NCBI RefSeq assembly: GCF_024807035.1 | Contig: NZ_JANUCQ010000003.1 | Coordinates: 62,001 to 126,000, forward strand | Direction: 5' to 3' | Length of the DNA: 64,000 nt | Source of the DNA: Methanococcus voltae PS | GTDB lineage: Archaea; AGJL01; Methanococci; Methanococcales; Methanococcaceae | Part shown: in pieces, positions 1-64,000 of the stretch | Position numbering within the stretch: the stretch's first letter is position 1 | How the letters are laid out: each line of letters opens with the position of its first letter | Program-made: the position numbers and the translations under genes | The notes under the pieces: generated by a model | The model's database searches: none | Told to the model about the DNA's origin: nothing | Seen by the model: only the letters and a program-made list of their open reading frames with translations

Positions 1-2
1 AC

Positions 3-494
3 CCTCTTGAAGATAGCACCGATATGGGACCGCTTATAACTTCAGAAAATGCAGATAGAGTGGAAAACTTAATAAAAACATCTATTTCAGAAGGTGGGGA
101 ACTAATAACTGGTGGAATGAGACGAGATTCATTGATAAGTCCTACTATAATCTCAGTTAAAGAAAATAACATATTGTTGAATGTTGAAACTTTTGGACCA
201 GTTTTACCAGTTACAAAAATTATAAATATGGAACATGGGCTAGAATTAGCTAATAAAGGCAATTATGGGTTACAAGCGGGCGTATTTACGCGAGATATAA
301 ATAAAGCCATGTATATTGCAGAAAATCTCGATTATGGAGGAGTAATGATAAATAATAGCCCCACGTTTAGACAGGAAAATATGCCTTTTGGAGGAGTGAA
401 GAATAGTGGTTTAGGGCGAGAAGGAATAAAATATACTGTAGAAGAGATGACAGAAGATAAAACTATTGTAATTCACAATGATTTTAAATTTTAA
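3..494 (+). CDS. Aldehyde dehydrogenase, probably lactaldehyde dehydrogenase (3' part only)
   Basis: This is the C-terminal third of an NAD(P)-dependent aldehyde dehydrogenase; the gene begins before the window. The open frame continues upstream of the first ATG to the window edge, where it encodes PLEDSTDMGPLI, the usual family segment, so the ATG at 24 is internal. The ETFGPVLPV segment and the C-terminal FGGVKNSGLGREG segment of the fold are both present, and about 163 residues are visible. In Methanococcales the usual family member is lactaldehyde dehydrogenase (CofA), which makes lactate for coenzyme F420. That substrate is inferred from the lineage. The catalytic Cys lies outside the visible part or was not identified. 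Confidence 0.8.
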   Translation, partial: PLEDSTDMGPLITSENADRVENLIKTSISEGGELITGGMRRDSLISPTIISVKENNILLNVETFGPVLPVTKIINMEHGLELANKGNYGLQAGVFTRDINKAMYIAENLDYGGVMINNSPTFRQENMPFGGVKNSGLGREGIKYTVEEMTEDKTIVIHNDFKF

Positions 495-630
495 GGTGAA
501 TAATACTAATTTATTTAGATACATTTGATAAAATATTAATAATTTTAAATAAAAAGACGGTTAAATAACATATATTAAATTATATTTAGTTTTAAAAATC
601 AAAATAATTTATAAAAATATTGGTGACATT

Positions 631-2010
631 ATGGTTTTAAATTTAGATTGTTTGAATGTCGAGAAAATTCAAAAACTACTAGAAAAGGGAACTTATGCGG
701 ATATAAGGGTCATTAAAAGTTGTTCTAACAACATAGTAATGAAAGATGGGGATATAGACGAAATATCTAGCGGAAATTACGGAGGCGTTATTGTTAGAGT
801 GCTTGAAAATAATGGATGGGGATTAGCAACGTCTAATGACATAAATATGCCCAATATTGAAGAATTATTTGATAGCGCATATAAAAGTGCCAAATTATCC
901 GATATGCACACCAATAAAGAAGTTATAATGAAGGAAGTTCCAATTGTAACCGATAAACTAAAAACAAAAGTTAAAATAAATCCTTTGGATATCTCAGTCG
1001 AAGAAAAAAAGGAATACATGAATATTGTAAATAAAAACCTTAGCGATGAGAATAATCAAATTGTAAGCAAATCTATTAATTATTCCGATGCAGAGGGTGC
1101 TTCATTACTCCTTACTAGTGAAGGCACATGTATTGAAAGCGAAGGGATAAAAACACTTATGAGAATGATGGCAGTTTCAAAAGGAGAATCTTTACAATTT
1201 GCATTTGATAAATCAGGTGGTGATGGTTTTGAAGCTATTTCTGAAGATAATCTAGAAGAAAAAAGTATAAAAGTCAAAGAAAGAGCTTTAAGATTACTTA
1301 GTGCAAAACCTTGTCCAAAAGGAGAATTTAACGTAGTTTTAGACCCCGAATTAGCAGGAGTATTTATACACGAAGCAGTTGGGCATGCTACCGAAGCAGA
1401 TTTGGTTTTATCCAATGATAGTGTATTTAAAAATAGAATAGGGGACATAATTGGTAGTGAAGAAGTAACCGTTATTGACGACCCTACAATTGAAGGTTCC
1501 TTTGGATTTTATAAATATGATAATGAAGGTGTTAAGGGAGCAAAGTCAACACTTATTGAGAACGGTGTTTTAAAAGGTTATTTGCATTCAAGAGAAACTG
1601 CAGGAAGGCTTGGGATGGATGTAACCGGTAATTCTAGAGCTCAAGCACTTAATAAGCCTATCGTACGTATGAGCAATACATACATAAAGTCTAAAAACTG
1701 GAAATTCGATGAATTAATCGAGGATACCAAAGACGGTATTTACTTAATTGGCTCCAGAGGGGGACAAGTCGATACAGGTAAAGGTTTATTCCAATTTAAT
1801 TCTGTAGAAGCATTTATGATTGAAAATGGAGAATTAACCACGTCTCTCAAAGATGCAGGACTTAGTGGCGAAATTATGTCAATTTTACATGACGTAAATG
1901 CCGTTACAGATGATTTTTACCTTAGCAAAGGTTACTGTGGAAAAGGAGGTCAAAGTGTACCCGTAGGAGATGGTGGTGGTTGTATAAGAACTAAAACCAC
2001 GTTATGCTAA
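631..2010 (+). CDS. tldD: TldD/PmbA-family metalloprotease
   Basis: A 459-residue protein of the TldD/TldE (PmbA) family. These cytoplasmic proteins form a TldD-TldE heterodimeric metalloprotease that degrades unfolded peptides in bacteria; the archaeal substrates are not established. The zinc motif HEAVGH is present (H247, E248, H252), as expected for the catalytic TldD partner rather than TldE. The C-terminus carries the Gly-rich GDGGGC segment common in the family. GGTGACATT before the ATG fixes the start. No TldE/PmbA partner is in the window. The gene appears monocistronic, with 136 bases before it and a convergent gene after it. Confidence 0.9.
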   Translation: MVLNLDCLNVEKIQKLLEKGTYADIRVIKSCSNNIVMKDGDIDEISSGNYGGVIVRVLENNGWGLATSNDINMPNIEELFDSAYKSAKLSDMHTNKEVIMKEVPIVTDKLKTKVKINPLDISVEEKKEYMNIVNKNLSDENNQIVSKSINYSDAEGASLLLTSEGTCIESEGIKTLMRMMAVSKGESLQFAFDKSGGDGFEAISEDNLEEKSIKVKERALRLLSAKPCPKGEFNVVLDPELAGVFIHEAVGHATEADLVLSNDSVFKNRIGDIIGSEEVTVIDDPTIEGSFGFYKYDNEGVKGAKSTLIENGVLKGYLHSRETAGRLGMDVTGNSRAQALNKPIVRMSNTYIKSKNWKFDELIEDTKDGIYLIGSRGGQVDTGKGLFQFNSVEAFMIENGELTTSLKDAGLSGEIMSILHDVNAVTDDFYLSKGYCGKGGQSVPVGDGGGCIRTKTTLC

Positions 2011-2189
2011 CTTATTCTAATATATTATGCAAATAAAATAGCTATTTTTTAATTTTTCATTTTATATTTGTAAGCCTATTAAAATAGAATATATTTAAAA
2101 ATAAAATTTTAAGAGTTTATTATAGGGTTTATATACACTATAATTTATTTAGAATTTATATAATTTATATATTTATATATTTATATAAA

Positions 2190-2990
2190 TTATTTATAAT
2201 TTTTCACATCTATGGTATATTTAGTTCCTTTTTGGAATAATCCGCATGAAGAGCCCAATTTTAAATTCATTACGGTATTTTCAACGTCATTTACCATTAT
2301 AGAACCCATGTGGGTTATTTTTGTTTCTTCCAACAATTCGGGGTGCATTTGTGCAGTAGGTCCTGTTAAAACATTTATTTTAGAATTTATTGCCCTATCT
2401 AATACCATATCTATTGTATCATTTACCATGGTTGAGCCGGTTATAAATAAAGCGTCCATTTCGGGTAATAACCTATATTCAAAAGTATCCATTAGGAAAC
2501 CCCCTGAACAGCATGAGCCACCTCTATCAAAAACGTAAATATTGTAATCGCCTTTTTTTTTCAATTCATTTGCAATAGGCGCTATATTTCCTATAAATCC
2601 TATGTTTTTTACACCATCTAAGTTTAATATAACTTCTACAGCATCCTGTTTCTTTAAATCCTGTGCCATTATATAATACTGTGAAATTGCATTTATAGCT
2701 GAAATACCCAAGGCTCTATCAGTGTATGAAAAACTTGTGACTTTTTCGAGTAAATCATATAAATCAGGTGTTTTATTTTCTAACTTATTACAGGAACCTC
2801 CCTCATTTAATGTCATACCTGCTCCCAAAACTTCTTTAGAGGTTCCATCATTCTTAACAAACTCCAAAACCGTATAAGCGTAAGGTAATCCCAATGCAAA
2901 GTCTTTTAAGATTACTTCTTTTAAATTTCCGCTTTCTATGTCTTTTTTTATTAAGTTTATTGCTTTTTCTTTCATTTGTTCTACAATCAT
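2190..2990 (-). CDS. DUF4213/DUF364 protein, putative metal-chelate handling
   Basis: A 266-residue protein that fits the DUF364 family with its DUF4213 N-terminal domain. Supporting segments are the N-terminal LKEVILKDFALGLPYAYT region and the C-terminal half with GAGMTLNEGG, a GFIGN nucleotide-binding-like turn and a TGSTMVNDT segment. The family has been suggested to handle heavy metals or chelates and often sits beside metal-siderophore or corrinoid importers. Here it lies 313 bases downstream of such an importer on the same strand. Biochemical function is unknown. GGTGGCACT precedes the start. Several Cys residues, including SCCSGG, could bind a metal, which is inference. Confidence 0.7.
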   Translation of the reverse strand: MIVEQMKEKAINLIKKDIESGNLKEVILKDFALGLPYAYTVLEFVKNDGTSKEVLGAGMTLNEGGSCNKLENKTPDLYDLLEKVTSFSYTDRALGISAINAISQYYIMAQDLKKQDAVEVILNLDGVKNIGFIGNIAPIANELKKKGDYNIYVFDRGGSCCSGGFLMDTFEYRLLPEMDALFITGSTMVNDTIDMVLDRAINSKINVLTGPTAQMHPELLEETKITHMGSIMVNDVENTVMNLKLGSSCGLFQKGTKYTIDVKNYK

Positions 2991-3303
2991 AGTGCCACCA
3001 AGGGGATTTATAATTAAATATATAATATTAAGTAATATTTTGTAGTATTGTATAATCTTACGTAGTATTATGTATTCTACGTATTATTACGTATTTTATT
3101 TTCAAATTTGAGTTTTAATTATATTTAATTTTGATGTTAAGTTCGATTCTAAGTTCGATTTTACATCAAATCTATCGTAAAGTAATTGGATTAGATTATT
3201 AATTATTAATTATGAAACTAATATATATTAATCTCAATATTTAATTAATATTGGTTACATATAAGAGTTACGAAATGAATTTGTTAAAAAAATATATAAT
3301 TAA
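2991..3303. promoter_or_regulatory. Upstream region of the DUF364 gene with an inverted repeat
   Basis: This 313-base non-coding stretch separates the ABC importer from the DUF364 gene. At 3060-3082 there is an ACGTAG/CTACGT inverted repeat with an 11-base spacer, flanked by further TACGTA-like words (ACGTATTATTACGTA). It lies 70-90 bases before the DUF364 start codon, so it could be an operator. No protein has been shown to bind it. The direct repeat AAGTTCGATT at about 3138 and 3149 is also present. I see no coding sequence here. Confidence 0.4.
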
Positions 3304-4080
3304 TTAAATATTAGGAATCACGATTTTTTTATTGTTGTATTGGAGTATATCAGTGGATAATCCATATATATCCATGAAAGTGTCCTTATTAAGTAAATCC
3401 TGACCTCCACTATTTACTATTGTTCCGTTTTTCATTGTAAATATTTTATCTGAAAAATGTGTTAAATTAGGGTCATGTAACGAGAATAAAATTGTTTTTT
3501 CATATTCTTTTGAAATTTTTTTGATTACGTCTAGTATTAAGACTTGATTTTTAAAATCTAAGAAACTTGTAGGTTCATCAAATATCATAACTTTACTATC
3601 CTGAATTAAAGCTCTTGCTATCATTACTAGTCTTTTTTGACCGCCACTTAATGATAAAAAACTTTTATTTGCCAAATGCTCAATTTGTAATTTATTTAAT
3701 GTTTTATAAACTAATTCCTCATCTTCAGCAGTTGGGCCATTGAAAAAATTAACGTAAGGATTTCTACCCATTAATAATATTTCAAATACTGAATAGTTAA
3801 AATTGATACTAAATTCTTGTGCGGAATAAGTTATGAGCTTGGAACGTTCTTTAGGATTTATTTGGGATATTTCCTTATTTGCTACTTTAACATTACCATC
3901 GTAATTCAATAAACCAGTGATACATTTTAATAAAGTAGATTTTCCTACCCCATTCTGTCCTAAAATACAACCAACTTCGCCCTTTTTTAATTCTAAATTA
4001 CATTTATCCAATACGTTATGGTTTTCGAATTTATAATTAAAATTAACATTTGAAACATCTAGCATTATTTTTTCTACCAT
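3304..4080 (-). CDS. Iron/cobalamin ABC importer, ATP-binding protein
   Basis: A cytoplasmic ATPase of the FecE/BtuD class that would power uptake of an iron chelate or corrinoid. It has a Walker A GQNGVGKST, the signature LSGGQ, a Walker B VMIFDEP and a switch His in FSLHD. I place the start at the ATG at 4080, preceded by GGGATGATTA, giving about 258 residues; a longer open frame reaches 4143 but its extra N-terminus does not look like the family. It is the last gene of a three-gene importer unit (binding protein, permease, ATPase), with a 96-base gap after the permease. The substrate cannot be decided from sequence. Confidence 0.87.
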   Translation of the reverse strand: MVEKIMLDVSNVNFNYKFENHNVLDKCNLELKKGEVGCILGQNGVGKSTLLKCITGLLNYDGNVKVANKEISQINPKERSKLITYSAQEFSINFNYSVFEILLMGRNPYVNFFNGPTAEDEELVYKTLNKLQIEHLANKSFLSLSGGQKRLVMIARALIQDSKVMIFDEPTSFLDFKNQVLILDVIKKISKEYEKTILFSLHDPNLTHFSDKIFTMKNGTIVNSGGQDLLNKDTFMDIYGLSTDILQYNNKKIVIPNI

Positions 4081-4176
4081 ATTAATCATCCCACTATCGT
4101 TTGATATCAATTTAGTATTTTTAAGAATTCTAAGAATTAGCAATTTAAAAATTTAGAAATTGGCAATAAATCAAAT

Positions 4177-5316
4177 TTAAAGCTTATTTTGATTTCTAAT
4201 AAGTATTTTTAACAATATTGGCACCCCGATTATTGAAGTCATAACACTTAATGGCAATTCTGAAGGCGTTAAAGAACGCGCTATAGTATCACATATTAGT
4301 AATAATGACGCCCCTGTGAACATTGATGCAGGTATTAAACGTCTATTATCTACGCCCACAACTAAACGAGCTATGTGTGGACTTACTAATCCAATCCATT
4401 GTACCATACCGGCCATTGCAGTGGCGGAAGAAGTCCCGAGCGTTGCTAGTAATATTATAATTACAGAATATTTTTTAACATTTAAACCAAGAGATTTGGC
4501 GTTTTCCTCACCCATGGATAATATATTAAACTGCCATTTTAATAGGTTTAAACCAATTATACAAATTATTAAAGGTATTACAGTAATATAAACATCATCC
4601 CAACGTATACCTGTAAAACTACCCAATAACCAGTACGTAATTGCTTGTAGCTTATCAGTTGGGTTTGCAACGTATTTTATAAGCCCCACACCTGCGGAAA
4701 ATAGTGCGGAAACTGCAATACCTGCCAAAACCAAGTTTATAATGCTGGATTCGGATTCAGTTCTTAAACTACCATTTAATTTTTTCCCTACAGTATACGT
4801 AATTGCCATTGCTAAGACACCAGACAAAAAGGCGGATATCTGTATTGCATAAGGATTGTAAGATAGCAAAAGAATTGCCAAAACAGCACCAAACGCTGAA
4901 CCACTTGTTACACCTAATATGTTAGGCCCTGCCAAGTAATTTTTAAATAAATTTTGTAGTGCGACTCCAGATAGTGCTAAACAAGCTCCAGATAGAGAAA
5001 CTGCTATTAATCTAGGTAATCGTACATTTAATAATATATTCTTTGCCAAAGCATCAGTAAATATACTATTTGGGTCAAACCAAAGCCTTCCAATAAATAA
5101 TGATAAAATGAAAGAAATTATAAAAATTAAAGGAAATAAGGTTAAAGTATAATTGATTTTTTTAGTATTTTTTTTAGGAGTACCATTATTATCGTTATTA
5201 TTAATCTCTTTATGATTATTTTCCGATTTATTGCCCATATTAAGTGCAATAAGTAAATAATTAATAAATTTAGATTCCTTTGAATTTTTAATAGTTAATT
5301 TCTTCATTTTTTCCAT
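4177..5316 (-). CDS. FecCD-family importer permease
   Basis: A polytopic membrane protein of the FecCD/BtuC family, about 379 residues, that forms the translocation channel for iron-siderophore or cobalamin uptake. It has a polar, Asn/Lys-rich N-terminal cytoplasmic extension of about 50 residues, then a chain of hydrophobic segments. Family hallmarks include GACLALSGVALQNLF near the first third and the coupling-helix region GLVSPHIARLVVG in the C-terminal half. The ATG at 5316 is chosen because GTGAT sits just before it; the GTG in that motif is a binding site and not the start. The start lies ten bases past the binding-protein stop, so the two genes are probably co-transcribed. Confidence 0.88.
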   Translation of the reverse strand: MEKMKKLTIKNSKESKFINYLLIALNMGNKSENNHKEINNNDNNGTPKKNTKKINYTLTLFPLIFIISFILSLFIGRLWFDPNSIFTDALAKNILLNVRLPRLIAVSLSGACLALSGVALQNLFKNYLAGPNILGVTSGSAFGAVLAILLLSYNPYAIQISAFLSGVLAMAITYTVGKKLNGSLRTESESSIINLVLAGIAVSALFSAGVGLIKYVANPTDKLQAITYWLLGSFTGIRWDDVYITVIPLIICIIGLNLLKWQFNILSMGEENAKSLGLNVKKYSVIIILLATLGTSSATAMAGMVQWIGLVSPHIARLVVGVDNRRLIPASMFTGASLLLICDTIARSLTPSELPLSVMTSIIGVPILLKILIRNQNKL

Positions 5317-5325
5317 ATTTATCAC

Positions 5326-6435
5326 TTAATTAACCGCATCTCCAACAATATTTACTTTGGAAATTTGTTCTGGAGTCATATTGTATACATCAACATATTG
5401 TTGCATTGCTTCGTCTTTTAATGAAACGTTCATAACTTCAGGGTGTATAACTTTTGCAGCCCACATTAAACCTAATGTAAATTTAGGGCTTAATACATCC
5501 CATGAATCTCCATCGTTTGGCATTCCATAAACTTCACCGTTTTTAACAGCGTTTATTTCTTTCCATCCTTCGTCGTTCATTAATTGATTTTTAGCATCTA
5601 TTGATGAGAAATCTCTAGTATATGTGATGATAATGATTTTATCAGGATTCCAATTTGATATTTGCTCTACGTTTACAGGCATTTTACCAGTTTCAAGGTC
5701 TTTTGAGACACTCACACCGCCGGCAATGTCTACCATTTCATTACCCCAGAAATCTCCTCCAGGTGTCCAAAATGAGTTTTTCTTAGCACTGTGTGCTAAT
5801 ACCAATACTTTAGGTTTTTCACTGTCTTTTACAGTATCCTGAATGTATTGGATTTTACCCTTATAATAATCGATTAAATAATCGGATTTTTCGGATTTAT
5901 TAAACATTTTACCCATACTTGATAATAATTTGTAGTAATTAGGTACTGTTTCAATATCTACGAAAAATACCGGTACATCTAAACTATTCAACTGGGTGTA
6001 TATTCCATTCTTTTTATTCCAGTATGGTGCAAAAACGATGTCAGGATTAGTTTTCTTAATTTCCTCTACGTTTTCGGTGTTTACTTGTGCCATATCATCG
6101 AAATTGGGATTTAATATTCTTAAAAATTCGTCACTACCCATTATACCCTTACCTGCTTTAAGGGTGTCTTGAGCGTCTAATGAATATATTATAGGCGGTA
6201 TCATACCATATGTAGAAACTACACTTCTACAAGGGTAATTTACGGTTACATTATTATTTAAACCATCTGTTAATGAAATGGTTGAAATTTTAGTTATTTC
6301 ATTATCTTTTACAGTGGTATTATCGGGGGTATCAGTTTGTGTAGATACACACCCAGACATTGCCAAGATAACGGATAAAAACATTGTCAATATAATAGTT
6401 TTTAAATTCTTTTTCATATTTTTATTTAGTTTCAT
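5326..6435 (-). CDS. Iron/cobalamin ABC importer, substrate-binding lipoprotein
   Basis: A 369-residue extracytoplasmic binding protein of the FecB/BtuF class. A hydrophobic signal (about residues 10-28) ends in a lipobox-like MSGC, predicting lipid anchoring at that Cys. The mature part has the two-lobe organisation of this class, with an early RVVS-like strand (CRSVVSTYG), NPDIVFAPY and later NPDKIIIITY. It is the first gene of the importer unit and starts at an ATG preceded by GGTGTATTT. Ligand identity is undetermined: iron chelate, cobalamin or cobinamide are all possible. A corrinoid ligand would suit the methyltransferase locus near 30-41 kb, but that is only an inference. Confidence 0.87.
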   Translation of the reverse strand: MKLNKNMKKNLKTIILTMFLSVILAMSGCVSTQTDTPDNTTVKDNEITKISTISLTDGLNNNVTVNYPCRSVVSTYGMIPPIIYSLDAQDTLKAGKGIMGSDEFLRILNPNFDDMAQVNTENVEEIKKTNPDIVFAPYWNKKNGIYTQLNSLDVPVFFVDIETVPNYYKLLSSMGKMFNKSEKSDYLIDYYKGKIQYIQDTVKDSEKPKVLVLAHSAKKNSFWTPGGDFWGNEMVDIAGGVSVSKDLETGKMPVNVEQISNWNPDKIIIITYTRDFSSIDAKNQLMNDEGWKEINAVKNGEVYGMPNDGDSWDVLSPKFTLGLMWAAKVIHPEVMNVSLKDEAMQQYVDVYNMTPEQISKVNIVGDAVN

Positions 6436-6792
6436 AAATACACCATTCTATATTTTATAAAGAAACTCCGTATTATAGGATATTTAGCATTTAAACCAAA
6501 AATTGTAATATATTATAATTACATTTGAACTAATAAATTAATATATAATAATTACAGTAATTATATTATGTTAATCTCCTATATAAATATAACAACCTTT
6601 GATTACATCATAAGCTAGATTAAAAATTGTAAAACATAAATAATTGTAAAATAACCTTTAAATCGATAAATAAGTAGAAATATAGGGTTAAAAATAGAAT
6701 TTAAAAAATAGTGAAATTGAGTAATTAATAATTAGTAATAAATAACTAACAATAAATAATATTTAAATAATAAATAATATTTAAATAATATA
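6436..6792. promoter_or_regulatory. Upstream region of the ABC importer with an inverted repeat
   Basis: This non-coding region holds the importer promoter. At 6548-6564 there is a 17-base perfect inverted repeat, ATAATTAC/GTAATTAT around a single A, about 115 bases before the binding-protein start. It could be an operator for a metal-responsive regulator, but AT-rich DNA makes such repeats fairly common. I see no cobalamin riboswitch-like structure. The rest is AT-rich low-complexity sequence with repeated AATAATATTTAAATAAT words next to the end of the NAD kinase fusion gene. Confidence 0.4.
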
Positions 6793-8622
6793 TTATTCCA
6801 TTAAACTTAATTTCTTAACTTTATTGTAAAAATTACTTCCTTTTACAAAGTACGTATACGAATTTGATTTCCTAAACGTAATTTCATCGCCTTTTGATAA
6901 TAAACCCTCTTCTTTACTACCATCTACCACAACCATTGCAGATTTTTTCATCACTTTGAGTTTTATCTCAGAATTTCCATCTACAACAAGTGGTCGGGAA
7001 GATAACTTAAATGGGCATATTGGTACTATAATAAAAGCATCTACAGTTGGTTCAATAATTGGCCCACCTGCGCTTAACGAATAAGCCGTAGAACCATTTG
7101 GAGTTGAAACTATAATACCATCTGCTCGAACATTTTCTGCCAATATACCGTTTATATAAACCTCAAAATCCATTATTTTTGCAGGATTGTTGGTTGTAAT
7201 AACCACCTCATTTAAGGCATCGGATATAAATTTCTGTTTATTAGACTCATTCCCTCCATCAGTTTTAATAACTCCCTTTGAACCATAATTTATAAATCCT
7301 GAAAGCTTTGTACGCTTTTCTATTGTATAATTACCATTTAATACGCTATCAATTGCATTGTAAACATCTTCTTTTCCAAATTCAGTTAAAAACCCTACTG
7401 TACCCATGTCTACACATATTATAGGTATTTCATTACCTTCAATTAATTTAGAAGCCCTCAATACGGTTCCGTCACCGCCTATAGATATAATATGGGAAAT
7501 ATCCTGTACGTCATCCATCAATGTAGCATTTAGCCTATCTTTAAGTGCATTATATATCCCTTTATCCAATTTATAAGCTATACCTTTGTTTTCTAAATAT
7601 TTAACAGTATTATATGCTACGTTTAAGGATTCTTCATTATCATGTCTAGAAATTATTCCTATTTTAGTAGGCTTTAATCTCCATTTGTTTCCGAAAGTAC
7701 CCACTAATTTCTTATGTAAATCTTTATTAGAGCATATAAATGAGCTTTTTTCGGCGATATCTAGCCTTAAATTCATTGGCATTCCATTTTTAGTGGTTAT
7801 TTCGCCACCTGCTTCTTTTAAAATTATATATCCTGCTGCCATATCACATAAACGAGTTGTTTCGTTGACATTTATGTATGCGTCAAGAGAACCTCTTGCC
7901 ACGTAGCACATTTCTAGAGCTATAGAACCAAATATCCTTATTCTCCTTATTTTACGGTCTTTTATGAAATTTAACGTTTCAGATGATAGACCGTATGCAA
8001 ATACACCCATAGAAGCGTCCTTCAAATTTTTAATATTGGAAATTCCGATTTTTCTTTTTTCATTTTCCTTCCCATTTTTTAAAACATACGCTCCTTTGTT
8101 CTTTTCTGCGTAATATGTGTCTCCAGTGGATATGTTTTTCACAACCCCTATGCTTAAATCATTTATTGTAAAATTTTCCTTTACAAATTCCTTTAAAATT
8201 TTATTCAAATTTTTTTGATATTCCGATAATTCTTCACTAGTATTACCAATACTAGTTAATTTTTTGATTTTTTCCATTTTATCGTTGCTAATCTTACCCA
8301 TTGCTAACGAAACTGAATATATAGGTATATCATTCAAAGCGTTATATGTACCGTCGATTGGATCTAAAATTACAATGTATTTGGGCGTTCCTCTACCAAT
8401 TACTTTAAAACCTATCTCTTCACTGATTAAGATTGCAGAGCAGAACTTTTCGAGGGAACTTATAGCGATATTTTCAGCTATCAAATCTATTCTTTTAGTT
8501 GGTGTTCCGTCAGCCCCTATTTTTACAATTTCGTTGGATTTTTCCCATCCAATTAACGGGCGAATACTTCTTTCCAAATTTTCTGTTACTTTTATTGCCA
8601 TTTTAAGCATTTCTTCAGCCAT
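6793..8622 (-). CDS. Inositol monophosphatase-family / NAD kinase fusion
   Basis: A bifunctional protein of about 609 residues. The N-terminal half is an inositol monophosphatase-type, Mg-dependent phosphatase with ISEEIG, DPIDGT (about residues 87-92) and LCDMAAG metal-site motifs. The C-terminal half is an NAD kinase with GGDGT (about 381-385), a NEVVIT segment and a SPNGSTAYSLSAGGP stretch. The M. jannaschii homologue of this fusion (MJ0917) was reported to have NAD kinase and NADP phosphatase activity, so the protein probably sets the NAD/NADP balance. The ATG at 8622 is chosen because GGGTGAAAAA precedes it; the upstream TTG lies before that site. It appears monocistronic. Confidence 0.92.
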   Translation of the reverse strand: MAEEMLKMAIKVTENLERSIRPLIGWEKSNEIVKIGADGTPTKRIDLIAENIAISSLEKFCSAILISEEIGFKVIGRGTPKYIVILDPIDGTYNALNDIPIYSVSLAMGKISNDKMEKIKKLTSIGNTSEELSEYQKNLNKILKEFVKENFTINDLSIGVVKNISTGDTYYAEKNKGAYVLKNGKENEKRKIGISNIKNLKDASMGVFAYGLSSETLNFIKDRKIRRIRIFGSIALEMCYVARGSLDAYINVNETTRLCDMAAGYIILKEAGGEITTKNGMPMNLRLDIAEKSSFICSNKDLHKKLVGTFGNKWRLKPTKIGIISRHDNEESLNVAYNTVKYLENKGIAYKLDKGIYNALKDRLNATLMDDVQDISHIISIGGDGTVLRASKLIEGNEIPIICVDMGTVGFLTEFGKEDVYNAIDSVLNGNYTIEKRTKLSGFINYGSKGVIKTDGGNESNKQKFISDALNEVVITTNNPAKIMDFEVYINGILAENVRADGIIVSTPNGSTAYSLSAGGPIIEPTVDAFIIVPICPFKLSSRPLVVDGNSEIKLKVMKKSAMVVVDGSKEEGLLSKGDEITFRKSNSYTYFVKGSNFYNKVKKLSLME

Positions 8623-11030
<2,408 letters not shown>

Positions 11031-11180
11031 ATTTTCCCTACGTCTCATAATTTACTTTACAATTTAAAATTAAAATTAAAATTAAAATTTAAAAGAATGA
11101 TTTATTAAAAAAATTAATTTAATGTATTTAATAGATTATAGATTATAATCAATTATTGATTTAAGTATTTTTATTAAAAC

Positions 11181-11630
11181 TTATTGATTTGGAGCTTGTC
11201 TGCCTCTTTGTATTAATTTTTGTCTTTTTTCGATTTGTTGAGCTCTTTTTTCTAAATCTGCTCTTATATTTGTTATTTCTTGATTTAATTTTGCAATGTG
11301 CTGGTTGATTACATCTTTTGTCTTTTGTAATTCTTCGATACTATGTTTAAAGTCATCTGCGGCACTTTCTACATCTTTTTCCATGAATATATCTGAAGCT
11401 ACTGCTACAATTACTTTTCCAGGTGTTTTAACCTCTGCTTTTACAAAAGCTCCACCACCTAAAGGTATAATAATCTCACCTTCGGTATTGGTAGCATACA
11501 TTGAATCGATACCTTTTTCAAGTTCTGATATCATTACCTCAATACCTGATGATTCTTCTTGTAATTTTTTTACTTGTTCTCCATACACGTCTAATGCCAT
11601 GAATTGATTTTGAGCTTCTTGATTTTGCAT
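11181..11630 (-). CDS. pfdA: Prefoldin alpha subunit
   Basis: A 149-residue cytosolic co-chaperone subunit. Two long coiled-coil helices (about 10-45 and 95-140) flank a central beta region, where EIIIPLGGGAFVKAEV matches the family core hairpin. Two alpha and four beta subunits normally form the jellyfish-shaped hexamer that passes unfolded proteins to the thermosome. The C-terminus ends in a short basic tail. GGTGAAAAT precedes the start. The upstream 430 bases contain no gene, so it appears to be transcribed alone. Confidence 0.93.
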   Translation of the reverse strand: MQNQEAQNQFMALDVYGEQVKKLQEESSGIEVMISELEKGIDSMYATNTEGEIIIPLGGGAFVKAEVKTPGKVIVAVASDIFMEKDVESAADDFKHSIEELQKTKDVINQHIAKLNQEITNIRADLEKRAQQIEKRQKLIQRGRQAPNQ

Positions 11631-12059
11631 ATTTTCACCGTTAATATGATTTATACATATTATGTTTTACTTTTATTTTATCTTATGCCATAATTATAGT
11701 ATAATTACTAGTAGGATATTATCTATTAAAATATTAGATAGTATAATACTAAATTATAAAGTTATATCTTATAATTATCTAACCTTTACATATTATTAAT
11801 ATTTATTTTTTCAATTTATTTGCATTTGTAATTAAATTACTACGGTATTTATTTATTTAACTTTGCATTTAAAATGAAATAATAATCGAATAGTTTATAA
11901 ATTATCAATCCATATATTTGTATAAATTATAACTATTAATAATTATAAACTACAATTAATAATTATATATACGTATTAAATAATATCCCCATCAAAAATA
12001 TGGTAATACCATAAAGTATCAAGTTAACTTTCTCGTAAATTTTGTTAAAAGGTGTTATA
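11631..12059. other. Non-coding stretch between divergent pfdA and the MnhE-like gene
   Basis: About 430 bases of AT-rich sequence. There are small inverted words, such as TATCTA/TAGATA around 11720-11740, and repeats of AATAATTATA near 11935-11965, but nothing I can name. No coding frame with a plausible ribosome binding site was found other than the antisense of the MnhE-like gene. It presumably holds both divergent promoters. Confidence 0.4.
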
Positions 12060-12362
12060 ATGAAGTTATTGAGTATTTTCGAATATATTTTAGTTATGAT
12101 AAAAGCAATAGCAGAGGCTTGGGTAGATGTATTTAAAAGATGTACAAATAACCAGATAAACCCCGAAATAATGGATATCCAAACTGAAATAAACAGCTTA
12201 TACGGCCAGGTTTTATTAGCTTGTAGTATCACCATAACTCCCGGTACTTTAACTATTGATTTAGACCATGATTCAAAAACTTTAAAAGTAGCTTCAATAA
12301 GCCCTAGGAAAAAAGACGAAATAATACCTTTTGAAAAATATATTAAAAATATATTCGACTAA
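12060..12362 (+). CDS. MnhE-like membrane subunit, probably EhbA of energy-converting hydrogenase B
   Basis: A 100-residue membrane protein of the MnhE/MrpE (Na+/H+ antiporter subunit E) family. It has one amphipathic-to-hydrophobic N-terminal segment, then the family core ACSITITPGTLTIDLD, then a soluble tail with a basic kink. In methanogens this family supplies EhbA of energy-converting hydrogenase B, whose genes are scattered in Methanococcus. That explains a lone copy here, although assignment to Ehb rather than a cation antiporter is inference. The ATG at 12060 is chosen because GGTGTTATA precedes it. No other ehb gene is in the window. Confidence 0.7.
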   Translation: MKLLSIFEYILVMIKAIAEAWVDVFKRCTNNQINPEIMDIQTEINSLYGQVLLACSITITPGTLTIDLDHDSKTLKVASISPRKKDEIIPFEKYIKNIFD

Positions 12363-12435
12363 ATTTAAAATAATATATATTCGATTATAATTTAACATTT
12401 TTTATTTTTATTGTTTTTTATTTTTATAGTTATTT

Positions 12436-12825
12436 TTATTGAACAAACCAATTTGGGAATTCATATAGTTTATAACCACCCAAAGGTCCAGGCTTTGTAG
12501 TTATTCCAAATCCTAGTTTTCTCAAGTCGTTTATTCTATTATGTACAGCAACTCGGCTATCTCTTTCAATATAGTTTTTTAAGTACTCTCCAGAAATGTA
12601 TTGCGAATTTTTGGATAAAATACCTTTAGTTCTCAATATTTCAATAATTTCAGTGCTTGATAATCCTTTTTCAGACATTTCTTCACAAAAGTCATTAATA
12701 TCTAAAAAAACACAAAGGATTTTAAAATGACCCAAATCTAGTTTTAAATTAATTTCAAAAGCTTTTTCTAGAAAAGTCCAAAATTCAAGCTCTCTTTTTT
12801 TATGTATCTCTAATTTATTCAACAT
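12436..12825 (-). CDS. Small winged-helix-like regulator
   Basis: A 129-residue protein that looks like a transcriptional regulator. The N-terminal half is helical (MSEKGLSSTEIIEILRTKGI), and the C-terminal half has a recognition-helix-like stretch (VAVHNRINDLRKLGFG) followed by a wing with KPGPLGGYKLYEFP. I do not recognise the family with confidence. It starts at an ATG preceded by GGTGTTGTTTA. A perfect palindrome lies 42 bases upstream, in the position of a promoter-overlapping operator, which suggests autoregulation. It sits alone between convergent and same-strand genes, and its target genes are unknown. Confidence 0.6.
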   Translation of the reverse strand: MLNKLEIHKKRELEFWTFLEKAFEINLKLDLGHFKILCVFLDINDFCEEMSEKGLSSTEIIEILRTKGILSKNSQYISGEYLKNYIERDSRVAVHNRINDLRKLGFGITTKPGPLGGYKLYEFPNWFVQ

Positions 12826-12866
12826 TAAACAACACCAAAAGTTATACAGTCAATATACCTTACACT

Positions 12867-12884
12867 TGGCCATAAGTATGGCCA
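12867..12884. promoter_or_regulatory. Candidate operator, perfect palindrome
   Basis: The sequence TGGCCATA-AG-TATGGCCA is a perfect 8-base inverted repeat with a 2-base spacer. It is unusually GC-rich for this AT-rich intergenic DNA, which makes chance formation less likely. It is 42 bases before the start codon of the small HTH gene and next to TATATTG-like promoter sequence on the reverse strand. It is a good candidate autoregulatory operator. Confidence 0.6.
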
Positions 12885-13112
12885 TATTTGAATAAAAATA
12901 TAATTAATAAGTAAATTAAGTATTAATGGCTATTTATAAGTATTGTCAAAAATTATTAAATACGATTTAACTTATCTTTAATTAAAAATTAAAAGAAGAA
13001 TTTAGTTTTTTTAATAGTCAATTTAATAGTAAATAACTAATATTATTTTAAAATATATTATATTGCAATACGGTATGTTACAAGTTATAACCCATTTTGA
13101 GATAAAGAAACC

Positions 13113-13754
13113 TTATTTTCGAACTGAAACCTTATGGCTTAATTTACGAGCTACGGCAATTTCACCTATTTTTATTAAACCTGTGAAAAATTTCTCTAAA
13201 CCACCACATGCCCAAATAGCTTGCCCGAATGTAGATTCTTTAATTCGTGATTCATATTCTTTACCAGTTATTCTTTCCCCAGTTATTTGTTTTGTTACAA
13301 TTGCTGCCGAATCCATTAATTCATCCCATGAGATACCCTTTAATTCTGCATTTAGGGATTTAAATATATTATATACTGGTATATCATACATTTTTGCTAA
13401 TGTTTTAGTTATGTCACAATTTCTAACCAAACCAACTAATGTGCCATCATCTGCTAAAACAGGTATGCTAACAACTTTATGTTTTACGATTTTTAAAACT
13501 GCATTTTTTGCAGGTTCTTCCTTGTTTAAAACAATTATAGTATCCAATTTATGCATAACATCTTTTATAGGTATTTTTTTATCATCCACGACCAATAAAT
13601 CAATTGAATTTACCCAACCTACTAATTTATCCGTTCTATCAATTATCGGCGTACTAAATTTTTTACGATTGTGCATAATTTTTGAAACTATTTCTACAGT
13701 ATCCTCAGGATATACTCTTATAAATTTTGTGTCCATTAATGCTTTTACTTTCAT
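13113..13754 (-). CDS. CBS-domain protein at the end of the Eha operon
   Basis: A 213-residue protein with two CBS domains (about residues 1-55 and 62-120) followed by a domain of about 90 residues ending KIGEIAVARKLSHKVSVRK. CBS pairs usually bind adenosine nucleotides or SAM and act as sensors. The C-terminal part holds ITGERITGKEYESRI, which I do not recognise. GGAGGCGTAAA precedes the start. It follows the last polyferredoxin gene on the same strand after 281 bases, so co-transcription with the Eha genes is possible but not certain. It could report cell energy state to the hydrogenase, which is speculation. Confidence 0.65.
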   Translation of the reverse strand: MKVKALMDTKFIRVYPEDTVEIVSKIMHNRKKFSTPIIDRTDKLVGWVNSIDLLVVDDKKIPIKDVMHKLDTIIVLNKEEPAKNAVLKIVKHKVVSIPVLADDGTLVGLVRNCDITKTLAKMYDIPVYNIFKSLNAELKGISWDELMDSAAIVTKQITGERITGKEYESRIKESTFGQAIWACGGLEKFFTGLIKIGEIAVARKLSHKVSVRK

Positions 13755-14035
13755 TTTACGCCTCCAATATAGAAAATAAAATTAATTTGTAAACCAATTA
13801 ATAATTAATCGATTAAGATGTTTTAATTATGAGCAATAATCAGTATCATAATTATTTTATTAAGATGTTTTAAATATATAGTATTATGAAATGCAATTAT
13901 AAATATATTTGTAAATTATAAGTTATAATTTATTTGGTTTAATATTTTCAATAATGTAATAATGGATAAATAAAAATTATATTTTAAAAAAACTTTAGAT
14001 TGTAGGATAATTAAATTATAATTAAATTTTTAGTA

Positions 14036-14797
14036 TTATTTATTAACTATTTTAGATATTGCAGATACTGGGCAATTTTTTTCACAAATACTGCAATGTA
14101 CACAGGTTTTTTCATCAATTTCAATTTTTCCGTTGTAAGATATTGCAGATACTGGACATAAATCGTAGCAAACCATACAATCGATACATTTATCATTATC
14201 TACTAAAAATTCGTCTTCAAAGTTAATATCACTTATTTCATAATCCACAGTTATTGCATTGACAGGACATACTTTCTCACAGGCCGTACAACCCATACAT
14301 AAATCCTCATTTACGTCTATGGATACTTTTCTTTCGACATTGATGGCTTTAGGCGCACAAAAACGCTCACAGATTGCGCATTTGATACATTTATCCATGT
14401 CTAGATTATGCTTTACCAATTTTAGTTTACGATGTTCTACAGGCATTTCTTCAATGTTATAAATAACGTTTTCCTTATCATCATCTAAAAATGCTTCCCC
14501 CATTAAAACCTCTATTGCCCCTACAGGGCAGGTTTTCGCACAAATTTCACATTTGATACACTTTTCAGAGATTATTTTTGCAGAATTTTTTAAATTTGGT
14601 TTTTCAATTGCATTGACAGGACAGGCTTCTAAGCATAATTCACAGTGTACACATTTTTTAGGTTGGATATATAGGTTTTTTTGCAAAGGAATTTTTAAAC
14701 CATCTGTTAATTGACCCTTAATTTCCTCTTTAGTGTACTTTAAATCTTTAGAAATTACATCCACTAATTCATCAACAGGTTTTTTAATTTTTATCAT
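14036..14797 (-). CDS. Polyferredoxin with six [4Fe-4S] motifs
   Basis: A 253-residue iron-sulfur protein with six CxxCxxCxxxC motifs: CVHCELCLEACP, CIKCEICAKTCP, CIKCAICERFCAP, CMGCTACEKVCP, CIDCMVCYDLCP and CVHCSICEKNCP. An N-terminal region of about 45 residues has no clusters. Eha of Methanothermobacter includes a six-cluster polyferredoxin called EhaP, which this may match, but letters were not assigned because position in the operon differs. It should carry electrons to or from the hydrogenase module. The third motif ends CAPKA rather than CPxxA, a small deviation. GGTGAATAT precedes the start. Confidence 0.85.
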   Translation of the reverse strand: MIKIKKPVDELVDVISKDLKYTKEEIKGQLTDGLKIPLQKNLYIQPKKCVHCELCLEACPVNAIEKPNLKNSAKIISEKCIKCEICAKTCPVGAIEVLMGEAFLDDDKENVIYNIEEMPVEHRKLKLVKHNLDMDKCIKCAICERFCAPKAINVERKVSIDVNEDLCMGCTACEKVCPVNAITVDYEISDINFEDEFLVDNDKCIDCMVCYDLCPVSAISYNGKIEIDEKTCVHCSICEKNCPVSAISKIVNK

Positions 14798-14957
14798 ATA
14801 TTCACCTAAGGATAATAATATAGTACACCCAACAACTTATAAATAACTTATACGAACAAATATAAACCCCAATTTAAAAGTTAGAGGCATTTAATAATAA
14901 TTATTAGTATATGCTCATAAATTTGCTATTTAATTCATTAATTAAATTAACAAATCA

Positions 14958-15440
14958 TTATTCGTAAGTAATTGCACTTGCAGGGCATATTTGACCACAA
15001 TGTCCACATAAAACACATTTTTCAGTGAATAACATCTTATTTTGACCTTTATCGATATCTATTGCATCGAAAGGACAATTTTTCAGACATATATTGCACA
15101 TTATACATTTTTTTGTATCATAATTCAATATCTTATGCTTTTCGTGGCTTTTTTTAATTTTAAGCTCATTATTTTTAATTTTAAGCTTTATTTGTGTAAG
15201 AGATATCGCATCAACGGGGCATTCGGATATGCAAGTCCCACAATGTACACATTTTTCATTTATTACGGAATTTTCTGGAAAATTTAAATCTATGGCATCA
15301 ACAGGACATACTTCAACGCATCTATTACAAAATACACATTTTTCACTGTTTATATTGATATAACTCTTAATATATTGATTACTTAAGTTTAAATCAACAT
15401 TTAAATCTCCAAAATATTTTTTTAAAATTTCTGATGACAT
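14958..15440 (-). CDS. Polyferredoxin with four [4Fe-4S] motifs
   Basis: A 160-residue protein with two pairs of ferredoxin motifs: CVFCNRCVEVCP and CVHCGTCISECP, then CIMCNICLKNCP and CVLCGHCGQICP. The pairs are joined by a Lys-rich linker (about residues 85-105), so it resembles two fused 2[4Fe-4S] ferredoxins. It lies between two other polyferredoxin genes on the same strand, 30 bases from the eight-cluster gene, and is part of the Eha unit. GGTGTTACT precedes the start. Its exact position in the electron path is unknown. Confidence 0.85.
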   Translation of the reverse strand: MSSEILKKYFGDLNVDLNLSNQYIKSYININSEKCVFCNRCVEVCPVDAIDLNFPENSVINEKCVHCGTCISECPVDAISLTQIKLKIKNNELKIKKSHEKHKILNYDTKKCIMCNICLKNCPFDAIDIDKGQNKMLFTEKCVLCGHCGQICPASAITYE

Positions 15441-15470
15441 AGTAACACCAATTGCAATTTATGAAATATA

Positions 15471-16733
15471 TTATAAGTTTAATTCTTTTTTACCTTTTTC
15501 AAGAATTTCATCCTTTGCAATAACGTAATTTTTAGCATAATCTTCCAAATCTTTTTCAATTAATAGTTGGAAATTATTTCTAACAGAGCGATATTTACTT
15601 AATTTTTCAGATTCTAACGTTTCTGGGAAATCTATTGCATCTACAGGACATTCTCTGTGACACAAACCGCACCTTACGCAATAATATGGGTTTATATACG
15701 GCATATTAGTTTCTAAAGATATAGATATGGCATTTTCAACGTTACAAGCTTTACTGCAGATTCTACAGCCTATACATTTGTCTTCATTTACAATATAACA
15801 GTTTTCTGTATTCAATGTCTTTTTTACCACAGTTCCAGTTCTAATTGCAGTAGTGGGACATACTTCTATACATAATCCACATTTTACACAGTCTAAAACT
15901 TCCAATGAATCCAAATCTATTTTTCCAGGACATACATCAGTACAATTATTACATTTGATACAAAGACTTGGTACAATCCGTGGAATTTCAGCTATTGAAT
16001 CAGGCTTATATTCTTCAGCTACGATAATATGTTTAATATCGTTAATAACTCCATTATCAGTTGATACGTTGTTTTCTTCGTTATTTTCTACATTATCGTT
16101 ATCATTTGTATTATTTTTAAAAGTTTCGTATTTTATTTTTTTACTTTTCTTTAAAAACTTTAAATTTTGAGCCCTATTTATTTTTTCAGACAAATCATAC
16201 TCATTATAAACCTTTATTGCGCCTTCTACGGGACAAACAGTTGCACAACGATTACAACCTACACAATCATTAGTTTTTATCCTATAGACGTTATTATCAT
16301 AAGTTATTGCATTAACAGGACAAGTTCTCTTACAACTATCACATTTTACACATAATTCATCGTCGATTACGTAATTATTTATTTTTGGCACAGTCCAATT
16401 ATATTCTTTAGCTTCTTTTCGTAAAGTACCTTGCTCTAAAACTCCTGTTGGACAAGTTTCTACACAATTACCACAAGATATGCAAGAACCTGGGAAAAAA
16501 ACCGGTAAAACTTTACCATATTCTTCAGAATACCTCATTTCAATGGCTTCGGATGGACAGGATTGATAACAACCATTGCAACTTATACAATTGTCTGGCT
16601 GATCAATGATTACCGGAATTTTTCGGTATCTTTTTGGTGGTACGTACGCTTCTTTCTCTGTTTTTGCATTTGCAAATCTTTTTAACCATTTTTTCCTTAC
16701 AAATTCGTAAAGATACCAGATTGAAGATGACAT
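15471..16733 (-). CDS. Polyferredoxin with eight [4Fe-4S] motifs
   Basis: A protein of about 420 residues with eight Cys motifs: CISCNGCYQSCP, CISCGNCVETCP, CVKCDSCKRTCP, CVGCNRCATVCP, CIKCNNCTDVCP, CVKCGLCIEVCP, CIGCRICSKACN and CVRCGLCHRECP. An acidic, Asn-rich linker (about residues 190-245) separates the first four from the last four. The seventh motif has CN rather than CP. I start it at the ATG at 16733, preceded by AGGGAATCGTATT; the upstream GTG is not a likely start. It immediately follows the hydrogenase large-subunit gene, the place where methanogen eha operons carry polyferredoxins. It probably wires the hydrogenase to its soluble partner. Confidence 0.85.
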   Translation of the reverse strand: MSSSIWYLYEFVRKKWLKRFANAKTEKEAYVPPKRYRKIPVIIDQPDNCISCNGCYQSCPSEAIEMRYSEEYGKVLPVFFPGSCISCGNCVETCPTGVLEQGTLRKEAKEYNWTVPKINNYVIDDELCVKCDSCKRTCPVNAITYDNNVYRIKTNDCVGCNRCATVCPVEGAIKVYNEYDLSEKINRAQNLKFLKKSKKIKYETFKNNTNDNDNVENNEENNVSTDNGVINDIKHIIVAEEYKPDSIAEIPRIVPSLCIKCNNCTDVCPGKIDLDSLEVLDCVKCGLCIEVCPTTAIRTGTVVKKTLNTENCYIVNEDKCIGCRICSKACNVENAISISLETNMPYINPYYCVRCGLCHRECPVDAIDFPETLESEKLSKYRSVRNNFQLLIEKDLEDYAKNYVIAKDEILEKGKKELNL

Positions 16734-16901
16734 AATACGATTCCCTAACACTTTTATAAATATATGATGATTAGATGATTATATGATGAATAATAATTAA
16801 ATTATAGTTTAATAGTAATTTAATGAATTAAACACTTTATTAATTAAATAGTAGATAAAATTTGCATAATTGGTATTTTAAGTATTTTAGTATATTTTAT
16901 A

Positions 16902-18032
16902 TTAAAAGTCTTTATAATTGGTAGTTTTACCCGTTATTACGTCTTTTAATACTATTGTTCTTTCAGTACATGATACACACGGGTCTATTGATGTATAAGT
17001 AGCTACAGCGTCAGGAACTGTTGGGCATGTTTTTAACATGTATTTGTAAGCCTCTAGATTCATTACCGTAGGTGTTCTAATAATTATTCTTTTAATTATT
17101 CCACCTTCGGTAATTGCTATTTTATAATAAACTTCACCCCTATGGGCTTCGTTTCTATATTCTCCTTCTGCTGCATGGATAATAGCTTTATTACGTACAG
17201 GTCCCGAACATTCTTGATACATAGTCAATGCTTGCCTTATTAAATCAATACTGACCAATACTTCCTCGTGTCGTACCATCATCCTAGCAAAATTATCTCC
17301 TTCACTTCTCCAGCACGGTTTAAACTTATACTGTTTATAAAGGTCAGACCTAAGTCTCCAGTCACTTTCGGGAATTCCAGAAGCCCTTGCAACAGGTCCT
17401 GCAGCTCTTGTCTTCATTAATTCCTTGTACCCTAGCTTTCCAATGTCCTTGCTCCTCAAATTTATCATGGGTCCAGACCTAAATACTTCAATGATATTCT
17501 GAATATCATCCTCAAATTTATCAAGTTCTTTAAGTATTTGGTCTATTATTTCCTTTTTTAAATCTAAACGAACCCCACCTACAACGTTATAACCCATGTT
17601 AACCCGATTACCGGTTATTAGCTCTAAAAGGTTCATTACAATTTCCCTTGCATTTAACATCCACATTGCAAGAGTTTCATGCTCTATGGTTAAATTATAA
17701 ACTGCTGCAGCGATTAAATGGCTGTGAATTCTTTCTAATTCAGTTGTTACAACTCTTAAATGTCCTGCTTTTTCGGGTGTTTCAATATTGCACATGTGTT
17801 CAATACATTCTGCGAATGTTTGAGTGTGAATATAGGAGCATATCCCACAAACTCGTTCAGATAGGTGTATGCCTTTCATATAACTTTTTCCTTCCATTAT
17901 ACGCTCTATTCCTCGATGCACATACCCCATATCTATTTCAGCACCCTTTACATTTTCTCCCTCTACTAAAAGCTTTATTCTTAGAGGTTCTTTTAAAATC
18001 GGATGTACTGGTCCAATTGGTATTACGTTCAT
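16902..18032 (-). CDS. ehaO: Energy-converting hydrogenase A, catalytic large subunit EhaO
   Basis: The [NiFe]-hydrogenase large subunit of Eha, 376 residues. Nickel ligands are present in the two classic pairs: RVCGIC (C62, C65) and DPCVSC (C352, C355). The N-terminus [15 protein letters not shown] is typical of the group 4 large subunit. About 20 residues follow the last Cys pair, so the tail is not obviously a long maturation peptide. Eha couples an ion gradient to H2-dependent ferredoxin reduction and replenishes the methanogenic pathway. GGAGATACT precedes the start; the stop is 168 bases from the next gene. Confidence 0.93.
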
Positions 18033-18178
18033 AGTATCTCCATTTAATTAAAATTGGTTATAATATATCGTTGAGTATTTCGATATTTAAGTTATAATTA
18101 GTATAATTATAATAATCTATAATAACTGAGATATTTAAAAAAACTGCAAAATATTGTTTTTTTATTATTTATTAGTTA

Positions 18179-18679
18179 TTATTTATTAGTTTCTTGATTA
18201 TCTTGATTGTTATTTTCTTGATTATTTTTATTTTTTAATTCCATTTCCTTCAACATTTTTTCTTTCATTGCCAATGCTTCAGGAGCAATTGAAACAATCG
18301 CTTCGATTATCTCAGAAGGTCTTGGAGGGCATCCTGGCAATTTAGCATCTACGGGGATTATTTTATCCACTGGCCCATAAACATGACCTTCCTTAAATAT
18401 ACCGCAACTTAATGCGCATGCACCTACTGCAACTACTACTTTTGGCTCAGGTGTTTTTTCAAATATTTCTTTTAATCTTTCTTTCCAGGGTAAGACTACA
18501 GGTCCGGTTACTACCAAAACGTCAGCTTCACGAGGGTTATTGTGTACATAAATACCGTATTGTTCGATATCATATCTTGGCGCTAAAGTGGATACTACTT
18601 CTATATCGCAACCGTTGCAACCTCCTGTATTTACGATACAGACGTTTATAGACCGTTTTCTTGCAAAATCTTTAATCAT
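18179..18679 (-). CDS. ehaN: Energy-converting hydrogenase A, small subunit EhaN
   Basis: A 166-residue NuoB-like small subunit that would hold the proximal [4Fe-4S] cluster beside the nickel subunit. The four expected Cys ligands are present: NTGGCNGCD (C21, C24), VGACALSCG (C88) and PGCPPRP (C117). The C-terminus from about residue 145 is an Asn/Gln/Lys-rich tail that looks disordered and is likely specific to the lineage. GTGGTAAT precedes the start. It precedes ehaO and follows ehaM on the same strand. Confidence 0.92.
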
Positions 18680-18869
18680 ATTACCACTTGTAATATTAAT
18701 AAATTATTATAACTTGATATAAATTAATATAAATTATATACATGATATAAATTAAATATACATTATTTAATCTGTTATTTTAACAAAATAAGTATATTTT
18801 AACCATAAATATTTTTAATTTTCCCAATTTTATCTTTATTATTAATTTAATTATTTTATTAATAATAAA

Positions 18870-19283
18870 TTATTCTTTCATTAATGCTATAGTCAATTTA
18901 CGCCCTTTATCGAGTGCTTTTTCATAATCAATCTTATTGATTAAAGTATCTTCCACAACTTTTTTTCTAATTAAGTCTGCGTCACTTTTAGAAATTATTC
19001 CTAAAAAATCAGATAGCCAGCATAAACCTAAATCAATATCAACTTTTCTACCCAAACAACCCATTTTTGCTTGTTCGATATAAGCATGAATCTCGTATAA
19101 TGAAATACCATCATAATGACTTGCAAATATCCCAACAACTTCATCAATTGGTAATTTCAGCGCTCTTGCAATCGGCATAATTGCATCTTCCATTATATAC
19201 CGATTATCCTTTATTATATTGTATTTTTGTGCTAAACTGTCCTTATCATAATTTTTATCAACATAATTGTCTTCTTCAGCCAT
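18870..19283 (-). CDS. ehaM: Energy-converting hydrogenase A subunit EhaM (DUF1959)
   Basis: A 137-residue soluble protein of the DUF1959 type, found in eha operons. The conserved stretch [21 protein letters not shown] and the following helical part [14 protein letters not shown]-like region support this. There is no membrane segment. Its role in the complex is not established. The N-terminus is acidic and Asp/Asn-rich. GGTGAAATC precedes the start. It lies between ehaL and the catalytic subunit genes, as in other methanogens; the letter is assigned by order and size. Confidence 0.8.
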
Positions 19284-19358
19284 GATTTCACCATAATTAT
19301 AGATTGGTTAAAATCAATGATTAAAATAACCAATTGATATAACCAATTATCATATTAA

Positions 19359-19652
19359 TTATACAATCAATGTTAAGAAATACGCTAGCAAAGTGATTAA
19401 AATACCAGTATAAAACTCTTTTGAGCCATAACCTGCCCGCATACCTAATGGAAATGAAAGAAATGCTATTGATAACGGTATGTATATGTTAAACAATATA
19501 GCGCCTATTAAAGCCATTGATAAAGCTAATTTATCAAGTTTCTTTTCAGAATATGGACTACTGTATTTTTTGTAACTGTATGATAATCCAAAGGAAGAAC
19601 CAATTATAAATGCTATTACACAGTATAGTAAATAATAAGGTACTGTAACCAT
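19359..19652 (-). CDS. ehaL: Energy-converting hydrogenase A membrane subunit EhaL
   Basis: A 97-residue hydrophobic protein with about three membrane segments and a basic loop (SYKKYSSPYSEKKLDK). The letter is assigned from its position between ehaK and ehaM. Its ribosome binding site GGGTGATTAA contains the TGA stop codon of ehaK, so the two genes are probably translationally coupled. Function within the complex is unknown beyond being part of the membrane arm. Confidence 0.8.
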   Translation of the reverse strand: MVTVPYYLLYCVIAFIIGSSFGLSYSYKKYSSPYSEKKLDKLALSMALIGAILFNIYIPLSIAFLSFPLGMRAGYGSKEFYTGILITLLAYFLTLIV

Positions 19653-19656
19653 TTAA

Positions 19657-19896
19657 TCACCCTAATAACGTAAAACCTGCGTATATAAATGCTAAAAATA
19701 CCAAAAACATTAATAAATGTTCCAAATTTTCTAATTTATGGGCTATTTTTAATTTAGGTATTATTAATGCAATTAGTGCTAAAGCCGTAAATATAGCCAA
19801 TGCCCAGGTTACGTCAATTTGTATAGTATTCACAGATAGTACCATTAAAAATACTACTATAGATGCTAATCCAATCATATGGCCGTATTTTTTCAT
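19657..19896 (-). CDS. ehaK: Energy-converting hydrogenase A membrane subunit EhaK
   Basis: A 79-residue membrane protein, with hydrophobic stretches at about 8-25, 30-48 and 58-77. It belongs to the small membrane proteins of the Eha arm. The stop overlaps the ehaL binding site, as noted for ehaL. GGTGTTATT precedes the start, and it is separated from ehaJ by about 125 bases, which may hold an internal promoter. The letter is assigned by position and size. Confidence 0.8.
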   Translation of the reverse strand: MKKYGHMIGLASIVVFLMVLSVNTIQIDVTWALAIFTALALIALIIPKLKIAHKLENLEHLLMFLVFLAFIYAGFTLLG

Positions 19897-20020
19897 AATA
19901 ACACCGGGTTATTTTTTTATATAATATTAGTCGGTCTTTAATTGTATATTTGGTAAATTATTAAATTTAAATATATTATACAATTTAATAATTCATTAAG
20001 TTAGTAAGTTAGTAATTTTA

Positions 20021-20896
20021 TTAATGAATTAATCTATATGCTAAATCAATTAATGTAAGCGAAGCAATTGATATTTGAATCATTACTGAATGGTGTGGCG
20101 TTAATAGTGGCGATAATGCACATATAAATGAAACTATGAAAGTTAATCCTACCATACTCAACAAGGCTACAGCAGGATTTAAAACCAAAGGTCCTAAGAA
20201 TAAGGCCATAAACAACCATAATAGTACAAACCAAGCTAATGCGTCACCTATCATGATTATACCATGCAATAATCCGTAATGTTCCGTCATATAACCGCTT
20301 ACGATATCTTTACCTTTTACAATGCCAAAAGGGCTGAAAGGAGCTTTTGAAACCACTAAAACAAACAATGCGAATGCACAAAGTGGCAATTGGAAAATTA
20401 AAGGGCCATTTATAACTTGATAATTGATAATATCTCCAATCATTAACGTGTTTGTAACTATGTAGATTATACCAACCGCTGCGAAAAGGGGTACTTCTGC
20501 TGCTGCTGAGAAAACACTTCTCACACCACCCATTTTTCCGTAAGGGGAACCACTGCTTAATCCACATCCATGTTCAACGATTTTTTGAAGGATATATAGT
20601 CCAATCATAATCAGGAGGGAAGATTGGAATATTACGGCGATAGATAGGGCACTCATCCATACCATCATATCCATAAGCGCTACAAAAACATACAACGGAT
20701 TACCTGCAGTTGAAGGAAATGTAATTTCCTTGAAGTAAAATTTAGTTGTTTGTATCAAATACTGGATTATTGGAGGTCCCGGTCTTCCTTGTATACGAGC
20801 TATTACTTTACGATGGAATCCAAGTAGAGTACCACCTATTAAAAAAGCATATAGCGTATATGCCAAAGAATTTACCATATAACCGATAGTTTCCAT
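20021..20896 (-). CDS. ehaJ: Energy-converting hydrogenase A membrane subunit EhaJ (NuoH-like)
   Basis: A protein of about 291 residues with at least seven membrane helices, resembling NuoH/HyfC, the conserved membrane anchor of group 4 hydrogenases and complex I. Supporting stretches are GFHRKVIARIQGRPGPPI early, the HGCGLSSGSPYGKMGGVRSV middle loop, and a charged EHYGLLHG segment. Subunits of this type contact the soluble module and take part in ion translocation. The ATG at 20896 is correct, as GGTGGTAATT sits before it. It begins two bases after the ehaI stop, TAA, so the pair is coupled. Confidence 0.9.
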   Translation of the reverse strand: METIGYMVNSLAYTLYAFLIGGTLLGFHRKVIARIQGRPGPPIIQYLIQTTKFYFKEITFPSTAGNPLYVFVALMDMMVWMSALSIAVIFQSSLLIMIGLYILQKIVEHGCGLSSGSPYGKMGGVRSVFSAAAEVPLFAAVGIIYIVTNTLMIGDIINYQVINGPLIFQLPLCAFALFVLVVSKAPFSPFGIVKGKDIVSGYMTEHYGLLHGIIMIGDALAWFVLLWLFMALFLGPLVLNPAVALLSMVGLTFIVSFICALSPLLTPHHSVMIQISIASLTLIDLAYRLIH

Positions 20897-20898
20897 AA

Positions 20899-21111
20899 TT
20901 ACCACCCTCTAAATGGAATTTTGCCCATTTCTTTCCGCTTAGTACTTGGGTTTAATAAAATTCCTATTCCATATATTAAAAATGGTGTAGATACCGCCAT
21001 TCCTAAATAAGAAAACAAATCGCCCAAATTTGCCAAATAAATATATAAATAGCCTACAATTCCGATTATAAGAGCAATTATACCACTTTTGAATTCTGGA
21101 GTCAATTTCAC
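20899..21111 (-). CDS. ehaI: Energy-converting hydrogenase A membrane subunit EhaI
   Basis: A 70-residue membrane protein with two hydrophobic segments (about 10-28 and 32-52) and a basic C-terminal tail (KRKEMGKIPFRGW). The start is a GTG, preceded by GGTGAAAAT; no ATG gives a better fit. The stop TAA is directly followed by the ehaJ start. The letter is assigned by order. Confidence 0.8.
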   Translation of the reverse strand: MKLTPEFKSGIIALIIGIVGYLYIYLANLGDLFSYLGMAVSTPFLIYGIGILLNPSTKRKEMGKIPFRGW

Positions 21112-21280
21112 ATTTTCACCAAAATGATGAGTACTTGTAATTTATTTGTTTATTTGTTTATTTGTAATAATTAATTTATAAATTTTTAATATTGTAAGTA
21201 GTTATTATTTAAAGTCAATATTGAATTATAGTGATTAATTCGATAGATTATGAAGTATATAATTTATTTAATTTATTTAA

Positions 21281-21943
21281 TTAAGATATGGTCAATAAAA
21301 TTTCTACAGTTCTTATAATTATCAGCAATGAGGATAAGTGTATCATAAGAATATAAGGTGCTCCTGGAGCCCTAAACATTTCTGCTTTTGCTGCATAAAA
21401 TGGTGCAACTCCAGTTTCTCCAACCATACCTATTGCATATATTGCCTTTTGGAATAATAAATCATTATTTTGTTTTGCCAACTCTAAAATTGACAAAGTA
21501 CCAGATTTTGCCAATATCAAAGCTGCTGCACCGAATAAAGGTAGCGAAGAAATCATTGCTATGATTCCGTAATGGAAAGCTGCATTTAAAACCCATTCTT
21601 TTTTTACTGCTGCTACAATACCTATGTTTGATAAACCAATCACTGCCAAAAATAGGGCAAAATTGAATATATCACCAGTTAGCATTGCGAAAGCTGTTGC
21701 AACACCGCATATGACCGACATTAGTCGTCTAATCTTTAATTCATTCGGGGTTACATAATTATACTTATCTCCAAAACTTTTAAATTGAGCTACAACTTGT
21801 TTTTCGGGTTTTGAGAAATAAACTATTATTGTAAAAATAATAGAAACAATGAAGCCAATTATAGAGAAATCAGTTACATAAAACCGGATATCGCCAAGGG
21901 GTATAATTCCGTAGAGAAATCCAGAAATTGTACTAAACACCAT
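21281..21943 (-). CDS. ehaH: Energy-converting hydrogenase A membrane subunit EhaH (antiporter-like)
   Basis: A protein of about 220 residues with several membrane helices. It resembles part of the Mrp/NuoL/N antiporter-like subunits, as in TGDIFNFALFLAVIGLSNIGIVAAV and the GVAPFYAAKAEMFRAPGAPYI loop. It has six or seven hydrophobic stretches, much shorter than a full NuoL or NuoN, as expected for Eha. It may help translocate the ion. The start is the ATG at 21943, preceded by GGTGATTTG; the GTG further upstream is not the start. Confidence 0.83.
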   Translation of the reverse strand: MVFSTISGFLYGIIPLGDIRFYVTDFSIIGFIVSIIFTIIVYFSKPEKQVVAQFKSFGDKYNYVTPNELKIRRLMSVICGVATAFAMLTGDIFNFALFLAVIGLSNIGIVAAVKKEWVLNAAFHYGIIAMISSLPLFGAAALILAKSGTLSILELAKQNNDLLFQKAIYAIGMVGETGVAPFYAAKAEMFRAPGAPYILMIHLSSLLIIIRTVEILLTIS

Positions 21944-22113
21944 CAAATCACCAATAAACACTTAAAACTTAAAAAGTGTTCAATATCAACAATATATTTA
22001 GTTTATAACGATTATTTGATATTTTAATTAATAGAATATCCAATATAATTAGAAATATATTAATAATCAATATTTATCAATAATATGAATAATTAATAAA
22101 GAGTAAATTAAAT

Positions 22114-22824
22114 TTAAGGTTTCCAAATGTGACCTATTAGCCCCAATTTAGAACCTACTTTCAATACAAGACCTAATGACGCAACTAAAAGGAATACTGG
22201 CCATTTTGAAGGCATTATAAAAAAGCCTAAAAAGCCTAAAACCCATAATGTCCATGCGATACCTGAAAACGAGATAAAACCATCCCATATGTTTAAAAAA
22301 TCTGCTTTGGTAATCTGTTCCCCAAGTACTCGTTTTGAAAGTAAATAATAAATTAAACCTGACGCCATTACCGCCCCGCCTGTGAAACCACTCAATATTG
22401 CCCCATATATTATTAAAATTACTGCTAAAAATTTAGGACTTGTTTCCAAAATTTGCATTTTGGTAAAATTCACGTTTAAATTGGGACTTTCTTTGATTGT
22501 AAATTCTTCTAATAACTTAACCTTTCGGGATTTTGATTTACATCGTATTTTCTCGTCAGATATATTTTTCCTAGAAATATATATCTCTGAAACGGCCAAT
22601 AATTCTGCCATACCTACAACCAAACCCGGGAGGATTAACGCTTCGGCAAGGTCGGAACCTACGGACGCTACAATTATTAGCATAGCCAATTCAACGACGT
22701 CACTAAGTATTATCATATTTACATCCCATTTTTCGCGAGAAATGGCATATAATGAAATAACACCAACAATTATGCCTACTATTATCGAATTACTATAAAA
22801 CATACTTACAATGTCGAGTGGCAT
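22114..22824 (-). CDS. ehaG: Energy-converting hydrogenase A membrane subunit EhaG
   Basis: A 236-residue membrane protein with helices in the N-terminal 80 residues, a charged middle loop (about 80-120, rich in Lys and Ser) and further helices to the C-terminus. It fits the DUF2105 subunit of Eha in length and position. The middle loop, with KCKSKSRKVK, is likely cytoplasmic. GGTGTAAAA precedes the start. Partner contacts are not known. Confidence 0.8.
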   Translation of the reverse strand: MPLDIVSMFYSNSIIVGIIVGVISLYAISREKWDVNMIILSDVVELAMLIIVASVGSDLAEALILPGLVVGMAELLAVSEIYISRKNISDEKIRCKSKSRKVKLLEEFTIKESPNLNVNFTKMQILETSPKFLAVILIIYGAILSGFTGGAVMASGLIYYLLSKRVLGEQITKADFLNIWDGFISFSGIAWTLWVLGFLGFFIMPSKWPVFLLVASLGLVLKVGSKLGLIGHIWKP

Positions 22825-22957
22825 TTTTACACCTAATCGTAAATCTAATTACTTGTATTCTTATTTTCTTATTTTCTTATTTTCGTATATTCCTATTTTA
22901 TTATAATTAACATTTATTTAAAAAATTATAATAATTATTTTTCTATTTAAAATTATT

Positions 22958-23461
22958 TTATACGTTATTATCTATTTCTTCCATATTTTCGTCTTCTTCT
23001 CTATTTCTATTTACGTATAACCATCCAAATACCATGAATGAGATTAATAGGGTTGATGATTCCAGTACTGTATCCATACCTCTTGTATAATACAATATTT
23101 CATCCAATATCCCACCAGGCGTTGAAACTATGGTTGTTCCGAAATAATTAGTATTTTGAGAAATCCAAGTTGCTAACGGGGTTAGGTATGCAGTTATTTG
23201 TCCTAGAATTGGTTCATTTTCAGGATATTGAGACTTTATATTTGCAGGCTCTTCGAGAGGTATTCCGCCTCTATCATAAGGTGCTAGTGGCGTTTTTAAA
23301 ACCTGGCTCTGAATATCTGCCTTAGGGTATAACTGGTCGCTGTTAAATTCAAGGGGCATAAAAACCATTATAAATAACGACAAACACAGAAAACCTGAAA
23401 ATAATCTTGAAACAGTACTTGGTTTTGAAATATAATTCCAAGCATCATTTATTTTTTTCAT
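22958..23461 (-). CDS. ehaF: Energy-converting hydrogenase A membrane subunit EhaF
   Basis: A 167-residue protein with one N-terminal membrane helix (about 17-37), a long extracytoplasmic stretch with [15 protein letters not shown] and [17 protein letters not shown], a second helix near 135-150 and an acidic tail. The layout fits the DUF2106 subunit of Eha. The start follows the ehaE stop by one base, and GGAGG overlaps the end of ehaE, so translation is coupled. Confidence 0.8.
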
Positions 23462-23462
23462 G

Positions 23463-23720
23463 TTATTCCTCCGTATTTTCCACTGTTTTTATAACTGCCC
23501 TAATTAAAACAAGACCAATTGCTGCATTAACTGCTAAAAAGGTCATTAATGCTAGTGTATGATTATATGCAAGCAATATAAGACTAAGACCTATCGAAGG
23601 GACTTCCACATTTAAAAGTTTTTTTATAGGGTCTTTTGACATTGGACCCATTACTGCCCCTATTGTGCCTAATATTAACAAAATATAACCCGTATATAAG
23701 GTATATTGCACAAGTTCCAT
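23463..23720 (-). CDS. ehaE: Energy-converting hydrogenase A membrane subunit EhaE
   Basis: An 85-residue protein with two to three hydrophobic segments and a family-like [19 protein letters not shown] loop, close in pattern to MnhC/NuoK-type short subunits. It overlaps the signals of ehaF downstream. GTGATATC precedes the start. The letter is assigned by order and size. Confidence 0.8.
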
Positions 23721-23847
23721 GATATCACAATTTTAGCGAGTTTTGAGATTATTTATGTCTTTTATTTTAAATATTTTCAATTAAATTGATTATTAGATTA
23801 GTTATTAGATTAGTTATTAAATCATATTAAATTGATTAGTCAAATAA

Positions 23848-24126
23848 TTACTTAGTCAACACAGGAATTTCTTTTGAATATACTTTCTTATTTTTCAAAA
23901 TATATTCGTATTTTACAATACCTAATAAAAGTATCACAGTTCCGATTGGTTCTAAGAGAGATGAGACAATTGCCACATCCAAATACCTAAAAGAAACTAT
24001 AAGACCTATTAAACCAGTTTCTAATAATGCAAACATTATTATTTTATTGATATTATCTGTGTGAACTATGGTACCAATACCTCCGAGCAAACAGCAAGCA
24101 ATTGCGACTATAGCCAATAGTTCCAT
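23848..24126 (-). CDS. ehaD: Energy-converting hydrogenase A membrane subunit EhaD
   Basis: A 92-residue membrane protein with about three helices, including GGIGTIVHTDNINKIIMFAL and a C-terminal KNKKVYSKEIPVLTK tail. The pattern resembles the NuoK-like DUF2108 subunit. GGTGATTAA precedes the start. It is separated from ehaC by about 100 AT-rich bases. Confidence 0.8.
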   Translation of the reverse strand: MELLAIVAIACCLLGGIGTIVHTDNINKIIMFALLETGLIGLIVSFRYLDVAIVSSLLEPIGTVILLLGIVKYEYILKNKKVYSKEIPVLTK

Positions 24127-24229
24127 TTAATCACCAAAATCATTATTTGTGTATAATTAGACATAATATGAATTATCTACCAATGAATAATATTCAAAAT
24201 ATTTATTGATAAGTATTAATTTCAAAATA

Positions 24230-24520
24230 TTATTTGAAAAATTCATCGTCATCTTTTTCAAATTTATCAATATCTTGAAACTTATCCAATTCACCAATCG
24301 TGTGAGCTATTGCATTACTCGATAGGGTAGCAAATACAAAGTAAATTATCGAAACTAATGCTCCCATTGGTGAATTTATGTATAGCGCAATCAGTGCTGC
24401 AATTGCAAAATTTAAACAACAAAGTATTGGCAATTTTAACGCCCTACTCTTTGTTAAAAACATCCTTGCAACACAAATTATGCCTATAAACCCTATTGTT
24501 AGAATTACTAAGCTTTCCAT
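24230..24520 (-). CDS. ehaC: Energy-converting hydrogenase A membrane subunit EhaC
   Basis: A protein of about 96 residues with three helices, an RALKLPILCCLNFAIA segment and an acidic, Asp-rich C-terminus (ELDKFQDIDKFEKDDDEFFK). The ATG at 24520 is preferred since TGTGATAGT precedes it; the ATG at 24532 lies upstream of that site. It fits the DUF2109 subunit. The letter is by order. Confidence 0.78.
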   Translation of the reverse strand: MESLVILTIGFIGIICVARMFLTKSRALKLPILCCLNFAIAALIALYINSPMGALVSIIYFVFATLSSNAIAHTIGELDKFQDIDKFEKDDDEFFK

Positions 24521-24714
24521 ACTATCACACATGATGATATTTAATGTATTTAAACTATCAATAATTATTCAAAGAATCTTACCGATATTATTAATTTTTA
24601 TTAATTTTATTAATTTTATTAAATTATAAATTATAAATTTACAAATCAATTGTAATTTGGAATTTAGATTATAATCGAAGGTATAATCGATAGTATAATC
24701 CATATTTGAATGAC

Positions 24715-25221
24715 CTATAAAACTTTTAAAGTTTTACCTATAGAATATAGTACTTTAGAAGCTTTTTCATGGCTTAAACCTTGTATTGTAAATATTGCAA
24801 CCACCATTCCTGCAATAAAATACTGTGGTTCTACTAAACCGGTCAAACCACCTAATAAATATAGTATAACAGTCATTGTGGTGGCTCCGATAGTTCCCGC
24901 ATAACCAGTATCGTGGCATAGCCTATTCCCAATATATATTAAAAATATAGCGATTAATCCACCTTCTATGCCCATCGTATAATAAAAGATTGATGCCATA
25001 AGCGTACCTGCCGAAGCGTCTGGCGAACATACAATATTACCCATGAAATACCCACCATTTAGGTTTCCACCAATTGATTGTATTTTTTTTCCAATTACCC
25101 CGGCACCTTGAACACCTGGAGCCTTTGGAAGTCCAAAAATTGTATCGACAGTTACAAAATTAAACCAACATATTATAGATGCTATGAGAATATAGCTCGC
25201 TTCTAAAAGTATTGATGACAT
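24715..25221 (-). CDS. ehaB: Energy-converting hydrogenase A membrane subunit EhaB
   Basis: A 168-residue membrane protein with four or five helices and a long Gly-rich loop ([36 protein letters not shown]) that is characteristic of EhaB. It starts at an ATG preceded by GGGTGTTTAA, 22 bases after the ehaA stop. It is probably part of the first transcript of the operon. Confidence 0.82.
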
Positions 25222-25243
25222 TTAAACACCCTTAATAAAGCCA

Positions 25244-25480
25244 TTAAAAGATTTTATTAGCATATTTTGAAAATATGCCGGAAATAATTCCGATAGATAC
25301 TGCAACAACTACATCTAGCTCGATAAACCTGTGCATTATTGCAGTTAAACCAACGGCTACGAATGGAGTAGGAAATAAAGCCGTAGGTTCGAAAGAATTC
25401 ATATCATAACTAATTTTTAGCTTCAATAGATAAGCAATCGTCATTGAAACTAAAACTGCTATAACAAATAATTCTACCAT
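25244..25480 (-). CDS. ehaA: Energy-converting hydrogenase A membrane subunit EhaA
   Basis: A 78-residue membrane protein with two or three hydrophobic segments; it is the first gene of the Eha operon. The SFEPTALFPTPFVAVGLTAI stretch and the position just before ehaB support the letter. GGTGTAATC precedes the start. The promoter should lie in the 160 bases upstream, next to a XRE-type regulator gene on the same strand. Confidence 0.8.
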   Translation of the reverse strand: MVELFVIAVLVSMTIAYLLKLKISYDMNSFEPTALFPTPFVAVGLTAIMHRFIELDVVVAVSIGIISGIFSKYANKIF

Positions 25481-25644
25481 GATTACACCATTTGATAAAA
25501 TTTAATATATTTACGATATTTACGATATTTAATGTATTAAAATCTATATTCTATACCATACTTATTCCATATTGTATGTTTGATTTCCAACATTTGGAAT
25601 GTTAGTATCTATAATTGAATTATAACAATTAGCCGTATATTAAT
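25481..25644 (-). promoter_or_regulatory. Upstream region of the Eha operon
   Basis: These 164 bases between the XRE regulator and ehaA probably hold the operon promoter, as the tandem TTTACGATAT words and TATAGAATATAG (reverse strand) are AT-rich. At 25589-25603 there is a 15-base inverted repeat, AACATT-TGG-AATGTT, about 110 bases before ehaA, a plausible operator. Whether the regulator gene reads through into ehaA cannot be decided. Confidence 0.45.
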
Positions 25645-26292
25645 CTACCAACAATGTAAGATTATACAATCTCCCCTACACGAATATATCGGCGGAAGTT
25701 CGGATTTTGGAAATATTTGAATTATAGTCTTATTTTTTAAAGTATTGGAAACTTTTTTCTCCAATCTCCTAATATCTGCACAATCTAGAAGTACCACTTC
25801 CTTTTTATCAAAGTGTTTACCTTCAATTCTCATTTTTCCCCTAAAAAAATCTACTTTTTCAATTTCGATTACATCTACTCTTTTTTTCAATTCTTCAGAA
25901 AAATATTTTTTATCGATGATGTAAACAGGGTATCCTTCTACCTCTCGGCGACATTTGTGGTTTTTTTCATGCGTAATATCATATATAAACTCAACTATGG
26001 CAGATTCTAATTTAGTAAGTGACAATACATCCAATAGATAAGATATAGGGTCTTCTTTAGATAGTGCAGTAGATGATTTTAGTAAACCCAATGTTAATGC
26101 TGCTGCGTGAGCTTCCCCTATTTCTCTTTTACCTTTTTCAAGCATACTAAGATGTGATTGACTAACGCCACTTTCGTCTGCTAATTTAGATTGTGTTATT
26201 TTTAACTTATTCCTAAATACTTTTATGTATTTTGGGTCGAGTAAAATTACTCTTTCAATAATATTAAGCTTAGAATACATATTATCTTCCAT
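25645..26292 (-). CDS. XRE-family HTH regulator next to the Eha operon
   Basis: A 215-residue protein with a Cro/CI-type HTH near residues 22-60 (RNKLKITQSKLADESGVSQSHLSMLEKGKREIG). The C-terminal domain of about 120 residues has RGKMRIEGKHFDKKEVVLLD, then ends in a short Cys-containing tail (YSCRGDCIILHCW). The tail could bind a metal or sense redox, which is inference. It is immediately upstream of ehaA on the same strand. The start is weakly supported, with only GAGTATT before it. I do not recognise a named family. A perfect 18-base palindrome lies upstream. Confidence 0.7.
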   Translation of the reverse strand: MEDNMYSKLNIIERVILLDPKYIKVFRNKLKITQSKLADESGVSQSHLSMLEKGKREIGEAHAAALTLGLLKSSTALSKEDPISYLLDVLSLTKLESAIVEFIYDITHEKNHKCRREVEGYPVYIIDKKYFSEELKKRVDVIEIEKVDFFRGKMRIEGKHFDKKEVVLLDCADIRRLEKKVSNTLKNKTIIQIFPKSELPPIYSCRGDCIILHCW

Positions 26293-26716
26293 AATACTCA
26301 GTAATTTATTTTATAGGATTAATTACGCGTATTCTTCAATTATAACTAATTTAATAATACGATTTATATCATTTTGAAGTTAGTATTAAATTAGAATTAT
26401 GTCCTTGAAATATGTGTAAATATTATTTCCTAAGAATATTAATATTCTTGTAGGATGTTGTATATATAATTTTTTACTTAAAATTTGGTAATATTTAATT
26501 AAAAATTAGTATTATGACCCATTCGACTATCATTAATATTTTTAATATGTTTAATATTTTTAATTAATACTCAATTGTATTTAATACAATAAAATAGATA
26601 ATGGCAAATAAAAATAAAAATAATAAAAATACAAAGTATAATATGTTAATTTAGTATAATATTTAATAGAAATATGAATATTATGTATAAACTATTATTA
26701 TATTATGGGTGAAAAT
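26293..26716. promoter_or_regulatory. Divergent promoter region with an 18-base palindrome
   Basis: This region of about 424 bases separates the XRE regulator from the divergent ZPR1 gene. At 26432-26449 AAGAATATT/AATATTCTT is a perfect 18-base palindrome, 140 bases before the regulator start. It is a candidate autoregulatory operator. The rest is AT-rich without a recognised RNA or coding sequence. Confidence 0.5.
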
Positions 26717-27334
26717 ATGGAATTTAAAAAAGATGAGAATATAAAAAGTGGAATTAATCAAGTTAGCGTTATGGATTGCCCCATATGTCATGCGGAAAAT
26801 GGCTTAAAAATGGTAACTCAAGAATTGGAGATACCTTATTTTGGAAAAGTTATAGAAACTACATTATTTTGTAAAAATTGTAACTATAAAAAAAGTGATA
26901 TATTCCCTTCAGAAGTAAAAGAACCTAAAAGATTTATATTAAAGATAAACGAAGAATACGATTTAAATAAAAGAGTAATTAGGGGGTCTACAGGTCATAT
27001 TTTAATACCAGAACTTGGATTTGAAGTTTCACCAGGGCCGGCTTCAGAAGCCTACGTATCTAATGTAGAAGGCGTACTTACAAGATTAGAAGATGCCTTA
27101 AAAACGCTTAAAGGCTGGGTAGAAGATGAAAATGAAATAAAAAAAGCTAATGAACTTGTTGGTAAATTAGAATTGGTTAAAAAAGGAGAGTTGTCTGTCA
27201 CACTTATAATAGAAGACCCACTTGGACATAGTGCAATAATTGGAGATGGAGTAGTAGAAGAAGATTTAAACGAAGAAGAAATAGCTAAATTAACACATGA
27301 CGTAGCAATTATGGAAAATGGAGTTCATGAATAA
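26717..27334 (+). CDS. ZPR1-type zinc-finger protein
   Basis: A protein of about 205 residues of the archaeal ZPR1 family. The N-terminal zinc motif MDCPICHAENG plus FCKNCNYKKSDIF makes a C4 finger. It is followed by a beta-rich domain with STGHILIPELGFEVSPGP and DPLGHSAII, and ends in an acidic helical part. Eukaryotic ZPR1 binds eEF1A and supports its folding; the archaeal role is less clear but a translation-factor link is plausible. The ATG at 26717 is chosen since GGTGAAAAT precedes it. Confidence 0.88.
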   Translation: MEFKKDENIKSGINQVSVMDCPICHAENGLKMVTQELEIPYFGKVIETTLFCKNCNYKKSDIFPSEVKEPKRFILKINEEYDLNKRVIRGSTGHILIPELGFEVSPGPASEAYVSNVEGVLTRLEDALKTLKGWVEDENEIKKANELVGKLELVKKGELSVTLIIEDPLGHSAIIGDGVVEEDLNEEEIAKLTHDVAIMENGVHE

Positions 27335-28080
27335 TGAATAATTAATAATGAATAATAAGATAATAGAAATAAAGTATATTATAAAATTTTAAATTTAAGA
27401 TAAAACTTAAATTTCAAAATAACTTTTTTGTAAAAATAAAATTTTAATGTGTAAATTAAATTTAAGTGTGTAAATCTATGAAAATTTTTTTGTTTTTAAA
27501 TTATTTTAGGCACGTAAATTTATAAATGAATATTTTATATAGTTTTAAACTTTTTTGATTTCAAACTTTATAATACTTGGAGGAATATTATAAAATATTA
27601 AAGGATAACTTAAAATATCCATTTATTTAAGTTTTTGTAAATTTATTTAAGTTTCTATTTTTTATTTTTTATTTTGTTAGATATTCTAGTGTTGTCTAGT
27701 GTTCTATGTAGCATAGTGTATTTAGCATGTGTTTGTATTCTTTGTATTCTTTTGAAATAGTAATAGTTTAATAGATATAAGCATCAGCTTATATTCCCAT
27801 GATAAGTAGATAGTGTGTTTCAATTAGATAGGCATAAGTTTTCAATAAATAGATATGGTACGTTTAATCCATCATTAGTTATATGGCATAACTTAGTGTT
27901 TCTGTGTAAATTCATTTATAAGCATGTCCTATTATGTAATGTAATACAACCAATTTATACATAATATATTAAACTAAATGTGTTAACTAAATGTTTTAAA
28001 TTAAAATCTATTAAATTAAATGATAGAAATTTTGTGTAAATATTGTCCTTAATTCATATTGTAATTATGATAATACTTCA
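27335..28080. other. Long non-coding stretch with a small hairpin
   Basis: About 746 bases without a supported gene. At 27775-27794 an 8-base stem, ATATAAGC-ATCA-GCTTATAT, could form a hairpin. The middle part (27700-27930) has less homopolymer AT than usual, with repeats of TAGATA/GATAGT-type words, GTTAGATATTCTAGTGTTG and TCTAGTGTTCTATG, and TTTGTATTC twice. This could be an untranslated leader, a small RNA or the remains of a lost gene. I found no tRNA or ribosomal RNA fold. Confidence 0.4.
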
Positions 28081-28446
28081 TTAAAATATTGAACCGATTG
28101 CTGATTCAATCGCTCCTACATTGTTATTTTTTTGATTACGGTTGTTTTTATAGTTGTGTTGGTAATTGTTGTTTTTAAATTCACTTCTATTTTCACAGTT
28201 GTAATCACAGGTACAGTTTGCATTATTTAATTTGTAGTTATGTTGATGGTTATGATTGTAATTATAACTATGTTCATAATTTTGGCAATCTTCTGCACCT
28301 GATTGTGTACAATCACAATTTTCAATTTGTAAGGCATTTGTTTTCATTCTTTGACCGTTTGAATTATCAAAGCCAATTGCAAAAACTCCTGCAATACAAA
28401 TTGACATGACCAATAAGGACGCTGTAATCTTTGTAAATTTACTCAT
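28081..28446 (-). CDS. Secreted Asn/His/Cys-rich protein, unknown
   Basis: A 121-residue protein with a clear signal sequence (about residues 1-23, ITASLLVMSICIAGVFA), then a mature part rich in Asn, His, Tyr and Cys. The Cys residues come in pairs or triads (CDC, DC, CTCDYNC), and the middle carries NYNHNHQHNY. This composition suggests metal binding, but no family is recognised. The start codon has no normal ribosome binding site; a GC-rich hairpin lies just ahead. It is divergent from a gene for a signal-anchored protein. Confidence 0.55.
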   Translation of the reverse strand: MSKFTKITASLLVMSICIAGVFAIGFDNSNGQRMKTNALQIENCDCTQSGAEDCQNYEHSYNYNHNHQHNYKLNNANCTCDYNCENRSEFKNNNYQHNYKNNRNQKNNNVGAIESAIGSIF

Positions 28447-28755
28447 TTATTGGCCCCCGGGACTTGCTCCCGAATAATACTTAGTTGAAACACTATATTA
28501 TAAACTCTATTTTATAATTTATTTTTAAAATGCAATGAATTTTTAAAATAATGTTATAGATTGGTTAAAATACAACTAAATCGTTAAGTATATAATATAT
28601 AAGTTAATAATTACTTTTAAAAATTAAAAATATAGACTCGTTTCAGTTATTTTGTAATTTAGAATAGTGGTTTCAAGATTTAAAATTACTCAAAACTCGT
28701 TTCAACATAACGTATAAAGTGTATTTCACCCTAAATATGCTGGGAGGTAAATAAA
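28447..28755. promoter_or_regulatory. Divergent regulatory region with a GC hairpin and GTTTCA array
   Basis: This region separates two divergent envelope genes. A GC-rich hairpin, CGGGA-CTTGC-TCCCG (28458-28472), sits 11 bases before the reverse gene, in its leader. GTTTCA occurs at 28640, 28670 and 28699, about 30 bases apart (three helical turns), and in reverse at 28486-28491. Two of these lie within the decamer ACTCGTTTCA (28636-28645, 28695-28704). The array may bind a regulator shared by both genes. Confidence 0.5.
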
Positions 28756-29391
28756 ATGAAGAAAATAATTCTTGTAACCTTAATATGCATCATTGCATTT
28801 GTTAGTGGGGCAATGATATCTGCCAACATATTATGGAATGTATTTGGAGATAATTTGGATGAAAATTTCAAAGACATTTCACCCCCCTATAAAGTTGGTA
28901 GCGGAGAATTATATGTATCTACAATACCTGGAGATTCTTTAGATGTAGAAATAAAGTATGCGCTCATAAATATTTCCGAGGAATACCCCGATAGTGTGGT
29001 CTATGATGCACAAGGTAACATACACATCATGAACAAATCGGTTTATGAAAAATTAAATAAGATTTTGAACAAAGATGATAAAGAATTAAATTGGGTTTTA
29101 GTGCCAGATATTGGGTATACTCAAAATTCATCAGCACGTCATATTGTATATAGAATTTACACGTACGAAGATATAAGTAATTTAAATTTATCAAAACAAC
29201 AAATGGAAAAAATATTTGAAATTTATCAGTTTGTTTCATTATCTGACGAAGAAATTAGTCAATTAAACTTATCACTTGAACAAAAAGAATATTTAAACAA
29301 TACCGTTCAAAAAAATTTAAATCCTCAAACTCAAAATCATAATTCAAAAGGTTATGGAAATACAAAAATAGGTAATCAATATAACAACTAA
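28756..29391 (+). CDS. Signal-anchored protein, unknown
   Basis: A 211-residue protein with an N-terminal signal or anchor helix (about 4-22) and an extracytoplasmic part. The C-terminal half has two similar helical units, with SNLNLSKQQMEKIFEIYQ and SQLNLSLEQKEYLNN, joined by acidic stretches; the end is Asn/Gln-rich. No family is recognised. GGGAGGTAAATAAA precedes the start. It is 28 bases upstream of the next gene on the same strand, so the two may form an operon divergent from the secreted Cys-rich protein. Confidence 0.6.
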   Translation: MKKIILVTLICIIAFVSGAMISANILWNVFGDNLDENFKDISPPYKVGSGELYVSTIPGDSLDVEIKYALINISEEYPDSVVYDAQGNIHIMNKSVYEKLNKILNKDDKELNWVLVPDIGYTQNSSARHIVYRIYTYEDISNLNLSKQQMEKIFEIYQFVSLSDEEISQLNLSLEQKEYLNNTVQKNLNPQTQNHNSKGYGNTKIGNQYNN

Positions 29392-29419
29392 ACTATTATA
29401 AATCATACTAAGTGGTAAT

Positions 29420-30271
29420 ATGAACAAAAAAGATTTGGCATATGCGGTTATACTAGCAGGTTCGGTATTTTCCATATCAATACTGCTGTTTTCAAAAGGA
29501 ATTACTTCCGTTTCAGTAGCCATTGGTAATGGAGACCCTGTAGCAATAGCCACGCCAAAAATGTATCCGCTTAATGAAGTAATATTGATGTTAGCGCTTT
29601 CAGCTATTGCCACAAATTGCTTTTCAAAACTTACCTGTATTGGTGACATTAAATACGAGTTAATAAAGAGTTTAGACAGTGGAAACCGTAAAAACAATGA
29701 AAATTTGGACGAATCACAAATTAATAATCGTACTGTTGAACAACTTCAAATTGGCAGTGGAAAAACCGTAAAAACAATGGAAAACGAAAATTTAAATTAT
29801 TTTGAAGAAGAACCTTCTCATCTAGAATTTGAGGAAAATGTAGAATTTGGAAATTTAAATAACACCCCTTGGAACATTAAAGAAGAAATAGAACCACTAA
29901 AAGAAGTTGAAAAGGAAATTAAAAGTAAATTTGAAGATAAAATAGAAAAAATTGATAAAATTGATAAAATTGATAAACTTGAGAAAACCAGTACTGAGAT
30001 TAAAAAAGAAGATTTAAAAAATCAAGAATTTAAAGTTGATGAGAAAAAATTAAAGAATTTAAAAGAAGATGAATTAAAAATATATAATTTATTGTACGAT
30101 AGCGAAAATAAGGAATTATTACAAAACAAAATTGTTTTAGAAACAGGATTTTCAAAGGTAAAGGTTTCCAGAACGATTAGAAAATTAGAGTTATATGGGT
30201 TAATAGTTAGAAAACCCTACGGAAATACCAATCGAATATCGCTAAAAGGATACAATAAAAACGATATTTAA
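29420..30271 (+). CDS. Membrane-anchored winged-helix protein
   Basis: A 283-residue protein with two N-terminal membrane helices (about 7-25 and 50-66), a long charged linker (about 90-205), and a C-terminal winged-helix domain of MarR-like type. The recognition helix lies in ETGFSKVKVSRTIRKLELYG, followed by LIVRKPYGNTNRISLKGY. The linker has a short tandem repeat KIDKIDKIDKLEK. Membrane-tethered HTH proteins of this kind occur in methanogens. It probably acts on transcription from the membrane, perhaps on its neighbours. GTGGTAAT precedes the start. Confidence 0.7.
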   Translation: MNKKDLAYAVILAGSVFSISILLFSKGITSVSVAIGNGDPVAIATPKMYPLNEVILMLALSAIATNCFSKLTCIGDIKYELIKSLDSGNRKNNENLDESQINNRTVEQLQIGSGKTVKTMENENLNYFEEEPSHLEFEENVEFGNLNNTPWNIKEEIEPLKEVEKEIKSKFEDKIEKIDKIDKIDKLEKTSTEIKKEDLKNQEFKVDEKKLKNLKEDELKIYNLLYDSENKELLQNKIVLETGFSKVKVSRTIRKLELYGLIVRKPYGNTNRISLKGYNKNDI

Positions 30272-30289
30272 AAGTAAAAAATAATTATT

Positions 30290-31213
30290 TTACTTTAATT
30301 CATAAATTATACTATTTTTTAACCTAGAACGTGTCTTTTTTATACATGCGTTACCCAATACTGTAGTAGTCTTATTTTTACTTGTATCATTTGAACTTGT
30401 AATATCTAATAAAACTTCACCGTAATTTTTAGTAGTTGTGTTACAGTTTACAGGACATTGTGAATACATATCGACATTTTCAAATGAACAGGATAACTTA
30501 CCACAAACATGTAATATAGGATTATAATCTGCTAATCCTTCCATGGTTGATTTATATTGCTCAATTATTCGTTTATTGGATATTCCACTATATTTTTTAA
30601 AAATTCTAGGACCTACAATATCTAATGTACCTACAGAATCAGAATAAGATATAATTTTAGCACCACTTTTTGCCCCTTCGACCATGTAATTTATAATACC
30701 TTCTTCAATATAATTTAATAACTTCTGGGCATTTTCAGGATTTTTTCTAAGTTCTTTGTAGAATATTTTGGGGTCCATTAATGCAGAAACTACCGTAAAA
30801 GGTCCGCAAATATTTAATATAACATACTCCCCAGAATTAACCAATTCCTGAGTTGCAGTTATTACATTATTTATTCTACCTTTTTTCATGCTCAAATCTA
30901 TATCCAAAATAGTTTCAAAATCCGCCAATTCTTCATTTGAATTTATTAAATACCTATCAACCCTTGGACCGTATTTATTATCTCCCAATTTAATAATTGC
31001 ACCAAATGCTTCAGCTTCTATTGTATTACAGAAAGGAAGTCTACAAAACATGTCTTTTTTAACTTCCTTCATAGCTTTTGATAAATTAATCATGTCTTGG
31101 AGGTTGTTGTGTGCTTCAGGGAATTTAAAATCACTAGCTATCGAATCAGGTATTGTTTCGAAATTATCACTAATACATTTAAAATCCGAATTTTCTTTAC
31201 TGTTAGAATCCAT
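30290..31213 (-). CDS. Shortened UroD/MtbA-family methyltransferase-like protein
   Basis: A 307-residue member of the UroD/MtbA superfamily, whose corrinoid-linked members transfer methyl groups between corrinoid proteins and thiols. FPEAHNNLQDM, EAEAFGAIIKLG and NICGPFTV match the methyltransferase at 36170, and the zinc-type HVCG motif is present. It lacks the N-terminal CPGGMM region and the distal Cys motif (SPACG) of that paralogue, and has extra Cys residues in its divergent C-terminus. It may be a degenerate copy or have a new role. GGTGAAATT precedes the start. It is the last gene of the methyltransferase locus. Confidence 0.7.
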   Translation of the reverse strand: MDSNSKENSDFKCISDNFETIPDSIASDFKFPEAHNNLQDMINLSKAMKEVKKDMFCRLPFCNTIEAEAFGAIIKLGDNKYGPRVDRYLINSNEELADFETILDIDLSMKKGRINNVITATQELVNSGEYVILNICGPFTVVSALMDPKIFYKELRKNPENAQKLLNYIEEGIINYMVEGAKSGAKIISYSDSVGTLDIVGPRIFKKYSGISNKRIIEQYKSTMEGLADYNPILHVCGKLSCSFENVDMYSQCPVNCNTTTKNYGEVLLDITSSNDTSKNKTTTVLGNACIKKTRSRLKNSIIYELK

Positions 31214-31445
31214 AATTTCACCAACTTAAACAATAACGCCATTAATTGTTTAAATTCCAATGTTATTCCTATATATCTAAAATTAAGTGAAAATAAATAA
31301 AATAAAAATAAAATTTTGGGATTTAATTATGATTTAGTTGAATTAATAACATTTTTAACTGATTTGAAATAATTTGGGGTTGCTATAATCTTAATTAATT
31401 TTCAATCAATTGAATCATATTATTTTTTTCAACAAATATCATTAA

Positions 31446-32777
31446 TTATAAACCCTTTTCTTTTGAGAAATACACTGAAACAGTTGCTATTGCCATTCCA
31501 ATAGCTAAAGTTAACCATGCTGTTTGGTAACCTGCTATTGTAAAGCCACCTGCTGCTGTTATACCATAACTTGCAATTATAGCACCACAAACTTGTTGTA
31601 ATACTGCACCACCCACGAATGGGAAGAAGTTTAAGATAGCTGTTGAAGTACCTGCAATTGATATAGGGAATAATGATTTCACCTGACCATATGATACAAC
31701 GAAGAAACCGCCGAAGAAACCAAATAAGAAGTATAACACTTGGTAAATCAACGGATTATCTACGCCAGTCAAAGCCCATATTGCAAACCATAATGCAGTG
31801 TAGAGTACGGTACCAATTATTAAAGTCTTTTTTCTTGATTTTAAAACTTTATCTGCTAAGTAACCTGCAACTGGACATCCAAAGATAAGACCTAAACCTA
31901 TAAACATTAAAAGTCCTGCATAGGTTAATTTATCCCAGCCCAATACATCTTGGAAGTATGGACCTGCCCATAAACCTTGGTAAGCCATTAAAGAGCCGTA
32001 GAAGAAGAAGAACCAAATACCTAATGCCCAGAATGATTTTTCTTTAACTACCATTTTCATAGCATCTTTAATGCCAATATTATTCTCAGCTTTAGGTGCT
32101 TCAGCCTTTTGAGATTCTACAGCGATTTTTGAAACCTCTTTACCACTTTCTAAAGCTTCAACTTCTGCTATTGTAGGGAATCCTTTGTCTGAAGGTCTAT
32201 CCTTAATGAAAATATAGGATAAAACTGCCAATAATACTGAAAATCCACCTAATCCCAAGAATACGGTTTGCCAACCTAATGAAGTGTTTAACATAGCTAA
32301 AGGAGCCGCTGCTGATAAAGCACCAATGTTACCTACGGCTAACATTACACCACTTTGTGTTGCAAACTCGTTTTTTCTGAACCAGGTTGCAAGTACTTTC
32401 ATAATTGGAATATATACTGCAGCTACACCGATACCAATTAATAATCTACCTAAGATTACCATATTGAAATCTGTTGCTATACCAGTTAATAAAGCACCAA
32501 CAGCAGCTACTAAGGTGAATACTGAAACAACTTTTTTAGGTCCGTACTTATCTGCTAAAACACCAGAAGGTATCTGCATTAAAGCATAAGCATAGAAGTA
32601 TACAGAACCCAATAAAGCTATTTGTCCAGCGCCTACGCCGAAAGTGCTCATTAAATCTCCAGCCATAACTGCGAGAGATGTTCTATGGAAGTAAACAAAG
32701 AAATAAACTATTGCAAGAACTGCAAACATTACCCATCTGTATTTCATCATTTTAGATATATTTTCTTTCGATAACAT
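31446..32777 (-). CDS. MFS transporter in the methyltransferase locus
   Basis: A 443-residue major facilitator protein with about twelve membrane helices. The N-terminal half has FVYFHRTSLAVMAGDL, an early motif like that of anion or organic acid carriers, and GVLADKYGPKK between helices 2 and 3. The charged loop in the middle (about 205-240, SGKEVSKIAVESQKAEAPKAEN) lies between the two halves. The substrate is unknown. It is on the same strand as the methyltransferase cluster and may import its substrate, which is inference. GAGGTACTATT precedes the start. Confidence 0.8.
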   Translation of the reverse strand: MLSKENISKMMKYRWVMFAVLAIVYFFVYFHRTSLAVMAGDLMSTFGVGAGQIALLGSVYFYAYALMQIPSGVLADKYGPKKVVSVFTLVAAVGALLTGIATDFNMVILGRLLIGIGVAAVYIPIMKVLATWFRKNEFATQSGVMLAVGNIGALSAAAPLAMLNTSLGWQTVFLGLGGFSVLLAVLSYIFIKDRPSDKGFPTIAEVEALESGKEVSKIAVESQKAEAPKAENNIGIKDAMKMVVKEKSFWALGIWFFFFYGSLMAYQGLWAGPYFQDVLGWDKLTYAGLLMFIGLGLIFGCPVAGYLADKVLKSRKKTLIIGTVLYTALWFAIWALTGVDNPLIYQVLYFLFGFFGGFFVVSYGQVKSLFPISIAGTSTAILNFFPFVGGAVLQQVCGAIIASYGITAAGGFTIAGYQTAWLTLAIGMAIATVSVYFSKEKGL

Positions 32778-32977
32778 AATAGTACCTCAAAATTGAATTA
32801 AGCCATTATTAATCAATTTTCGGTTCAATAAGTGTTATCACCAAGTCTCTCGTAATTCTATTATATCTAACTAATATATATAATATGGGCATTAGATTTA
32901 TTAATAACTAAAAATTAATTAAATTAAAAAATAAACTAAAATAAACTAAAATAATTAAAAAATAAAAATGATATATA

Positions 32978-33922
32978 TTAAAATTTAAATAAATCTAGGA
33001 TTTCTTTTTCTTTTAAATCTTTACCAATTATGCAAATTTCGGATGATTTTTTAGTATTTAAATTTTCAAGTTCGTAGTTATTTCCAACGTAGTTAAATTC
33101 TGCATAACGTCTAACTTCAGGATTTTTATCATCCATATAATTAATATATCCCTTTCCTCGCATAATTAATCCATAATTATTAGATTTTAAAGATTCTACA
33201 GCATTTTTAAAAGCTTCAACATTTAAAGGATTGTTAAAATTGACTAAAACACTTGAAACGCCTTGCATAGCTTTGTGAACATCTCCAATGTAAAGTTCTT
33301 TTGAAATTGTTTCTTTATTATCATCAATGATTTTTAAAAATTTATCAGAATCTATACTATCCCAATTTTCAGAAATAAGTATTGCATTATCATTTAGTTC
33401 TTTTAAGGAATTTACAATATTATCTAATTCATTTTGGGTTATATATTGAGATTTACTGATAATTAACTTGTCTGCATTCCTTATTTGGTCATTAAAAAAA
33501 TCACCGAACAATTCAACTTGGTCTAAGTAATTTTCACCATCAACCACAGTAATTACAGAATTTAACTTACAATTGTCCTGAATCTCCTTGTTATTCTCAT
33601 CAAGTACGATACCAAGTATTTGACTTAAAAGAGCCATTCCAGTAGGCTCCACAATAATTCTAGTAGGTTTCATATATTCTACGATATCTTTAAGAGATTT
33701 TAAAAAGTTTAATTTTAAAGTACAACAAATACATCCTTTTTCAAGTTCTACAACGTCTAAACCTTTATCTCTTAATATATCCCCATCGATACCAATATCC
33801 CCAAATTCATTTTCAATGATTACAATTCGTTCATTTTCTGTAGCTTTAATTAATTTTTGAATGAATGTAGTTTTTCCACAACCTAAATACCCTGATATTA
33901 CGTCTATTTTTATTTTGTTCAT
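32978..33922 (-). CDS. CobW/P47K-family GTPase
   Basis: A 314-residue protein of the CobW/COG0523 GTPase family, which often acts as a metal chaperone or insertase. The P-loop GYLGCGKTT lies at residues 11-19, and the metal-binding CICC motif (C64, C66, C67) follows in ELEKGCICCTLKLNF. The GTPase TKxD-like segment is less clear: the frame shows LIISKSQYI. The C-terminal domain has a RGKGYIN segment. Its place beside zinc-dependent methyltransferases and a corrinoid activator suggests a role in maturing one of them. GGGGTAAATT precedes the start. Confidence 0.8.
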   Translation of the reverse strand: MNKIKIDVISGYLGCGKTTFIQKLIKATENERIVIIENEFGDIGIDGDILRDKGLDVVELEKGCICCTLKLNFLKSLKDIVEYMKPTRIIVEPTGMALLSQILGIVLDENNKEIQDNCKLNSVITVVDGENYLDQVELFGDFFNDQIRNADKLIISKSQYITQNELDNIVNSLKELNDNAILISENWDSIDSDKFLKIIDDNKETISKELYIGDVHKAMQGVSSVLVNFNNPLNVEAFKNAVESLKSNNYGLIMRGKGYINYMDDKNPEVRRYAEFNYVGNNYELENLNTKKSSEICIIGKDLKEKEILDLFKF

Positions 33923-34029
33923 AATTTACCCCTTAAGTTCAAATTAATTAAATAATTCATATTTTAATTGATTTTTATTTTATGTTATTTTATTTGGGCT
34001 ACTATAGATTATTAAGATTATTAAGATTA

Positions 34030-36090
34030 TTATTTGTTAAAATTTAAAGCTTTGATAAATAAATCTTCATAACCGTCTTTAGTAGATAATTCACAGTATT
34101 TTATCTTATTTGCTACATTTTCCATATTTTTTCTAGAATCTTTAGATAATAAACACATTAAAGCACCTATTTTGGAAGAATTACCAATATATCGAACTTT
34201 ATCTTTTAATTCTTTAGGTATTATACCACTTCCGGCTAAACTATCTTCACTAAGGTGTTTTCCAAATTGTCCTGCAACTATAACTTCATCCAAATCTTGC
34301 ATTGAAACGTTTAATTCATTCAGTAAGGCTTCAAAACCCGATACTATTGCTGCTTTAGCTAATTGAACTTGTCTAATATCATTTTGAGATATATAGATGT
34401 CTTTATCGTTTGAATGCGGATTAGCATAAATTAATATAGCTCTTTTGCCCTCTTTTTCAATGATTCTATCCCTATAGAGTTCATTCATAGTATTTGGCGA
34501 TTTTATACGTCCAGTCTTATTCACCAATCCAACTCTTACAATTTCAGAAATAATATCTAAAATACCACTGCCACAAATTCCCGAAGGTTCACAATCTCCA
34601 ATTACCTTTATATCGGCATTTAAATCTTTTAAATCTTTTTTGTTGGTAGATTCATTTTTTTCAGTTTCTTTGAATTTAAAACCTTCTATCGCACCGTTTG
34701 CTGCCCTCATACCACAACTAATATTCATACCTTCTAACGCAGGACCGGCTGCGCAAGAGCATGCGGATAATTCACCATGATTTGATAAAACTATTTCCCC
34801 ATTGGTACCAATATCTATAAACAATACCAATTTATCGGTTTTTTCTAAATTGGATACTTCTACCCCAGCAACTATGTCTGAACCAATATATCCAGAAACG
34901 CCAGGTAAGCAGTACATCTTACCAAATTTTGAAATATCGATATTTAAATCAGTTGCCTTTAAATACTTTGAATTTAAGAATATCGGCAAATAAGGAGATT
35001 TACCAATTGTTTTTGCATCAATATTTATTAAAAAGTGTAACATCGTAGTATTTGCAGATATTACAACTTCGTAAATAGATTCTTTAGATATTCCTTGTTT
35101 TTGAGCTAAATCAGTTATCATTTCATTAATACAAGAGATTATACTATTATGTAATAATTTTAAACCTTTTTCATTCTTCTTTGTAAAATCTATTCTTGAA
35201 AGTACATCTAAACCATATTGTTTTTGAGGATTGATTCTACTTTCGGAACAAAGCTCTTTTTCATTTTTTATATCTATTAAAGAAGACACTACAGTAGTTG
35301 TACCTATATCTATAGCCACCCCATAGCAATTAGAATCATGTGTTGAATTTGAATCCAAATCTGTTGAATTATTTTCGTTTAAATTTTCTTTTTCCTGAAT
35401 TTCTAGTCCTAATAAGTTATTTTCTGAAAAAATTGCATTAATAACTATTTCGGATTCTTGATTTAAATTTTTAGATAGTAATTCAGATAATTGTTGTATT
35501 GAATGTAGGATATTTAAATTATTTAAATTTAAATTTAATTTAGTAATATCTAAACAATATTCATCATTTTTAGCGTATCTTTTGTTAACACCATCATGCA
35601 ATAATTTCAAAAAGATTTCTTCAAAAGTTTTAATATTTTTATCCTTTAAATTTTCAATATCCATCATTTTTAGCGTATCTTTATTTAGGGGGCAAGATAT
35701 CTTCATAATGTTTGGATTGTACTTAAATTCTGGAATATATCCATCTGCTAAAATTTTATGGGAGCTACTCTCTTCATTATTGGATAAATTAGCTTCACTA
35801 AGTAAATCCACGGTTAAATTATCATATACATAAGTTAAACAACTTAAACGAATTCCAGAGCTTAATTCATCCTCTGAAAGGTATCTTAATTCTTCAGGTG
35901 AAGGTTTTGAAACGTTGGTTTCATTTTGATTTAAAATTTTAACTTTACATTTTCCACAAGTTCCAGCACCGCCACATGGACTTTCTACCTTTAAACTATT
36001 ATTTTGGAGAATATTAAGTAGTAATTCACCATTGTCAAATTTTAACATATTATTTTCAATGTTTGAATTAATTACTGTAATTATTGCCAT
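34030..36090 (-). CDS. RACo-type corrinoid activator with 2Fe-2S domain
   Basis: A 686-residue protein of the RACo family (reductive activator of corrinoid-dependent methyltransferases; DUF4445/ASKHA). The N-terminal ferredoxin domain has the 2Fe-2S Cys set C39, C45, C48 and C84. The ASKHA core begins at about residue 255 (GVAIDIGTTTVVSS) and has a second motif at about 425 (IDIGTNGEIVLSNHGELSACSCAAGPALEG). RACo reduces inactive Co(II) corrinoid to Co(I) at the cost of ATP. Here it would reactivate the corrinoid protein encoded upstream. GAGGCTTAAA precedes the start. Confidence 0.85.
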   Translation of the reverse strand: MAIITVINSNIENNMLKFDNGELLLNILQNNSLKVESPCGGAGTCGKCKVKILNQNETNVSKPSPEELRYLSEDELSSGIRLSCLTYVYDNLTVDLLSEANLSNNEESSSHKILADGYIPEFKYNPNIMKISCPLNKDTLKMMDIENLKDKNIKTFEEIFLKLLHDGVNKRYAKNDEYCLDITKLNLNLNNLNILHSIQQLSELLSKNLNQESEIVINAIFSENNLLGLEIQEKENLNENNSTDLDSNSTHDSNCYGVAIDIGTTTVVSSLIDIKNEKELCSESRINPQKQYGLDVLSRIDFTKKNEKGLKLLHNSIISCINEMITDLAQKQGISKESIYEVVISANTTMLHFLINIDAKTIGKSPYLPIFLNSKYLKATDLNIDISKFGKMYCLPGVSGYIGSDIVAGVEVSNLEKTDKLVLFIDIGTNGEIVLSNHGELSACSCAAGPALEGMNISCGMRAANGAIEGFKFKETEKNESTNKKDLKDLNADIKVIGDCEPSGICGSGILDIISEIVRVGLVNKTGRIKSPNTMNELYRDRIIEKEGKRAILIYANPHSNDKDIYISQNDIRQVQLAKAAIVSGFEALLNELNVSMQDLDEVIVAGQFGKHLSEDSLAGSGIIPKELKDKVRYIGNSSKIGALMCLLSKDSRKNMENVANKIKYCELSTKDGYEDLFIKALNFNK

Positions 36091-36169
36091 TTTAAGCCTC
36101 TAAATGTAGTTATATAAAAATTTAGATTTTTAGATTTTTAGATTTTTATTTTTTATTATTGTAATATTT

Positions 36170-37240
36170 TTAGTTCTTTAAATTTGAATTAGAGGAATTT
36201 TTTGCTGTATTTACCATTGCTTGAATATTCTCTAATTTTGTCCTAACGCCAATACCGCATGCAGGAGATAAAATATCTACTCCAAACTTCATACATGCGT
36301 TGCTCATTCTACCTATAGATTCAGGATTACCGTTTTCTAAGGCAAATGTACTTACATTACCCATGATTGCTTTACCCGGCACATTCTCAACAACTTGCTT
36401 TACATCAGTTATTGAATCAAAACTGATTGCATCACTTTCTAAAGTTTTTATTTCGCCGTATATACTTTTTAATCTACCACAAATGTGTATTATTGTACCT
36501 GTTTGAGCATAATCTTGTGTTTCTTCTATTAATTTATTTAAATAAGGCATAGCATATTCTTTGAACATTTTAGGGCCTAATATTTCACCGGTACCACTCG
36601 GGTCAGAAATTGCTAAAACGTCAGCACCTGCTTTTAATTGAGCTTTACCAAATTTTATTAAGTTATCAGTAACAAAATCCATATATTCATGTACCTTTTC
36701 TGGTTTAGACCTAAGTTCTTTATAGTATGTAATTGGTTCCATTAATGATGAAGCCACACTTACAGGGCCAGTTAAATTTGCAACCACGGGTACATCTTTA
36801 TCTTTATTCTTCAAAATTTTTATAGAGTCTAATATTACTTGTTCCCGAGTTATATTTCCATTTTCATCTTTTTCATCTTTTTTAGTTGATAAAATTTCAG
36901 TTAAATTCATATATTCAGTTACTGAATTTATTGGATATTCTGTAACTCTTGGTTCAGTTATTTCAGTGCCCATTTTAACTTTAGCACCCATAGCTTCTGC
37001 TTCTACAGTCATACAAAAAGGAACGCCAACATTTTCAAATCCGCCATTTTTATATAATCTATATGTTAAATCCGCCATTTTTTGAGGGTCGTTATGAGCT
37101 TCTGGCCAATATATGTTTGTAATATCCATGATATCTTTGACTATCATATTCATCATACCGCCCGGACATATGCAGGGAGGTCTATCTACGGTTTCTTTCT
37201 CTTTTAAAACTACTTTTAATCGTTCTTTAGGGGATATCAC
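36170..37240 (-). CDS. MtbA-like methylcorrinoid:thiol methyltransferase
   Basis: A protein of about 356 residues in the UroD/MtbA family. The N-terminus SPKERLKVVLKEKETVDRPP is close to the known coenzyme M methyltransferase start, so the GTG at 37240, preceded by GGTGATTAT, is the likely start and not an ATG further upstream. PGGMMNM, EAEAMGAKVKMG, HICG (about residue 252) and SPACGIG support a zinc methyltransferase. It probably moves a methyl group from the methylated corrinoid protein to a thiol such as coenzyme M, which would return methyl groups to methanogenesis. It is co-oriented with the sdm genes. Confidence 0.8.
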   Translation of the reverse strand: MISPKERLKVVLKEKETVDRPPCICPGGMMNMIVKDIMDITNIYWPEAHNDPQKMADLTYRLYKNGGFENVGVPFCMTVEAEAMGAKVKMGTEITEPRVTEYPINSVTEYMNLTEILSTKKDEKDENGNITREQVILDSIKILKNKDKDVPVVANLTGPVSVASSLMEPITYYKELRSKPEKVHEYMDFVTDNLIKFGKAQLKAGADVLAISDPSGTGEILGPKMFKEYAMPYLNKLIEETQDYAQTGTIIHICGRLKSIYGEIKTLESDAISFDSITDVKQVVENVPGKAIMGNVSTFALENGNPESIGRMSNACMKFGVDILSPACGIGVRTKLENIQAMVNTAKNSSNSNLKN

Positions 37241-37469
37241 ATAATCACCGTAACATGTTGATATAGGGTATATTAATATGTACAATATGGTATGTTGTAA
37301 TTGTAATTTTAATCGTAATTTAGAATACTTCTAAGTAATTAAGTAAATTTCAAATAAATTCTTTAAAATACATTAAAAATAATCTAATTTTAATAAAAAA
37401 TATTAAAATTAAAAATAATAAATTAGATATAATTATAAAATTCCATTTTGCAATTAATTTAATTGCAAA

Positions 37470-38555
37470 TTACTCTTCATATTTGTTAATGCTTAACAAA
37501 TATTCTAATTTTTCATCAGTTACTGGCCATCCTATTTCTCTAGCAGTATCCATCATAACGTCTATATTTTCAATAGGTGTTTCTACAGGTAAGCCACATC
37601 CGGACATAATTCCATAGCCTTTTTTAGCTTTGTAACCTTGTTGAACGGATTTTATAACAGCTTTTCTTACTTCTTCTTTAGTTCCCGCATACATTACTGC
37701 TGAAGGGTCAACATTACCTGTTACTACCATTCTGTCCCCTATTGTATTAACACAGTCTTCCATATCTGCTATATCATCAATACTAAATGCGTTAATACCC
37801 ATATCTGCTATATCAGTCCATATTGCTTTAGTTTGACCACAAATGTGGATTGAAACACCATTGAGTTTTGATTTTACAAAGTCTACATATTTTGATAAAT
37901 ATGGAGCACAGTATTCTCTGAAGTGTTTAGGGCTTATAACAGTACATGAAGCCATAGGTTCTGCAATGCTTATACCCACACCAGTTTTTATAGCTGCGTC
38001 GGTGAATCTGATACAGTTTTCTAGGGATATTTCACATAATTTGTGAACTGATTCAGGGTCTTTTATCATTAATTTAGTCATTTTCTCAACGCCGATGATA
38101 AAACAAGCATTTGTAAATGGACCTACAATGAGTGCCGTACATGGAACTTCGTCTTTTAATTCTTCGTGAACATATTCCATTGCTTTTAAGTGAATAGGTA
38201 ATCTTGCATCTTTGTAAGGGTCAATTAAAGGTATTTTATCAATTTCTGAGATATCATTTATTGCAGGTTCTAATAAATCAACTGTGTCATCGTCAGGCAT
38301 TTTCATTTTAGCGCCCATAGCTTCTGACAATAAAAATAAATCGGTGAATACTTTAGCTCCATCTGCACCAAATCTTCTGTAGGTTGCTATAACAGCGTCC
38401 GCTAAAGCTCTTGGGTCTTTATTAAAATCTGAAATTTTACAACCTGAAATTCTTGCAATACCGTTTGAAAGGTTAGGGTTGCAAGGTAACCTATCAACTG
38501 CTTCGCCGTTTGCTTTTGCTTTAGCTCTTTGAAGAGGAGTCATCTTATCTTTCAT
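37470..38555 (-). CDS. sdmC: UroD-type methyltransferase, SdmC-like
   Basis: A protein of about 361 residues of the UroD methyltransferase family, closely related over its whole length to the next gene upstream. It has SIHICGQTK and SGCGLP zinc-type motifs. The region MTPLQRAKAKANGEAVDRLPCNPN matches its neighbour. The ATG at 38555 is chosen since GAGGCAAACT sits before it. In M. voltae two methyltransferases, SdmB and SdmC, are reported beside a corrinoid protein for use of dimethylselenide. The sdmC label follows that order and is tentative. Confidence 0.75.
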   Translation of the reverse strand: MKDKMTPLQRAKAKANGEAVDRLPCNPNLSNGIARISGCKISDFNKDPRALADAVIATYRRFGADGAKVFTDLFLLSEAMGAKMKMPDDDTVDLLEPAINDISEIDKIPLIDPYKDARLPIHLKAMEYVHEELKDEVPCTALIVGPFTNACFIIGVEKMTKLMIKDPESVHKLCEISLENCIRFTDAAIKTGVGISIAEPMASCTVISPKHFREYCAPYLSKYVDFVKSKLNGVSIHICGQTKAIWTDIADMGINAFSIDDIADMEDCVNTIGDRMVVTGNVDPSAVMYAGTKEEVRKAVIKSVQQGYKAKKGYGIMSGCGLPVETPIENIDVMMDTAREIGWPVTDEKLEYLLSINKYEE

Positions 38556-38853
38556 AGTTTGCCTCATGCTACTAATAAATAATTTTGTGTACGTTTTTTA
38601 ATTGGATTTAAAAATTAAATTAAATTAAATTAAACCAAAACTAAAGAATTATTTAAATAATCGATATTTATTAAAATATGTAATATATGGATTTTAAATT
38701 GCTATTGAATTTATATTTACTGATATTAACGTTATAATTAAAGATTGAGAGACTTAACTAATAACATAATATATTGAATCGATAATTTATTTGATAATTA
38801 TTTTAATTTTTAGTTTTTAGCTTTTAGTTTTTGATTTAAAATTATTTTTTAAA

Positions 38854-39942
38854 TTACTCGTATTTTGTAATAGCCATTAATTTTTCTAATTTTTCATCAG
38901 TTACTGGCCATCCTACTTCTCTTACTGTATCCATCATAGTTTGTATGTTTTCAATAGGAACTTCCACAGGTAAACTACATCCAGACATTATAATAAAGCC
39001 TTTTTTAGCCATGTAACCTTCTTTAATGCTTTTTAAAGTTGCTTTCCTAACTTGCTCTTTAGTTCCTGCATACATTATCGCGGAAGGGTCAACGTTACCT
39101 GCAACAGCCATTTTATCGCCCACTCTGTCAGCACAAAGTTTTAAATCGGCAATATCATCAATACTTAATACATTAACACCCATATCTACTAAATCGTCCC
39201 ATATTGGGTCAGTTTTACCGCAAATGTGTAATACAATATTTCCCACACCTTTTGATTTCATATAATCAATTAAACGTTTAAGGTATGGTGCAGAATAATT
39301 TCTGAAGTGTTTAGGACTTATTACAGTACAAGAAGATAAAGGTTCTGAGATTGTAACTCCTACCCCTTGCTCTAAAGCCGCATCAGTTAATTTCATACAG
39401 CTTTTTAATGAAATTTCACATAATTTGTGAACTGATTCAGGGTCTTTTAATAACATTTTGGTCATTTTTTCGATACCTATTAAAAAGAAGGCATTTGTAA
39501 ATGGACCTACAACTGAAGCAGTTACTGAAACTTCGTCGCCAATTTCGTCCTTAACTTTTTTCATAGCCCTTAAATGTATGGGTATTCTACCATCTTTGTA
39601 CGGGTCGATTACTTTTAAATCGTCTATTTTTGAAATATCGTCAATTGCAGGTTCTTCCAAATCTGCAGTGTTATCTTCGGGTTTATTAACTTTTGCACCC
39701 ATTGCCTCAGCTATTAAGAACAAATCGGTAAAAACTCTCGTACCATCCATTCCAAACATCTTGTAAGATTTTATAACAGCGTCCGCTAAAGCATCAGAAT
39801 TGCTATTAAATTCTGAAATCTTATAGCCTGCAATTCTTGCAATACCATTTCCAATATTTGGATTACATGGTAATCTATCGATTGGTTCACCGTTTGATTT
39901 TGCCCTGGCTCTTTGAGCCGGGGTCATTGTATCGCTAATCAT
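38854..39942 (-). CDS. sdmB: UroD-type methyltransferase, SdmB-like
   Basis: A 362-residue UroD-family methyltransferase with VLHICGKTD and SGCSLP zinc-type motifs. It shares most of its blocks with the SdmC-like protein (TKMLLKDPESVHKLCEISL, SDPSAIMYAGTKE-like region), so the pair is a tandem duplication. It follows the corrinoid protein gene after about 137 bases. GTGATATAG precedes the start. Its methyl donor is not determined by sequence; dimethylselenide is suggested by the likeness to the reported M. voltae cluster. Confidence 0.75.
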   Translation of the reverse strand: MISDTMTPAQRARAKSNGEPIDRLPCNPNIGNGIARIAGYKISEFNSNSDALADAVIKSYKMFGMDGTRVFTDLFLIAEAMGAKVNKPEDNTADLEEPAIDDISKIDDLKVIDPYKDGRIPIHLRAMKKVKDEIGDEVSVTASVVGPFTNAFFLIGIEKMTKMLLKDPESVHKLCEISLKSCMKLTDAALEQGVGVTISEPLSSCTVISPKHFRNYSAPYLKRLIDYMKSKGVGNIVLHICGKTDPIWDDLVDMGVNVLSIDDIADLKLCADRVGDKMAVAGNVDPSAIMYAGTKEQVRKATLKSIKEGYMAKKGFIIMSGCSLPVEVPIENIQTMMDTVREVGWPVTDEKLEKLMAITKYE

Positions 39943-40079
39943 CTATATCACAATTTAATTAGATTTAATTAGATTTAATTACTTAATTATTAAATTAAAT
40001 GCCAATGCTAAATATTAAATATTAAATATCAATTTTAAATTTAAAAATTAATTTAAAAGTAAATTCAAGAATTAATTCA

Positions 40080-40751
40080 TTAATTCAATTTTGAATCTTT
40101 TAATTTTGAAACTAATTCTTTTGCAATTCTTGCAGATTTTGAAGCTTCAGGAGCATAACCATCTGCGCCAATTTTATCAGCAAAGCTTTGTGAGATAGGA
40201 CCGCCACCAACCATTACGATGGTATTGTCTTTCATATTTTGTTCTTTTAAGATATCGATAACAACTTTCATGTTATCCATTGTAGTTGTCATAAGTGTTG
40301 ATAATCCAATTACATCCGCATTTACTTCCTTAGCTTTCTCTACGAATTCAATAGGTGGTACATCTCTACCTAAATCATAAACTTCGAAACCTTGTGTTTC
40401 TAACATTATTTTAAACAAGTTTTTTCCAATGTCGTGAGTATCCCCTTCTACGACACCAACTACTGCTTTCATTTTTTCGTCATTTTCTGAATATTGTAAA
40501 TGAGGTTTTAAAATATCCAATCCTTTGTACATTGCATCGGAACATACTAATAATTCAGGTATGAAGTATTCTTCTTCTTCGTACATAACACCTGCTCTGT
40601 TCATTCCATCTGCCAATCCTTTTGAAATTCCTTCGAATGCGTTGTATCCATTTTTAATATATGTATCAGATAATTCTTCTGTTAAATCTTCATCCATATC
40701 TAAAACAGCATCTGAAAGTTGCTTTATCATATTTTCTTGTGACTCTGTCAT
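40080..40751 (-). CDS. sdmA: Corrinoid protein, SdmA-like
   Basis: A corrinoid-binding protein of about 223 residues, with an N-terminal helical cap domain and a C-terminal B12-binding domain. The cobalt-ligating signature DTHDIG (H106) is clear, followed by the GLSTLMTTT and MVGGGPIS segments that contact the corrinoid tail. The ATG at 40751 is preferred since GAGGCCAAAT precedes it, the same arrangement as in the SdmC-like gene. It would carry the methyl group between the methyltransferases and be reactivated by the RACo-type protein. The label sdmA is by analogy. Confidence 0.85.
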   Translation of the reverse strand: MTESQENMIKQLSDAVLDMDEDLTEELSDTYIKNGYNAFEGISKGLADGMNRAGVMYEEEEYFIPELLVCSDAMYKGLDILKPHLQYSENDEKMKAVVGVVEGDTHDIGKNLFKIMLETQGFEVYDLGRDVPPIEFVEKAKEVNADVIGLSTLMTTTMDNMKVVIDILKEQNMKDNTIVMVGGGPISQSFADKIGADGYAPEASKSARIAKELVSKLKDSKLN

Positions 40752-41091
40752 ATTTGGCCTCATATATTAAGATTTTTAATAGGGTAATCATATTTTTTAA
40801 TGTTTAGATTATAGCACCCCATACTATGGTAATCAATATATTTATAATTTTCATTAGAAAACATAATATCGAATAAGGATGTAAAGAAATCTATTAAGAA
40901 CTACTTTAATTAAAATAAATTTATTTTTAATATATTTTTTAAAATAGTAATATCTGAGAGTTTAAATCATTGAAAAAGGTACATAATAATTATACTAAAT
41001 ATAATAATAATTTAAAAATAAATATGTTAAAAATATTGTAATATAACAAATATTTGTAATTACAATATTGACAAGCCACAAATTAATAAAA
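40752..41091. promoter_or_regulatory. Upstream region of the corrinoid protein gene with nested inverted repeat
   Basis: This region of about 340 bases contains a nested inverted repeat at 41032-41069: outer arms AATATTGTAAT/ATTACAATATT (11 bases each) enclose ACAAAT/ATTTGT. It ends 23 bases beyond the Cys-rich gene stop and about 280 bases before the corrinoid gene. It could be a terminator or processing hairpin for the Cys-rich gene, or a dyad operator for the operon. The segment nearest the start has GATTACC/GGTAATC-like words (GGGTAATCAT, TATGGTAATCA). Confidence 0.45.
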
Positions 41092-41241
41092 TTAATTATC
41101 TTTATTATTGCATAATTTTGCCATACAGTATACCGGAGTACCGCCTTCTAAATGTGCATTTATACAGTCTTTACAGTTACCATAGTGAGGACACTGTACG
41201 TTAGGGCAATTACAATTTTCATTTTTATTACAAGATTCCAT
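41092..41241 (-). CDS. Small Cys-rich protein, DUF6485-like
   Basis: A 49-residue protein with eight Cys: CNKNENCNCPNVQC, then a CKDC pair, then C and C near the end. The pattern NCPNxxCPxxGxCxxC resembles the small Cys-rich family often called DUF6485, common beside methyltransferase and iron-sulfur genes. It is too small to be an enzyme; metal or cluster binding is likely but unproven. GGTGATATT precedes the ATG. It is the first gene at the upstream end of the methyltransferase locus and is divergent from a winged-helix regulator gene. Confidence 0.75.
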   Translation of the reverse strand: MESCNKNENCNCPNVQCPHYGNCKDCINAHLEGGTPVYCMAKLCNNKDN

Positions 41242-41480
41242 AATATCACCAAATATTTTTTTTATAGTTTAATAGTATCTTAGTAGTTTTCAAATTTTCT
41301 TTATTTGAGATATAATATACTTGAATTATATATTCGATGAAGTAAACATATACTTAATTGTCAGTGAAATAGTCAAGATTAAAATTTGGTATATTTAAAT
41401 AACCTATTAATTATTAAATATCATGAAACTTTAAAAATAAATAAAAATACTATAACTGATATCAAAATCTCAGGTAGAAT

Positions 41481-42200
41481 ATGAAAAAAGAACGGGAATG
41501 TAATATAGATTATGAATCAATAAAAGATATTAAAAAAGATATAGTAAAACTATATGGGAAATTAAATGAACTAATAGAAAATGTGGAGTTAAATTCACTT
41601 GAAGAAGATGAGGAATATGAAAAAGATAAAGATAGCGGTGATGAATTATATAAAAATATACAGAATGAAGAAAAGTTGAAAAAAAAGTACATGGCTGAGT
41701 TTAAAAAATTTTTAAAGAAAAACAAATTTTTAGATTTTGAAGGAGATAGCCCTGATGAATTTGTAGAACATTATAAAAATAGAAGTAGTTTAAGCAAAAA
41801 AATACCATTATTTAACAAAGAGTGTAAATATGAAGATAGTGACGCTTTTGAAAAACAGCACGCCCTTATAAAATCATTAGGCGTTAAAGATACAGAAAAA
41901 GAAATCAAAGAATTTGCAAATATTGCAGAAAAAGAAATCTACGAAATATTAGAACCAATTTCAAATATTCACAGGTTAAAAATCGCAAAATCACTATTAT
42001 ATGCAAATCATAGTTTTTCAGAGCTTTCAAACATTACAGGATTAAAATCTGGCAATTTACTATTTCATTTACAAAAACTCCAAAATTCGGGCATTATATT
42101 TCAAAAATTCGAAAAAGGAAATTATTATTTATCAAAAAAAGGAGAATATATTATAAAATCACTTTTTAAAATTGTAAATGTGTCCAAAATGTTAGAATAA
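41481..42200 (+). CDS. ArsR-like winged-helix regulator
   Basis: A 239-residue protein with a long acidic and Lys-rich N-terminal part (about 1-110) and a C-terminal winged-helix domain (about 150-239). The helix-turn-helix is in SNIHRLKIAKSLLYANHSFSEL and ITGLKSGNLLFHLQKLQNSG, followed by a wing with KGNYYLSKKGEYI. It is divergent from the Cys-rich gene and the methyltransferase locus, so it may control them. The N-terminal domain might sense a ligand or contact another protein. The ATG lacks a strong binding site, with AGGTAGAAT before it. Confidence 0.7.
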   Translation: MKKERECNIDYESIKDIKKDIVKLYGKLNELIENVELNSLEEDEEYEKDKDSGDELYKNIQNEEKLKKKYMAEFKKFLKKNKFLDFEGDSPDEFVEHYKNRSSLSKKIPLFNKECKYEDSDAFEKQHALIKSLGVKDTEKEIKEFANIAEKEIYEILEPISNIHRLKIAKSLLYANHSFSELSNITGLKSGNLLFHLQKLQNSGIIFQKFEKGNYYLSKKGEYIIKSLFKIVNVSKMLE

Positions 42201-42299
42201 TTAAATATGCGTTAATTAATAAAAAAATAATAATAAAAAAATAAAGAATTAAAAATAAGTCATATAAAAAAGATAATCAAATATAAAATAACTATTCAA

Positions 42300-42455
42300 T
42301 TATTTTTTAAGGTTTTTTCTTCTCCAGTTTCTCATTTTTGGGTGGCTTCTTACTGCACCTTTTGTTTTAGCTACTGCGAATAAAGGTACTCTTCTGTTTT
42401 GATTTAAAGCTTTAGCCAATCTTATTTTTTTACCTAATGGTTTATTGCTTGCCAT
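42300..42455 (-). CDS. rpl39e: 50S ribosomal protein L39e
   Basis: A 51-residue basic ribosomal protein near the exit tunnel of the large subunit. [20 protein letters not shown] and [14 protein letters not shown] are typical of archaeal L39e. GGTGAATTTT lies before the ATG. It is followed upstream by the PP-loop protein gene on the same strand, with a gap of five bases. Such a gene is missed easily because of its size. Confidence 0.92.
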
Positions 42456-42460
42456 AAAAT

Positions 42461-43081
42461 TCACCTCTTTTTTAATCCGATCACTCTTGATTGGATGTGT
42501 TTAGGGAAGTAATCCAAAGGATTTTCGCCTCTTGACCTCAATACTGCCCTTATTTCGGTTTCATAATCCGATTTTAAGAGTTCTTCACTCTCTTTTTCTG
42601 AAATTTCGAAATAACTATTAACAAGATTTCTTAAAGTTTTATGTCCGAAACCCATAAGTGGAGTTATATACTGAATATCCTTTCTCATCTCTAAACTTTG
42701 AACTTCTGCGTGGCTTAGCTTAGGGACTCTGTCGTCTCTTCTCGTACCATCTGCAATAACTTCAAAATCATCAGAAATAATATTCAATGTTTCTTTGTGA
42801 ATGTATTGTATTCCATTTGATGGGAATCCATCATTTAAGATAATATCAACAGATTTTTCAAGAATTTCGCTATCCAAGCTTATAACTTTATGAGAATAAT
42901 TTAATATTTTGGCAGTATTTTGAGCATGAATATAGGAATCCAAAACTCCAAAATTTATGGTTACTAATTCTATATCGTATCCTAGATTATTTAGAATTAT
43001 AGCCGATAATGAACTATCTTTACCACCACTAAACAATACATGAGCCTTATTATTCAAATTATTTGTATTAATTGCATCCAT
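42461..43081 (-). CDS. PP-loop ATPase of unknown substrate
   Basis: A 206-residue protein with the PP-loop SGGKDSS at residues 18-24 (after AHVLF), typical of the adenine nucleotide alpha hydrolase superfamily. Such enzymes adenylate a carbonyl or thiolate substrate. [11 protein letters not shown] in the middle and [20 protein letters not shown] near the end are distinctive. It is placed between L39e and the PDCD5-like gene, a translation-linked unit. A role in RNA modification is plausible but unproven. GTGAGACC precedes the start. Confidence 0.75.
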
Positions 43082-43093
43082 GGTCTCACAAAG

Positions 43094-43447
43094 TTAACGT
43101 CTTGTTATGCTGAAACTTCTTTTAGGTTTAGCGCTTTCATGAATTTTATCAAGAATAACTCTAAAGTTGTTATCGTCTAAAGGAATAGGCAATCTTCCAG
43201 ATTGTGCTAATTGAATTAATTGGTACTCAACTTGTTCTGCAAATTGAGGTTTTGCCATTTTTATCCTTGCCAATCTTGACCTTGCTTCCTCAGATAATAT
43301 TTGTCTCATTATCTTTTGTTTTTGCATTTCTTGTTGTGCCCTTTGTTCTTCAAGTTGCTGTTGCATTTGTGCTTGAGCTTCAGGGTCATTTTGAATTTTT
43401 TGTTGCATTTCTGCTAACTTTTGCCTTTTTATCTCTTCAGGGTCCAT
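43094..43447 (-). CDS. PDCD5-like DNA-binding protein
   Basis: A 117-residue protein of the PDCD5/TFAR19 family. The N-terminal helix (about 1-50) is Gln/Glu-rich (QAQMQQQLEEQRAQQEMQKQK), then the conserved core ILSEEARSRLARIKMAKPQFAEQVE and the IPLDDNNFRVILDKI region. It is annotated as DNA-binding in archaea, but the true function is unsettled. GGTGATTAG precedes the start; it is 12 bases before the PP-loop gene. Confidence 0.9.
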   Translation of the reverse strand: MDPEEIKRQKLAEMQQKIQNDPEAQAQMQQQLEEQRAQQEMQKQKIMRQILSEEARSRLARIKMAKPQFAEQVEYQLIQLAQSGRLPIPLDDNNFRVILDKIHESAKPKRSFSITRR

Positions 43448-43700
43448 CTAATCACCAACTACCAATCAATAATTGCATAATATTGAATTTATTACGTTAC
43501 ATTAATATAATTATATTGTAACTCTTGTATTATAATTATCTATGTAACTATATAATATTAGCCATTTAAATAATTAAAAGCTTTAAAATTATATAATTGT
43601 ATATTTGCCAATATATAACAGTATTTTAAATTTAAAAGTTTATTTAAAGGTTTAATTAAAAATTTAAATTTAAATGCAATCATTTTTTAGTGTTGAATAA

Positions 43701-44126
43701 TTATTCGTTTGAAGCATCTGAAACTTTTTTAGCCACGTTGTCTAATAATGCGTGTCCTTTTGGTGAAATGATTCTACCGCCATTTTCAGCTTTTAAGATT
43801 AAATCTTTTGCTTCTAATGCCTGTAAAGCTTTTCTGATGATGTTACCGCTACCTTTTACGAATCTTTCAGGAGCACATCCTCTGTTTTTTCTTCCGCCGT
43901 AAGCACTTCTTAATCTTTCAACGCCAACTGGTCCGTTCATGTTAACTTTTCTTAAGATTGAAGCACATCTTACAAACCACCAGTCTGAATCGTCTGGTCT
44001 TCTTTCTTTATGTGCACCTGTTTTAACATATAATGCCCATTCTGGCTCTTGAACGCCCATTTCTTTTAATTCTTCTGCTAATTTTTCAATTAATTCATTT
44101 GGAGATACTTCGTAAACTGTTACCAT
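43701..44126 (-). CDS. rps19e: 30S ribosomal protein S19e
   Basis: A 141-residue small-subunit ribosomal protein. WALYVKTGAHKERRPDDSDWW, RCASILRKVNMNGPVGVERLR and YGGRKNRGCAPERF are diagnostic. The ATG at 44126 is preferred over one 30 bases upstream because GAGGTGTTTAC precedes it. It is 253 bases upstream of the PDCD5-like gene on the same strand. A repeated upstream stretch is described separately. Confidence 0.95.
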   Translation of the reverse strand: MVTVYEVSPNELIEKLAEELKEMGVQEPEWALYVKTGAHKERRPDDSDWWFVRCASILRKVNMNGPVGVERLRSAYGGRKNRGCAPERFVKGSGNIIRKALQALEAKDLILKAENGGRIISPKGHALLDNVAKKVSDASNE

Positions 44127-44468
44127 GTAAACACCTCTTTTTCTAATATGATCCATCGTTCGAATAGCTGACGATTATGGATTCGTAGAACTAATAAATA
44201 TATTATTAATCTTTCCTAAATACCGAGCAGTTTTACTATGTAGTACAAGTATATAATGGTTTCCCTCATCTGATAATAGTGATATAATAGTGATATAATT
44301 GAGATATACTGGACATACACTAAATTATAAGCTATTATCTGATAAATTAAGCTTTGATAGCTATTATCTGATAAATTAAAAGTTTTTGATTCATTAAAAA
44401 AATTTTATAAATGCCGTTAGTATACCCTTGTTAATTTAAATATATTAAAAAAATATAAAATAAAAAAT
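44127..44468. repeat. Upstream region of rps19e with direct repeats
   Basis: A 21-base word, AGCTATTATCTGATAAATTAA, occurs twice, at 44330-44350 and 44359-44379 (29 bases apart). A further TCTGATAATAG lies at 44269-44279, followed by a tandem AGTGATATAAT pair at 44278-44299. The region lies between rps19e and the small membrane protein gene, in the place of the rps19e promoter. The repeats may be sites for a regulator, or slippage products. Confidence 0.5.
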
Positions 44469-44627
44469 TTAGAAAATACCCAATACAAAATGAGCTATAA
44501 CTAATACAATAACCAAAATTAAACCAAGTTTAATCATTAGTTTCATTGTTTTAAAGAATAAACTTAATAATACCCAAATTATGACTGCTACAATGAGTAT
44601 TCCTATTATAGATATCAAATCAAACAT
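44469..44627 (-). CDS. Small membrane protein of unknown function
   Basis: A 52-residue protein made mostly of two hydrophobic helices with a basic joint (FFKTMKLMIKLG). It starts MFDLISIIGILIVAV and ends HFVLGIF. GTGATAAC precedes the ATG, and the stop is clear. It lies upstream of rps19e on the same strand. I do not recognise a family. It was found by translating the short frame, with a good binding site as the main support. Confidence 0.6.
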   Translation of the reverse strand: MFDLISIIGILIVAVIIWVLLSLFFKTMKLMIKLGLILVIVLVIAHFVLGIF

Positions 44628-44741
44628 GTTATCACAATTACTTTTTATAAATACTATATTAATTACGATAATTCTATATAATATTTAATTAATTCCCCTA
44701 TTTATAATAATATTATATGATAATTATTTAAATTATGTAAT

Positions 44742-45911
44742 CTATTTTTTATCATCCAATATTTGGTGTACGATGTTTTTAAATACGTTATCGGTTATTT
44801 CTACGCCACTTTCACGGGTTTCTTTAGTTTTTTTAACAATTTCCCATAAATGTTCCCTATCTGTTTCAATTCCTTGCTCCATTAATCTGCTTGCTACTGC
44901 CTTACAACCAGAATGTTTGCCCAATATGATTTTTCTCTCTTGTCCAACTACTTCAGGTAATACCGGCTCATATGTTAATGGATTTTCTAAAACAGCGTCC
45001 ACGTGAATTCCACTTTCGTGATAGAATACGATATTACCAACTATTGGTTTATTTTCTGCTAACTTTATTTTAGAGTATTCTTCAACAGTTTGGGATAAAG
45101 ATTTCAGTTTTTCAGTTTTTAAACCCATATCGTGCTCGTAAAGTGCCTTTAAAGTCATTACAAACTCCTCTAAAGGTGCATTCCCTGCACGTTCTCCTAA
45201 ACCATTTATAGTAGTAGATACAGCTTTTGCTCCACCCATAAGTCCATATATGGAGTTAATGGCTGCTAAACCAAAATCATTGTGGCAATGTACGCCAATG
45301 TGTGCTTTTTTAAGAGTATTACTTAATTCTGAACATATGAAATGCATAGCTTGAGGTGTAGCACATCCCACAGTATCTGCTACGTGCACCCTATTTGCTC
45401 CATGCTCTTCTGCATTTTTATGAATTCTAAGTATATCTTCAATAGGAGTCCTTGTTGCATCTTCTGCGGAAAAAGCCACGAAAAGTCCATGTTCTTTCGC
45501 ATATTCGATAGCATCCATTCCCATTTGTTCTACTTCATCCAATTCTTTATGTAATTTATATTTCAAATGCATGGGCGATGTTGCAATAAATGTAATAATA
45601 CCGTCTACATCGCATTCTAAAGCCTTATCGATGTCATCTTTTACAACCCTACAAAGCGCCAAAATTTCTGCATTTAAACCTTCGGAAGATATAGTCTTGA
45701 TAATATCCCTTTCAGATGCAGATACTACAGGGAAACCTGCTTCAATCTGTTTAACGCCCATATCATCAAGCTTTTTTGCAATATCTAACTTATGCTCTTT
45801 TGTAAAGCATATCCCAGGTGTTTGTTCACCGTCTCTAAGTGTTGTATCGTATAAATAACAGTCCTTTAAATCTAATTTAGGATTATAAGGACATGTGGCT
45901 TTCCATTCCAT
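44742..45911 (-). CDS. aksA: Homocitrate synthase AksA-like
   Basis: A 389-residue homocitrate/isopropylmalate synthase-type enzyme. DTTLRDGEQTPGICF gives the metal and acetyl-CoA site, and HCHNDFGLA gives the metal-binding His pair. It lacks the C-terminal regulatory domain of LeuA and CimA, and its length matches AksA. In methanogens AksA lengthens 2-oxoglutarate through 2-oxosuberate for coenzyme B. Isopropylmalate synthase or citramalate synthase remain possible, but lack of the regulatory domain favours AksA. GGGAGGAATTCTTT precedes the start. Confidence 0.85.
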   Translation of the reverse strand: MEWKATCPYNPKLDLKDCYLYDTTLRDGEQTPGICFTKEHKLDIAKKLDDMGVKQIEAGFPVVSASERDIIKTISSEGLNAEILALCRVVKDDIDKALECDVDGIITFIATSPMHLKYKLHKELDEVEQMGMDAIEYAKEHGLFVAFSAEDATRTPIEDILRIHKNAEEHGANRVHVADTVGCATPQAMHFICSELSNTLKKAHIGVHCHNDFGLAAINSIYGLMGGAKAVSTTINGLGERAGNAPLEEFVMTLKALYEHDMGLKTEKLKSLSQTVEEYSKIKLAENKPIVGNIVFYHESGIHVDAVLENPLTYEPVLPEVVGQERKIILGKHSGCKAVASRLMEQGIETDREHLWEIVKKTKETRESGVEITDNVFKNIVHQILDDKK

Positions 45912-46156
45912 AAAGAATTCCTCCCAATTCTTGCAGTTACTGTTTAAATTAATTTGACAATCACTTAATTATTGTTTTAATTATTGTTTTAATTATTGAT
46001 TCATATTTTAAAATAGCTTAAATATTTATAAAAATAATAGCGAAGTTAAAAAATATTTTAATGTTTAGAAATAATGTTTATTAAATATCAAAATGATGTT
46101 TAATAGTATTAATAATTTTTCATAGGATAAAAATTAGAAGTATAAATATAATTATT

Positions 46157-47698
46157 TTATTCAATTTCCTCATATAGGTATATTTCATCTTTTGGCTTTA
46201 AACTCTTTAAAACACCTTCATTTTTTACAATTTCCCCTACAACGTTTGTACCTTCGAAAGTTTCCCCGGTAGGTCCATATTTATCACTACTACTAGTTCT
46301 AATTCCTGCATAGCCCTTGTATTTCTTAACCATGTTTGTAATAGCAATTTTATTTCCGTCTAATTTTTCTTTTGGCGTATTTTCAGGCAATAAAGCTTTT
46401 GCATACTCTAAATTTCTTTCAAACATCGCCATATCTTGGTGTTTAAAGTATGTCTTAAGAATACCTATTCTTTTTGTAGTTAATCCCGTTAATTTTCTAA
46501 AGTACCAAGCACTTTTTGGCGCTTTTTTGTCATATATCTTTATATGAAGTATATTATCAGGATTCACTGCTTTTAAGGTGACTTTTTTAGCATCTAAAAG
46601 GTCTAATGTATAATTAGGAGTTTGCTCTACAATTACTTTTTCGACATCTGAATTTGAGAAATCTTCTTTATTCTCTAATTCAATGTCATACTCGTTTAAA
46701 ATTTTTAAAGCATCTTTTATGGATTTTCCAATTAAATTAATACGTTCAGGCTTAGAAATTGTTGTAACAATACCTTTTGTTGAAAAATTAATCAATTCTT
46801 GACCATCTACGACTTTTCCAACATTCGTATGTGATAATGAAGAAGTTCTGCTTTCTTTGTAAATGTATACTTTACCCATACCTACGCCAGTGTTTCTAAC
46901 GGTTACAGTACCTTTTTCACGAGGTAAAGTATTTAAATCATCTATTTTTAAAGTTTGTAACCTTGAATCAGATATAAACGTGTTTGAACTTTGAGAAACT
47001 TCAATATATCCATTTTCAAAGATGGATAGGGCGTGTTCTGTTGTTTTAGCAGGACCTTTTAAGTTTAATTCACAGTATGTGTAAATTTCCCATCCATCTT
47101 CTATTATAGTATTTAAATCAGTTGTAACTTCGTAATCTACAGATTCTTTTGATTCTCTTAGTAAATCTATCGATATAATTTTATCAGAAGGTTTTAAATT
47201 AGCCAATTGTCTTTTTCCACCAATTAAAATTCCTAATTTAGGATTATGAAGACCATACGCTTCAGTATTATCTTTTCTCATGAATACTAGATGACCTTCT
47301 GATTTATCAAGACCCGAAATACTCAATAATACGTCCCAACGATCAAAGTCCGCTGATTCCGTATTTACATCTAAATCAATTGTTATGTTACCAAAAGCTA
47401 CATCAGAAACTGATTTCCACCTTAAATTTTTATCTTCAAACTTTTTATAGTTTTTATTCCAAAAGTCAACTACTGGACTTTCCTCAGTTACTTTTAATAT
47501 AAAAGCTCCTCCTGTAGTCTTTATCCTATATTTCATAGCACTTTCAGATATTTCCTGTTTAACTCCTTTAATTATGGCTATGTTTGAATTTTCAAGATAA
47601 GGTGCCCCTTCTATAACTTCTTTCAATTTTAAAGGGTTCTTAGATTCAAATTCCTTTTCAACGTTGTTTAATTTTATTTTAATTTTTTTATTTGCCAT
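46157..47698 (-). CDS. Methanogenesis marker protein 3 (UPF0288)
   Basis: A 513-residue protein of the methanogenesis marker 3 (UPF0288) family, which occurs in nearly all methanogens. The N-terminus has a ubiquitin-like stretch (KIKIKLNNVEKEFE) and the rest has long beta-rich segments, with TTEHALSIFENGYIEVSQ, and a cyclophilin-like C-terminal half. The precise role is unknown, but marker proteins associate with methyl-coenzyme M reductase or its cofactor in some cases. GGGAGCGATTAAT precedes the start. Confidence 0.85.
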   Translation of the reverse strand: MANKKIKIKLNNVEKEFESKNPLKLKEVIEGAPYLENSNIAIIKGVKQEISESAMKYRIKTTGGAFILKVTEESPVVDFWNKNYKKFEDKNLRWKSVSDVAFGNITIDLDVNTESADFDRWDVLLSISGLDKSEGHLVFMRKDNTEAYGLHNPKLGILIGGKRQLANLKPSDKIISIDLLRESKESVDYEVTTDLNTIIEDGWEIYTYCELNLKGPAKTTEHALSIFENGYIEVSQSSNTFISDSRLQTLKIDDLNTLPREKGTVTVRNTGVGMGKVYIYKESRTSSLSHTNVGKVVDGQELINFSTKGIVTTISKPERINLIGKSIKDALKILNEYDIELENKEDFSNSDVEKVIVEQTPNYTLDLLDAKKVTLKAVNPDNILHIKIYDKKAPKSAWYFRKLTGLTTKRIGILKTYFKHQDMAMFERNLEYAKALLPENTPKEKLDGNKIAITNMVKKYKGYAGIRTSSSDKYGPTGETFEGTNVVGEIVKNEGVLKSLKPKDEIYLYEEIE

Positions 47699-48127
47699 AT
47701 TAATCGCTCCCAGATACTAAAAATAAACTTTAATAATTAAAAACATACTTTTTATATGATTCTTATGTAGGTATTACATAATTATATGTTTATATACTAA
47801 TTTTATAATATATAGATTAGAATAAATGTTTAACTTAAATATTTTAAATAATCGCAATTTTCAATAAGAATATATAATTAAACATACATTGTTTATATAA
47901 TAATATTATTTTGATATTAATTTATAAGTATCAACTGTATATTATATATATTATATAATAAATAATTATAGAAATAATTCTATTATACTATGTCTATTAT
48001 ATTAAAATCTAACTTGTTATTTGTAATACGTCAAATAACGGCAGTTAAGACTTTAAAATTAAATATATTAATATATTACTTTTATAATAATGTATATTAA
48101 AATTATAGTTATTTATCGGTGATAATA
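47699..48127. other. Non-coding stretch between divergent genes
   Basis: About 430 bases, very AT-rich, separating marker protein 3 from the divergent YhbY-like gene. A run of TATATTATATATATTATATAATAAATAATTA lies near 47938-47965; longer motifs are not apparent. I see no RNA gene or open frame with a binding site. It should contain two divergent promoters. Confidence 0.4.
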
Positions 48128-48526
48128 ATGGATTCAAAAGAAAATAACAAAGTTATAACCTCAAAAGCTAAAAAAATACTCAGAAGTCAATCCCAAACTA
48201 TAGAACCAGTTGTTTGGGTTGGAAAAGAAGGCGTTGAGAAGGTTATAGAAGAAGTAAGAAGGCAACTAAAAGATAAAAGCCTTATAAAAGTTAAAATCAG
48301 AAAAAGTGCAATAGAAGGCATGGAAAAGGACGAAATTGCCAAAATAATAACGGATTCGACAGATTCAGAAGTTGTTTCAATCGTAGGTAATGTTGTTACA
48401 TTATTTAAGCCGAAAGAAGGCTGGAAAAAATACACGACTTGCAAACCAAAAACTGCTAAAACTGGAGATAAATATATTGAAGAATTCGAGAGTTTACGTT
48501 CAAGAAAACACCTTATGGATAGATAA
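48128..48526 (+). CDS. YhbY/CRS1-type RNA-binding protein
   Basis: A protein of about 132 residues with a CRM (YhbY) domain. PVVWVGKEGVEKVIEEV and KSLIKVKIRKSA match the family, and the GxxG-type turn lies in the first. These proteins bind ribosomal precursors in bacteria and act on RNA splicing in plants. The C-terminal tail beyond about 100 is Lys-rich. The ATG at 48128 follows GGTGATAATA; the GTG upstream is part of that site. Confidence 0.85.
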   Translation: MDSKENNKVITSKAKKILRSQSQTIEPVVWVGKEGVEKVIEEVRRQLKDKSLIKVKIRKSAIEGMEKDEIAKIITDSTDSEVVSIVGNVVTLFKPKEGWKKYTTCKPKTAKTGDKYIEEFESLRSRKHLMDR

Positions 48527-48779
48527 TTAATCAAATCCACTTTAAAATAAACTTTTTTTATAATATTTATTTTACTTTATTTACTTTATTTACTTTATTT
48601 ACTTTACTTTATATAATGTATCGCATATTTTTATAAATTTTATTATTTTTATAAATTCTAAAACTATTATATCATTTTATAATTTAATTTTAAGTTTTTT
48701 AAAATATTTATAATAAAAAAGATTGGGTATATATTATTTTAATTATTTTAGATTAAACCATAATCTAAATTTTAAGTTA

Positions 48780-50129
48780 TTAAAACGGCCAAATTAATGG
48801 CGTTACTGTTATTACCAATACTCCACAAATTAACTGTAATGGCCAGCCTGCTTTAAAGTAATCCTTGAATTTATAACCACCGGGCCCCAAAACTATCATA
48901 TTTGGTGGCGTAGCAATTGGTGTAAGGAAACAAGCTGAAGCTGCCATAGCTATTGCTATCAATATTGGTTTAGCACTTACGTCAAACGCGTCTGCCAAAG
49001 CTAATCCTATTGGCATTACCAAAGCTGCTGTAGCAGTATTTGACATGAAGTTAGTAATTATTGCCGTTAATACGTATGTAACCGCCAATAAAGCCATTGG
49101 TGATGTAATATGCGCGACACATATGTTTGCAATCATTGCTGCCGCACCCGTATTTGTTAATGCAATACTTAATGACAACATACCTGCAAATAAGAATATA
49201 GTTGTCCAAGAAATACTATTAAACGCTTCTTGCATTGTTATACAGCCTGTTATAACTACTAAACAAGCTCCTAACATAAATGCTGTAGTAATTGGAATTA
49301 CGTTGTAAACCGTTGCTAATAATACAAACAAGAATATAAGCATAGAAACCCACATTTTTTCTCGCCTATATACAATATCGCCTTCCTCAAATGTAGACTC
49401 AGAATCTGAATCAGGTAAAAATTTATGACCTATTATTGCGTAATACAAAATTCCTGCAACAAATAGTACAATACCCATCTGTGCAAAGTCAAAGAAACTT
49501 AATTGTGCCAATCCTGCCTGTTCTAACGTACTGTTTACAAGACCGTTTGGTGGCGTACCCACTAAAGTCATAGTACCGCCCAGAGAAGCTGCAAAAGCCA
49601 TCGGCATCAATATTTTACCCGGTCGTATACTTGCCGAAGCACATATGCCCATTACAATAGGAATGAATACCGCAGTAGTTCCAGTATTTGATAAAAATGC
49701 TGACATTCCACCGACTGCTGTCATAACCAGTATTAATAATAAATTTTTATTTTTTCCTGCACCTTTAACGGTTAATTGTCCAACTTTATCTGCAAAGCCG
49801 GTTCTAAACACAGCGTCACCCAATATAAAAGCTGCCATGAACAATACTACCCATTTGTTTCCAAATTGGCTGAATGCGTCTGCACTCGATAGTATATCTA
49901 TACCGGGAAAACTCAGCGCTACGGGTACTAACATCGCCGTTACCGCTAATGGTGCTGCTTCCGTAAAAAACATTGCTGCTGCAACTACTAAAATTATAAG
50001 TGTTAGTATTGCTTTTTCCTGATGAAAGTCGCCAATTTTTAAATCTTCGGTACTTTCTCCACTAAATGCGTATTTTGTGGCCCCTATGGCCAATAAAAAT
50101 ATTATAAAAAATACTATTGCTTTTTTCAA
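48780..50129 (-). CDS. SLC13/DASS-type sodium:anion symporter
   Basis: A 449-residue membrane protein of the divalent anion symporter family. SNTGTTAVFIPIV in the first half and SNTATAALVMPIG in the second half are the two repeated SNT substrate motifs, and GTPPNGLVNS and TPPNMIVLG follow each. The likely cargo is a dicarboxylate, sulfate or other divalent anion, undetermined here. The start is TTG at 50129, preceded by GGAGGTGTAAA. It is an isolated gene with a 920-base upstream gap. Confidence 0.83.
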   Translation of the reverse strand: MKKAIVFFIIFLLAIGATKYAFSGESTEDLKIGDFHQEKAILTLIILVVAAAMFFTEAAPLAVTAMLVPVALSFPGIDILSSADAFSQFGNKWVVLFMAAFILGDAVFRTGFADKVGQLTVKGAGKNKNLLLILVMTAVGGMSAFLSNTGTTAVFIPIVMGICASASIRPGKILMPMAFAASLGGTMTLVGTPPNGLVNSTLEQAGLAQLSFFDFAQMGIVLFVAGILYYAIIGHKFLPDSDSESTFEEGDIVYRREKMWVSMLIFLFVLLATVYNVIPITTAFMLGACLVVITGCITMQEAFNSISWTTIFLFAGMLSLSIALTNTGAAAMIANICVAHITSPMALLAVTYVLTAIITNFMSNTATAALVMPIGLALADAFDVSAKPILIAIAMAASACFLTPIATPPNMIVLGPGGYKFKDYFKAGWPLQLICGVLVITVTPLIWPF

Positions 50130-51049
50130 ATTTACACCTCCTTTATTCTATACCATATGTCCATTTCACCTCAAATTTATAATTCAATTGAATAATAAAA
50201 ATTATACGCCATCTTTTACAGTTTAATTATTTTGATTTATGTTTAATATTGTCTCTATTTTTATAATTTTATAGAGCGATATTTTTATATATTCCTATTT
50301 TGTTTCAAAAGTAAATATTAAATTAAATTTAAACCGTGTACTCTTCTTATATTTTAAATGCCCATAAATTCACGAAAATGCGAATTTTTTTTAAATTAAT
50401 GGTTTTAAATTCACTTTTATAGCCTAAAACTTCGAAAATATTAATATTTCATATTTTAAATCTCAGAATAATAACAAAATTAATAATCTTAAGTATATTT
50501 CAATTTAAGAATATACGGATTAATTTATTACTAGCATACTTTAAAAGTAAGTTAGCAATCTAAAGATTTTAATTATAATAGTTACTATATTGAAGAAATT
50601 GTTTTGACATTTTTCGATACTATCCTCTGTAATCACCCCGGATTACAAATTCATAGCATAGAAAGATAACAAATTCAAAACAGAAAAATTAGCGACGTTT
50701 TAAAACATCTAATATAACATTGTACTAATAATATATATTATTATTTATTTAATTTTACCATTTTTATGAAATGTAGTTATAAAAATAATACTCAATAGAT
50801 AAAAATTCTAAAATAGTAATATTACTAAAATAAAATATCTGAGATAGTATTATTATACCACAAATATTATAAATTTATATTTGTAAATTTATATATTTAT
50901 AAATATAAATGAAAGAATTAAATATAATATTTAAAACTACAACTGAATTACATCGAAGTAAATCGAATTAAAAATCAAAAATAATAAACAAATATGATAA
51001 TAGTTAATAAAAAATATAAAAATTAGTAATTATATTTAAAGTAGCTCGA
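50130..51049. other. Long non-coding stretch upstream of the SLC13-type gene
   Basis: About 920 bases without a supported gene. At 50628-50647 TGTAATC-ACCCCG-GATTACA forms a hairpin with a 7-base stem and GC-rich loop. At 50366-50387 AAATTC...GAATTT is followed by a run of T, as in an intrinsic terminator. A CTCTAT...ATAGAG pair is at 50273-50296 region (arms 50253-50258 and 50271-50276). The region may encode a small RNA or a leader for the transporter. It is not recognised as a known RNA. Confidence 0.4.
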
Positions 51050-51193
51050 TTATGCTCTTGCTTCTTTAGCTTTAGGTCTTAAATTTGAGTAACCGCATTT
51101 TCTACATTTTGTAGCTTTCCAAGCATTTCTTGCGTTACATTTCATGCAAATCTTTTTTGTAAAAACTCTTTTTATAGCTTCGTCAAATGCCAT
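51050..51193 (-). CDS. rpl40e: 50S ribosomal protein L40e
   Basis: A 47-residue ribosomal protein with a C4 zinc finger: CMKCNARN and [25 protein letters not shown] is typical for archaeal L40e. GGTGAAATT precedes the ATG. The upstream 371 bases and downstream 920 bases hold no other gene that I can support, so it appears alone. Confidence 0.93.
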
Positions 51194-51564
51194 AATTTCA
51201 CCATTTAATTGTGTTTTATTCAATATCTATTATTATATCCAATTTTAAATTTGTTCAGACTTAAAATTCAAAATTATATGCTAAATCATAATTTATCATT
51301 GTTTATAATAAATATACACGTCCAATATAAATAAATATTGTATAACAATTGTATAGCAATATAATGTATAATAAATATCTTCATAGGTATTGTTTCATAA
51401 GATATTTAAACATTACCATTGTACTATATAAGCATTACTTAAAGTGTACCAATATTATTAATTTAGTAAGATATTATTCATTATGATATATAAATAATAT
51501 TATATTATTAAAAATCAATAAAAGGTATTTTTGATTAAAAATTTATATTTATTATGTTTTTCGG
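51194..51564. other. Non-coding stretch upstream of rpl40e
   Basis: About 371 bases of AT-rich DNA. Small repeats such as ATTGTATAACAATTGTATAGCAAT near 51337-51360 are present, and ATTGTACTATATAAGC near 51418 resembles a TATA element. I see no RNA gene or coding frame. The promoter of rpl40e should lie near its start. Confidence 0.4.
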
Positions 51565-52074
51565 TTATTTAACATCTTTTAAAAGCTCTTTTTGGAATTC
51601 AATAATTTCATCAGATGTTTTACCACAGTAAAAGTCCAATAATTTTTTATTTAATTCTATAAATGTGTGAGCCCACTTAAAACCATTTAAAAGTTTATAG
51701 GCTTCCTCTTTATAATCTGCAATATATAAAGTGGCTATTGTAGCTTCCAAAGTCGTAAGTTTGCAAGGTTTACCATAATTTACAGGATTTCCTGCAACTA
51801 AAAAAGGTAAACTACGTTGTGTTTTTGAATTTGTCTTTTTAAATACTTCTTCAGCTTGTTTCCAAGAGCAATCCAATGCCATAATCCCATTTTTTTCTAC
51901 AATATCCCTATCTTCAAAAGATACTGTTTTCTCAGCGTAGGGGTTAAGTAATATGGCATTTCTCGGTAGTCTTCTAGGGTTTGTAAGTATTTTTGCATAC
52001 CCCATCTTACCCATTTTTAAAGCAGTGCAACGTTTTGGGTCACATTGCTTAGCGTGATAAATGTATAAATTCAT
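51565..52074 (-). CDS. tsr3: Tsr3-type rRNA aminocarboxypropyltransferase (DUF367)
   Basis: A protein of about 169 residues of the Tsr3/DUF367 family, which adds the aminocarboxypropyl group from SAM to a modified uridine in small-subunit rRNA. HAKQCDPKRCTALKMGK, the LNPYAEKT region, ALDCSWKQAEE and RSLPFLVAGNPVNYG match. The ATG at 52074 is preferred, with AGGGATTTT before it; the longer frame to 52116 has no such site. It appears to be transcribed alone. Confidence 0.9.
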   Translation of the reverse strand: MNLYIYHAKQCDPKRCTALKMGKMGYAKILTNPRRLPRNAILLNPYAEKTVSFEDRDIVEKNGIMALDCSWKQAEEVFKKTNSKTQRSLPFLVAGNPVNYGKPCKLTTLEATIATLYIADYKEEAYKLLNGFKWAHTFIELNKKLLDFYCGKTSDEIIEFQKELLKDVK

Positions 52075-52344
52075 AAAATCCCTTATTAAGTGTATTATTA
52101 GATTATAAATCACCATATACTACTAAGATTAAGTTACTGATAAATTATAATAAATTGTATTTATTTTTATATTATGCATTATTTCTATTATAGATTACAC
52201 ATATTTAAAGAATTATATATATTATGTAGTATATCATTATTGTTAAACAATTGTAGGATTCATTAATATTTATATATTATATATTTATGAAGTATGCAAA
52301 TTAAAATTTATATTAAATATATATTAAATATAATTGGTGCAAAT

Positions 52345-53592
52345 ATGGACATATTATCTAATAACACGAAATTAACCAAATCAAACGATTTTAAAAATAA
52401 AATAGGAAATTTAAATAATTTTAATTATAAAACTGCTTTTCTATTAAGCGGGGAACATATTGAATTACCATTTGCAGAATTAAAAGCACTTTTAGAACTT
52501 TATACGCAAGATAATTCAAAAAAAATAACCAATTCTGAAGGATTAAACATTCAAAAATATATCGAAGATAATTTATTTTGTAATTTTTCGGATAATGCAG
52601 TACATAACAAAGAAAACCCGAATAAGTCAAATTACGTCATATATGATGAAAATTTAAGTTGTGAAACTTTAGTTAAAATTATAAATAGAGCTGGTTATGT
52701 AAATGAAGCTCATAAAATACTTTATGAATCAGAATATTGTGAAGATAATGATATTAATGATTTAAACGTACTAAATGCAGATAATGTTATAAATAACATT
52801 TATGAATTGCTTGAAAATATGGAAATTCCTCAAATAAGCGGTTCTTTTGCAGTTAGGGTTCAAAAATTGTATAAAAGTAGCACTTTAAAAACTATGCCTA
52901 TTGAAAGGCATATTGGAAGCATAATAAGCCAAAAAATGCAAGGAAATTTAAAAGTTAATTTAAAGAATCCTGACTGGATAGTTAAAGTTATGATATTAAA
53001 GGATAGAATTTATTTATCCCTAGTTGTGTCAAAAAGAGATGTCGAATATTTTGAGCATAATAGACCACATATGCGCGCTTATTTCCATCCTGGTTGTATA
53101 TTACCAAAATTAGCCCGATGTATTGTTAATTTATCCCGGGTTAATGAAAATGATGTTTTATATGACCCATTTTGTGGAACGGGCGGTTTTTTAATAGAAG
53201 CGGGATTACTAGGCTGTAAATTAATAGGTAGTGATATAGACTATCAAATGGTGAATGGTACCAAATTAAATTTAGAAACATATGATTTAAACGATAAAGT
53301 AATTTGTATAAAGCAACTCGATGCAAATGAGGCTAAATCATACATTAACTCTTTGGAAATATCCAAAGTAGATTCTATGGTTACTGACCCACCTTATGGT
53401 ATTTCCACATCTAAAAAAGGAGATATGTCTGAAATATTTGATAAATTATGTTTATTATTAAAAAAAGGCGGTTATATGTCCTTTGCAGCACCATGTATTA
53501 TGGATTTAAATTTAGAATTGGTAGAATTGTATTCTATAAAAGTACATAAGAGTTTAACTAGATATATTCACGTTTATAAAAAATTAGAGTAA
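52345..53592 (+). CDS. trmG10: tRNA (guanine-N2)-10 methyltransferase
   Basis: A protein of about 415 residues with an N-terminal THUMP-type RNA-binding region (AFLLSGEHIELPFAELKALLELY) and a C-terminal SAM-dependent methyltransferase. The catalytic-type motif DPPYG lies in VTDPPYGIS, and the SAM site in DPFCGTGGFLIEAGLLG. It methylates G10 of tRNA, as in archaeal Trm-G10. The start at 52345 follows GGTGCAAAT. Its THUMP part is interrupted by an Asn-rich stretch. Confidence 0.88.
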   Translation: MDILSNNTKLTKSNDFKNKIGNLNNFNYKTAFLLSGEHIELPFAELKALLELYTQDNSKKITNSEGLNIQKYIEDNLFCNFSDNAVHNKENPNKSNYVIYDENLSCETLVKIINRAGYVNEAHKILYESEYCEDNDINDLNVLNADNVINNIYELLENMEIPQISGSFAVRVQKLYKSSTLKTMPIERHIGSIISQKMQGNLKVNLKNPDWIVKVMILKDRIYLSLVVSKRDVEYFEHNRPHMRAYFHPGCILPKLARCIVNLSRVNENDVLYDPFCGTGGFLIEAGLLGCKLIGSDIDYQMVNGTKLNLETYDLNDKVICIKQLDANEAKSYINSLEISKVDSMVTDPPYGISTSKKGDMSEIFDKLCLLLKKGGYMSFAAPCIMDLNLELVELYSIKVHKSLTRYIHVYKKLE

Positions 53593-53879
53593 TTTTAGCC
53601 CAATAGTACAATTCTTCTAATTATATACATTTTTTATACATTTTCATTTAAGATTAATTTCTATTTTAAAATATAATTTAAAGTTTTAAAAAATTATAAA
53701 TAAAACTATAGCATATTAATTATACCAAATAGTAATAATTTACATAATCATATAATTTACATATTTACATATATACAAACGTCATATTATAGCGTATTAT
53801 AAAGTTTATAATAGTTTCTATGTTTACATTATGATTAGGAACACTATTAAAGACAGTTTCTAATGGAGGGTGTGATAAC

Positions 53880-55289
53880 ATGAAAATCATAGTTGTAGGG
53901 GGAGGAACCTCCGGAATACTTTCAGCATTAGCCCTTGGAAAAGAAGGTCACGAAGTATTAGTACTTGAAAAAAACGATAAAATCGGAGGATTATGCCGAA
54001 GTGAAACTATTGACGGGTACACCGTGGATATTGGAGTTCATGCAATAACCATGCTAAATAACGGACCATTAACTAGACTTTTGGATAAATATTCGCAGTA
54101 TCTTCCAAATTTCAAACCTTATGGAGAATATTATATTAGAACAGACCAACTTCATAAGATACCAGTTTCTATGCATGAATGGATGACTACCGCCGTAATA
54201 CCTCATAAAGATAAACTATTAGTTACTTCAAAAATTATAGACCTTATGACTGTTGGATTCGATAAGGAAGCTTCAGTATGTGATATTGTTAAAGATTTAA
54301 ATCTTAGTGAACCTACTTTGGAATTTTTTGACACATTTTCATACTTCCTAAGTGGTGAAGGAATGGATAAAACGCCCCTTTGGAGATTATTCACCGGTGC
54401 AGGTTACATTCCAGAAGATGATATAATTCCATTCATATATAATGATTTAAGGATAAATCCATTACGTAAATCAATTTCCAAGAAATTTGATTCTGGAAGA
54501 CTTTGGAATATGGTGGATGATGGATTATTAAAATCAATTAAAAATAAATCAAAAAAATATATTACTAAATTTATGGGTGAGGCCAGATTTGGTAGCCAAG
54601 GCTATCCAATGGGCGGAGTTCAATCCATTTGCAATTGTGTATGCAATTCTATGATAAATACAACTTTAAAAACCAATGAAGAAGTTTTAAAAATCACTCA
54701 AGAAGAAAATACGTATTATGTATATACTAAAAACGATATTTATAAAGCAGATGTCATAATTTATTCTGCGCCTGCTGTTACAATCCCTAATGTTGTTAAA
54801 AATGTTGAAGAAGTAAATAGTTATAATGAAAAATTCAAAAATATCAAATTTTCAGAATCTACTACCATATGGGTTGGTGATGAAGAAAATTACTTCCCAT
54901 ACATTGGTTCTGAAGTTTGGGTCGATTATCCATGTTGGGCTACAACTACATCAAATTATGACCCATGGCTTGCTCCAAAAGGAAAACATTTAATGGGTTT
55001 CTCATTTGTAAATAGCAAAGAAGAAGATGCAATAATTTCAATTGAAAATAAATTAAATATTAATCTTGATAAGGTTGATATGCTACATATTCAGAAAACA
55101 ATCCCTGAACACGCCTCTTGTGCAATAGACCAGTTCTTTGTATACCCTAAAGTTAAAAATAACTTCTATGTGGTAGGTACTGATTCAGACCCTCGTAGTA
55201 TGGGCGTAACTAGGGCATCTTACTCTGTTGAAATGATGCTTTCTGAATTCAAAAACACCTATCAAAATAATTTGCCACCTAAATTATAA
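53880..55289 (+). CDS. FAD-dependent oxidoreductase, phytoene-desaturase-like
   Basis: A 469-residue protein with an N-terminal Rossmann FAD motif (VVGGGTSGILSALALGKEGHEVLVLEKNDKIGG) and the desaturase/amine-oxidase layout. The middle carries GVHAITML and AGYIPEDDIIPFI, and the C-terminus a short FYVVGTDSDPRSMGVTRASYS flavin motif. The substrate is unknown. Related proteins act on isoprenoids or amines, but residues that decide the substrate are not assigned here. GGAGGGTGTGATAAC precedes the start. Confidence 0.8.
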   Translation: MKIIVVGGGTSGILSALALGKEGHEVLVLEKNDKIGGLCRSETIDGYTVDIGVHAITMLNNGPLTRLLDKYSQYLPNFKPYGEYYIRTDQLHKIPVSMHEWMTTAVIPHKDKLLVTSKIIDLMTVGFDKEASVCDIVKDLNLSEPTLEFFDTFSYFLSGEGMDKTPLWRLFTGAGYIPEDDIIPFIYNDLRINPLRKSISKKFDSGRLWNMVDDGLLKSIKNKSKKYITKFMGEARFGSQGYPMGGVQSICNCVCNSMINTTLKTNEEVLKITQEENTYYVYTKNDIYKADVIIYSAPAVTIPNVVKNVEEVNSYNEKFKNIKFSESTTIWVGDEENYFPYIGSEVWVDYPCWATTTSNYDPWLAPKGKHLMGFSFVNSKEEDAIISIENKLNINLDKVDMLHIQKTIPEHASCAIDQFFVYPKVKNNFYVVGTDSDPRSMGVTRASYSVEMMLSEFKNTYQNNLPPKL

Positions 55290-55496
55290 TATAACAATAT
55301 TTATATTTTTTAATATTATAGAAAAGTTTAAAAATGTTTAAATATATCTTACTGTATTCGTATATTATTCGTATATTTTTGAAATTAATAAAGATAACTT
55401 ATTTAATATCTGTTTTAGAATTTTAAAAATAATTAAAAGTACCCGAAAAGTACCGAATATAAACAAAATTTTACATTAATTTAAACTGGTGAAAAT

Positions 55497-56060
55497 TTGA
55501 AAAGAGTTTTAGATGAAACATTGGAAAGTTCCCCCATAATCAAAAGAGGAGAGTATAACTACTTCATACATCCTATAGCTGACGGTGTGCCTTTATTCAC
55601 ATCCGATTTATTGAGAGATGTTGCTACAAGAACAATTAAAAAAATAGATACCAACATTGACAAAATAGTAACTGCAGAAGCTATGGGTATCCCTATTGCT
55701 ACAGCTATTTCAATGTCAACAGACATTCCTTACGTAGTTATGAGAAAAAGACAGTATTTCTTAGAAGGAGAAGTTCCTGTTCATCAAGAAACCGGATACA
55801 GTAAAGGAGAATTGTATTTAAACGGTGTTCAGAAAGGGGATAGAGTTACAATCGTAGACGATGTTTTATCAACAGGTGGGACATTAATTGCAGTTATTAG
55901 AGCTCTCGAAAGAGCTGGCGCTGAAATAGTAGATATTGTTTGCGTAATTGAAAGAGGGGACGGAAAAGCAAAAGTTAAAGAAGTAACTGGCTACGATGTG
56001 CAAACTTTAGTTAAAATAGAAGTTACAGAAAACGGTGTAGTAATTTTAGAATCAAAATAA
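55497..56060 (+). CDS. hpt: Hypoxanthine/guanine phosphoribosyltransferase
   Basis: A 187-residue purine salvage enzyme that converts hypoxanthine and probably guanine plus PRPP to IMP or GMP. The PRPP-binding motif [13 protein letters not shown] is clear, and the [13 protein letters not shown] and [11 protein letters not shown] segments match archaeal enzymes. The start is TTG at 55497, preceded by GGTGAAAAT, so an ATG-based start would lose the N-terminus. It appears to be transcribed alone. Confidence 0.92.
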
Positions 56061-56212
56061 TTATTTAAAACATTATATTTATATAAATTCTAATTTATTT
56101 TTAATTAATCTATTATATTTTTATTATATTTTTATTATTTTTAGAATAACTCTATTTTTATAATATATCAAATATTTTAGTTATTTTAAGTATTTTAAGT
56201 ATTTTAAACAAT

Positions 56213-56244
56213 ATTTGACTATTTGACTATTTGACTATTTAACT
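56213..56244. repeat. Short tandem repeat
   Basis: The 8-base unit ATTTGACT is repeated three times, followed by a variant ATTTAACT, between hpt and the nitroreductase-like gene. A similar pair of TATTTTAAG words lies just before (about 56184-56202). Such repeats may come from replication slippage; a regulatory role is not shown. Confidence 0.7.
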
Positions 56245-56309
56245 TTTTAATTCACCAAATATTTATATCAAAAATCAAATAATTTAATATATAAATAGTA
56301 GGTGATACT

Positions 56310-56828
56310 ATGGAAGCCATTTTTGAAAGAAGGAGCATAAGAAAATATCTTGAAAAGCCGATATCAAAAGAATTAATTCTTGATTTGCTAAAAGCAGGTA
56401 TGTATGCCCCTACCGCATGTAATCAACGACCTTGGGAGTTTTTAGTAATTGATAACCCCGAAACTCTGTTAAAAATTACAGAAGTTCACCCATATTCTCA
56501 AATGCTGAAGGAAGCTCCGGTTTGTATTGCGGTTTGTTGCAATAAAGACAGAACTAATAAAATAGGAGACCCATTTTGGGACCAAGATTGTGCGGCAGCT
56601 ACAGAAAATATATTGCTTGAGGCACAAGATAAAGGGTTAGGTGCAGTTTGGTTAGGTGTTTATCCAAAAGAAAATCTTATGAACGATTTGAAAAGAATTT
56701 TAGGAATTCCTGAAAACGTAATACCTTTTGCATTGATTTCATTAGGATATCCTGCGGAAAAACCAGAATATGTTGAGAAATTTGACAGTTCTAGAGTTTA
56801 CTATAATGATTGGAAACATAGGTACTAA
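56310..56828 (+). CDS. Nitroreductase-family FMN protein
   Basis: A 172-residue protein of the nitroreductase/FMN reductase fold. IFERRSIRKYLEKPI at the N-terminus, ACNQRPWEFLVI and the DCAAATENILLEAQDKGLGAVWLG region match the family and the flavin and dimer contacts. The natural substrate is unknown; homologues reduce quinones, flavins or nitro compounds. GGTGATACT precedes the start. It is a single gene between hpt and the glycyl-tRNA synthetase. Confidence 0.85.
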   Translation: MEAIFERRSIRKYLEKPISKELILDLLKAGMYAPTACNQRPWEFLVIDNPETLLKITEVHPYSQMLKEAPVCIAVCCNKDRTNKIGDPFWDQDCAAATENILLEAQDKGLGAVWLGVYPKENLMNDLKRILGIPENVIPFALISLGYPAEKPEYVEKFDSSRVYYNDWKHRY

Positions 56829-56928
56829 TAATACCTGTAAAAAAATAAAATTAAAACTAAAAATAAAAATAAAAAATAAAAAATAAAAAATTATAATTAA
56901 TTAAAATAAAATAAAAAATATATATTTA

Positions 56929-58683
56929 TTATTTTAAAGAATTAGTGATGTAATCACCTAATTCTTCGATTTTTAATCTTTTTTGACTTCTTTCATCCCT
57001 TTCACGGATTGTAACGGTTCCACTATCTAAAGATTCACCATCAACGGTGATACAGAACGGAGTACCTACTTCATCCATTCTTAAATATCTTCTACCGATA
57101 GCACCACTATCATCATATTCTGCTATTATTCCAGAATTTCTAAGCGTTTCTTCGATTTCTTTTGCAATGATTGGCATTTGTTCCTTATTTACCAATGGGA
57201 AAACACCTGCTTTGATAGGTGCTACAGTTGGTGCCAATTTCATGAATGTTCTATCTTCTTCTTCGTTGAAAGAGTGTTCAATAACAAAGTAAGTTATTCT
57301 ATCAACACCGTAGGACGGCTCGATAACGTGAGGAATTACCTTTTCTCCAGTTATCTTCTTAGTTACTTTTTTAGCGCCGATATATTCGCTTGTTAATTCG
57401 AATTCTTTATCATCTTCTGCTTTTAATACGTATTTATTGCCTTTTTCTGCATTTTCGATGTCTGAAACCATTTCTTCGATTTCTTTATAGTCCATCTCTG
57501 AAATCAATTTTTGAATTATTTTTGAATCTCCTTTAAAGGTTTTTCCCAATGCTTTAAAGTTTAATTCAATATCAAAAGTCTCAATTTCCTTAGGTTCTGC
57601 ATATTCTACAAATACGCTTAAATCTTCACCACTTGTAGCCATATGTGATTTTAAATCGTAATCGGTTCTATCTGCTACCCCTACACATTCAACCCATCCA
57701 AATCTATCGGAATAAAGTTCTGCATCCCAACAATCTGAAGCGTAATGCGCCATTTCGTTTGGTAAATGTTGTCTAAATCTCATTTTGTTTGCGTCAATTC
57801 CCACGTCAAGTAAGAAATTAGCAGTTACTGAAATAAAGTACGCAATAGCTTTGTTTTTTACAATACCTTTTTCTACAGCTTCGCCCAAAGTCATTTTAAC
57901 GATTTTTTCTTCTGCAGATAATGTGTCATCTTCTTGGTTTTTTGAAGGCAATAATGGTAAAACCATATCTTTTACACGCTCGAACTTCTCATAGTTCTTT
58001 TTATCAGGGTGTATAAAAAATTCAGCTTCTGCTTGGCTAAATTCCCTAAGTCTTATAACTCCCTGTCTTGGTGAAATCTCATTTCTGTATGATTTACCAA
58101 TTTGGACAGCTCCAAACGGTAATTTATTTCTAAAAAACTGATTTATTCTTTTAAATTGGATAAATATACCTTGTGCAGTTTCAGGTCTCATAAAAGCTAC
58201 TCTTTTACCACTTGGACCAATTGAAGTTTTAAACATTAAGTTAAAGGTATCAACGTCTTTAAATTCGCCACCACATAATGGACATTTTATATTATTTTCA
58301 ACGATTAACGCCTGTAATTCTTCGAGTGTCTTACCTTCTGTATCGATATCTACGTTTTCCTCGATTATGTGGTCTGCTCTGAATGATTCATTACATTCTT
58401 TACATTGTACCAAGGGGTCTGTAAAGTTATCAACGTGTCCAGATGCCTTTAAAACTTCATAAGGGTTTATTGTAGGCCCCTCTATCTCGTAAAATCCTTC
58501 ATTAATAATATAATGCTTTCTCCAAGTATTTACAATATTATTCTTTAAAATTGCACCTAATGGACCGTAATCAAAGAAACCTGCAATTCCTCCGTAAATT
58601 TCAAAGGAATTCCATAAATAACCTCTTCTTTTAATTAAATCCATTATTTTATTATATTTTTCATTTTTATCTATTTTTTCCAT
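56929..58683 (-). CDS. glyS: Glycyl-tRNA synthetase
   Basis: A 584-residue class II glycyl-tRNA synthetase of the archaeal/eukaryal type. GYLWNSFEIYGGIAGFFDYGP and FRNEISPRQGVIRLREFSQAE (motif 2 region) are diagnostic, and YGVDRITYF gives motif 3. A small zinc-type insertion shows CKECNESF and CPLCGGEF. The C-terminal anticodon-binding domain runs from about residue 480. GGTGATTAA precedes the start. Confidence 0.95.
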   Translation of the reverse strand: MEKIDKNEKYNKIMDLIKRRGYLWNSFEIYGGIAGFFDYGPLGAILKNNIVNTWRKHYIINEGFYEIEGPTINPYEVLKASGHVDNFTDPLVQCKECNESFRADHIIEENVDIDTEGKTLEELQALIVENNIKCPLCGGEFKDVDTFNLMFKTSIGPSGKRVAFMRPETAQGIFIQFKRINQFFRNKLPFGAVQIGKSYRNEISPRQGVIRLREFSQAEAEFFIHPDKKNYEKFERVKDMVLPLLPSKNQEDDTLSAEEKIVKMTLGEAVEKGIVKNKAIAYFISVTANFLLDVGIDANKMRFRQHLPNEMAHYASDCWDAELYSDRFGWVECVGVADRTDYDLKSHMATSGEDLSVFVEYAEPKEIETFDIELNFKALGKTFKGDSKIIQKLISEMDYKEIEEMVSDIENAEKGNKYVLKAEDDKEFELTSEYIGAKKVTKKITGEKVIPHVIEPSYGVDRITYFVIEHSFNEEEDRTFMKLAPTVAPIKAGVFPLVNKEQMPIIAKEIEETLRNSGIIAEYDDSGAIGRRYLRMDEVGTPFCITVDGESLDSGTVTIRERDERSQKRLKIEELGDYITNSLK

Positions 58684-58917
58684 TTAATCACCAATTATTA
58701 AAAATTAGATTAAATCAACTTGATTAATATTATACTTTTATCAGAATTAATAAACTCATTAAAATTAATAGAATAATTTATTATATTTTCTATTATAGTT
58801 TATAGTATAATTTCCTATTGTTATATTTGTTTATTATATTTGTTTATATTATTTAATTATAACATTTACCTCTACAACATACCTATGAATCTTAATTTTC
58901 TATTTTAGCCAGGATTA

Positions 58918-59889
58918 TTACAAAAGTATTGTTTTATTAGACAAAATTCTATCAATTAAATAAATAAATAATGCTGACGCCATTAAATCTGCAGTAGTCC
59001 CAGGATTTAATTTATTTGATTCTTGTGATAAATAAGTGTCAAAATCCAAAATTACAGTTCTATTGCCAGTTTTTTTAAAGTTTTCTAGGGTTTCTTTTGC
59101 CTTTTCAGAAACTAACTTTGAAACTTCGATACCTTTTTTCCTTGCTATTAATGTATCAGGATATTTTGAAAGAATTTCCAAAAATGTAAGAGTTACAGCT
59201 TCGTGTATTTCGTTATTTTTTTCATAATTATTCTTTAAAAGTTCGTAACCTTCGTAAGATATTTTAAAATTGGAAACCCATTCTTTAGAAATCGTATCCC
59301 ATTCTTTAGAAATATTATAAACATCGTACAAGTTTAAATTCTTCTCGACAAGTTCTTTTTTTGAATCGTCATTTTTAACGTCTGGACCCTCTTCTGGAGG
59401 ATTAACATAAGCCATTCCAATTTCTATTGCTTCGTATACGGCTATTGCATCATTTACCGTCGTATTACTTGTAATATATTCTGTCCATTTTTTTAAATCT
59501 TCTAAATTAAACTCTCCTAGTTTTGAAGCTGCCATTGCAATTGGAGTATGTAACATTATAATACCCAGATTTGCGTTGGAAGGTGACCATTTTACAGACT
59601 CGATTACCGCCTCTTTTATGGCTTTACCAACATTTATTTGAAAATTATTGGATTCTTTTAAATCGGAATTTGAATTTGAATTTGAATTTAACTTTATACT
59701 TACATCCAAGTCTTTAAACCTGTTTGAAACGGAATATATTGCATTTCCAAAAGCTATTCCTGAAGTTATAAAATGATGATATTTTATATCGTGATAATCA
59801 CGAGTTCGATGAACGTTTCCAGGTTTAAAACTACTTACTTCCAGGCAACAAGCCATCTGTGATGCTTTCATAATATCAAAAGGATTCAT
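58918..59889 (-). CDS. CitG-like triphosphoribosyl-dephospho-CoA synthase family protein
   Basis: A protein of about 323 residues of the CitG/MdcB family, whose bacterial members make the prosthetic group of citrate lyase. [19 protein letters not shown] near the start and [19 protein letters not shown] near the end are the family blocks; [14 protein letters not shown] lies in the middle. Methanogens lack citrate lyase, and no related gene is in the window, so the archaeal role is different or unknown. The ATG at 59889 follows GGTGTATACTA. Confidence 0.8.
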
Positions 59890-60271
59890 TAGTATACACC
59901 CATTAATCAATTTATATTAATTTTATCCGTATTACATACTTAATTTATATTACATTTATATTAATTTTTATCAATTGTATATGAACGTAATTCATAATAA
60001 AAGTATTAATCTTTATTTAATTTATTTAAATAACACACTGTTTTATTATAAAATATTTGGTAAAAATTATAAAAAAGTATAAAAAATTACAAACGATGTA
60101 TAAAAGTAATATAGTAATAGGTAAAAATACATATCTTTAAATATATCATAGTTACTATAATATAATATATAATATAATATATCATATGATATAGTATTTA
60201 GAATAGTAAAAATTTAAAATAGGATAATTACAAAATCACACAAAATAATTAATTATAAAATATGGGTAACT
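59890..60271. promoter_or_regulatory. Upstream region of the PadR-MATE operon with palindrome
   Basis: About 382 bases of AT-rich DNA between divergent genes. At 60178-60193 TATATCAT/ATGATATA is a perfect 16-base palindrome, about 79 bases before the PadR-type start. It lies within a run of AATATA words, so chance is possible. It is a candidate autoregulatory operator for the PadR regulator. Confidence 0.45.
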
Positions 60272-60739
60272 ATGAAAACAAAGAAAAAAGAACTTATGGA
60301 ATACTTAATACTTTACCACATCCGTGAAAAGCCATATCATGGCTATAAATTAATTTGTGATATTTCAGAAGATATTGGAGTACCTAAAGTGTCACCAAGC
60401 TTCGTATATCCGGTTTTATCAAGATTTACTAAGAAAAAGTACATAAAAGTAATTTTACATGACGATAAAAAAGTTTATGAAATTACCGATTTGGGTTTAG
60501 AATATCTAAAAGAAAATTCCGAAAAATTAGAAAAAATTCTAAAAATTAAAGATGATATTCGAGAATTTCACCTATCGGGCGGGGAAAAACTACATGATGT
60601 ATTAAATGTACTTCACTCAGAATACTCAAAGCTTGACTCCGAATCCAAAAGAAAAATAGGTACTTGTATGATAAACTTTTCAAATGAACTGGAAAAAATA
60701 ATTTATGAATATAAATTAAATCAAAATTATAAAAAATAA
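60272..60739 (+). CDS. PadR-family regulator
   Basis: A 155-residue regulator with the PadR winged helix at the N-terminus (LMEYLILYHIREKPYHGYKLICDI, SPSFVYPVLSRFTKKKYI and the wing VYEITDLGLEYLKEN). The C-terminal half is helical, as in PadR dimers. It lies 20 bases upstream of a MATE efflux gene on the same strand, so it probably represses that transporter and itself. GGGTAACT precedes the start. Confidence 0.88.
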   Translation: MKTKKKELMEYLILYHIREKPYHGYKLICDISEDIGVPKVSPSFVYPVLSRFTKKKYIKVILHDDKKVYEITDLGLEYLKENSEKLEKILKIKDDIREFHLSGGEKLHDVLNVLHSEYSKLDSESKRKIGTCMINFSNELEKIIYEYKLNQNYKK

Positions 60740-60759
60740 GGTTTAAAAGGGGGGAAATT

Positions 60760-62142
60760 ATGGAAACAGAAGGTGTAACTAATTTATTAGGAGACCCTAA
60801 AAAAGCAATTCTTAAAATATCTACACCCTTGATAGTTGCTATGTTAATTCAGACGTTATATAACTTAGTAGATACCATATGGGTTGCAGGCCTAGGTGAC
60901 AGCGCACTTGCTGCTGTAGGGGTATTTTTCCCATTCTTCTTCATACTAATGGCAGTATCCAATGGTGTTGGTGTTGGTGCTAGTTCTGCTATATCTAGAC
61001 GTATTGGTCAAAATAACCGGGAAAAAGCGTCGGTAATAGCCGAGCAAAGTATAATACTATCATTCGTAATTGGTATATTGGTAATGGTTACTATACCGTT
61101 CTTAAAAGCTATGTTCATAGGGTTGGGATTTGAAGAAGATGTCGCAAATCTTGCTTATGATTATGGTAGCATTATGATTATAGGCTCTGTGATATTATTC
61201 TTCACCAATATGGGTTCTGCAATACTTAGGGGAGAAGGAAACACTAAAAAACCAATGTATGCCATAGTTGTTGGTTCCATTATAAATATAATACTTGACC
61301 CTATCTTTATATATGTACTAGGCTGGGGAATTAAAGGTGCTGCGATTGCGACAGTTATTTCAATGTTAATTACTGCACTGCTATTTGCATATTGGATATT
61401 TATTAGCAAAAACAACTATGTAAACATGAAATTCTCAAAAGATAGAATAATACCCGAATATTCTGTATACACAGAAATATTTAAAGTTGGAATACCTGCA
61501 TCACTTGCTCAAATTTCAATGTCACTATCAATGTTTGCTATGAATTATATTATTGCAATTGTAGGAGGTACTGCAGGGATTGCGATATACTCTACAGGTT
61601 GGAGAATAGTATCTTTGGGGGTTATCCCACTTCATGCTATTGCCGCGGGTGTTGTAGCGGTTGCAGGTGCTGCATATGGTGCATGTAATCCAGAAAAAAT
61701 TGAAGAAGCCTACAAATATGCAATAAAATTTGCAGTAGTTTGTGAAACAGTTGTGGCAGTTGTAATATTACTATTAACACCCCAAATTGCGTATTTATTT
61801 ACCTATTCAGAAGGTTCTGCGCATTTGTACGATGGAATAGTATCCTTTATGAAATATATGTTCTTATTCTACCCTGTTGTACCATTGGGTATGCTAACAT
61901 CTGCAATGTTCCAGGGGATAAACAAAGCACGTTATTCATTAATATTGACGATATTTAGAGCTATTGTAATGCAGTTAGTAGCCGCATATATATTTGCATT
62001 CGTATTAGGTTATGGATTAGAAGGCATATGGATGGGAATAATTGCTGGAAACGGAATATCTGTAATAATAATGTACCTCATAGGAATCCGCGTAATAAAT
62101 AAATTAAAAAATACGTTGACTAAAAAGAATGTTGAATTTTAA
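60760..62142 (+). CDS. MATE-family efflux transporter
   Basis: A 460-residue membrane protein with twelve predicted helices, typical of MATE exporters. The two halves show NLVDTIWVAGLGDSALAAVG and GNTKKPMYAIVVGSIINIILDP-like repeats. It exports cationic drugs or metabolites in exchange for Na+ or H+; the substrate is not known. It is co-transcribed with the PadR regulator. AAGGGGGGAAATT precedes the start. Confidence 0.87.
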   Translation: METEGVTNLLGDPKKAILKISTPLIVAMLIQTLYNLVDTIWVAGLGDSALAAVGVFFPFFFILMAVSNGVGVGASSAISRRIGQNNREKASVIAEQSIILSFVIGILVMVTIPFLKAMFIGLGFEEDVANLAYDYGSIMIIGSVILFFTNMGSAILRGEGNTKKPMYAIVVGSIINIILDPIFIYVLGWGIKGAAIATVISMLITALLFAYWIFISKNNYVNMKFSKDRIIPEYSVYTEIFKVGIPASLAQISMSLSMFAMNYIIAIVGGTAGIAIYSTGWRIVSLGVIPLHAIAAGVVAVAGAAYGACNPEKIEEAYKYAIKFAVVCETVVAVVILLLTPQIAYLFTYSEGSAHLYDGIVSFMKYMFLFYPVVPLGMLTSAMFQGINKARYSLILTIFRAIVMQLVAAYIFAFVLGYGLEGIWMGIIAGNGISVIIMYLIGIRVINKLKNTLTKKNVEF

Positions 62143-62327
62143 TAAATACTAAATTATAAAATACTTATAAAATACTTATAAAATACTTTTTTTTATTAAT
62201 TTTTTATTAATTATATATCAATTTTTAGAAATATTAAAATTAAAAATAGAATAGTAATATAAGATAATATATCGGTACTATATTTTTAAACCAATATGTG
62301 ATAGAAGATTAAATTATATAATTATAA

Positions 62328-62798
62328 TTATAATCCTTTTGCTCTATCTAAAACGATATCAATAACTCTATCATCTGCACCCATTGGTTTTCTGTAGATT
62401 ATTTCAACGTCTTCTGGGATATCCATAGGGTCTCCATGGCTGTGTGCGTGACCGTGAGCATGGTCGTGACCGTGTTCATGGCTGTGTGCGTGACCGTGGT
62501 TATGACAGTCACAGTTTTCGTCGTGGCATTCTTCATCTAAAAGACCTAATATTGTAGGAATGTCTCTTTCAGTGTGGTTTCCCGGTGCTAAAAATACCGG
62601 TGTTACAACGATTTTTTTGTAGCCCATATCTATAACTTTTTGAATTGCTTCTGGAATTGTTGGGTGGTTAAATTCCATCATACCAACTTCTACAACTTCA
62701 AATTGTCCTTTTGCCCTAATTTTATCTGCAACTTCTGTAACTGTTTGTTTGGAGTAAGGGAGCTTACTACCATGACCAACCAAAACTAATGCTTCCAT
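62328..62798 (-). CDS. cfbA: Sirohydrochlorin chelatase CfbA with His-rich insert
   Basis: A 156-residue small chelatase of the CbiX-S/CfbA type that inserts nickel (for coenzyme F430) or cobalt (for corrinoids) into sirohydrochlorin. The catalytic His residues are in LVGHGSK (H9) and GNHTERD (H75). A loop at about 91-121 holds 13 His and 3 Cys, which is likely to bind Ni or Co. The family in methanogens often has a short His-rich loop here; this one is prominent. GAGGTTTTAACT precedes the start. Confidence 0.9.
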   Translation of the reverse strand: MEALVLVGHGSKLPYSKQTVTEVADKIRAKGQFEVVEVGMMEFNHPTIPEAIQKVIDMGYKKIVVTPVFLAPGNHTERDIPTILGLLDEECHDENCDCHNHGHAHSHEHGHDHAHGHAHSHGDPMDIPEDVEIIYRKPMGADDRVIDIVLDRAKGL

Positions 62799-63135
62799 AG
62801 TTAAAACCTCATACTAATTTATAGTAACACTACGGTATAGTTTAAAACCTAAATAGTATTACGATATTGTATATTTTATATTTTTAGTATTATTTTTATT
62901 AAAATTTTTAATACTGTATTTTTAAGTAGTGATTATATATTATAAATCTTTCTATCTACTTCAAAACATAAAAATATATTAAACATTTCTTTAATAAATA
63001 TCTTGCTTATTTGAATTAGTAATAATAAAAGTTAAAATAATAAAAAGTAAAATTAGAATATACAAAAAGTAAAATTAAAGATAAAATTAAAAATTAAAAC
63101 AATAAAATAAGAAAAAAGTTATTGGCATAAATTAA
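62799..63135. other. Non-coding stretch upstream of cfbA
   Basis: About 337 bases of AT-rich DNA between the ArsA-type gene and cfbA, both on the reverse strand. There are runs of TAAAATTAAAA and AAAAGTAAAATTA words near 63030-63110, but no RNA gene or coding frame that I can support. A promoter for cfbA is likely here. Confidence 0.4.
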
Positions 63136-63999
63136 TTATGCTTTTACTTCTTCAGTTTGAGCTTCTTCTTCGCCGTATATTTTGTGTGAAATTTCTCTTA
63201 AGGTTTCAACACCTTTTGCTTCTGTTTTTAACAATTCCAATTGTGCTAAAACTTTACTGCCGAATTTCTCTTCAATCATTGCTAATCTGGTTTCTTGTAA
63301 TCCTCTTCTTGCTTTACAGAAGCTACATTCAACATCTGCAGGGATTACTTGGTTTACAACAACTGCGTCAACTGGTATTTTGTACTTATCAAGTGACTTC
63401 ATTGCTCTCTCACTTTCTAAAATACTCATTTCTTCAGGGATTACTACTAATCTAAATGAAGTTCTGTCAGGGTCTGCCATGATTTTCCTTGCTTTCGTAA
63501 TTTTTGCTTTCATTACTTCCATTTCTTCTAAAGCTTTATCATAGTCGACATCTTCGTTATCGCCACCGAAAGGCATGAATTTTTTCATCATTTTCATCAT
63601 GCCACTCATTTGCTTTTTAAACTTAATCATTTTTGTCATGTATTTGTCCATGATTTCAGGTAAGCCTAAAAATCTTAATGTGTGACCTGTTGGTGCTGTA
63701 TCGAATACAACGACGTCAAATTCATTTCCATCCATATATTTTAAAAATACATCAAATGCTGCACTTTCGTCAGTACCTGGAGCTAAAGAAGCCATTTCTA
63801 ATTGCTCTTCTAACATTCCGCCCATCATTGGGTTTTCGTCCATTTGATTTTTTAATTTATCTTTATATTGGTCCATTGCTGCTTCAGGGTCAATCTCTAC
63901 AACATATAAGTTATCGAATCCGTTTACTTTTGTAGGTTCGTGACCAAATTGTTGCTCAAAACTGTCTTTCAATGAGTGCGCAGGGTCTGTTGATACAAT
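63136..63999 (-). CDS. ArsA/Get3-type ATPase (N-terminus missing at the window end)
   Basis: The gene runs off the window end, so only about 287 C-terminal residues are seen. The frame continues past the first apparent start to encode [13 protein letters not shown] at the edge, the signature of the ArsA/Get3 family, so the visible TTG is not the start. Other marks are [19 protein letters not shown] and VVNQVIP. A Cys pair in ECSFCKARR resembles the zinc motif of Get3-type dimers. Get3 proteins target tail-anchored proteins; other archaeal members are less known. The P-loop lies outside the window. Confidence 0.87.
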
Positions 64000-64000
64000 T

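Follow-up and report, generated by a model that had tools for sequence, protein, structure and literature searches.

The sdm locus of Methanococcus voltae is a likely type 1 mlp gene cluster for salvaging selenium from methylated selenides

Introduction

The sdmABC genes of Methanococcus voltae (Niess and Klein 2004, via PMC10418091 and PMC11097638) are described as a corrinoid protein followed by two closely related Mlp2 methyltransferases. As cited in both papers, the sdm system is needed for the use of dimethylselenide (DMSe) in M. voltae, and deletion of sdmC abolishes this use (as cited in PMC10418091). A 2023 preprint (PMC10418091), which names M. voltae and mentions its Mlp1 and Mlp3, has already described the extension beyond this trio as a type 1 mlp gene cluster (MGC), defined by at least one Mlp2 together with one Mlp3; Mlp1 is frequent in such clusters but not obligatory.

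Two further systems are comparable. MMJJ_01610-01670 of M. maripaludis JJ are orthologous to the genes of the present locus apart from UroD2, and PMC11097638 reports MMJJ_01610 and MMJJ_01650-70 to be selenium-repressed, with log2 changes on selenium depletion of +6.3 and of +5.6 to +7.8, respectively. That locus differs in having one Mlp2 only, carries MFS-Mlp1 on the opposite strand and adjoins selenium-free hydrogenase genes. In MtpCAP of Methanosarcina acetivorans (PMC7374477), a corrinoid protein, a coenzyme M methyltransferase and an MFS transporter likewise lie in one locus, but the substrate, methylmercaptopropionate, is of the methylthio-acid class and a RACo or CobW is not reported there.

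Results

The window, that is, the whole stretch of 64,000 nucleotides analysed here, contains a locus that a preliminary description had called sdm-like. RadA of this genome differs in one residue from that in PDB 1t4g, which we take to be M. voltae RadA; the genome is thus M. voltae or nearly so, which argues that the locus is sdm itself. A genome search found only four UroD-family genes, all inside the sdm cluster. Since the species is the same and the genome has only one such locus, equivalence to sdmABC is very likely, and the region is almost certainly the M. voltae sdm locus, beyond being merely sdm-like. The gene order, a corrinoid protein and then two closely related Mlp2, is also shared, whereas Mlp3, RACo, CobW, MFS and Mlp1, which are not part of the published trio, lie downstream here. 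All of the genes listed in the preliminary description were found in place, with their families confirmed by Pfam/NCBIfam, and its proposal that the trio is only the core was borne out: the conserved cluster extends beyond it and also encodes a reductive activase and a further, third full-length methyltransferase. Because the core is already published, the locus is no discovery.

The corrinoid protein and methyl carrier SdmA (40080..40763; the cluster genes, their promoter regions and the hairpin below are all on the minus strand) has the Pfam domains B12-binding and B12-binding_2 and a GDTHDIG motif. Its nearest solved relative is 1y80 (E=3e-54), and its identity in five other Methanococcus genomes is 79-97%. 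UroD1 (38854..39942), a predicted methylselenide demethylase and the probable sdmB product, and UroD2 (37470..38567), a tandem paralogue found in voltae-type genomes only and the probable sdmC product, are both Mlp2 proteins, clustering with clostridial Mlp2 in the tree (support 100/99). UroD1 carries the zinc ligands HxC...C and is 57-60% identical to Clostridium Mlp2, compared with 32-34% to proteins of other Methanococcales genera.

The MtbA-like Mlp3 (36170..37240), which likely starts at the GTG at 37240 rather than at the TTG at 37285, is a probable methyl-SdmA:coenzyme M methyltransferase. It exceeded the curated cut-offs of both methylcobalamin:coenzyme M methyltransferase profiles, NF004889 (465 bits; cut-off 244) and TIGR01463 (243 bits; cut-off 235.4); UroD1, UroD2 and Mlp1 scored below both. 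Aligned to MtaA 4ay7, Mlp3 retains H-x-C and the third Cys, and it is 59% identical to clostridial Mlp3 from type 1 clusters. By the present mapping, MMJJ_01650, handled as sdmC-like in PMC11097638, corresponds to this CoM-methyltransferase-like Mlp3 and not to UroD2. The next gene (34030..36090) encodes a RACo-type ATP-dependent reductive activase with an N-terminal [2Fe-2S] domain (Pfam RACo_C_ter, Raco_middle and Fer2), matching the solved structure 3zyy with E=6e-95.

Mlp2 and Mlp3 thus occur together, the cluster holds both the corrinoid protein and a RACo/RACE-type activase, and Mlp1 is represented by the short UroD described below. The type 1 MGC of PMC10418091 has these same components, namely the corrinoid protein, Mlp1, Mlp2, Mlp3 and the activase, and clostridial clusters, too, combine orthologs of Mlp1, SdmA, Mlp2, Mlp3 and RACo. 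The Methanococcus form departs from that type in its cluster-restricted MFS, in the CobW GTPase of four genomes and, among voltae-type genomes, in a tandem pair of Mlp2 genes. We consider it highly likely that the sdm locus is a type 1 MGC that salvages selenium from methylated selenides under selenium scarcity.

A cluster serving mainly methylated sulfur compounds (dimethylsulfide, methanethiol, methylthio-acids), with selenium as a side activity, would also fit the zinc site of both Mlp2 proteins and of Mlp3, a soft His-Cys-Cys site as in S-methyltransferases. Some type 1 MGCs lack selenium genes (PMC10418091), and MtpCAP offers a precedent in which an MFS transporter is paired with a methylthio-acid in Methanosarcina (PMC7374477). 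This assignment is very unlikely, however, since the M. maripaludis genes are induced when selenium is depleted and M. voltae shows a DMSe phenotype. The clostridial Mlp2 (ClMlp2) also speaks against it, showing selenide methyl transfer at 4.3 times its rate with sulfide (PMC10418091).

We compared 36 Methanococcales genomes; a phylum-level search gave the same 36. The gene block recurs in six Methanococcus genomes, with dN/dS values of 0.02-0.16 for its eight genes, indicating purifying selection, and is therefore not a chance arrangement. This comparison sorted the neighbours of the trio into members (MFS, Mlp1, Mlp3, RACo and, in part, CobW) and non-members (the winged-helix gene and the miniprotein). 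One genome (G015) has the order MFS-Mlp1-CobW-RACo-Mlp3-Mlp2-SdmA, followed by three small ORFs and fwdB-hdrA-vhc|frc; we infer that it is M. maripaludis JJ, as gene order and position fit MMJJ_01610-01800.

The MFS gene (31446..32777; Pfam MFS_1) encodes a transporter of the organic-anion type, whose nearest solved relative is the D-galactonate transporter 6e9n. Exactly the six cluster-bearing genomes of the 36 have it, always within the cluster, and the other 30 are without it save for one weak partial match. The CobW/COG0523 GTPase (32978..33922), with a GCICC motif and similarity to YjiA 1nij (E=2e-21), is a plausible candidate metal chaperone. It was found in four of the six cluster-bearing genomes, always in the cluster, and nowhere else among the 36; since two cluster-bearing genomes lack it, it is not essential. 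It scored below the cut-off for the CobW-related selenoprotein NF041053 (88.7 bits; cut-off 180), and its CxCC motif has Cys codons, with no in-frame TGA in 32978-33922.

Mlp1 (30290..31213), a short UroD/MtaA-fold protein in which the final segment of the barrel is missing together with its Cys ligand, had been taken for a truncated fourth UroD/MtbA paralogue. It is instead a member of a family of short proteins that is conserved and under purifying selection, and its ortholog is a clostridial protein of about 290 a.a. encoded in the clostridial clusters, to which it is 39-40% identical and with which it forms one clade (100/99). From its cluster position and separate clade, this clostridial protein would be the Mlp1 of the preprint. 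The H-x-C of Mlp1 is retained and an additional conserved Cys lies in GNxC, but the third Cys position, and with it the His-Cys-Cys site, is absent; exceptions to the zinc site among Mlp1 are noted in PMC10418091. Perhaps the third ligand, lost with the last barrel segment, has been replaced by the new conserved Cys. An AlphaFold2 model (mean pLDDT 80.7; C-terminal segment of low confidence) gave MtaA 4ay8/4ay7 as its best solved match. A pseudogene was ruled out by the conservation, the dN/dS of 0.05-0.16 and the clostridial orthologs, even though Mlp1 evolves faster than Mlp2.

This faster evolution, the lack of CobW in two genomes and the reversed orientation of MFS-Mlp1 in three would be expected if MFS, Mlp1 and CobW were unrelated genes merely lying beside sdm. 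Such a coincidence is unlikely, since MFS and Mlp1 are present in 6/6 cluster-bearing genomes and MFS in 0/30 others (the weak partial match aside), CobW is found only in clusters, and Mlp1 orthologs lie within clostridial type 1 clusters.

The sdmA promoter region (40764..40860) contains a BRE/TATA-like block, ATGAAAAYTATAAA (40841-40854), kept in all six genomes. The MFS promoter region (32778..32910) contains the block AATYTAATRCC...ATATATAT (first part 32888-32898), likewise kept in 6/6. As these two conserved promoters differ throughout the six genomes, the cluster must comprise two or more transcription units, and a single operon is not supported, given the separate promoter of MFS and its opposite orientation in three species. 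The known selenium regulator is the LysR-type HrsM. An operator common to sdmA, MFS and the frc/vhc (HrsM) intergenic region was considered and rejected, since the conserved blocks differ; short matches of the sdmA and MFS regions to frc/vhc were few and inconsistent between genomes. Between UroD2 and Mlp3, an AU-rich hairpin (37385..37411) is kept in the three voltae-type genomes and could mark the point where the sdmABC trio ends; as a terminator it was not accepted, being energetically unremarkable (z -0.75 to -2.6) and having no counterpart in maripaludis-type genomes. A search for Rfam elements in the window returned none.

The two remaining neighbours are a Cys-rich miniprotein of 49 a.a. 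(ORF at 41092..41241, minus strand) and an ArsR-like winged-helix regulator (41481..42200, plus strand; Pfam/NCBIfam). The locus lacks the miniprotein in G020, G015, G016 and G017 and the winged-helix gene in 4/6 cluster-bearing genomes, and in another species (G017) the pair sits far from the cluster. They are a separate divergent pair and neighbours only: the miniprotein is outside the system, and the winged-helix gene is probably not a regulator of the sdm locus, contrary to the memberships first proposed for them.

The preliminary description had joined all of these genes in one co-regulated pathway, in which the methylated selenide enters through MFS, metal comes from CobW and the whole set is under the control of the winged-helix gene. 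Same-strand clustering in the window, the restriction of MFS and CobW to cluster-bearing genomes and the selenium repression of the apparent MFS ortholog speak for it. This scheme is nevertheless highly improbable, given the distinct MFS promoter, the MFS inversion in three genomes and the separate winged-helix/miniprotein pair. In addition, deletion of MMJJ_01610, the apparent M. maripaludis ortholog of MFS, left the use of DMSe and DMDSe unchanged according to PMC11097638, so that a role of MFS in taking up DMSe is unsupported.

Discussion

With the sdm locus read as a type 1 MGC for selenium salvage, UroD1 and UroD2 (SdmB/SdmC) would transfer the methyl groups of dimethylselenide and methylselenol to Co(I) of SdmA, and Mlp3 would pass the methyl group on from SdmA. 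The accepting thiol is most likely coenzyme M, so that the methyl group would leave as methane. For bacteria, the preprint favours sulfide or methionine recycling as the methyl acceptor or fate (PMC10418091). RACo would rescue SdmA with oxidised cobalt in an ATP-driven manner. CobW may have an accessory role in supplying metal to the zinc methyltransferases, and the MFS-Mlp1 unit, also accessory, may handle another methylated or anionic selenium compound.

By analogy with MtpCAP, we suggest with considerable reservation that MFS and Mlp1 form a second salvage branch with its own promoter, in which MFS would import an anionic organoselenium compound, such as a methylseleno-carboxylate, and Mlp1 would demethylate it onto SdmA, with CobW loading zinc onto the methyltransferases in starvation.

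The selenide freed by the demethylations would enter selenophosphate and selenocysteine synthesis. The PSTK gene, from which a need for selenium had been read, was confirmed at 8923-9738 by its match to the L-seryl-tRNA(Sec) kinase 3a4l (E=2e-66). Selenium use by this genome is also indicated by a FruA-type hydrogenase gene that contains an in-frame TGA.

Identity of the locus

Every gene named in the preliminary description was found in the window, and the families were also confirmed. On the minus strand lie the corrinoid protein SdmA (40080..40763), with the cobalamin motif GDTHDIG; two Mlp2 proteins, UroD1 (38854..39942) and UroD2 (37470..38567), and the MtbA-like Mlp3 (36170..37240), all three retaining the H-x-C...C zinc ligands; the activase RACo (34030..36090), with N-terminal [2Fe-2S] and RACo domains; CobW (32978..33922); an MFS protein (31446..32777), whose nearest solved relative is a D-galactonate transporter; and a short UroD (30290..31213). 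Only Mlp3, whose start codon should be the GTG at 37240, passed the curated cut-offs for methylcobalamin:coenzyme M methyltransferases. The genome (Methanococcus, 1.78 Mb in 12 contigs) encodes a RadA differing by one residue from PDB 1t4g, the M. voltae RadA, and exactly four UroD-family genes, all inside the cluster, making it highly probable that the locus is sdm itself.

Selenium use by the organism is clear from PSTK (8923-9738), which matches solved L-seryl-tRNA(Sec) kinases, and from a gene for a FruA-type hydrogenase that contains an in-frame TGA and is present alongside its selenium-free homologue. Another Methanococcus genome, G018, has FruA with an in-frame TGA and FrcA, without the sdm cluster, MFS or cluster-type CobW; the system is therefore dispensable for a selenium-using Methanococcus.

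The sdm system was correctly observed and is already known: type 1 mlp gene clusters (MGCs) were defined, with Methanococcus named, in a 2023 preprint (PMC10418091), according to which M. voltae Mlp1 and Mlp3 were overlooked in 2004. The added value here is the sorting of the cluster neighbours and two accessory leads.

Conservation, transcription units and origin

The sdm block was found in six Methanococcus genomes. Three (the window, G019 and G020) share SdmA-UroD1-UroD2-Mlp3-RACo-CobW-MFS-Mlp1 on a single strand; the others (G015, G016 and G017) have a single Mlp2, and their MFS and Mlp1 genes sit together as a pair on the other strand (gaps 53-57 nt). All eight cluster genes are under purifying selection (dN/dS 0.02-0.16). 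MFS occurs in 6 of 36 Methanococcales genomes, exactly those with the cluster, and CobW in four of these six, counts that represent few independent events because all six belong to one genus; elsewhere in the order, MFS gave only weak partial matches to other transporters, and CobW only weak ones that covered short parts of other GTPases.

The winged-helix gene (ArsR-like, 41481..42200, plus strand) and the Cys-rich miniprotein (41092..41241, minus strand; no Pfam family), previously listed as regulator and member, are a separate module: they are present at the locus in the window and G019 only, being absent there in G020, G015, G016 and G017, and in G017 their homologues form a divergent neighbouring pair about 270 kb away from sdm. 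This independent G017 module (locus L095, 6067-7063), like the pair at 41092-42200, combines the winged-helix gene with a Cys-rich protein of 46-49 aa. A DUF7411 ATP-pyrophosphatase-like gene (QueC-related, 42461-43081) adjoins the locus and is kept in voltae-type genomes, with no tie to sdm seen.

The block ATGAAAAYTATAAA is common to the sdmA promoters, and AATYTAATRCC followed by ATATATAT to the MFS promoters, in all six genomes; neither block was found before the other gene. With these distinct conserved blocks, there are at least two transcription units, and a single operon is not supported. The known sdmABC trio could perhaps end at an AU-rich hairpin, which lies between UroD2 and Mlp3 in voltae-type genomes. 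No convincing operator common to the cluster and the HrsM-controlled frc/vhc region was found.

Methanococcus Mlp2, SdmA and Mlp3 share 57-68% identity with Clostridium proteins. Because this exceeds the identity to other Methanococcales genera (only about 32-34% for Mlp2 and 46-49% for SdmA), horizontal exchange with Clostridia, put forward in general terms previously (PMC10418091), would fit.

A different corrinoid/UroD/RACo cluster is present in three further Methanococcales genomes (L047, 8002-13228; L048, 6917-12142; L049, 6799-11941). Its UroD, of 267-271 aa, is missing an internal segment, and the proteins of this cluster share only about 30-49% identity with the Methanococcus set. At a second G015 locus near 1.548 Mb (L046, 8366-9013), the corrinoid-protein gene upstream of the second UroD-type methyltransferase (probably MMJJ_16960) is interrupted in this assembly by a frameshift within an A-run, either a genuine lesion or an error in sequencing.

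The short UroD as probable Mlp1

The short UroD (307 aa; 291-315 aa in other Methanococcus genomes) had been called truncated. It is, however, the ortholog of a protein of 289-290 aa encoded in clostridial and Sporomusa clusters (identity 39-40% and about 26%, respectively), which speaks against a broken copy, and groups with these proteins in one clade (support 100/99; long Sporomusa branch), so we take it to be Mlp1 of type 1 MGCs. Mlp1 retains the H-x-C pair but is missing the final barrel segment, which carries the third Cys; all members instead have a Cys conserved within a G-N/H-x-C motif, a candidate zinc ligand, and a short strand-like C-terminal segment. The AlphaFold2 model (mean pLDDT 80.7, weaker in the C-terminal part) best matched MtaA (4ay8/4ay7, E about 1e-11).

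Proposed roles of the cluster proteins

The Mlp2 zinc would bind DMSe (dimethylselenide) or methylselenol, and the methyl group would pass to Co(I)-SdmA, a step that is experimentally supported elsewhere, since a clostridial Mlp2 transfers the selenide methyl (PMC10418091). Mlp3 would then pass the group from SdmA on to a thiol, for which coenzyme M is the likeliest candidate. RACo would re-reduce accidentally oxidised SdmA at the expense of ATP, and the released selenide would enter selenophosphate; CobW, a candidate metal chaperone, presumably has an accessory role.

The G015 order, MFS-Mlp1-CobW-RACo-Mlp3-Mlp2-SdmA, three small ORFs, fwdB-hdrA-vhc and frc, appears to fit MMJJ_01610 to MMJJ_01800 of M. 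maripaludis JJ. On that basis, MMJJ_01650, third in the M. maripaludis trio, would be Mlp3, whereas in M. voltae a second Mlp2 takes third place. According to Funkner et al. 2024 (PMC11097638), selenium depletion strongly induces MMJJ_01650-70 and the transporter MMJJ_01610, the mapped MFS counterpart. In the same study, deletion of MMJJ_01610 leaves the use of DMSe, DMDSe, SeMet, Se-methylselenocysteine, selenate and methylseleninate unaffected, so that DMSe import by the MFS protein is not supported. On selenocyanate, this deletion raises the starvation reporter fivefold; its effect on selenocystine is mild and also seen in other mutants. By analogy with MtpCAP of Methanosarcina, a precedent, MFS-Mlp1 may import and demethylate some further anionic selenium compound.

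Follow-up and report, generated by a model that had tools for sequence, protein, structure and literature searches.

Two adjacent genes for UroD-type methyltransferases lie beside one corrinoid protein gene in a 64,000-nucleotide stretch of Methanococcus voltae PS (the window, to which all plain positions refer), and the locus raises the question of how two such similar enzymes divide the work, if they divide it at all. The original prediction saw a tandem duplication and proposed that one copy demethylates a methylated selenium or sulfur compound and the other acts on an intermediate such as methylselenol. We find that the locus matches the sdm system, a type 1 mlp cluster for the salvage of methyl-selenides, and that the pair is already known, because the window holds two related Mlp2 proteins, two more distant UroD proteins, a corrinoid protein and an activase. 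The system itself being known, what is added here is the age, the asymmetry and the species distribution of the twins. The span of the twin genes (37470-39942) omits the corrinoid protein and further cluster genes, including MT3 directly downstream; the whole set, in gene order, is as follows.

40763 down to 30290, minus strand: compact cluster
40080 to 40763, minus strand: corrinoid protein, SdmA-like (B12-binding_2, PF02607, 5.9e-19; B12-binding, PF02310, 4.4e-27)
38854 to 39942, minus strand: Mlp2 methyltransferase copy 1 (MT1), 362 residues (PF01208, 1.8e-85, full length)
37470 to 38567, minus strand: Mlp2 methyltransferase copy 2 (MT2), 365 residues (PF01208, 1.3e-90, full length)
36170 to 37240, minus strand: third UroD methyltransferase (MT3), MtaA-like (NF004889, 465 bits against a cut-off of 244)
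34030 to 36090, minus strand: RACo/Ram-type reductive activase of the corrinoid protein (RACo_C_ter 7.1e-77, Raco_middle 2.5e-60, Fer2 5.1e-8)
32978 to 33922, minus strand: CobW-family GTPase (PF02492, 9.6e-40)
31446 to 32777, minus strand: MFS transporter (PF07690, 1.3e-51)
30290 to 31213, minus strand: short UroD homologue, 307 residues (PF01208, 1.3e-25)

Two of these genes probably start later than listed, copy 2 at 38555 and the corrinoid protein at 40751, because a GAGG-type ribosome site precedes those ATGs and aligned upstream regions show the first ATG to be absent in relatives. MT3 starts with GTG behind a GGTGAT ribosome site; two genomes have GTG at this place, where the third has ATG. 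The CobW-family gene is also found in the matching clostridial cluster (L049) and in the maripaludis-type genome G005. Judged by synteny, the MFS transporter is the orthologue of the SauU-like MMJJ_01610 of M. maripaludis, whose expression responds to selenium (PMC11097638). The short UroD homologue, probably Mlp1, lacks part of the barrel and retains H-x-C and the later C; its dN/dS is 0.05-0.19, and relatives of about 290 residues (291-293) occur in maripaludis-type and clostridial loci. This conservation in clostridial clusters and in maripaludis-type Methanococcus suggests a functional short family, not a gene fragment or a simply decayed copy.

The twins, both directly downstream of the corrinoid protein gene, are two intact UroD-type reading frames on the minus strand, as had been predicted. 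An alignment of the pair, proposed at the outset as a check, established homology over the full length, with 236 of 361 aligned residues identical (65.4%) and 72% identity in the DNA, a likeness far beyond chance that marks homology and not near-identity. The long identical blocks that had been described are modest. The first 25 residues, said to be identical, are not: the N-termini (MISDTMTPAQRARAKSNGEPIDRLPCNPN and MRQTMKDKMTPLQRAKAKANGEAVDRLPCNPN) share no identical block longer than 8 residues, and the longest anywhere between the twins has 14 (KDPESVHKLCEISL). The predicted zinc-type HICG motif is present in both, together with the third ligand (MSGC). The ligands, H239/C241/C322 in copy 1 and H241/C243/C324 in copy 2, are invariant among 64 homologues and form the H-x-C plus C-terminal C set of zinc-dependent UroD-fold corrinoid methyltransferases. 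AlphaFold models have a pLDDT of 96.7 (copy 1) and 95.7 (copy 2), and the best PDB match of the copy 2 model is MtaA of Methanosarcina mazei (4ay7/4ay8, TM by query 0.81-0.82). Both twins are under strong purifying selection and neither is decaying: between voltae-type genomes copy 1 has a dN/dS of 0.034-0.054 and copy 2 one of 0.020-0.030, and with both frames open and values of 0.02-0.05 a pseudogene was ruled out. Identity as HemE, uroporphyrinogen decarboxylase, was likewise rejected (105-109 bits against an equivalog cut-off of 303).

The prediction that a single corrinoid protein serves both enzymes is also supported. The genome (G000, 98.6% complete) holds just one PF02607 protein, that of the cluster, and a PF02607 search for a second corrinoid protein to serve the second enzyme found none there. 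The genome has four UroD proteins, all of them within this cluster.

Among seven Methanococcus genomes, both twins occur in three (G000, G002, G006), one Mlp2 occurs in three (G001, G003, G005) and none in G004, a congener that has the same selenocysteine machinery and lacks the cluster. Across the three voltae-type genomes each copy is 92-99% identical, against 65% between the copies, and the single Mlp2 of the maripaludis-type genomes matches copy 1 at 73-75% identity and copy 2 at 64-65%. In G005 seven genes are ordered transporter, short UroD, CobW, activase, MT3, Mlp2 and corrinoid protein. This order fits that of MMJJ_01610 to MMJJ_01670, whose two ends are likewise taken by the SauU-like transporter and the corrinoid protein. 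Read by position, it suggests that MMJJ_01660 is orthologous to copy 1 and MMJJ_01650 to MT3, so that MMJJ_01650, which the literature counts with sdmABC, would be the counterpart of neither twin. M. maripaludis also has a second corrinoid/methyltransferase pair at MMJJ_16960 (PMC11097638), and a similar second pair is found in G005 (L040). The corrinoid protein of that pair (L040:8346-9013) is split into ORFs of 117 and 102 residues in different frames, which may reflect a frameshift, a recoding event or a sequencing error. In other genera of the family (loci L037, L038 and L039; genomes G008, G010 and G011) a corrinoid protein and an activase stand with three divergent UroD genes; in these three loci one of the three UroD genes is short, with part of the barrel missing, and the make-up differs from that of the Methanococcus cluster.

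How old is the pair? In a tree of 85 Mlp2-type proteins all nine Methanococcus proteins are nested among clostridial Mlp2. Copy 1 joins the maripaludis-type copy in a clade (support 100/100) on a long stem of 0.32; the stem of copy 2 is short, 0.11, and the nearest proteins to copy 2 are clostridial Mlp2. A recent tandem duplication in the voltae-type lineage is ruled out (AU p = 4e-6), as is a grouping of copy 2 with the maripaludis-type copy (p = 0.001). The duplication originally proposed thus stands as an adjacent homologous pair and falls as a recent local event: the twins are old, unequally evolved paralogues, which is new here. Wide gene conversion between them was considered and rejected, since shared-site counts within and across genomes are alike (16 vs 11) and only short tracts stand out. 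These identical DNA tracts, of 32-37 nt within genomes against 17-19 nt across distant species, hint at short gene-conversion patches.

Two origins would account for the pair: either a duplication in the Methanococcus ancestor followed by loss of copy 2 in the maripaludis line, or a separate arrival of copy 2, with a handful of sites favouring each view. The second, in which copy 2 is a xenologue brought in from a clostridial donor and not born by duplication inside Methanococcus, is possible though we doubt it. Five bacterial Mlp2 proteins match copy 2 at 69-74% identity and copy 1 at 58-65%, copy 2 has five sites in common with those bacteria at which copy 1 keeps the wider bacterial state, and a tree that joins copy 2 with these five nearest bacteria in a single clade is not rejected (AU p = 0.36). 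However, the best trees unite all nine Methanococcus proteins in one clade (100/99, and 96/99.9 in a reduced set of 69 rows), and the MT3 tree, with one Methanococcus clade nested among the same bacteria, looks like a single acquisition. MT3 is 61-64% identical to the clostridial enzyme in the same cluster position, and its tree, together with the gene order in Hathewaya, would fit transfer of the whole cluster. We also entertain, tentatively, a fuller scenario in which the cluster came from a clostridial donor, Mlp2 gave rise to one copy of ancestral type (37470-38567) and another (38854-39942) that evolved faster and differs in its selenium or sulfur substrate or in its acceptor, and M. maripaludis kept only the derived copy. 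In that case the twins that demethylate methyl-selenides in the two species would not be orthologues, and if 37470-38567 is sdmC, the ancestral-type copy would be the one needed for dimethylselenide in M. voltae.

Turning to function, the simplest alternative is that the twins share one job and the second copy only raises capacity, a reading that deserves attention but falls short of being probable. It draws on the conserved catalytic loops, on the within-genome tracts that hint at small gene-conversion patches, and on the maripaludis-type genomes, where one Mlp2 suffices. The loops were set by hand from predicted secondary structure, not from coordinates. Fixed twin differences are rarer in these catalytic-end loops (12/77) than elsewhere (79/284; p = 0.027, a modest value), so that enrichment of differences at the active site is ruled out and the reverse, a depletion, is found. 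Slower change of catalytic loops is, of course, expected of any enzyme pair. At forty-six positions the copy-1 lineage and copy 2 have different fixed residues, including S199/A202, L202/M205, S203/A206 and S323/G325 in the loops, where the exchanges are mostly mild (S/A, L/M, S/G). This pattern speaks for the same chemistry in both twins with possible tuning, and it can also accommodate different substrates, as single residues can change specificity. Against mere redundancy, each copy is separately conserved between genomes (92-99%, against 65% between copies), and change after the split was unequal (the stems of 0.32, for copy 1 with the maripaludis copy, and 0.11 for copy 2). Distinct constraints on the two copies are therefore suggested.

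A second division, stated in a 2024 paper (PMC11097638), makes SdmB the substrate-specific selenide demethylase and SdmC the methyl-corrinoid:coenzyme M methyltransferase, and both twins are indeed relatives of MtaA, a coenzyme M methyltransferase. We regard it as unlikely. The twins are 65% identical with matching catalytic loops, MMJJ_01650, counted with sdmABC, is by position the MT3 orthologue and not a twin, and the twins fall under all curated MtaA, MtbA and coenzyme M methyltransferase cut-offs (198-203 bits against 235-244 in the two best). MT3, probably Mlp3, passes the subfamily models NF004889 and TIGR01463, fails the MtaA/MtbA equivalogs, and has MtaA (4ay7, 4.7e-47) as its closest solved structure. 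Because it scores 465 against the cut-off of 244 and the twins lie below theirs, MT3 is likelier than either twin to be the methyl-corrinoid:thiol (coenzyme M) transferase. Relatives of MT3 occur in bacteria not known to use coenzyme M and, on this distribution, are not coenzyme-M-specific there; the acceptor therefore need not be coenzyme M everywhere. Other roles have been proposed for Mlp1 and Mlp3 (PMC10418091).

The sequential division of the original prediction, with one twin demethylating dimethylselenide and the other methylselenol, both onto one corrinoid protein, is the least probable, since two conserved copies beside one corrinoid protein and 46 positions fixed differently, a few in catalytic loops, speak for it, but the loop differences are conservative and fewer than elsewhere, loss of one copy, sdmC, is reported to abolish dimethylselenide use in M. 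voltae (PMC10418091), and M. maripaludis is reported to use dimethylselenide (PMC11097638) and maripaludis-type genomes have one Mlp2. It also differs from the published allocation of SdmB and SdmC (PMC11097638). Because M. maripaludis is reported to use dimethylselenide, one Mlp2 would be enough there unless the second pair helps, which could supply the missing step, and a dimethylselenide/methylselenol split between two Mlp2 proteins is, on this genomic reading, not required.

Taken as a whole, the locus is in our judgement quite probably an sdm salvage cluster with demethylation by Mlp2, an acceptor step by MT3 and overlapping twins. Selenium shortage would induce the cluster and the activase would reduce the corrinoid protein to Co(I). 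Zinc-bound Mlp2 would then bind dimethylselenide, and probably methylselenol, and pass the methyl groups to the corrinoid, and the selenide released in this step would feed selenophosphate synthesis. The methylated corrinoid would then be relieved of its methyl group by a second UroD enzyme, most likely MT3 (36170-37240), with a thiol, probably coenzyme M, as the acceptor. The twins would probably share one type of reaction, with one corrinoid protein as their common partner, and differ by a shift in affinity or substrate range instead of taking two obligatory steps in succession. Gene content, homology, zinc-site conservation, purifying selection, the age of the pair, the single corrinoid protein and the selenocysteine machinery are all shown by this analysis, and the substrate of each twin, the acceptor and the order of steps are inferred. 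Evidence gathered by others on relatives comprises induction, the genetic need for dimethylselenide use, and the transfer of methyl from methylcobalamin to selenide by a clostridial Mlp2 (PMC11097638, PMC10418091). A tRNA-Sec (59.3 bits) and a SelD (216.5 bits) with one in-frame TGA are present; the organism therefore makes selenoproteins and can use the freed selenide. The methyl-selenium role first proposed is supported, the locus matching sdmABC, whose part in dimethylselenide use by M. voltae is backed by genetic evidence (PMC10418091, PMC11097638).

A promoter-proximal element, of the form GTTTTCTTCATGAAAACTATAAA approximately and conserved in both the voltae- and the maripaludis-type genomes, precedes the corrinoid gene.

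40841 to 40862, minus strand: element GTTTTCTAATGAAAATTATAAA, in which a TTTTC/GAAAA inverted repeat overlaps a TATA box, before the corrinoid gene
G005:C1:159396-159417: the same element
G001:C1:815208-815229: the same element
G002:C3:103159-103180: the same element
G006:C2:57592-57613: the same element

A genome-wide search allowing up to two mismatches found the element at this site in five of the seven genomes, with almost no other match. Being nearly confined to this site, it may act as an operator private to the cluster. A divergent gene at 41481-42200 (plus strand), which adjoins the cluster in G002 too, encodes an ArsR-type helix-turn-helix domain and is a candidate regulator. Between it and the corrinoid gene lies a 49-residue cysteine-rich ORF (41093-41241, minus strand), 88% conserved in G002 and not found in the G006 locus or elsewhere. 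At the other end, a convergent gene (29420-30271, plus strand) flanks the cluster in all three voltae-type genomes; its C-terminal part is like a winged helix, its N-terminal part looks membrane-bound, and it has no NCBIfam match.

The cluster offers a tractable route from volatile methylated selenium back to usable selenide in genetically workable archaea, and its closest likeness is to sdmABC of M. voltae itself. There a corrinoid protein stands with two closely related Mlp2 proteins in a selenocysteine-using Methanococcus, and we found no difference in the features testable by sequence. From gene order, sdmA, sdmB and sdmC are probably the corrinoid protein, copy 1 and copy 2. Loss of the other M. 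voltae copy, not sdmC, was reportedly without effect in the 2004 work of Niess and Klein. The methyl-selenide methyl transfer system SdmABC was discovered in M. voltae (Niess and Klein 2004; PMC11097638), deletion of sdmC led to loss of dimethylselenide use (PMC10418091), and the 2004 study is reported without mention of the two further UroD genes of the cluster (PMC10418091, PMC11097638). Induction by selenium depletion has been described for M. voltae and M. maripaludis, and the need for dimethylselenide use for M. voltae (PMC11097638, PMC10418091).

The type 1 mlp gene clusters have been taken to include sdmABC, in which “two closely related Mlps2” accompany Mlp1 and Mlp3 (PMC10418091). Such clusters, in Clostridium ljungdahlii and many anaerobes, resemble the locus in their corrinoid protein, Mlp2 and activase, probably also in an Mlp3-like enzyme, and often have a further Mlp; their hosts usually, though not always, use selenocysteine. 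The Methanococcus locus likewise has a corrinoid protein with B12-binding_2 and B12-binding domains adjoining the methyltransferases and a Ram/RACo activase, and the 85-protein tree places both twins in one clade with the C. ljungdahlii cluster protein (L081_8004). With methylcobalamin as the methyl donor, Mlp2 of C. ljungdahlii methylates selenide about 4-fold faster than sulfide (PMC10418091). The Hathewaya cluster (L049) has an identical gene order, CP-Mlp2-MT3-RACo-CobW-short UroD. The difference is that the Methanococcus locus has two Mlp2 genes in a row; among 64 loci, two Mlp2 in one locus were seen only in Anaerosalibacter (L052) and the voltae-type genomes. MtaA, the methylcobamide:coenzyme M methyltransferase (4ay7/4ay8), shares the UroD fold and the zinc ligands H-x-C and C and is the closest solved structure, but the twins are about 24% identical to it and score under the curated MtaA/MtbA cut-offs. 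The M. maripaludis MMJJ_01610-01670 region holds the same genes, and its very similar locus MMJJ_01650-70 rises by 5.6-7.8 log2 under selenium depletion (PMC11097638); it differs in having a single Mlp2, orthologous to copy 1. With two old Mlp2 paralogues kept in voltae-type genomes and one in M. maripaludis, the roles of the twins become a testable question.
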